Shown here piece by piece: positions 1 to 22,474 of a DNA stretch of 22,474 nt (position 1 is its first letter; each line of letters starts with the position of its first letter). This stretch comes from a virus. The notes beneath the pieces were generated by a model. The model searched no databases. It worked only from the letters and a program-made list of their open reading frames with translations, and was not told the DNA's origin. Made by a program: the position numbers and the translations under genes. Location: IMG/VR virus record IMGVR_UViG_3300005664_000104, positions 1 through 22,474 of that record. The stretch is one strand, 5' to 3'.

Positions 1-594
1 TACATTTAAGAAACAGAAATCTTCTTTAATTAAATCTAATTCTTTTTTAATTTCGCTTTCACCATCTAAAAATGGTAAATATTTATATATTTCTTCAATA
101 AATCCCTCTCCAATGATTTCTATAGGTTTTTCTACTTTAATTATACCTAGTGATTGTTGAGTATTATTATCCTTTTTCTCAAATTGAGAATTCATGAATG
201 TATCTTTAGAATGTTTAGACGGAACAATATTTAAATCCATCTTATTAATTCCTTCAATCCATTGTGGTGCGCAAACGTCCGTTTCTATTCCAGCAGTCCA
301 TCCAATATTATAACCGCCAATAGCTTGGAATTCGGTTGGTATTGTATGCCAAATCATGATATCAGGTTTATATGTTAGGTTTTCAGATAAGATATATTCA
401 CTTAAAAATCCCCAATCTTCTAAGTTATCTTTAATGAAACCTGAGGGTAAATTACCCCACCCACATGATATAATTTTTATATCGAATTTATCTTTATATA
501 ACTCTATTAATGACTTTGCTATACCACGCCCACAAGCGGGATATCCTCCATATACATCAATACTAGAGTATAATACTAATTTTGGTTTATTCAT
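1..594 (-). CDS. Glycosyltransferase, GT4-like, partial (C-terminus beyond window)
   Basis: The reading frame is open from an ATG at 594 to the window edge (198 codons), so only the N-terminal part is seen. It begins MNKPKLVLYSSIDVYGGYP, a first beta strand and loop as in a GT-B fold. Near residues 90-130 it has the stretch YNIGWTAGIETD, followed by APQWIEG and IVPSKHSK, a pattern typical of GT4 glycosyltransferases (donor-domain entry and the VPS-HSK turn). It starts 2 bp after the stop of the preceding glycosyltransferase, so the two are probably co-transcribed. The likely role is to glycosylate phage DNA, a virion protein or a host surface sugar; the sequence does not say which. The acceptor and the C-terminal sugar-nucleotide site are not visible. 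Confidence 0.8.
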   Translation of the reverse strand, partial: MNKPKLVLYSSIDVYGGYPACGRGIAKSLIELYKDKFDIKIISCGWGNLPSGFIKDNLEDWGFLSEYILSENLTYKPDIMIWHTIPTEFQAIGGYNIGWTAGIETDVCAPQWIEGINKMDLNIVPSKHSKDTFMNSQFEKKDNNTQQSLGIIKVEKPIEIIGEGFIEEIYKYLPFLDGESEIKKELDLIKEDFCFLNV

Positions 595-596
595 TT

Positions 597-2021
597 TTAA
601 TATACTAATGGGTGATTAATCTTATTTTCTTTAATTCCTTCAAATTTGATTAACTCAAATGATTTGCGTGGTTTCCATACTTTCAATGTTTCATCAATAC
701 CTTCAATCATATTCTTACACATATTTTTTGCGGACATCATAGATTCATCTGATTTGGCCCATTCTCTACCTTTTAATCCTTTGAATTTGCGTTCTTCTGG
801 ATGAAGGCTGTATACTTCTTCAATAGCTTTAGTTAAATCACGGAAATCTAAATGAGTATCCCAAATATATGGTGTTGCTGGTGAACCTACTAATGATAAG
901 TTTGAAGGGAATACAGGTACTGCCCACTCTCCATGTTTTTTATATCTTCCGAAATGGTTTGATTGAAATTTACTATCAAATTCAATCCATTTTCCATTTT
1001 GTCCAACAAATCTCATTTGATCTTGCATTCCACCAGTAACGTTAGCTATAATCATTTTGCCAGCCATCATAGATTCTGTTAAACTCAATCCCCACCCCTC
1101 ATTTGATGAAGGCAAAACAGTTACATCAGCTATATTATATAGTTGATTCATACCCGCATCGTCTAACTTTTTATGAGTAAAATATACGTTAGATTTTTTA
1201 CCAAACAACATTTCTCTTACTGCTCCTAAATCTGTACCATTATTATCAACAACATCAGTATGAAGTAATAATGCTGTGTTACGTTGTTGATCAGGAGTTA
1301 ATTTATCTTGGAATAATTTCCAAGCAGCCATAAGATCTGATGGGCATTTTCTTCGAATATTTCTTGAATTAAATAATGCAACAAATTGTGGGACATTACC
1401 ATTGAAGTATTCGGTTTTTGTTTTGTTAATTAGTTCTAAATCTTCTATTGGATAAAACTTATTTTCATTAATTCCATGAGGGATATATCTAAGTGTTTTA
1501 TTTTTAGCTAAATCTCCTAATACCATTTTATGGATATTATCAGTTTGTTTTGAAATACCAAACAATGAATCACAACTATCATAGGCTGCTTTATTCCATA
1601 ATGGAGTAGGTAATTCATCCCAAATAGAATAATACATTATAGGACATTGTTTACGAATTTCATTTTCTATACTAAATAACCATTGGTAAAAACGAGGGTC
1701 AGTAAAAATTAATACACCATCAGGTTTATCATTTTTTAATATATGTCTCATTAAATTTACGTCACCATAACCGTTAAAAGGATATAGAATAACTGAAGAG
1801 TCCTCATTACCAGACATTTTGTTAATCTGTTCAGAAACGTCGATTCTTTGTCCCGCGTTTGGGTGATCTATTCCTGCGGCGATGTTAATATAGTTGTATT
1901 TATGGGAAGTTCCTACTATGATTTCTCTAGCCATAGTTGCGATTCCCGAAAATAAAAAAGGATCATCTGCAATAAATAATATAGTTTTTCTTTGGTTTTT
2001 AGGTATGTAACCTTCTTTCAT
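597..2021 (-). CDS. Glycosyltransferase family 4-like protein
   Basis: This 474-residue protein has a GT-B architecture. The N-terminal half opens with KTILFIADDPFLFSGIATM (glycine-containing first loop). The C-terminal half contains YIPHGIN, an ALFNSRNIRRK stretch that fits the start of the donor domain, and the strong signature LPSSNEGWGLSLTESMMAG followed by IANVTGGMQDQM. The EGWGLSLTES segment corresponds to the E-x7-E region that binds the nucleotide sugar in GT4 enzymes. The length is normal for the family. The first 23 bp overlap the 3' end of the upstream HNH endonuclease gene, suggesting translational coupling or an endonuclease insertion at this start. A second glycosyltransferase follows at once. 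The substrate (DNA, tail protein or surface glycan) cannot be read from the sequence. Confidence 0.88.
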   Translation of the reverse strand: MKEGYIPKNQRKTILFIADDPFLFSGIATMAREIIVGTSHKYNYINIAAGIDHPNAGQRIDVSEQINKMSGNEDSSVILYPFNGYGDVNLMRHILKNDKPDGVLIFTDPRFYQWLFSIENEIRKQCPIMYYSIWDELPTPLWNKAAYDSCDSLFGISKQTDNIHKMVLGDLAKNKTLRYIPHGINENKFYPIEDLELINKTKTEYFNGNVPQFVALFNSRNIRRKCPSDLMAAWKLFQDKLTPDQQRNTALLLHTDVVDNNGTDLGAVREMLFGKKSNVYFTHKKLDDAGMNQLYNIADVTVLPSSNEGWGLSLTESMMAGKMIIANVTGGMQDQMRFVGQNGKWIEFDSKFQSNHFGRYKKHGEWAVPVFPSNLSLVGSPATPYIWDTHLDFRDLTKAIEEVYSLHPEERKFKGLKGREWAKSDESMMSAKNMCKNMIEGIDETLKVWKPRKSFELIKFEGIKENKINHPLVY

Positions 2022-2673
2022 AATTTATTTTATTAATTTTTATATAACGATTTGTATATGAGCATAGTGGTTGAAAATTAGTATAATGATTTAACCGGAT
2101 TATATCCTCTTCTGTTTTGGCACTTGATATTGGGATTATATGGTCTATATCCCAACCATAGTTTAATTCACCATTGTATAATCCTTGGTTTTCCCAAGTC
2201 ATCCAAGGTTCGAATTTCGATTCAAGATATTGTTTAAATTCTTCAAAGGTACAACCTAATATTTGATAACTTCTAGGATTTTTTGTAAATCCATTATTTC
2301 TAAAACTCGAGGATATTAAAGAAATAATTAGTCTTTTAGTTCTATATATAGTATCTTCTTGATATTTAATCCTTAATGATTGATTAATTTTATTTCTATT
2401 TTCAGATTTATATATTTTATTTTTAACCTTCCATAAATCTTTATTATTTTCGTAATTTTCTTTATCCTTTTGTTTATAATATTCAGGATTTAATAATTGA
2501 TGTTCTTTAACATTATTTCGAACTCTTTCTTTATTCTCAGGTTTAGATAAATAATTACTAAAAGCTTTACTACAACAGGACCTACAGCGAGAATTTAAAC
2601 CATCCTTCTTACTTTTATCATTAGAATAATTATCTAATGATTTAGGTTCATTACATTTTTTACACGTTTTCAT
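1999..2673 (-). CDS. HNH homing endonuclease (family copy 1)
   Basis: This 224-residue protein starts with a zinc-finger-like module MKTCKKC...CRSC (CxxC pairs near residues 4-7 and 30-33). A lysine/asparagine-rich helical linker follows, then ILGCTFEEFKQYLESKFEPW and the HNH core GWDIDHIIPISSA...LNHYTNFQPLC. The Asp-His pair, the Asn-His pair and the late Asn match the beta-beta-alpha metal site of HNH nucleases. The last 23 bp overlap the start of the downstream glycosyltransferase. Three relatives lie in this window (6927-7265, 11320-12066 and 20145-20777), with visible DNA-level similarity in the 3' halves. It is a free-standing mobile endonuclease, presumably cutting alleles that lack it. 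It is not inside a recognisable intron. Confidence 0.88.
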   Translation of the reverse strand: MKTCKKCNEPKSLDNYSNDKSKKDGLNSRCRSCCSKAFSNYLSKPENKERVRNNVKEHQLLNPEYYKQKDKENYENNKDLWKVKNKIYKSENRNKINQSLRIKYQEDTIYRTKRLIISLISSSFRNNGFTKNPRSYQILGCTFEEFKQYLESKFEPWMTWENQGLYNGELNYGWDIDHIIPISSAKTEEDIIRLNHYTNFQPLCSYTNRYIKINKINYERRLHT

Positions 2674-2678
2674 ATCAT

Positions 2679-2708
2679 GAATATATAACCTTTATTTTAC
2701 TAATCCAA
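2679..2708 (-). promoter_or_regulatory. Putative Bacteroidota-type promoter upstream of HNH copy 1
   Basis: On the minus strand TTG (2706-2708) is followed by 20 bp and TATATTC (2679-2685). This resembles the -33 TTG / -7 TAnnTTTG arrangement of Bacteroidota sigma factors. The spacing equals that of the site at 7531-7560. The -7 box sits only 6 bp from the ATG at 2673, so the transcript would be nearly leaderless, which lowers confidence. Confidence 0.35.
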
Positions 2709-2716
2709 ATTTATTT

Positions 2717-2896
2717 TTAAAATTCTAAATCATTAGTGTTGTGTAATTTTTTTCTAAATTCATCATCATTTAAATAGAGAAATATAGATCTATCTACTAA
2801 TTTTTGTAGTGAAAATTTGGATGACACACATTTAATTTTGAATTGATCAAAAGTATCAGGATTTACCTTAACGCTAGTTAAAATTTTAGGCTTCAT
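2717..2896 (-). CDS. Small ribbon-helix-helix-like protein
   Basis: This 59-residue frame starts at ATG 2896. The segment TSVKVNPDTFDQFKIKC (residues 7-23) has the alternating beta-strand pattern of a ribbon-helix-helix N-terminus. Two amphipathic helices follow, around SLQKLVDRSIFLYLNDDEFR. That order (strand, helix A, helix B) and the length fit an Arc/CopG/MetJ-type dimeric DNA-binding protein, most likely a transcriptional regulator. It lies 38 bp after the Cas4-like nuclease stop and 43 bp before the HNH gene. Its target is unknown. No cognate toxin lies next to it, so an antitoxin role is less likely than a phage regulator. The fold assignment comes from pattern only. Confidence 0.65.
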   Translation of the reverse strand: MKPKILTSVKVNPDTFDQFKIKCVSSKFSLQKLVDRSIFLYLNDDEFRKKLHNTNDLEF

Positions 2897-2934
2897 ATTT
2901 ATACGTTTTTTATTTTACGTATATAAATATATAA

Positions 2935-3912
2935 CTAAAAGATTTCGAATGGGGAAGGTTGTTTTTTAAATGGAGTACCTCGATTACAATGTTGGTCTAA
3001 ATCTTTATATGGACAGAACCCACAATTAAATTGTGATATTTCTTTTTTAAATTTAGTTTGTCTTATTACACCATGTTCATCAAAAGTTGAATTAGCAAAG
3101 TTTTCTAACATAGAATATGCTTTAACTATTTTACCTTTACCCGAAGCAGGAATAAATGATTGGAATCGTTTTTCAGGAAAATCACTATCTTCCTTAATTT
3201 TACGTTTTAATATTAAAAACTTAACCTCAATATTTTCTATAGGAAAGTTGAATTGTTCAGAGAATAATTTTTTATATAATAATAATTGAGCTAGTTTACC
3301 TTCATCTTTTTTAGCCTTATCATACCAAGCTTTAGTTGATGTTTTTAAATCTATTATTTCAATAGTATTGGTTGGTTCATGATATAAAACTAAATCTAAG
3401 AAACCATTATAAAATACATTCGGTAATATATTATGAGATATAGGTACTTCACATCCAACTAGATGCCATCCTTTTTTAGAGAAGTAACCACCTACTTTAT
3501 TTTTAAAATATTTTAAAATAGCAATACCATCTTCACAAAATTCATCCAATTCTTCAGGAGTTGAGAAATGTTTCTTGCCGTTTTTTTCATATTCATCTAA
3601 ATACAACGATTTAAGTTTTTGACGGAAAGTCATTATAAGATCTAGACGATCTGCAGCAGCTTTACTTTGTTCGTAATATATAGTAAGATATGATTGAATT
3701 AACTCATGACACGCAACCCCAAATATTAAATTAATGGATGGATCAGGAATTTTGATTTTATCACGATAACGAAGACCCCATCTATACGAACATTGTCCGA
3801 ATATAGTCATTTGTGAATGACTTATTATACTTTGGCAAGACCAATCTATTGGAGGTGGTTTATACGCTTTTACCTGTTTAATTATATCAGGAATTTTTTG
3901 AGTTTTAGCCAT
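2935..3912 (-). CDS. Cas4/RecB-like PD-(D/E)XK exonuclease with probable Fe-S cluster
   Basis: This 325-residue nuclease starts its domain with SHSQMTIFGQCSYRWGLRYR (Cys41), typical of RecB/AddB/Cas4 proteins. His69 and Glu70 in FGVACHELIQ give the upstream helix motif. GFLDLVLY (Asp173) and EIIDLKTSTKAW (Asp188, Lys190) give the PD-(D/E)XK metal site, and QLLLYKKL (Gln209, Tyr213) the QxxxY motif. Near the C-terminus CGFC and a cysteine at 309 (Cys297, Cys300, Cys309) combine with Cys41 into the one-plus-three pattern that holds a 4Fe-4S cluster in Cas4 and AddB. No cas1 or cas2 is present, so the role is probably DNA end processing in phage recombination, replication or host DNA breakdown. 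It is preceded by a 101-bp non-coding stretch. Confidence 0.85.
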   Translation of the reverse strand: MAKTQKIPDIIKQVKAYKPPPIDWSCQSIISHSQMTIFGQCSYRWGLRYRDKIKIPDPSINLIFGVACHELIQSYLTIYYEQSKAAADRLDLIMTFRQKLKSLYLDEYEKNGKKHFSTPEELDEFCEDGIAILKYFKNKVGGYFSKKGWHLVGCEVPISHNILPNVFYNGFLDLVLYHEPTNTIEIIDLKTSTKAWYDKAKKDEGKLAQLLLYKKLFSEQFNFPIENIEVKFLILKRKIKEDSDFPEKRFQSFIPASGKGKIVKAYSMLENFANSTFDEHGVIRQTKFKKEISQFNCGFCPYKDLDQHCNRGTPFKKQPSPFEIF

Positions 3913-4013
3913 ATTTTATTTGGAGATTTAAGTTAACCTAACAGACGATCTTAATGGGTATTTCGAGGTTACTGGTTTGTTAACACTACTATTAACCTTT
4001 TTTCGTATCTCCT
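3913..4013 (-). other. Non-coding leader with possible three-way-junction fold
   Basis: These 101 bp lie between the 105-residue gene and the Cas4-like gene and contain no credible ORF. On the minus strand GGAGAT (4007-4012) can pair with ATCTCC (3922-3927). Inside lie GTTAA/TTAAC (3979-3983 with 3992-3996) and TAACCT/AGGTTA (3934-3939 with 3966-3971). Together they could form a three-way junction whose closing stem ends just before the cas4-like start codon. The stems are only 5-6 bp in AT-rich DNA, so this is tentative. An AAGGAG near 4008-4013 precedes no ATG. Confidence 0.3.
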
Positions 4014-4331
4014 TTATAGTTTTAAAAATTTAAAATTTACTGAATTAAAATCAACTCCAGGTCGTTCAACTAATTCAAGTGTACTACTTGATCTACCAAC
4101 ATTCATTGATTTTAGAGTGAATGGAGTATTAATAGACATTCCATTTTTATATAATTTATGGCTATCAGATTCATATCCATTATGCCAAGTTTCTCTTGTA
4201 ATAATTAATTTAATTTCGTTTTCTTGAAGAAATTGATAATCTTCCGGTCCATTTTCTCCCATTCCAAAGTAATTCATTCGGAAATAAATCCCCATTACTT
4301 TTTCTTCTAATAAATCGTCTATTTCTAACAT
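4014..4331 (-). CDS. Hypothetical phage protein (105 aa)
   Basis: I do not recognise this family. The protein is acidic at the N-terminus (MLEIDDLLEEKV). It then shows alternating hydrophobic stretches (GIYFRMNYFGM, IKLIITRETW, STLELVERP) that suggest a mostly beta fold. There is no membrane segment, signal peptide or cysteine cluster. The start overlaps the end of the upstream 99-residue gene by 7 bp, which places it at the 3' end of the clamp-loader operon. It is the last gene before a 101-bp non-coding stretch. Position and frame integrity support a real gene; the function is unknown. Confidence 0.7.
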   Translation of the reverse strand: MLEIDDLLEEKVMGIYFRMNYFGMGENGPEDYQFLQENEIKLIITRETWHNGYESDSHKLYKNGMSINTPFTLKSMNVGRSSSTLELVERPGVDFNSVNFKFLKL

Positions 4332-4624
4332 TTTTCAGAAATTTTATATTTTTTAGATAATTCTTTAGCAAATTGGTCTGCGTCTATAGGTTTAGGATAA
4401 ATTCCATCTGGTCTCCATGATTCCCATTGATAGTTCCAATTTCGGAATTCTTCAACTAAATCCCCCATTAAAGTTTCATCACTTTTTACAAAATATTCAT
4501 CTAATATGTCTTCTTCGAAGTTATCTTGTGTAGTAGTTTGATGAAAGAAACCTATTCCCGAACGATCACTAACTTCAATGTTAATATCATTTAATTCTTC
4601 ATATTTTTTTCTAGAATCACCCAT
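4325..4624 (-). CDS. Hypothetical acidic phage protein (99 aa)
   Basis: This is an unrecognised, strongly acidic protein. The middle part (DNFEEDILDEYFVKSDETLMGDLVEEF, described here only by character) is rich in Asp and Glu. The C-terminal part is more helical and basic (FAKELSKKYKIS). Its ATG overlaps the stop of the gp62-like gene as TAATG, so translation is probably coupled to the clamp-loader small subunit. Its 3' end overlaps the next gene by 7 bp. No catalytic motif is visible. The operon position suggests a replication-associated accessory protein, but that is only inference. Confidence 0.7.
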   Translation of the reverse strand: MGDSRKKYEELNDINIEVSDRSGIGFFHQTTTQDNFEEDILDEYFVKSDETLMGDLVEEFRNWNYQWESWRPDGIYPKPIDADQFAKELSKKYKISEKC

Positions 4625-5031
4625 TATTTTAGTAATTTAGTTATTTCTTTTTCGGATAAACCCGTTTGTTGTAATATTTTAATAATTTTTGGTTCATCCA
4701 ACACACATAAACCGTCTAAAACCTCGCGGGAACTAATTGAATAATACGCAGCCAATTTATCTATGACGTCCTTGCTATACTCTTTTTTCTTCGCTTTAAT
4801 CCATTGAAACCAACGTTTCTTTTTTGGTAAGTTAGTTAAAAAGAAATTATAATGGTCGCGATTAGGTACCTGCTGCTTCTGTACCTCATTAACTATTTCA
4901 ATCAAAGTTGGATCCATACTTAGCCATAGATTGGTTATAAAAGGGAGGTATGTTTTCTGTTCATCCTTGGAAAATGAATTCCAAGGAGTTTTAAGAACAG
5001 TAAAATGATTAATCCAATCTCCAGGACTCAT
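4624..5031 (-). CDS. 62: T4 gp62-like clamp loader small subunit
   Basis: This 135-residue protein matches the short form of the T4-like clamp loader small subunit, as in marine T4-like phages. Signs are an N-terminal DWINHFTVLK segment, a conserved TYLPFITNLWLSMDP block, then HYNFFLTNLPKKKRWFQWIK (aromatic and basic). A C-terminal helical part follows in which YYSISSREVLDGL precedes a short helix ending in LSEKEITKLLK. It should form the gp44/gp62 complex that loads the sliding clamp. In T4 the two subunits are adjacent, but here three genes separate them. The overlap with the upstream 79-residue gene is ATGA and with the downstream gene TAATG. The assignment rests on remembered family pattern and the nearby gp44 homologue. 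Confidence 0.8.
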   Translation of the reverse strand: MSPGDWINHFTVLKTPWNSFSKDEQKTYLPFITNLWLSMDPTLIEIVNEVQKQQVPNRDHYNFFLTNLPKKKRWFQWIKAKKKEYSKDVIDKLAAYYSISSREVLDGLCVLDEPKIIKILQQTGLSEKEITKLLK

Positions 5032-5267
5032 ACTAATTTACTTTCTAATATTGATAATATACTATTCCAATATGAATATCGATTATGCCATTCAGCACTA
5101 TAACCGTTGGATGAAATATATAGAGCCTCTTTAGCTAATTCAATAGCACTTAAAGTTTTTAATTTTTCAACCTGTTCATATTCTAATCCCCATATATTAT
5201 CATATAAGGGTTCGAATCTAGATCTTATTTCCTCGGCTCGTTCTTCTTTAGTTAATTTATTCTTCAT
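5028..5267 (-). CDS. Hypothetical helical phage protein (79 aa)
   Basis: This is an unrecognised small protein. It is mostly helical by composition, with a charged N-terminus (LTKEERAEEIRSRFEPLYD), a central LKTLSAIELAKEALYISS helix and a C-terminal LSILESKLV. No catalytic residues, cysteines or membrane segment stand out. It overlaps the preceding 77-residue gene by 11 bp and the gp62-like gene by 4 bp (ATGA), so it belongs to the clamp-loader operon. Function is unknown. Confidence 0.68.
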   Translation of the reverse strand: MKNKLTKEERAEEIRSRFEPLYDNIWGLEYEQVEKLKTLSAIELAKEALYISSNGYSAEWHNRYSYWNSILSILESKLV

Positions 5268-5490
5268 CTCCTAACATTCCTATTAATTCCGTAGGTAAAC
5301 CCTCTTTGCAGATCTTACCAGTTTCAGGACAATAGAAAATATCGATAGGAATTATAGCATCACGATCTCCCCCTGTCAAAAAACGGGATGCTTTACGTAA
5401 TAGTACACCTTGATGCCAAATTTTTCCACCTGATGGAGTTAATATCTCGGTTGTTTTTCTAATATCTAACGGTTGTGTTTGTTTTTCCAT
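5257..5490 (-). CDS. Hypothetical phage protein with CPETGKIC motif (77 aa)
   Basis: This is a small protein I cannot name. Its visible features are a PSGGKIW turn, two basic residues in LLRKASRF, and a CPETGKIC sequence (two Cys six residues apart, residues 54-61) that looks like half of a zinc knuckle. No second cysteine pair is present, so metal binding would need a partner or dimer. It starts 2 bp after the DUF262 gene and overlaps the next gene by 11 bp, fixing it in the clamp-loader operon. Function is unknown. Confidence 0.66.
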   Translation of the reverse strand: MEKQTQPLDIRKTTEILTPSGGKIWHQGVLLRKASRFLTGGDRDAIIPIDIFYCPETGKICKEGLPTELIGMLGDEE

Positions 5491-5492
5491 TT

Positions 5493-6053
5493 TTATTTAT
5501 CTTTTAATTTTTCAAGGTGATCTAAATCTTGTGATGTTCCAGCAAAGTTAACTAATTCAAACCAAGATATAAGTTGGTCATCTGATAATTTAGTATCAGG
5601 ATATTCATAAACAACATTAAATAATAATGAATAATCAATAACTCTATATTGAGCCATATCATCTAAGTCATTATAAAAATATTCTACCCCATCGACTAAT
5701 AATCCAAATTCTCCTTTATAAAATTCTTCAATAGTTTTTAAACGTTGCTTACCATCAATAATTTTATAAGTTGTAACTCTATCTTTATGTGATAATGAGT
5801 CATCTTGGTACACAACTATTGCAAAGTTTGGAATTTGAAGTTCTTTCATTAATGAAACAATTAGTGAACGTTTTTGTTCAATTGTCCACACAAAATCTCT
5901 TTGAAGATTTTTACCATTTGATAATTTAATATCATAATCTATAACATATCTATATTTTGGATCAAAAAGCCTTCTGGCAGAATGACTTGTAGCAGATTGT
6001 ATGTTAAGTTTATATTTTGGTTCAAATGCTTTAGTTGATAATTTGTTTTTCAT
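5493..6053 (-). CDS. Free-standing DUF262 (GmrSD N-terminal/ParB-like) protein
   Basis: This 186-residue protein carries the DUF262 pattern. A LQRDFVWTIEQKRSLIVSLM block (R-x-F-x-W then K-x-LI-S) starts near residue 50. An IPNFAIVVY strand follows, then the hallmark YKIIDGKQRLKTIEEFYKG, equivalent to DGxQR. In GmrSD-type restriction systems this domain (the GmrS part) binds and hydrolyses nucleotides and is paired with an HNH DUF1524 domain. Here the HNH half is absent and the protein ends soon after the domain. It lies between the gp44-like and gp62-like clamp-loader genes, 2 bp after gp44, with the AGTTATG start context. Possible roles are a replication accessory, a decoy or antagonist of GmrSD, or superinfection exclusion; none can be chosen from sequence. 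Confidence 0.78.
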   Translation of the reverse strand: MKNKLSTKAFEPKYKLNIQSATSHSARRLFDPKYRYVIDYDIKLSNGKNLQRDFVWTIEQKRSLIVSLMKELQIPNFAIVVYQDDSLSHKDRVTTYKIIDGKQRLKTIEEFYKGEFGLLVDGVEYFYNDLDDMAQYRVIDYSLLFNVVYEYPDTKLSDDQLISWFELVNFAGTSQDLDHLEKLKDK

Positions 6054-6055
6054 AA

Positions 6056-6961
6056 CTATTTATTATTTATAATTCTTGAACAAAGACCTAGAAAACATAT
6101 TTGTTTATCTGGACTAGTAGTACTTTGGAATGCGCTTTCTGCAATATACCAAGGATCAATTGAATTATTTGACCAATCATCTAAACGTTCCGATAGAAGT
6201 ACGTATAATTCTGTATAGTCACGAAGTTGAAGATCAATTACTATTTTTCTTATTTTATTTAGATTTTTTGATTTAAGGTATCCAATTAATTCATCACTTA
6301 CTTTGCTTATATTTGAAGATGAATCAGTAACAATCAATTCGCCTGATTTAGAAAATGATTGTAATTTGATTAATGTTTGACGATTATCAGGATAGCAAAT
6401 ATTTACCACTTTAGCTATGTCTTTTAAATCGTATTTTATTTGTTCTTGTTCAAGAATATCTTTACATTTTTTAGCTAGTTCTTGTTTTGTAGGAGGGTGT
6501 AATTCATATCTCTCTAATCTAGATTGAATCGGTTCCAACATTCTTTCGAAATAGTTACAAGTAAATATAAAACGAGTATTTAATGAAAATGTTTCAATTG
6601 TATTACGTAATGCGGATTGAGCATTTGCTGTAAGGAAATCTGCTTCATCTAATATAATAATTTTAACAGGTTTAAATGATGCAGATGAAGCAAATGAATT
6701 TACTTTTTCACGAATAGTTTCGATACCATTTTCACTTGATGCATTTATATACAGAGAATCGCAATCAATACAGTTTACTATCAACTTAGCACTCGTAGTT
6801 TTACCACAACCAGCTTTACCACTAAGAATTATATTGGGTATTGTTCCTTCTTGTATCCACCTTTCTAAATCTTTTCTATAATTTTCATTACCTATATAGC
6901 CATCCAGAGTGTTAGGACGATAACGTTCAGTCCAGAGATAATGCATTGGGTTCATTTCCAT
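6056..6961 (-). CDS. 44: T4 gp44/RFC-like clamp loader ATPase
   Basis: This is a 301-residue AAA+ ATPase. [15 protein letters not shown] (residues 10-24) is the usual clamp-loader N-terminus. GKAGCGKTT (48-56) is Walker A and IIILDEADF (101-109) Walker B. FIFTCNY carries sensor 1, and [11 protein letters not shown] contains the Ser-Arg (SRC-like) arginine finger. The length is close to T4 gp44. It should act with the gp62-like protein (4624-5031) to open the gp45-like clamp (10146-10868) onto primed DNA. The annotated ATG at 6961 lies inside the 3' end of an HNH remnant. Two in-frame ATGs follow (residues 3 and 6), and the domain begins right after the second, so the true start could be 6946. 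Confidence 0.93.
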
Positions 6962-7142
6962 AATCTAATTTATCTTTTTTAATATCACGATTTACTTTAC
7001 TACATAATGGTTGAAGGTTTGTGTAATGATTTAATCTTATTACATCTTCAATACTTTTAGCTTCACTAATAGGTATTTTATGATCAATATCCCAATCAAA
7101 ATTTAATTCGCCATTATATTTACCTTTATTATCCCAAGTCAT
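6927..7142 (-). CDS. Truncated HNH homing endonuclease remnant (family copy 2)
   Basis: This 71-residue frame holds only the HNH core: [14 protein letters not shown], then [20 protein letters not shown]. The catalytic Asp-His and Asn-His residues are intact. The frame stays open upstream of the ATG to a stop at 7266-7268, and that stretch still reads TYEILGCTFEEF and NKFEPW as in the complete copies. The zinc-finger N-terminus and linker are lost and the remnant begins inside the end of the 96-residue gene. Its 3' end overlaps the gp44-like start by 35 bp. It may be a decaying endonuclease or may still be made as a mini-HNH protein. Confidence 0.6.
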
Positions 7143-7212
7143 CCAAGGTTCAAATTTATTCTCTAAATATACGAAGAATTCTTCAAAAGTACAACCTAAT
7201 ATTTCATAAGTT

Positions 7213-7503
7213 CTACAATTCTTTTGAAGTAAGTAATCTATGATATCTTTGACCTTCGTAACCTTTTAAATAGTTATTAAAGTAATCAGCAAAGTCTTCT
7301 TTATTGTTGAATTTTTTATGTTCATAATAAAAACCTTGCCAAGTCAATCCAACTATAAAAGATAATCTTTTTTCTTGTATAAATTCCCAATTCTTATTAT
7401 TAATAGTTCCATTTTGGATACTACCATCAGAATTACAATCCATTTGAATAATAAATTTACCCGTAAAATTTTGTACTTCTTCTGGTGTTATTTGCATTTT
7501 CAT
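7213..7503 (-). CDS. Hypothetical phage protein (96 aa)
   Basis: This is an unrecognised protein with strands FIIQMDC and FIVGLTWQGFYYEHKKF and a C-terminal helical segment (KEDFADYFNNYLKGY). There is no obvious catalytic or metal site. It is the first gene after the groEL terminator, has its own promoter-like site 28 bp upstream, and uses the AGTTATG start context, so the start at 7503 looks right. Methionine 3 is an alternative. Its last codons lie within the open frame of the HNH remnant, suggesting that the endonuclease insertion, or its decay, ended here. Confidence 0.68.
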   Translation of the reverse strand: MKMQITPEEVQNFTGKFIIQMDCNSDGSIQNGTINNKNWEFIQEKRLSFIVGLTWQGFYYEHKKFNNKEDFADYFNNYLKGYEGQRYHRLLTSKEL

Positions 7504-7530
7504 AACTTATTTATTTTAAATTTATATTAT

Positions 7531-7560
7531 GAATATACGAACTTTTTTCGAGAAAAACAA
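7531..7560 (-). promoter_or_regulatory. Bacteroidota-type promoter before the clamp-loader operon
   Basis: On the minus strand TTG (7558-7560) is followed by exactly 20 bp and TATATTC (7531-7537), 28 bp before the ATG at 7503. The site directly follows the groEL terminator, so a terminator-promoter junction separates the two operons. The core TTCGTATATT is shared with sites at 15182, 16158 and 18401. Confidence 0.6.
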
Positions 7561-7578
7561 ACCCTCTTTCGAGGGTTT
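7551..7578 (-). terminator. Rho-independent terminator of the groES-groEL operon
   Basis: On the minus strand an 8-bp perfect stem AAACCCTC/GAGGGTTT (7571-7578 with 7559-7566) is closed by a GAAA tetraloop and followed by GTTTTTCT. It begins 7 bp after the groEL stop codon. A perfect GC-containing stem, a stable GNRA loop and a U-rich tail in otherwise AT-rich DNA make this a convincing intrinsic terminator. Confidence 0.85.
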
Positions 7579-7584
7579 TAATTT

Positions 7585-9294
7585 TTAAAATTGAGCTTCT
7601 TGTTCTTTTCTATCTTCTCTACGTTCGTATACTAGGTTGTTTGTAGTAAGGATAGTACTTGCTACTGATGCTGCATTAATCAATGCACCTTTAGTAACTT
7701 TCATTGGATCTAAAATACCTTCTTCCTTCATATTAACAATTAACTCTGATTTAAGATTATATCCAAACCAAGGGTCATATATTTTAGTATGGTTAGATTT
7801 TTCTAAATTTGGTTTGGTCCAAAATTTTAACGTTTCTAATCGAGTTTTACTTCTATTATATCTATTTATTCCTACTAATTTATCATACAATTCCTGTATC
7901 CTATTTATATTATACCCAGCATTTTCCAAAATTCTTTGGAAGGGGGCTGCACAAGCATCCATAATAATTTCCTGTCCTAATTTAATGTCCTTATCTTCAG
8001 ATAATTCTATATTATTAAGTGCATATAATAATGCTACTCCTCCTCCAGGTAAAATACCTTCTTCCAAGGCTGATTTGGTAGCGAATAATGCATCTTCTAC
8101 TCTATCTTTCTTTTCATCAATCTCTAGTTCAGAATTACCTCCAACTGAAATAATAGCTACTCCACCAATTAATCTGCCTAGACGTTCTTGTAGTTTTTCT
8201 TTTTCAAACATTGATTGACTTGAGTCAATTTGTTTTTTCAACTCTTCAGAACGTTTTTCGATGTCTTCTTGAGTACAATCACCGTCAACAATGGTAGTTT
8301 TGTCTTTAGAAACATTTACTGTACGTGCAGAACCTAAGAATTTAACAAATTGTGCTTCAGTTAATTTATCTAACTTAAATCCCTTTTCTGGGGAAATTAC
8401 CTCACCACCAACAATAATAGCTAGATCTTCCAACACTTGAGTTCTTCTATCACCATAATCAGGTGCTTTAACAGCCACTGAATTGACAATTCCTCTCATT
8501 TTATTTACAATAAGAGTAGATAGGGCTTCTCCTTCAATATCTTCTGCAATAATAAGCAATGGTTTGTTTTCAAGATTAGCTTTGTTCATTACCCCAACAA
8601 TATCAGATGCTGCTGTAATTCTACCATTATAAATTAATATTAATGGTTTTTCCAAAGTAGTAGTCATAGTATCGTTATTTGTAACGAAGTATGGTGATTT
8701 ATATCCTCTATCAAATTGCATACCTTCCACAACTTCTAATGAAGTTTCTCCAGATTTTGATTTTTCAATAGATACAATACCTTCTCTACCAACTTTCCCT
8801 ATAGCAGCAGCAATCAACTCTCCAATTTCAGGATCGTTATTACCAGAAATAGTAGCAACCTCTTTAATTTGAGAATCTTCGGTAATATCCACCTTAATTT
8901 CATTAAGATAAGTAATTACTTGTTTTACAGCATCATCAATACCTTTCTTTACTTGTACTACATTAGAACCTGCTTCTAGAGCTTTAAAACCTTCTTCAAT
9001 AATAGAAGTAGCTAATAGTGTTGAAGTAGTTGTTCCATCTCCATTTTCGATGGCAGATTTAATTGCAACTTCTTTAACCATTTGAGCTCCATAGTTTTCG
9101 ATTTCATTTTCTAATTCATGAAATGATTTAGCTACAGAAACTCCATCTTTAGTTGCTCTTCTTTTTCCATATTGATCTTGAATTAATACACTACGTCCAA
9201 AAGGTCCTAATGTATCCGAGACAGCAGAATTTAGTTTTTTAACACCTGCTATAATTCCTTCTTTTAATTCTTTTCCGCTTGATACGTTTGTCAT
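7585..9294 (-). CDS. groEL: Phage GroEL-like chaperonin
   Basis: This 569-residue protein is clearly a group I chaperonin. It has [23 protein letters not shown] (Asp50, equivalent of Asp52 in E. coli), [11 protein letters not shown] (residues 85-96, ATP site), [29 protein letters not shown] and [14 protein letters not shown]. The apical domain is complete. Two deviations stand out. Between NAG and ILDP in the late equatorial domain there are about 73 residues instead of about 40, an insertion of roughly 33 residues containing [12 protein letters not shown] and YDPWFGYN. The C-terminal tail also lacks the usual GGM repeats and ends [10 protein letters not shown]. It follows groES by 10 bp and ends at a strong terminator. 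It probably folds phage proteins in place of, or together with, the host chaperonin. Confidence 0.96.
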
Positions 9295-9304
9295 ATATTT
9301 GTTT

Positions 9305-9604
9305 TTATTCTTCTATAATTGCTGCTGGTAAGTCTGTTATTCCACAAATAATGAAATCTTCTCCATCAATTTTTTGTTTTGTACTTCCCATAGGTGGTAT
9401 TAATACAGTATCTCCGACTTTAAATTTACAGGGAGCTTCTTTTCCTAGATTAAAATTATATATAGGAGTTATAGCTATAATAACACCCTGTAATAATTTG
9501 GTATTCTCCAAATCTGGTACCACGATGTTTCCATATACTTTTTCACCTTCTTCGATAGGTTTAATTATTGTTTGTCCGTAATTTGGTACTAGCCTTTTTG
9601 CCAT
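9305..9604 (-). CDS. groES: Phage GroES-like co-chaperonin
   Basis: This 99-residue protein has the co-chaperonin fold pattern. An N-terminal strand, GQTIIKPIEEGEKVYGNIVV, ends in the mobile-loop region. Its IVV-P-D sequence (residues 27-31) corresponds to the GroEL-binding IVL tripeptide. A LLQGVIIAITP strand and a FKVGDTVLIPPMG strand-turn follow, then GEDFIICGITDLPAAI at the C-terminus. Length is typical (about 95-100). The extra YNFNLGKEAP segment may enlarge the roof or a surface loop. Its ATG overlaps the stop of the preceding gene (TAATG) and groEL follows after 10 bp, the classical groES-groEL order. Confidence 0.93.
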   Translation of the reverse strand: MAKRLVPNYGQTIIKPIEEGEKVYGNIVVPDLENTKLLQGVIIAITPIYNFNLGKEAPCKFKVGDTVLIPPMGSTKQKIDGEDFIICGITDLPAAIIEE

Positions 9605-9930
9605 TATGAAATTTGTTTTAGTTTTGTATTTAAATTATTTACTGCGTCTTTATATTCGTCTATATATTGTCTGAATGAGTAAACTTGGTTAGGTCTAAGC
9701 ATTTTTTCATTTACTTGTCTTTTCATCACTGAATTAATAGCTGATTCTAATGAGGTGTAGAATCCACATTCTTTATCTTTACTTGGCTTGTTTTCTTTCA
9801 TTAATGTGAAACAATCCTTACTAAGTTTGATATAGAAATCACCCAATAATGGATCTCTAATTATTGAATTTTCATCACCTTTTGGTTTAGATGGTCTACC
9901 TTTACTTCTTTTTACAGCTAATTCTTCCAT
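9604..9930 (-). CDS. Hypothetical phage protein with AT-hook-like N-terminus (108 aa)
   Basis: I cannot name the family. Residues 7-18 (KRSKGRPSKPKG) hold a GRP core flanked by basic residues, as in AT-hook minor-groove DNA-binding motifs, which would suit this AT-rich genome. The rest is helical, with a FYTSLESAINSVMKRQV segment and a C-terminal DAVNNLNTKLKQ helix. It sits between the sliding clamp and groES, 5 bp after the 68-residue gene and overlapping groES by one base. A DNA-binding accessory role is plausible but unproven. Confidence 0.68.
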   Translation of the reverse strand: MEELAVKRSKGRPSKPKGDENSIIRDPLLGDFYIKLSKDCFTLMKENKPSKDKECGFYTSLESAINSVMKRQVNEKMLRPNQVYSFRQYIDEYKDAVNNLNTKLKQIS

Positions 9931-9935
9931 AATCT

Positions 9936-10142
9936 TTATTTTAATTGTTTTTGTAAATGTTCTATTAATAATTTAATTCCTTCTTGATCTAAAAACATAC
10001 TATAACTTTCATTATACTCATTGAAAGTAATCTCAACATCATCCCCACTATCTCTACTATAAACATCCAAACTTTTATTCTTACCCCATCTTAATATAAG
10101 ATTAGTATAAGTTGTATCAGGGTATAATATTTCATGACTCAT
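9936..10142 (-). CDS. Hypothetical small phage protein (68 aa)
   Basis: This is an unrecognised small acidic protein. It is predicted by eye to have several beta strands (TNLILRWG, SLDVYSR, VEITFNEYN, YSMFLDQ) followed by one C-terminal helix (EGIKLLIEHLQKQL). It lies 3 bp downstream of the sliding clamp gene and 5 bp upstream of the AT-hook-like gene, so it is co-transcribed with the replication genes. No catalytic or metal-binding residues are visible. Function is unknown. Confidence 0.68.
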   Translation of the reverse strand: MSHEILYPDTTYTNLILRWGKNKSLDVYSRDSGDDVEITFNEYNESYSMFLDQEGIKLLIEHLQKQLK

Positions 10143-10145
10143 AAT

Positions 10146-10868
10146 TTACTGTTTTAATGGAACAATCCAATATTGAACTTCTATTTCATCTTCCTTTGTT
10201 ATTAAAGATATTACACCCATCGGATAAACATACATTTTTATATCTGAATCCTTATTGTTTGATATAATCTCTCTAAAATTAGCTACATTATATGTAAAAA
10301 CAGGAATTTCATTATATATTTCTGTTGGTTGATTAAATGTAATTTTATTTGCATATCTTTCTTTTAAACCAATAGTGAATTTAAGGTTGTTAATCTTAAG
10401 TTTATCAATTTCATTTTTAATTGTGAATGTTTCAACTTTCATTAGGGCATTATGAGCCTTGATAAACCTAGTTATAAATTCTTGATCTATAGTCAATACT
10501 ATTGATGGATCAGGCATTTGATTAGATAATTTACCTTCACTAATAAGACCTAAATCACCAAGATTATAAGATAAATCAAATTGATTATCTTTTATATCAA
10601 GTTTCATTGCTTTACCATCTTTTTCTATAACCTCTAATTCAATAGGATCATTTGTGATAGATACTAGTTTATATAATTGAGTTAAATCATATATCCCTAA
10701 TTCAGAATCAACTAATTCGAATGGAGACTTAACTTTAATGATACAATCTTTTAAAGTAACAGATGCATCGATATTCAACTCATTGTCCTTAATTTTAAGT
10801 CTAATTTGTTCTGTAAGTCCACCAAGATGTACTTTTTCAATAATACTTATTAAGTGTTTTTTATTCAT
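10146..10868 (-). CDS. 45: T4 gp45-like sliding clamp
   Basis: This 240-residue protein is near the T4 gp45 length (228). It has repeated beta-alpha-beta character: an N-terminal ISIIEKVHLGG helix, acidic strands, a LTIDQEFITRFIKAHNAL helix in the second half and a late FTYNVANFREIISNNKDSD segment. The final strands, KMYVYPMGVISLITKE and EVQYWIVPL, match the C-terminal edge of phage clamps. Trimeric clamps of this class tether the polymerase and, in T4, also activate late transcription. The homologous loader subunits are downstream (gp44-like, then gp62-like), keeping the T4 order. A 54-bp upstream gap contains an 8-bp inverted repeat. Confidence 0.85.
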   Translation of the reverse strand: MNKKHLISIIEKVHLGGLTEQIRLKIKDNELNIDASVTLKDCIIKVKSPFELVDSELGIYDLTQLYKLVSITNDPIELEVIEKDGKAMKLDIKDNQFDLSYNLGDLGLISEGKLSNQMPDPSIVLTIDQEFITRFIKAHNALMKVETFTIKNEIDKLKINNLKFTIGLKERYANKITFNQPTEIYNEIPVFTYNVANFREIISNNKDSDIKMYVYPMGVISLITKEDEIEVQYWIVPLKQ

Positions 10869-10892
10869 AAAATTGTTTTTGGACGAAATGAA

Positions 10893-10914
10893 TTAGGATC
10901 ATATACGATCCTAA
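10893..10914. repeat. Perfect 8-bp inverted repeat upstream of the clamp gene
   Basis: TTAGGATC (10893-10900), a 6-nt spacer and GATCCTAA (10907-10914) form a perfect palindrome in the 54 bp between the 42-residue gene and the sliding clamp. On the minus strand the spacer reads GTATAT, so the centre contains CGTATAT, part of the promoter core seen elsewhere. The tail after it on the minus strand (TTCATTTCG) is not clearly U-rich. On the plus strand it is T-rich, but no plus-strand gene needs a terminator. It could be a weak terminator, an operator or a structured leader. Confidence 0.45.
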
Positions 10915-10922
10915 GATTTTCT

Positions 10923-11051
10923 TTATATTTTTTTATTATGTTCTTCAATAATATCCCAAATATTTATTCCTTTTATCCAACCATCATTATCATCCACTAG
11001 TAATTCTATATTACGTCGAGATTGTATTTTATTTGGATTATTTATTTTCAT
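10923..11051 (-). CDS. MKINNPN-family small protein (42 aa)
   Basis: This short frame starts MKINNPNKIQSRRN, the same first seven residues as the genes at 11048-11263 and 18056-18244. It ends with an aromatic, acidic helix (NIWDIIEEHNKK). It is coupled to the upstream family member by an ATGA overlap. The shared N-terminus and coupling argue that it is translated despite its length. It is probably a truncated or diverged paralogue. No function is known. Confidence 0.55.
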   Translation of the reverse strand: MKINNPNKIQSRRNIELLVDDNDGWIKGINIWDIIEEHNKKI

Positions 11052-11263
11052 CTAATATATCTAAAATTAGCACAATTAGGATAATCTGTTCTAAGTACTA
11101 CTTCAAATTTATAATCAGGAGAGAATTTATGTTCTTCAGGTTTTAATCCATATCCAGGATAACTATATTTAAATTTGTTTAATAAACAAATAATATAATC
11201 ATAATCATTTTGGTTATTTACCATAAATGGTAATGATGGTCTATTTGGATTATTAATTTTCAT
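11048..11263 (-). CDS. MKINNPN-family small protein (71 aa)
   Basis: This 71-residue protein of unknown function begins MKINNPNRPSLPFMVNN. It has a central Tyr-rich helix (DYDYIICLLNKFKYSYPGYG) and ends FEVVLRTDYPNCANFRYIR. The 62-residue protein at 18056-18244 has the same start, a similar helix and a comparable (LR/LM)-x-YP ending, so the two are paralogues. The ATG has the AGTTATG context and a promoter-like site lies 19 bp upstream. Its stop overlaps the next family member. No catalytic or metal site is visible. Confidence 0.7.
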   Translation of the reverse strand: MKINNPNRPSLPFMVNNQNDYDYIICLLNKFKYSYPGYGLKPEEHKFSPDYKFEVVLRTDYPNCANFRYIR

Positions 11264-11281
11264 AACTTAAATCTTGTATAG

Positions 11282-11312
11282 TAAATATATGATTTTCTAA
11301 ATTAATATCCAA
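11282..11312 (-). promoter_or_regulatory. Bacteroidota-type promoter upstream of the MKINNPN pair and clamp operon
   Basis: TTG (11310-11312 on the minus strand, part of TTTG) is followed by 20 bp and TATATTTA (11282-11289), 19 bp before the ATG at 11263. This is close to the -33 TTTG / -7 TAnnTTTG consensus of Bacteroidota. It could drive the MKINNPN pair and possibly the sliding clamp and groESL genes beyond. Confidence 0.55.
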
Positions 11313-11319
11313 ATTTATT

Positions 11320-12066
11320 TTAAAAACTTAATCTATTTCTTTTAATTTCTCGGTTTACTTTACTACAAAGAGGTTGGAAATTAGTATAATGATTTAATCT
11401 TATTATTTCTTCCTCATTACATGCACTACTTGAAGGGGTAATATGGTCTAGGTCCCAATTTTTATTGAATTCGAGAATTCCATCTTTTGGGTCTCCTTTA
11501 TTTTCCCAATTCATCCAAGGTTCGAATAAGGACTCGATATAAATTTTAAATTCTTCAAAAGTACAACCAAGTATTTCTTCGGTTCGTTTAGATTTATAAT
11601 AATCATCTCCTAAAATAGATTTTAAACTTCTCCAAATATTATATCTAATAGACTTTGTTAATTTATATTGTGGGTTTATTTTTACTTTATTATTCTCATA
11701 ATCTCTTTTATTTTTCTTAACTCGTTCAGGATTACGTATATTCCATAATATACTGCGTAATTTAGCAGGTTCAGGATCATCTATATATCTCTGTTTATTA
11801 TTTTTATTTATAGTATGTTTATTTTCATTATAATAATTTCCACGATAATCGGGATTATTGTCATACCATCTATTTACTCTATCGTTATGTTCTTCTTTAT
11901 TATCTAAATAATATTGAGCCCAATATTCAGATGTTTGACCCTTTCTTGAGTCTCTATACGATTTATTACAATTTTTACATTTGGTGTTATAACCATCACC
12001 TCTAGTTTTGTCTTTTGAAAATTGATTTAAATCTTTAGTTACTTTACATAAAATACATTCTTTCAT
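11320..12066 (-). CDS. HNH homing endonuclease (family copy 3) after the polymerase C-terminal gene
   Basis: This 248-residue protein belongs to the same HNH family. The N-terminal zinc module is MKECILCKVTKDLNQF with CKNC near residues 30-33. A long Asn/Lys/Tyr-rich linker with several YYxxN units follows, then ILGCTFEEFKIYIESLFEPW and NKNWDLDHITPSSSA...LNHYTNFQPLC. The Asp-His and Asn-His catalytic elements are intact. It starts 2 bp after the stop of the polymerase C-terminal gene, so one homing endonuclease flanks each fragment of the broken polymerase (the EDxHD enzyme follows the N-terminal one). It may have taken part in the gene's fragmentation, or may simply have inserted in a tolerated position. 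Confidence 0.88.
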   Translation of the reverse strand: MKECILCKVTKDLNQFSKDKTRGDGYNTKCKNCNKSYRDSRKGQTSEYWAQYYLDNKEEHNDRVNRWYDNNPDYRGNYYNENKHTINKNNKQRYIDDPEPAKLRSILWNIRNPERVKKNKRDYENNKVKINPQYKLTKSIRYNIWRSLKSILGDDYYKSKRTEEILGCTFEEFKIYIESLFEPWMNWENKGDPKDGILEFNKNWDLDHITPSSSACNEEEIIRLNHYTNFQPLCSKVNREIKRNRLSF

Positions 12067-12068
12067 TA

Positions 12069-12974
12069 CTATGAGAAATTAAAATAATCCGCAATATACG
12101 AATTAAATATTGGGGATCCCCATCTTAAATCGGAATATATTTTTTCTATTTTATTATACAAAATAGAAGTAAATAGTTTATCTTTATCAATGTATTCTTC
12201 TACTAAATCTAATATGAAATCAGGATCATTAGTCCCTTTAACTGCTATTAAATCTATTTTTAATGGATTTTTCTTAAGATAAATTAAATATATTTTATCC
12301 CCCAGTTGGATTTGAGGATACTCTTGATCTAATTTTTTAAATTTAATTAAATCATTATAAACTATGGATCCCCTACTATTCATAGGACATTTTTTAGCTA
12401 AACTAGAGAATATTTTTCCTGAAGGGGGAGGGGCTGATATATATTCCCCTATTTTCTTAACTCCAGAAGGTTTACATATATCTAACCATGGAGCTCCGTT
12501 TATAGAGTCCCTAAATTCAATAAGGAACTTATCAACTTCCGATTTAGAAGTAGAAAATAATATCTTTTTAATAATTTCAGAACCAAAACTACCAAAAAAC
12601 TTAGGATAATTACTTTTTACTATATCTAAACCCATTACTACTAATTTTTCGATAGGCATACCTTCTTTATCTACTAAGAATTGAGCATAACGACGTTTTC
12701 CTGACCAATATGCTGATTGTAATATAAATTCGGGCTTTAAATCAAAATAATGGTCATCAGAATTTAATATACTTTTTGCTATAATACTTTGATAGTCATT
12801 AAGAATAGGTCTTAATTCTGTCTGTAGTGCTTTAGCTTTAGGTAAAGTATCCGGTACAGAAGTTAAATCCAAATCAGGATATAATTTTTTTAAAATAGGT
12901 TCAAAACATATAAAGGCACTATCTGTATCAGATGCAACGATATGTTTGTTTATTTTTTGTATATCAAAATTCAT
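12069..12974 (-). CDS. 43: Family-B DNA polymerase, C-terminal fragment (motif C, thumb)
   Basis: This 301-residue protein starts MNFDIQKINKHIVASDTDS. Asp16 and Asp18 are motif C (DTDS), the second half of the polymerase metal site. YWSGKRRYAQF (residues 89-99) is the KxxY motif that contacts primer DNA. The rest is thumb-like, with a C-terminal ILYNKIEKIYSDLRWG helix region. There is no exonuclease domain and no motif A or B; these are in the gene at 16175-17977. The first residues continue almost without a gap from the last residues of that fragment. No intein sequence is visible. The two proteins presumably assemble non-covalently into one polymerase, as reported for split gp43 in phages such as Aeh1. 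The ATG overlaps the stop of the upstream gene by one base. Confidence 0.9.
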   Translation of the reverse strand: MNFDIQKINKHIVASDTDSAFICFEPILKKLYPDLDLTSVPDTLPKAKALQTELRPILNDYQSIIAKSILNSDDHYFDLKPEFILQSAYWSGKRRYAQFLVDKEGMPIEKLVVMGLDIVKSNYPKFFGSFGSEIIKKILFSTSKSEVDKFLIEFRDSINGAPWLDICKPSGVKKIGEYISAPPPSGKIFSSLAKKCPMNSRGSIVYNDLIKFKKLDQEYPQIQLGDKIYLIYLKKNPLKIDLIAVKGTNDPDFILDLVEEYIDKDKLFTSILYNKIEKIYSDLRWGSPIFNSYIADYFNFS

Positions 12975-13333
12975 TATATTAATTTAAGTGCTTCAACTAA
13001 TCCTACTTCTAACGCTTCTTCATACGTTCTATAAAAACATTCTGTTGTTTTATTATGGGTCCTATGAAAAATAGTTACTGAATAAGTATTCCAACCTAAC
13101 TCGTCATCATAGTAATTACATTCTACTTGAACTATAATTTTATTAACTTCTCTTAAATGTTTTTGTAATAATGATTGAGTTATTTGAAAATACCATGGTT
13201 GATATTCTCTAGGATTATAATTAGAATTAAGATTTTTAGGATTTTCGTTATCAATAGTTAAATATGGTATTAAATCAAACCCTTTTTCTTTAGCTAAACG
13301 TGCTGTCTCAAAACTTATTAATTGCTCTTGCAT
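12974..13333 (-). CDS. Hypothetical phage protein, paralogue of the 14796-15164 gene (119 aa)
   Basis: The function is unknown. The N-terminus (ISFETARLAKEKGFD), a central strand-turn with tryptophan (YQPWYFQITQSLLQKHL) and the C-terminus CFYRTYEEALEVGLVEALKLI follow the same plan as the protein at 14796-15164 (PYKEALALKELGFD...FRWFREKY...TYEEAELSCLRKLIEIV). I associate this architecture with a small-protein family common in Bacteroidota phages and prophages, without a known role. It is coupled to the polymerase C-terminal gene (one-base overlap) and overlaps the upstream gene by 16 bp. Confidence 0.72.
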   Translation of the reverse strand: MQEQLISFETARLAKEKGFDLIPYLTIDNENPKNLNSNYNPREYQPWYFQITQSLLQKHLREVNKIIVQVECNYYDDELGWNTYSVTIFHRTHNKTTECFYRTYEEALEVGLVEALKLI

Positions 13334-13677
13334 AATTCTAGATTTAATGGATTATTCCAATAATTAGGTAATCCGTATTTTTTAATATTTTTACCACCTT
13401 CCCAATTAACTCCCATTGAGTTAGGGTCTTGATATTTTGTAATAATACCCTTTAATTCAGTACCTGAATATACGACCTCTTTATGATATAACTCGTTACA
13501 ATTAATACATTTTATTGAAGTCATTTTTAATTTAAGTCCTTCATTACTATACCAATTTCCATTACATAAATGAACTTTAGACACGTAAGTTCGTTCTAAG
13601 TTATTGTCTAATAGGAATAAATTAGTATCGTTAAAATAACTATTTTCTCTATATTTTAGTAAGGTTTTCAGACTCAT
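13318..13677 (-). CDS. Hypothetical phage protein with CxxC motif (119 aa)
   Basis: This is an unrecognised protein. It starts SLKTLLKYRENSYFND, has a basic middle with a CINCNELYHK segment (a CxxC pair and a nearby His) that could hold half a zinc site, and ends PNYWNNPLNLELCKSN. The LPNYWNNPLNL wording recalls the landing part of HNH-type proteins but the catalytic residues are absent. It overlaps the 58-residue membrane protein gene by ATGA and the 119-residue downstream gene by 16 bp. It lies inside the interruption between the polymerase fragments. Confidence 0.66.
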   Translation of the reverse strand: MSLKTLLKYRENSYFNDTNLFLLDNNLERTYVSKVHLCNGNWYSNEGLKLKMTSIKCINCNELYHKEVVYSGTELKGIITKYQDPNSMGVNWEGGKNIKKYGLPNYWNNPLNLELCKSN

Positions 13678-13850
13678 AAATATTTATCCATTTTTGAATT
13701 ATTTGGGATTAAATACCAAAAATCTTCCATACTATCCCTTTTAGTTATCACCCAATATAAAGGGTATAAACATAATGAAATTAAAAATAATATAATAAAT
13801 ATTGGTAATACGACCCCTCTATAAAATACTCCTAATATAAATTTTTTCAT
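13674..13850 (-). CDS. Small single-pass membrane protein (58 aa)
   Basis: This 58-residue frame is linked on both sides by ATGA overlaps, which argues strongly that it is real. It starts MKKFILGVFYRGVV and has one long hydrophobic stretch (about residues 12-34, rich in Ile, Leu and Phe, ending LYPLYWVI). A charged tail of about 20 residues follows (TKRDSMEDFW). The basic N-terminus suggests a short cytoplasmic head. It could act at the host membrane (exclusion, lysis control or replication anchoring), but nothing specific can be read. Confidence 0.62.
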   Translation of the reverse strand: MKKFILGVFYRGVVLPIFIILFLISLCLYPLYWVITKRDSMEDFWYLIPNNSKMDKYL

Positions 13851-14533
13851 TTGATATAATCTTTATATGCGATGAAATCATCATCTTTCCCAGGTTCGTC
13901 ATCATCTCCAAGTCCTAAACTTTTAAGATGTTCTCTCATATGTTCATCCATATCCCATTCAACTATTCCTGTTCCTGTTTGTGGAATATGAGACTCAATG
14001 TCTTTAATTTGTTTTTTAGTGAAAACATCACCAACTGTTAAATAATAACAATTATAACAAACTAACTCTAGGTTATTTCCTCTCCAATTTCTTCTATTTC
14101 CATCTTTGAAACTAAGGAGTAATGGAACTTTATAATCTAATATTCGAGCTTCATTAAATCCACACCTTACACATTTTTCTTCCAAAATGGCATCAATAAT
14201 CAGTCGTTCTTTGAAAGTGTTTATATCATAATTATCTATTGTAGTAATTTCACCACTTAAAATCATTCTAAGTTCACCTTTAGGTGCTCTTACATATTGA
14301 CTATATTGATTTTTTTTCTTTTTACCTTGTAAAAATTTAGGAATACCTTTACCACATTGATTTTTATGTTTTTCATATAGAGTTTTACCGGTCTCAGGGT
14401 CAAAATACAACTTAGCATAAATCATATAAGTCCAATAACTTATATTAAGGTATCGGGCTGCGGCCTTATTTGACTTAGTGACAGCCATTGCTCTAAGTAT
14501 GTCTTGCTCACTCTGTGGTTTAGCTACTGGCAT
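13847..14533 (-). CDS. HTH and degenerate HNH-like zinc protein (228 aa)
   Basis: The N-terminus (SEQDILRAMAVTKSNKAAARYLNIS, described by its helices) looks like a helix-turn-helix of the kind that senses sequential growth of helices. A basic linker (QGKKKKNQYSQYVRAPKGE) follows. Then comes a zinc module with CVRCG (Cys121, Cys124) and CYNC (Cys159, Cys162) around KDGNRRNWRGNNLELV. The spacing is that of HNH nucleases, but the catalytic His of the first strand is replaced (LLLSF) and the His after the second Cys pair is Tyr (NCYYL). It is therefore probably a DNA-binding regulator rather than a nuclease. The tail is acidic. It sits inside the polymerase interruption, coupled to the membrane protein gene. 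Confidence 0.72.
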   Translation of the reverse strand: MPVAKPQSEQDILRAMAVTKSNKAAARYLNISYWTYMIYAKLYFDPETGKTLYEKHKNQCGKGIPKFLQGKKKKNQYSQYVRAPKGELRMILSGEITTIDNYDINTFKERLIIDAILEEKCVRCGFNEARILDYKVPLLLSFKDGNRRNWRGNNLELVCYNCYYLTVGDVFTKKQIKDIESHIPQTGTGIVEWDMDEHMREHLKSLGLGDDDEPGKDDDFIAYKDYIK

Positions 14534-14793
14534 TATTTCTTAATTTGTTCAAACCAATCCTTAAAGGATGGTTTATCATTATTCGGGTTTTCACCATGTA
14601 AGTTTAATCTATAATCTAAAAATTCATCAAAATAACCCCTTTTATCAGATATAAAAAGAGTAGATATTTCATCTAATGTATAACTTCTTTCAGCCTGCCA
14701 TTTAACACCTGCTATAAAACCTAATTCATATCCATACATTTGATTTGGAGTTGTCTTTCTATATCGTTTAGCGGCTTTTTCTAATTCTTTCAT
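14533..14793 (-). CDS. Hypothetical small phage protein (86 aa)
   Basis: The function is unknown. The arrangement GFIAGVKWQAERSYT in the first half and FKDWFEQIKK at the end is one I associate with small proteins found widely in Bacteroidota phages and prophages. It is helical and contains no metal or catalytic motif. It uses the AGTTATG start context and overlaps the next gene by one base (TAATG), so it is co-translated with the HTH/HNH-like protein. It supports the host assignment more than any specific role. Confidence 0.7.
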   Translation of the reverse strand: MKELEKAAKRYRKTTPNQMYGYELGFIAGVKWQAERSYTLDEISTLFISDKRGYFDEFLDYRLNLHGENPNNDKPSFKDWFEQIKK

Positions 14794-14795
14794 AA

Positions 14796-15164
14796 CTATT
14801 TTTGTTTTACTATTTCGATTAATTTACGGAGACATGATAATTCTGCTTCTTCATAAGTTTTCCATTGTTGGTTTGGATTATTATTTTCCCAATCTATTTC
14901 AGAATAAATAATATAATCATACCAAGAAGTTTCTGTTGTTTTTCCACCTTTAAAAATTGGATAACCTATTATATGGTATTTTTCTCTAAACCATCTAAAA
15001 GCTTGTTGATAAAGAGGAGATGAAATATAGTCTTTATTAAAATTAACTAGTTGTAAATTTCTTCTTATACTACCTTGCTTGTTAAAGTATGTAAAACATT
15101 GTTCATCAAAACCTAATTCTTTAAGTGCTAGTGCTTCTTTGTAAGGTATAAATTCTTTTTCCAT
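14796..15164 (-). CDS. Hypothetical phage protein, paralogue of the 12974-13333 gene (122 aa)
   Basis: This protein of unknown function begins EFIPYKEALALKELGFDEQC. It has an aromatic central helix (SPLYQQAFRWFREKYHI) and ends KTYEEAELSCLRKLIEIVKQ. The layout matches the protein at 12974-13333, so they are likely paralogues flanking the interruption. I associate it with a family frequent in Bacteroidota phages. A promoter-like site lies 17 bp upstream and the AGTTATG context is present, so this gene may head a small operon that continues to the polymerase C-terminal gene. Confidence 0.74.
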   Translation of the reverse strand: MEKEFIPYKEALALKELGFDEQCFTYFNKQGSIRRNLQLVNFNKDYISSPLYQQAFRWFREKYHIIGYPIFKGGKTTETSWYDYIIYSEIDWENNNPNQQWKTYEEAELSCLRKLIEIVKQK

Positions 15165-15180
15165 AACTTTCTTATTTGAG

Positions 15181-15211
15181 TAAATATACGAATTTTATTT
15201 TAGGAATCCAA
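15181..15211 (-). promoter_or_regulatory. Bacteroidota-type promoter inside the polymerase interruption
   Basis: On the minus strand TTG (15209-15211) is followed by 20 bp and TATATTTA (15181-15188), with the shared core TTCGTATATTT (15182-15192), 17 bp before the ATG at 15164. The -33 element lies in the last codons of the EDxHD gene. It could give the polymerase C-terminal gene a supply independent of the N-terminal one. Confidence 0.58.
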
Positions 15212-16132
15212 TAAACCTTTTAAAATTAGATTTATATTACTGAATTCAATATATGCTATTCTAATTAATCCTATATTATTATCTTTACAGAATTGGTTTT
15301 TAATTTGATCTAATCTTATTTGTTTATCTAGAGCTTTTTGACCTCCAAAAAATTTAACAGGGATAGTATGTAATTGACCATCATATTCTACACAAATGTT
15401 TTGTTTAGGGAGATAGAAATCAAATTTTAATTTATGGTTAGTTTCAGGATTAATACATTTATCGAATTTTTTCTGTGTTTCATATTTAATATTATTCTCT
15501 TTTAAGAATAATTCAACACTTTCTTCCCCTTTACTATTATTACATTTAGGACATCTTTGTCCAAATAAATGGTTACTTATTTGTTGTTTAAACCAACCAT
15601 GTTTTGGACATTTTATTCTAAATCCAGGATCATAATATCCTTTATAAGAGTCCCAATCATATTCGAAATCATGACCTAAGTTAAACACTTTTTCTTTTAT
15701 ATTATCAAGAGTTAAAGAGTTTCGTCCATAAACGGCACACTTAGGACATTCATGTTTTGGATGTATATGATTAGTCCATAGTTGTTTAAAAATTCCATGA
15801 TCTTTACATATTATCGGAACTACAGTATCAGTTTTAAAATCTTTAGTTATTAATGAGTAGTCATATTTAAAATTATGAATTCGATTAGCTTGAGTTATTT
15901 TTTCTAAATACGTTAACTTATGACCTTTACATTTAGGACATTTAGACTTTTTATTTATATGATTATCTAATGAAACTTCCCAAACCCCATGTTCTTTGCA
16001 TATAATGGGATATTTTTTCATTACACCTTCATACTCTTTTATTAAAGAATAATCATATTCACCATGAATTGTATTTGCCTTATTAATAAAATATTCCAAA
16101 CCCATTCCTTTTTTTAAAAACTTAGTAGCCAT
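15200..16132 (-). CDS. EDxHD (Vsr-like) homing endonuclease between polymerase fragments
   Basis: This 310-residue protein has three similar N-terminal modules (about 11-69, 75-132, 141-197). Each contains an IICKEHG-, IICKDHG- or IKCPKHG-type strand and a CPKC pair, i.e. treble-clef zinc units that would recognise DNA. The C-terminal domain (about 200-297) is a PD-(D/E)XK-like nuclease of the EDxHD class: GEESVELFL supplies the Glu, FDFYLPKQ the first Asp (238), VEYDGQLH the His (255), and IRLDQIK the last Asp (275). LIRIAY follows. This class (for example I-Bth0305I) is known from fractured phage genes and intron-borne endonucleases. It lies 42 bp after the N-terminal polymerase fragment. 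Confidence 0.88.
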   Translation of the reverse strand: MATKFLKKGMGLEYFINKANTIHGEYDYSLIKEYEGVMKKYPIICKEHGVWEVSLDNHINKKSKCPKCKGHKLTYLEKITQANRIHNFKYDYSLITKDFKTDTVVPIICKDHGIFKQLWTNHIHPKHECPKCAVYGRNSLTLDNIKEKVFNLGHDFEYDWDSYKGYYDPGFRIKCPKHGWFKQQISNHLFGQRCPKCNNSKGEESVELFLKENNIKYETQKKFDKCINPETNHKLKFDFYLPKQNICVEYDGQLHTIPVKFFGGQKALDKQIRLDQIKNQFCKDNNIGLIRIAYIEFSNINLILKGLLDS

Positions 16133-16156
16133 AAATCCTATTTAATTGTGTGGCTA

Positions 16157-16186
16157 TAAATATACGAAAAAGAATTAAGTATTCAA
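16157..16186 (-). promoter_or_regulatory. Bacteroidota-type promoter of the EDxHD endonuclease gene
   Basis: TTG (16184-16186 on the minus strand) is followed by 19 bp and TATATTTA (16157-16164), with the core TTCGTATATTT at 16158-16168, 25 bp before the ATG at 16132. It sits across the stop codon of the polymerase N-terminal gene, so the endonuclease carries its own promoter. Confidence 0.58.
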
Positions 16187-17977
16187 ATATTTTTCATCAA
16201 TTACTTCATTAGCATATTTAATAGTTTGTACAAGCATACGTTGTCCTGTACAAGTTATAGCAGAAGATAAGACCTTATAACCATCAGTAAAACGCCAACT
16301 ATTGATGGCGAAGGCACCGTATACTGCGTTTAATAATACTTTATTTACTAATTGCTTACGATCATATAAATTTCCTAAATCTTCATTTCCATTTTTATAA
16401 GCTTCTTCCATTTGTCTTTTAAACTCTTTCCTCATTCGGAACCAATCTGTAAGTACATCAGCTACAATACTTCTTTCATCAGTTCGGAAACAAACTCCGT
16501 TAGCAGATATAGTCCATTTCTTACTTTCTATAGTTTGAATAAGTTTTTCTACAGTAACTTTATTAGTTGAAAATTTATAAGTTTCTTTATTTAGAATTTC
16601 GAATTCTAATTCAAGTTTAGGATCTTTATTTTTTAAATCTTCTAGCCCCCACCAAATATTTCGTGTTGGATTGTCTATAACAATTCTACCTACTAAGGTT
16701 TCGATTCCCAGATTAAGACTACGAATAATAGATGGATATAAACTCGCATAGTCATAGTCACTTAACCAGCGGTAGACACCGGGACATGGGTCGAGGAGGA
16801 AGCCTCCAGCATATCCTTCTTTTTTCTTAACTGTTTTTAGTTCGCGCGTCTTTAGTTCATTAGAAGCGGTTTTAACCACAACAAAATCACCATCAATAGA
16901 ATGTATTTCTCCCTCAATTGTTGATGTACCTCGCTGATGTACAACCAAGTCACCTTCGTTAAGTTCTTTAATTTCTTTGTTTACTGTAGTAGGTTTATTA
17001 TGAACAACTATTTTCTTACGTTTAAGGTAAGTAAGAATAGCTCCTTCATTTAATACAGTATTAAAATAAATAGATTCATAAGGGGTATGACATAAATGGG
17101 AAATCAAAACTGTTAATTGTACGAATTGTAAATTTTCTTCCAATTTTTCCAATATCTCAACATCTCGAATATTATATTCGATATACTTTTCAGGATCTTT
17201 AGCTAATAATTCGTCTAGATTACCAGAGTATTCAATTTTTCCTAATTTAGCATATTTTATCCCAATATTATTTAATGTATATGAAGGTTCTTCACGTGTG
17301 ATATATTTCTTTAGAAGACGCATGAAATCCAAACTTGATATACCACCAATTGTTATTGGTTTATCAGGCATAGCTGGGTTATTAATTAACTTTTTAATTG
17401 GGGATAATAAATTTGCTGTTTCTTCACCAAATATTTTAAGTATTCTGCAGTAAAGATATGGTATATCGAAGAAATCTGAATTATATCCTATCAGTATGGT
17501 AGGGTCAATTTCTTTCCACATTTTCAAGAATTTATTAATCATATCCCTTTCAGAATAACACGTAATAACTGTGTTTATTCCGATTGTTTTATTTTCTAAT
17601 TTACCTGCTGTATCTACAATCCAACATATTCTTTTCTTTTCTTTACCTTCAAAATAGGTTAAAGCAAGTGATGTTAATTCTGCAGGAGCTGCTTGTATGT
17701 AACTAGGAGTTAATGAACCTAATAATTGGATCTCAATATCCAGGTAAACTATATTATGGAATGTAGGTTGTGAATCATCTTTGTAATAGAAATCTCTAAG
17801 TACTGCTACTTCTTTTGTGATATCCTTTTCTAAAATTTGATTATCAAACCAATCATACTTTCCTTCAACTTTAGAAACTTTTTTCCCGAATAGTGTTGTG
17901 TACTCACCTTCTTCATCTAATTGATAAACAGGGGGAGTGTATTTAAAACGTTTCCAACCCTGTTCATCGTCTTTCAA
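16175..17977 (-). CDS. 43: Family-B DNA polymerase, N-terminal fragment (exonuclease, motifs A and B)
   Basis: The fragment has 600 residues if a TTG at 17977 is used. Exo I is IVYLDIEIQ (Asp80, Glu82), Exo II GYNSDFFDIPYL (Asp171), Exo III YNIRDVEIL (Asp272), motif A DYASLYPSII (Asp409) and motif B KVLLNAVYG (Lys546 to Gly554). It stops after GQRMLVQTIKYANEVIDEKY with no motif C, which is in the gene at 12069-12974. Polymerase-like sequence continues in frame upstream of the TTG to about 18050 (SIYQERRKGNPDRGYTYL, the expected first strand). The true protein therefore probably starts near 18040, but no ATG, GTG or earlier TTG is present there. About 57 residues (332-388) between Exo III and motif A form an extra beta-rich insert. 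Confidence 0.9.
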   Translation of the reverse strand: MKDDEQGWKRFKYTPPVYQLDEEGEYTTLFGKKVSKVEGKYDWFDNQILEKDITKEVAVLRDFYYKDDSQPTFHNIVYLDIEIQLLGSLTPSYIQAAPAELTSLALTYFEGKEKKRICWIVDTAGKLENKTIGINTVITCYSERDMINKFLKMWKEIDPTILIGYNSDFFDIPYLYCRILKIFGEETANLLSPIKKLINNPAMPDKPITIGGISSLDFMRLLKKYITREEPSYTLNNIGIKYAKLGKIEYSGNLDELLAKDPEKYIEYNIRDVEILEKLEENLQFVQLTVLISHLCHTPYESIYFNTVLNEGAILTYLKRKKIVVHNKPTTVNKEIKELNEGDLVVHQRGTSTIEGEIHSIDGDFVVVKTASNELKTRELKTVKKKEGYAGGFLLDPCPGVYRWLSDYDYASLYPSIIRSLNLGIETLVGRIVIDNPTRNIWWGLEDLKNKDPKLELEFEILNKETYKFSTNKVTVEKLIQTIESKKWTISANGVCFRTDERSIVADVLTDWFRMRKEFKRQMEEAYKNGNEDLGNLYDRKQLVNKVLLNAVYGAFAINSWRFTDGYKVLSSAITCTGQRMLVQTIKYANEVIDEKYLNT

Positions 17978-18055
17978 ATAGGTATAACCACGATCTGGAT
18001 TACCCTTTCTTCTCTCTTGATATATTGATAAATAGATAATATTAAATTTTAGTAG

Positions 18056-18244
18056 TTAATATATAATATATATTTTAGGATATCTCATTAAACAACTTAT
18101 ACTTTTGGGAAATTTAATATGATATGGATTTTTCTTGAATAATTTCCAACCTAAATTATTAAGTTTATTTACATAATATTCCTCTTGTTTTATGGATTTA
18201 ATTTCTATTGGAAATTGGATATCGTTTGGATTATTTATTTTCAT
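18056..18244 (-). CDS. MKINNPN-family small protein (62 aa) directly upstream of polymerase
   Basis: This 62-residue protein begins MKINNPNDIQFPIEIKS, has a helix (EEYYVNKLNNLGWKLFKK) and ends in a tyrosine/isoleucine-rich tail (MRYPKIYIIY). It is a paralogue of the 71-residue protein at 11048-11263. Its reading frame is the same as that of the polymerase N-terminal fragment, with only its TAA codon (18056-18058) separating them. That raises the possibility that insertion or expansion of this gene removed the polymerase start. Function is unknown. Confidence 0.65.
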   Translation of the reverse strand: MKINNPNDIQFPIEIKSIKQEEYYVNKLNNLGWKLFKKNPYHIKFPKSISCLMRYPKIYIIY

Positions 18245-18250
18245 CGTAAA

Positions 18251-18385
18251 CTATTTTAATGTATTAATTATACCAATCCCAAAATATTTATTATTATAAT
18301 TTTTAAATTTTTTAAAATAGTATGGGAAATCATCATTTGTATCCCCTCCTCTTAATTCCCAACCTATAGAAGTTAAATATCTCAT
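18251..18385 (-). CDS. Small hypothetical protein (44 aa), possibly MKINNPN-related
   Basis: This short frame starts MRYLTSIGWELRGG and ends FGIGIINTLK. The LTSIGWEL segment resembles LNNLGWKL in the neighbouring 62-residue protein, so it may be a further diverged relative that lost the MKINNPN start. Support comes from the AGTTATG start context and the promoter-like core TTCGTATATTT (18401-18411), 16 bp upstream. The DNA is very AT-rich, so a chance frame cannot be fully excluded. Confidence 0.5.
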   Translation of the reverse strand: MRYLTSIGWELRGGDTNDDFPYYFKKFKNYNNKYFGIGIINTLK

Positions 18386-18399
18386 AACTTTTATTTTTG

Positions 18400-18431
18400 T
18401 AAATATACGAAAGACAATCTAGGTCTCCTAA
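18400..18431 (-). promoter_or_regulatory. Promoter-like site after the mazG-like terminator
   Basis: TATATTTA (18400-18407, minus strand) with the core TTCGTATATTT (18401-18411) lies 15 bp before the ATG at 18385. The -7-like box is good, but the -33 position has only TTA at 21 bp, overlapping the hairpin at 18420-18439. It is a weaker member of the same promoter set. Confidence 0.4.
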
Positions 18432-18439
18432 GAGACCTA
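18420..18439 (-). terminator. Hairpin terminator after the MazG-like gene
   Basis: A perfect 8-bp stem, TAGGTCTC (18420-18427) with GAGACCTA (18432-18439), has a 4-nt loop. It starts 3 bp after the stop of the MazG-like gene on the minus strand. The following GATTGTCTTTCG is only moderately U-rich, so termination may be partial. It is followed directly by a promoter-like core, as at 7531-7578. Confidence 0.55.
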
Positions 18440-18442
18440 ATA

Positions 18443-18946
18443 TTATTTATTTTTACAACTTTCAATTTCTTCTGGTGTGAAAAATTGTTTTAAATTTGGT
18501 TTAAAATATGACAAAGATTTTTGGACTTTTTTATCTTTAGTACGATATACAACCCAATGATTATCTACTTTTTCATAATGACATGGAACTCCTAATATGT
18601 TTTCTCTATCTTTAACAGTATCTATAGCTTCTAATTCAGATAAACACAATTTAGACATATTAGACGCTTGTATTTCCTTATATACGTCTTGTATTTTATC
18701 TTTCATCCCATGCAACATAATACCATTACATAAAACATACATAATATCTCCAAGAGCATCTGCTACTCCTATTAAATCATTATTCTCACAAGCTTCTTTA
18801 TACTCGTCTAATTCTTCTTTAATAAAATCATAAACAAATTCCCACTCCCATTTTTCTTTAGGAATATTTGGTTCATAATAATTAGGCTTATTCATAGCCT
18901 TATTGAAGGTTTCTACTTCATCAACGAACGGAACATTTTTATTCAT
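18443..18946 (-). CDS. MazG-like nucleotide pyrophosphohydrolase
   Basis: This 167-residue protein carries the all-alpha NTP pyrophosphohydrolase pattern. VYDFIKEELDEYKEA gives the E-E-x-x-E metal-binding helix (about residues 44-48). DLIGVADALGDIMYVLCNG gives the second acidic helix (Asp63, Asp67), and VYKEIQASNMSKL is the typical following segment. A C-terminal extension (HYEKVDNHWVVYRT and FKPNLKQFFTPEEI) is seen in many phage members of the family. The enzyme would hydrolyse a nucleoside triphosphate, for example non-canonical dNTPs or alarmone-like nucleotides, and may adjust the pool for phage DNA synthesis. It ends in front of a hairpin. Confidence 0.82.
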   Translation of the reverse strand: MNKNVPFVDEVETFNKAMNKPNYYEPNIPKEKWEWEFVYDFIKEELDEYKEACENNDLIGVADALGDIMYVLCNGIMLHGMKDKIQDVYKEIQASNMSKLCLSELEAIDTVKDRENILGVPCHYEKVDNHWVVYRTKDKKVQKSLSYFKPNLKQFFTPEEIESCKNK

Positions 18947-18962
18947 ATTAAATATTTTGTTA

Positions 18963-19175
18963 TTATTTTAATTCATCTATTAATTCCAAAATTTTCTTTT
19001 GAATTTTTTCTGCATCTTCATACTCCCAACCTAATTCAAATAAAGGCATATCAAATTCCTCTTCTTCCTTTCCTTCTTCCTTTACTCTTTTAGTTATCCA
19101 ATGACACTTTAGTAAAGATTTTAATGTTGCAATTTGTTCTTCAATCTCTTGGTTTTGTTCTCTTTTAGATTCCAT
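18963..19175 (-). CDS. Hypothetical charged coiled-coil protein (70 aa)
   Basis: This unrecognised small protein is rich in Glu and Lys. The N-terminal REQNQEIEEQIATLKSLL has heptad-like spacing of hydrophobic residues, and the C-terminus DAEKIQKKILELIDELK is another amphipathic helix, so a short coiled coil is likely. A VKEEGKEEEEFDMP loop separates them. It lies 16 bp upstream of the MazG-like gene and 11 bp downstream of the 39-residue gene, in the same operon. Function is unknown. Confidence 0.66.
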   Translation of the reverse strand: MESKREQNQEIEEQIATLKSLLKCHWITKRVKEEGKEEEEFDMPLFELGWEYEDAEKIQKKILELIDELK

Positions 19176-19186
19176 TTTATATTTGA

Positions 19187-19306
19187 TTATTTATTAATTT
19201 CTTCCCACTCTTCAATCCAACAACGCACTGTTTCAGTTCCTACTTCAAAATCAGACATACATTCTAATTCTCTTAATTTTATTCTTATAAATTCTGATAA
19301 TTCCAT
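19187..19306 (-). CDS. Small hypothetical protein (39 aa)
   Basis: This short frame starts MELSEFIRIKLRELECMSDF and ends in an acidic, tryptophan-containing helix (CWIEEWEEINK). It fills the 132-bp space between the P-loop protein gene (ends 19308) and the coiled-coil gene (starts 19175) with only 1 and 11 bp left over, which supports translation as part of this operon. Function is unknown. Confidence 0.55.
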   Translation of the reverse strand: MELSEFIRIKLRELECMSDFEVGTETVRCWIEEWEEINK

Positions 19307-19307
19307 A

Positions 19308-19808
19308 TTAAAATATTGATGTATTAAGGGTTAAAATAGGTAATTTTTTACCTCTTGATTCTAGTAAATATACAGATTCTTGAAATATTTTTTCTAACCC
19401 CTGATTAAAACCCATAACTGAATTTAAATTCTTCCCTGGTTCCTCTTTTTCATAGAAAAAAGATATAGTTTCTTTACTACATTCGGTTTTAATTACCATA
19501 TCAGGTAAGTGATATCCATTTTTAGCCATTCTCCTTAGTAATCTGAATCCAAGAATACCTTCTACTATAATATGATAACCAGAGTAGTAATACTCATTCA
19601 CATCTCGTTCTAATATATTTAATGCTTCATCTTGATCATACATTCTAATATAATCATCTGATATAAATAAAGTTCTATCGTCTAATTGTTTAGATAACTC
19701 TTTTGCTATAGTAACCTTTCCACTTTTTGTAGCTCCGATCACAAATATTAAAGTAAGTGGTCTGCAATAATCAACAATTTTTGATGTTATAAGTGATTTA
19801 GGATCCAT
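19308..19808 (-). CDS. P-loop kinase-like protein (166 aa)
   Basis: The segment LIFVIGATKSGKVTIAKEL (residues 20-38) is a Walker A motif (GATKSGKVT). LFISDDYIRMY (about 47-57) has the paired Asp often found in P-loop kinases that phosphorylate small molecules or polynucleotide ends. YHIIVEGILGFRLLRRM may carry the Walker B strand with Glu. The length suits a small nucleotide- or polynucleotide-kinase-like enzyme (AAA_33/zeta-like). No toxin-antitoxin partner is visible. It overlaps the end of the upstream gene by 11 bp. The substrate cannot be assigned. Confidence 0.7.
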   Translation of the reverse strand: MDPKSLITSKIVDYCRPLTLIFVIGATKSGKVTIAKELSKQLDDRTLFISDDYIRMYDQDEALNILERDVNEYYYSGYHIIVEGILGFRLLRRMAKNGYHLPDMVIKTECSKETISFFYEKEEPGKNLNSVMGFNQGLEKIFQESVYLLESRGKKLPILTLNTSIF

Positions 19809-20166
19809 ATTTACTAATTATACCTAACTGGAAATATTCTTTAAAATCATTAAAATTAGGATTATGATTTGTTATAAAAATTCTGTCACCTATTTTATAA
19901 TCATATGTAGTTCCTTGTCTAGTAAACACTAAATTGTTATTAATTATATACAAACCTTCCGTGAAATCAGCGATATTCTGCTCGACTAAAGGAGGTTGTT
20001 GGGGTGTGGTGTTATAAGGAATTAATGCATTTAAAGCGTCTCTCCTGCGACCGCAGCCACAGTCTTCAATACCTAATATATCAGCAGTTTTTTCTACCAG
20101 AGTCGAAACTCCGGTAGCTTTAAAAACTTTTTCTAATGTGTCTCCTAATCCAACAGATTCTGCCAT
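19798..20166 (-). CDS. Hypothetical phage protein with DCGCGRRR motif (122 aa)
   Basis: The N-terminal half (VGLGDTLEKVFKATGVSTLVEKT) is helical. The motif DCGCGRRRDALN (residues 36-47) looks like a conserved signature of a family that I recall from T4-like marine phages, often written DCGC-x-RR-x-x-LN. After a proline-rich linker, the C-terminal half forms strands (GLYIINNNLVFT, GTTYDYKIGDRIFIT) and ends LGIISKYGS. The role is unknown. Its start lies 22 bp inside the 3' end of the HNH gene upstream. Confidence 0.68.
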   Translation of the reverse strand: MAESVGLGDTLEKVFKATGVSTLVEKTADILGIEDCGCGRRRDALNALIPYNTTPQQPPLVEQNIADFTEGLYIINNNLVFTRQGTTYDYKIGDRIFITNHNPNFNDFKEYFQLGIISKYGS

Positions 20167-20777
20167 TCTATTTTATTTTTCTTTATTTCACGATTTATCT
20201 TACTACAAAGAGGTTGTGTGTTATTATATTTTAACAATTTTAATAACTCTTCCTCATTTTTCGCGCTACTCATAGGTATTATATGGTCAATATCCCAACC
20301 ATAATTAAATTCTCCATTATATTTACCATAATTTTCCCAATTCATCCATTCTAAAAATTGAGATTCTATATATTCTTTATAAAATGTAATAGAACAATTT
20401 AAAACATCAATAGTTTTGGATTTTCTTTCAAAACCCAAATTATTAATACTATTTCTTATTTGTATTCCAGAAGTTGTTTTTAATCTAAAAAGAGGATCAG
20501 TATCATATTTATTTTTACGATATATCTTTTCTTTTTGTTTTAAATCATCTTTATTATCTTTATACCATTGTTTATGATATTCAGTTCTATCATTTTCTTC
20601 TTTATATGTTTTAGAATAAGATAGAATCTTATCTCTATTTTTAATATAATATAAAGAAGTATTTTCTTTTACACAGGACTTACAATGAATACTCAAACCA
20701 TCTTCTCTAGCTCTATTTTTATTGAATTCATTTAAAGGTTGGATTTTCTTACATTTAGTACATATTTTAGTTTCCAT
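20145..20777 (-). CDS. HNH homing endonuclease (family copy 4)
   Basis: I place the start at ATG 20777, because METKICTKCKKIQPLNEF then lines up with MKTCKKC and MKECILC of the other copies. A TTG at 20819 would add 14 residues that lie within the paired hairpin element. The protein has the zinc module (CTKC, CKSC), a Lys/Asn-rich linker, a family segment with FYKEYIESQFLEWMNWENYG, and the core GWDIDHIIPMSSA...NTQPLCSKINREI. The Asn-His of the second element is changed here (KYNNTQPLC in place of NHYTNFQPLC), so activity may be reduced. The 3' end overlaps the start of the DCGC protein gene by 22 bp. Confidence 0.84.
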   Translation of the reverse strand: METKICTKCKKIQPLNEFNKNRAREDGLSIHCKSCVKENTSLYYIKNRDKILSYSKTYKEENDRTEYHKQWYKDNKDDLKQKEKIYRKNKYDTDPLFRLKTTSGIQIRNSINNLGFERKSKTIDVLNCSITFYKEYIESQFLEWMNWENYGKYNGEFNYGWDIDHIIPMSSAKNEEELLKLLKYNNTQPLCSKINREIKKNKIEWQNLLD

Positions 20778-20784
20778 AATACAA

Positions 20785-20869
20785 AAGGAGAAATTAAGAG
20801 TTGTATCTGGTCCATACAAATTCCTAAAATCTCCTTAAAAATATTTTTATTAAGCAGGACCAGTGCTTA
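20785..20869 (-). ncRNA. Structured RNA candidate: two hairpins with complementary 7-nt loops
   Basis: On the minus strand the first hairpin has a 6-bp stem TAAGCA/TGCTTA (20864-20869 with 20851-20856) and loop CTGGTCC. The second has a 6-bp stem TTGTAT/ATACAA (20814-20819 with 20801-20806) and loop GGACCAG. The loops are exact reverse complements over all 7 nt, as in kissing complexes such as ColE1 RNA I/RNA II. The second hairpin is enclosed by AAGGAGA (20830-20836) pairing with TCTCCTT (20785-20791), which would hide a Shine-Dalgarno-like AAGGAG. The element lies downstream of queE and just before the HNH start. The function is inferred; the pairing itself is plain in the sequence. Confidence 0.6.
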
Positions 20870-20926
20870 TTTACGGATATAAATATTGAAGAGAACAAGA
20901 AATATCAATAAACCTTTTGATTCCAT
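20867..20926 (-). CDS. Possible 19-residue membrane peptide coupled to queE
   Basis: The frame MESKGLLIFLVLFNIYIRK starts with an ATG that overlaps the queE stop as TAATG and is preceded by GAGGAG at ideal spacing, one of few Shine-Dalgarno-like sites in the window. The peptide is one hydrophobic helix with charged ends. The stop codon lies in the stem of the first kissing hairpin. It may be a real small membrane peptide or a translated leader controlling the RNA element. A chance frame of this length cannot be excluded. Confidence 0.35.
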   Translation of the reverse strand: MESKGLLIFLVLFNIYIRK

Positions 20927-21768
20927 TATACTCCTCTTAAATCATCAAATGCTATAATGTGTGCTCTTCCAGTAAAATTATACCCACGCTCAGCACATTG
21001 TTCCATACAGTAAGTATAATTTGGAATAACAGCTTTTTTAGTATCACCTGCAGGCATAACCCATGTTTTATTTTTAGGAATGTCATGAATTAGTCTAAAT
21101 TCCTCAATTTTCTCCCAAATACCTTCATCATTTTGATCAACAACAGGTTTAAAATGATAATCTTTATGATAAGACATCATAGAAGCCATGGCTTCATGAT
21201 TCATTCTGAATTTATTATGTTGTTTAATAAACTTTTCATCAACAATTTTATCAGAATTAATAATAGGGATACCTAATTTTGGGATTGAATTTTCAAATTT
21301 AGGTGATAATGAAATTAAATCAATAGGATATTTAGTTTTAATGAAATGTGAACCTTCTGTTTCAATAGTAACAAATCCATCACACAACATATACTCCCCA
21401 CTTTCATTCCATATAGTACCAGCTTGACCTGAATCAGGGAATCTAAGTTTTTTGGAATGCATTTCTTTAAACATAGTAACTAATTCGTCTACTAATTCTG
21501 GATGCATTGTAGGTGAACCTCCGCTTACCATTAAATGATTTATATCAGGACGAGACTCAAACAATTCTTTAATTGCTTGTAATGACCATGATCCTTTTTC
21601 TGGTGTAATTGAACTATACCAGCTGTCGCACCATCCACCCTCACCAAACCAACATCTATGTGTACATCCTGTTGTTCTAACTAGGAAATGTGGATATCCT
21701 GCTCTAGAACCCTCAGTTTGGATACAAGTGTATGCTTCTATAATTGGTTGTATTTTACTATAATCCAT
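20926..21768 (-). CDS. queE: QueE-like 7-carboxy-7-deazaguanine synthase (radical SAM)
   Basis: This 280-residue protein is a radical SAM enzyme. IIEAYTCIQTEGSRAGYPHFLVRTTGC fits the QueE substrate-entry region. The cluster-binding cysteines are Cys35, Cys39 and Cys47 (GCTHRCWFGEGGWCDSW), spaced CX3CX7C rather than the common CX3CX2C. HLMVSGGSPTMHPEL is the GG(E/S)P-type SAM-binding motif, and FVTIETEGSH a later conserved strand. QueE converts carboxytetrahydropterin to 7-carboxy-7-deazaguanine, an early step to preQ0 and archaeosine-like bases. It starts 1 bp after folE, the enzyme that opens the pathway. The insertion in the cluster loop and the C-terminal extension deserve notice. Confidence 0.87.
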   Translation of the reverse strand: MDYSKIQPIIEAYTCIQTEGSRAGYPHFLVRTTGCTHRCWFGEGGWCDSWYSSITPEKGSWSLQAIKELFESRPDINHLMVSGGSPTMHPELVDELVTMFKEMHSKKLRFPDSGQAGTIWNESGEYMLCDGFVTIETEGSHFIKTKYPIDLISLSPKFENSIPKLGIPIINSDKIVDEKFIKQHNKFRMNHEAMASMMSYHKDYHFKPVVDQNDEGIWEKIEEFRLIHDIPKNKTWVMPAGDTKKAVIPNYTYCMEQCAERGYNFTGRAHIIAFDDLRGV

Positions 21769-21769
21769 A

Positions 21770-22462
21770 TTACTTAATTAAATGTAAAACTTCTTGTTTA
21801 GCTGTTTTTTCATGATTTGCAAACACACCTGATACCATAGGTGTTACCATACCAGCCCCTTGATGTTTTACTCCTCTACAAGAAACACATTGATGTGATG
21901 CTTCAATAACTACCATTACTCCAATATTATCAATAATTTTATCAATAGCATTATGTATAGCAACTGTTAGTTGTTCTTGAATTGCTCCTCTTCTACCGAA
22001 ATGTTCAACTACTCTGTTAAGTTTTGATAATCCAACCACTTTTCCACCTTTTTTAGGAATATAAGCAATATGTACTACTCCTTTAATAGTTTCGTGGTGG
22101 TGAGAACATACTGAAGTTAATGGAATATTTTTCTCTAAAACTATACCTTCATATCCGTCTGAAGGGAATGTAGTTATCTCTCCATCACCAAAAATTAATT
22201 CATATCTTCCTTTCCATATATCATTGATATATTTTTTAGCGATTCTTTTTGGAGTATCGGCAGAATTGGGGTCGTTTTTGTAATCTACACCTAAGGCAGT
22301 AAGAAAATTACCATAATGAATAGTTGCTTCGTCAATTATTTTTTGTTTTTCTTCTTGATTAAGAGAACGATGTTCTGTTTTTAATACTTCTGCTAATTGG
22401 GTTGAAATACCGTTAGCACATCCCGATTTAGCCAATTCAAAACCCTCAATTTTTTGTTTCAT
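21770..22462 (-). CDS. folE: GTP cyclohydrolase I
   Basis: This 230-residue protein is clearly FolE. SADTPKRIAKKYINDIWKG starts the conserved domain. LTSVCSHHHETIKGVVHIAYIP carries Cys119 and His122, and EASHQCVSCRG (Cys192) gives the third zinc ligand. SKLNRVVEHFGRRGAIQEQLT is the family signature, and residues around GAGMVTPMVSGVF end the fold. It makes 7,8-dihydroneopterin triphosphate from GTP. With QueE next to it, the product most likely feeds 7-deazaguanine synthesis for DNA modification rather than folate. The remaining pathway genes (queD, queC and a transglycosylase) are expected upstream, beyond the window. Only 12 bp of upstream sequence are present. Confidence 0.94.
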   Translation of the reverse strand: MKQKIEGFELAKSGCANGISTQLAEVLKTEHRSLNQEEKQKIIDEATIHYGNFLTALGVDYKNDPNSADTPKRIAKKYINDIWKGRYELIFGDGEITTFPSDGYEGIVLEKNIPLTSVCSHHHETIKGVVHIAYIPKKGGKVVGLSKLNRVVEHFGRRGAIQEQLTVAIHNAIDKIIDNIGVMVVIEASHQCVSCRGVKHQGAGMVTPMVSGVFANHEKTAKQEVLHLIK

Positions 22463-22474
22463 TTCTTTTCGTTA

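Follow-up and report, generated by a model that had tools for sequence, protein, structure and literature searches.

Kissing hairpins with covarying loops precede phage homing-type nuclease genes of two unrelated folds

Leader hairpins control the expression of several phage homing nucleases, including I-TevI, I-TevII, I-TevIII, segB, and mobE (PMC2988022). These T4-type leaders each consist of one hairpin with the ribosome binding site buried inside it, and a late promoter lets late messages escape the block (PMC2988022). Each is paired with a dedicated promoter and limits expression, an arrangement to which the leader described here is likened (PMC2988022). A different geometry is seen in seg43 of Aeromonas phage 25, where a stable hairpin lies directly 5′ of the start region and the ribosome binding site remains uncovered (PMC2988022). 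Here we examine a pair of short hairpins in a phage genome that, like the leaders of I-TevI, I-TevII, I-TevIII, segB, and Aeh1 mobE (PMC2988022), places structured RNA just 5′ of a homing-nuclease start codon.

The analyzed stretch of DNA, hereafter the window, comprises 22,474 nucleotides (22.5 kb, 28% GC) from a virus record. It comes from a phage of the Flavobacterium/Cellulophaga type, as its queE resembles that of Flavobacterium phage immuto and of Cellulophaga phages. The closest relative in IMG/VR is contig L021, whose queE is 77% identical. The family B DNA polymerase of the window (12069-17977) is split into two reading frames, 16175-17977 and 12069-12974; the DNA that separates them holds several small ORFs and a homing-type endonuclease of phrog_559 (15200-16132). 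Genes for GroEL-like (569 aa) and GroES-like (99 aa) proteins occupy 7585-9604. All the larger genes are on the minus strand, so the hairpins are read on that strand as well. The coding-strand order is the queE stop codon (20928-20926), a vestige of an interrupted gene, a promoter-like box, hairpin H1, a linker, the long hairpin P2, a U-tract, and the ATG of an HNH gene (20777):

20867-20926, minus strand: vestige of the original start of a 122-aa gene (MESKGL..., then a stop), the left insertion boundary
20877-20885, minus strand: promoter-like box TATTTATAT, about 7 nt 5′ of H1
20851-20869, minus strand: H1, TAAGCA-CTGGTCC-TGCTTA, seen in the sequence; all 6 pairs change on both sides across the 7 copies
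20857-20863, minus strand: kissing loop 1, CUGGUCC, complementary to loop 2 at 7/7 positions
20837-20850, minus strand: AU-rich linker of 14 nt between H1 and P2; an A-rich stretch is partly conserved in alignment A8
20785-20836, minus strand: P2, AAGGAGA/UCUCCUU plus UUAGGA/UCUUAA plus apical UUGUAU/AUACAA, from the minimum free energy (MFE) fold
20807-20813, minus strand: kissing loop 2, GGACCAG, pairing with loop 1
20783-20786, minus strand: start of the U-rich tract that runs from the P2 base to the ATG; 6-7 U in the 8 bases after CUCC in 7/7 copies
20145-20777, minus strand: HNH (endonuclease VII-like) nuclease gene; phrog_1035 endonuclease VII, E 6.7e-17
19798-20166, minus strand: the 122-aa gene with its new start MAESVGLGD, the right insertion boundary; its 5′ end contains the HNH stop

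An earlier sequence-only reading had reported two 6-bp hairpins with 7-nt loops that are reverse complements of each other. Both are present exactly as described, and the loops match at 7/7 positions with complementarity ending at the loop edges. H2 (TTGTAT-GGACCAG-ATACAA, 20819-20801), the second hairpin on the coding strand and the first in plus coordinates, is enclosed by the AAGGAGA (20836-20830)/TCTCCTT (20791-20785) stem that had also been noted, and in addition by the inner UUAGGA/UCUUAA helix, which had been missed. An in-frame TTG start inside P2 (20819) is probably unused; family members start at ATG. Short hairpins abound in AT-rich DNA, and the window contains 14 with a 6-bp stem and a 7-nt loop, as a chance origin would have it. 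Exactly one pair within 100 nt is fully complementary, however, and such a pair appeared in 0/300 first-order Markov simulations of the whole window; together with the seven covarying copies described below, this leaves chance a negligible explanation. The placement "downstream of queE" given in that reading is correct as to position, but what the hairpins form is the 5′ leader of the HNH gene, and they move together with genes of this kind.

Comparison with L021 delimits the inserted DNA. The 60-nt vestige, which overlaps the box and H1, keeps ATGGAATCAAAAGGTTTA, matching the start of the uninterrupted L021 homolog, MEKKSKGLGD. The 122-aa gene is 55% identical to L021 5013-5372, and in L021 no nuclease precedes it; nuclease and leader are both absent from this site, and no HNH gene of the family was found in the 180-kb L021 contig. 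The empty site and the boundary remnants in the window thus define the inserted unit as box, leader, and ORF, and for this one empty site the sequences show that the cassette moves in that form. The window gene is of HNH type and its insertion is missing from the site in the relative, as expected of a free-standing HNH homing endonuclease; the Pfam HNH match of its protein lies below the cut-off. The window holds three further HNH genes of this family (1999-2673, 6927-7142, and 11320-12066), none with this leader. Two of them overlap the beginning of the gene that follows (a glycosyltransferase and a clamp loader), like the leader-bearing HNH gene, which suggests that insertion at gene starts is a habit of these enzymes.

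Because the cassette lies inside the start of a gene and the first codons of that gene are still found upstream of it, and because loop-loop contacts occur in the periphery of group I introns, it could be the remnant or periphery of such an intron carrying the nuclease, a resemblance the earlier reading had raised. That origin is scarcely credible: Rfam returns no intron match, either at the gathering threshold or with E relaxed to 5; the gene downstream starts from an ATG of its own; and the nuclease ORF runs into that gene, leaving no room for a P3-P8 core. Group II intron and RNA-guided (IscB-like) readings likewise find no support in the anatomy, and a riboswitch for queuosine is rejected, the preQ1-II match being weak and on the other strand.

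The leader occurs in seven copies, each directly 5′ of a nuclease ORF: one in the window, two in L101, and one each in L208, L201, L216, and L233. The six further copies lead five HNH (endonuclease VII-like) genes and one GIY-YIG homing endonuclease gene, and loop-loop complementarity was never a criterion for selecting them. L101 was found by an exact search of IMG/VR with H1, and its element leads another HNH gene; the HNH proteins of the window and L101 are only 40% identical, whereas the 97-nt element is 90% identical by a method that gives 62-67% for unrelated AT-rich coding DNA. The second L101 copy (L101b) was found with covariance model R1, which was built without the loop-loop pairs. 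A search pattern confined to the lower P2 stem retrieved L201 and L208, which are close relatives of each other and make up two of the seven copies, and the same pattern retrieved L216 from bacterial assemblies. Model R2 found L233, whose nuclease scores above the Pfam cut-off for GIY-YIG and matches phrog_314 homing endonuclease (E 3e-23). L216 and L233 sit on contigs of one small-genome bin; no further copies were found in 49 family genomes of that MAG or in a phylum sample of 380, and because these roughly 400 relatives lack the element, the two are probably mis-binned phage contigs. In L208 (2600-4360), the leader-nuclease cassette adjoins a cluster of about ten tRNA genes.

A model search of 100 whole viral or phage records gave strong matches only in records already known and in the L233 contig, blastn of several copies against INPHARED gave nothing significant over the element, and most HNH family members in our collection have no such leader. 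Several candidates were set aside: pattern matches in L102 and L103-L111 are due to chance, genome matches L213-L215 are a Clostridia gene start, weak model matches L227 (terminator-like), L228, and L237 are unrelated sequence, and Flavobacterium phage FL-1 GIY-YIG, LR756502, JBD44, and others show no such leader by eye or by fold. Since the genes upstream of the other copies are not queE, termination after queE, one of the roles first suggested, is not supported as the main function. From the sequences compared, the element is very probably a portable nuclease leader.

The copies also supply the check proposed along with the kissing-loop structure, namely homologs in which changes in loops and stems are compensated; the check was passed on the copies found, and the RNA structure is borne out by covariation. 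H1, the apical stem of P2, and both kissing loops change together. The loop pairs are CUGGUCC/GGACCAG (three copies including the window), CUUGCC/GGCAAG, CUUGCCC/GGGCAAG, AUGGUAC/GUACCAU, and AUGGUAA/GUACCAU (6/7), so that matches in the six further copies are 7/7, 6/6, 7/7, 6/7, 7/7, and 7/7; in L101b, one matching base is missing from both loops. With the kissing pairs included, 94.1% of cells in the seven-copy alignment are paired, compared to 40-45% for slid partners, and 17 pairs show double changes. The covariation score is 0.507 against a shuffle mean of 0.198 (0/500 as high) and falls to ≤0.10 when partners are slid, the shuffle controls ignoring the relatedness of the copies and the slid controls not. 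For the kissing helix alone, 97.9% of cells pair versus 19-45% when slid, with a score of 0.476 that none of 500 shuffles reached.

The lower P2 stem is nearly invariant in sequence, while the apical stem covaries. One G-U pair in the lower stem is kept in 6/7 copies and would be a C-A mismatch on the opposite strand; its conservation therefore identifies the coding strand as the source of the functional RNA. The 90-nt leader of the window folds with z = -4.2, and all seven copies fold better than their shuffles (z from -3.1 to -5.3). Among the Rfam 15 covariance models, none gave a relevant match to the copies in the window, L208, L216, and L233. Taken together, the sequences make it almost certain that two hairpins pair through 6-7 bp between their loops, within a structured RNA of about 90 nt that is apparently undescribed and is carried by viruses of Flavobacterium-like bacteria.

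These results bear on whether the conserved object is DNA. An operator for the nuclease, a homing site, or a recombination boundary would be common to different mobile cassettes, as this element is, and I-TevI does repress itself through an operator at its promoter (PMC2988022). Against such a role, the compensated hairpin and loop-loop pairs and the G-U wobble point to RNA from one strand, and HNH and GIY-YIG enzymes would hardly have one common site. The element is also missing from the uninserted L021 locus and moves with the nuclease, which rules against the landing site for the endonuclease suggested at the outset. A DNA-level function is accordingly very improbable. About as improbable is a trans-acting RNA that the nuclease would bind or, as RNA-guided nucleases do, use as a guide. 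A conserved structured RNA adjoining a nuclease gene, with a nearly invariant lower P2, is what one would expect of such a partner, but the element precedes two unrelated folds, conservation reaches the AUG, there is no variable unpaired guide stretch, and the variable loops pair with each other. Because the leader precedes both HNH and GIY-YIG enzymes, control in cis is what appears to be kept, and cis control of nuclease expression is likely on the present sequence evidence.

The region 5′ of the hairpins suggests where the transcript might begin. The nine bases of the TATTTATAT box are invariant in the six copies of alignment A7 and present in the seventh (L233), always 5′ of H1, and the box resembles TATATTTA boxes that lie 24-35 nt 5′ of other ATGs in these phages. 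Bacteroidetes promoters carry TAHHTTTG, a motif often found 4-5 nt 5′ of the site where transcription begins (PMC6847099). Transcription from the box would then start a few bases before H1, and H1 is the probable 5′-terminal element of the RNA. The linker may hold a second promoter, whose messages would lack H1. A TTCGTATATTTA box recurs 24-35 nt 5′ of ATGs in the window (2895-2930 and 16150-16170) and in intergenic regions of L101, L201, and L208; it is probably the phage promoter -7 element, with A replacing the G of TAHHTTTG.

A 5′-terminal hairpin locked by the kiss could instead protect the message, blocking 5′ decay and raising nuclease output. H1 does fall within a few bases of the predicted transcript start, and compact kissed folds resist nucleases. 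Protection nevertheless leaves unexplained the fixed spacing from P2 to the AUG, the conserved U-tract, and the invariant lower stem, and we consider it unlikely.

The features next to the start codon favor the leader reading. The CUCC at the P2 base ends 9-12 nt before the AUG across copies, and this fixed spacing is joined by an unusual U-rich start context: at least 10 T in the 15 nt before the ATG occur at only 5% of 76 ORF starts in these contigs, where starts are A-rich. In all copies P2 is a stable hairpin followed directly by a U-tract, as in an intrinsic terminator or attenuator; a simple terminator scan that requires uninterrupted stems does not call P2, whose stem has internal loops. 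In Flavobacterium, structure near the start is known to tune initiation (PMC6847099). In the mechanism we envisage, the leader would fold as H1, linker, and P2 with the loops kissing; P2 and the U-tract, lying in the initiation region and resembling an attenuator or terminator, would keep nuclease output low or timed; and the loop-loop contact would set how firmly P2 closes. If the kissing stack were straight, the 13-14 nt linker would by rough estimate have to stretch, which counts against the mechanism, as do the leaderless HNH genes in the window and in most of the collection and the close kinship of L201 and L208. A plain hairpin or terminator has no need of the near-invariant lower P2, and something may read that sequence. 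Attenuation and control of initiation are nearly balanced as the route, with a slight lean toward the former. Overall, the explanation that fits best, and which we hold to be reasonably probable, is a portable cis-acting 5′ leader of phage homing-type nucleases that holds their output low or timed. The first suggestion of control over translation of the HNH gene came close to this and is here widened to expression of the nuclease.

Masking of a Shine-Dalgarno sequence, proposed for the AAGGAGA stem, is unlikely. The AGGAGA lies about 53 nt 5′ of the ATG, outside usable spacing, and the probable analog in elemo phages has ACCCUC/GAGGGU in that place. Bacteroidia ribosomes, moreover, fail to recognize Shine-Dalgarno sequences (PMC9976891). 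The region 5-15 nt before the AUG offers only UCUCC and the U-tract, rather than a consensus Shine-Dalgarno sequence buried in a stem about 8 nt before the AUG; for want of that buried site we do not file the leader among the T4-type members that sequester the ribosome binding site.

Leaders of similar plan may exist elsewhere. Flavobacterium elemo phages (L219 1395-1500; L220 and L242 alike) have a sequence-unrelated HNH leader laid out in the same way, with a TATATTTG box, a weak hairpin that contains CCGCCAAG, a long hairpin whose loop includes CUUGGCGG, a U-tract, and the AUG. Its loop complement spans 8 nt (CCGCCAAG/CTTGGCGG) and the long hairpin is terminator-like; the three alleles are near-identical and so show no covariation. 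A scan of 75 unique nuclease leaders passed only the window, L233, and L006, against a chance expectation of 0.10; the elemo leader, also among the 75, was not called by this criterion, since RNAfold predicts another local fold. In L006 (3952-4003), an HNH leader forms two hairpins with complementary 7-nt loops, CCGTAAT/ATTACGG. The second carries the Shine-Dalgarno sequence, and genes of this phage have strong Shine-Dalgarno sequences; CACUUCC of the first hairpin could also pair with GGAGGUG, and structure prediction assigns greater stability to an alternative fold. We treat the elemo and L006 leaders as leads, not members. That kissing-hairpin leaders evolved repeatedly and serve phage homing nucleases generally as a switch, with at least three sequence-unrelated versions (the seven-copy family, elemo, and L006), is a tentative idea that we regard as doubtful. 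Within the family, the two copies in L101 differ in their loop pairs, and so do L216 and L233, which fall in one bin; such distinctness may be maintained to let two elements coexist in a genome.

That leader RNAs hold phage homing nucleases in check was known before (PMC2988022), and the kissing-hairpin version appears to be new; in Rfam and the literature, as far as our incomplete coverage extends, we found no kissing-hairpin leader common to HNH and GIY-YIG enzymes. The element adds a structured RNA with a covariation-supported kissing contact with no match among Rfam 15 families, and one leader common to nucleases of unrelated folds implies that what stays constant in these mobile cassettes is the RNA and not the protein. 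Unlike T4-type leaders, it consists of two kissing hairpins with the box 5′ of both. The seg43 hairpin resembles it in position but is one hairpin without loop-loop contact, known from one case and with no covariation described. Intrinsic attenuators likewise place a hairpin and then a U-tract ahead of the coding region and have a partner element further 5′; here, however, the lower stem is near-invariant and interrupted by U-U mismatches, and the partner pairs with the apical loop rather than with a stem strand. In ColE1-type RNA I/RNA II, fully paired 7-nt loops are free to change if both change. The present loops pair and co-change in the same manner, but those of ColE1 lie on two RNAs from opposite strands and these lie on one RNA. 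Known phage homing-nuclease leaders hide the ribosome binding site; since Shine-Dalgarno sequences go unread in Flavobacterium-type hosts, the kissing-hairpin leader would represent another way of restraining a dangerous enzyme.
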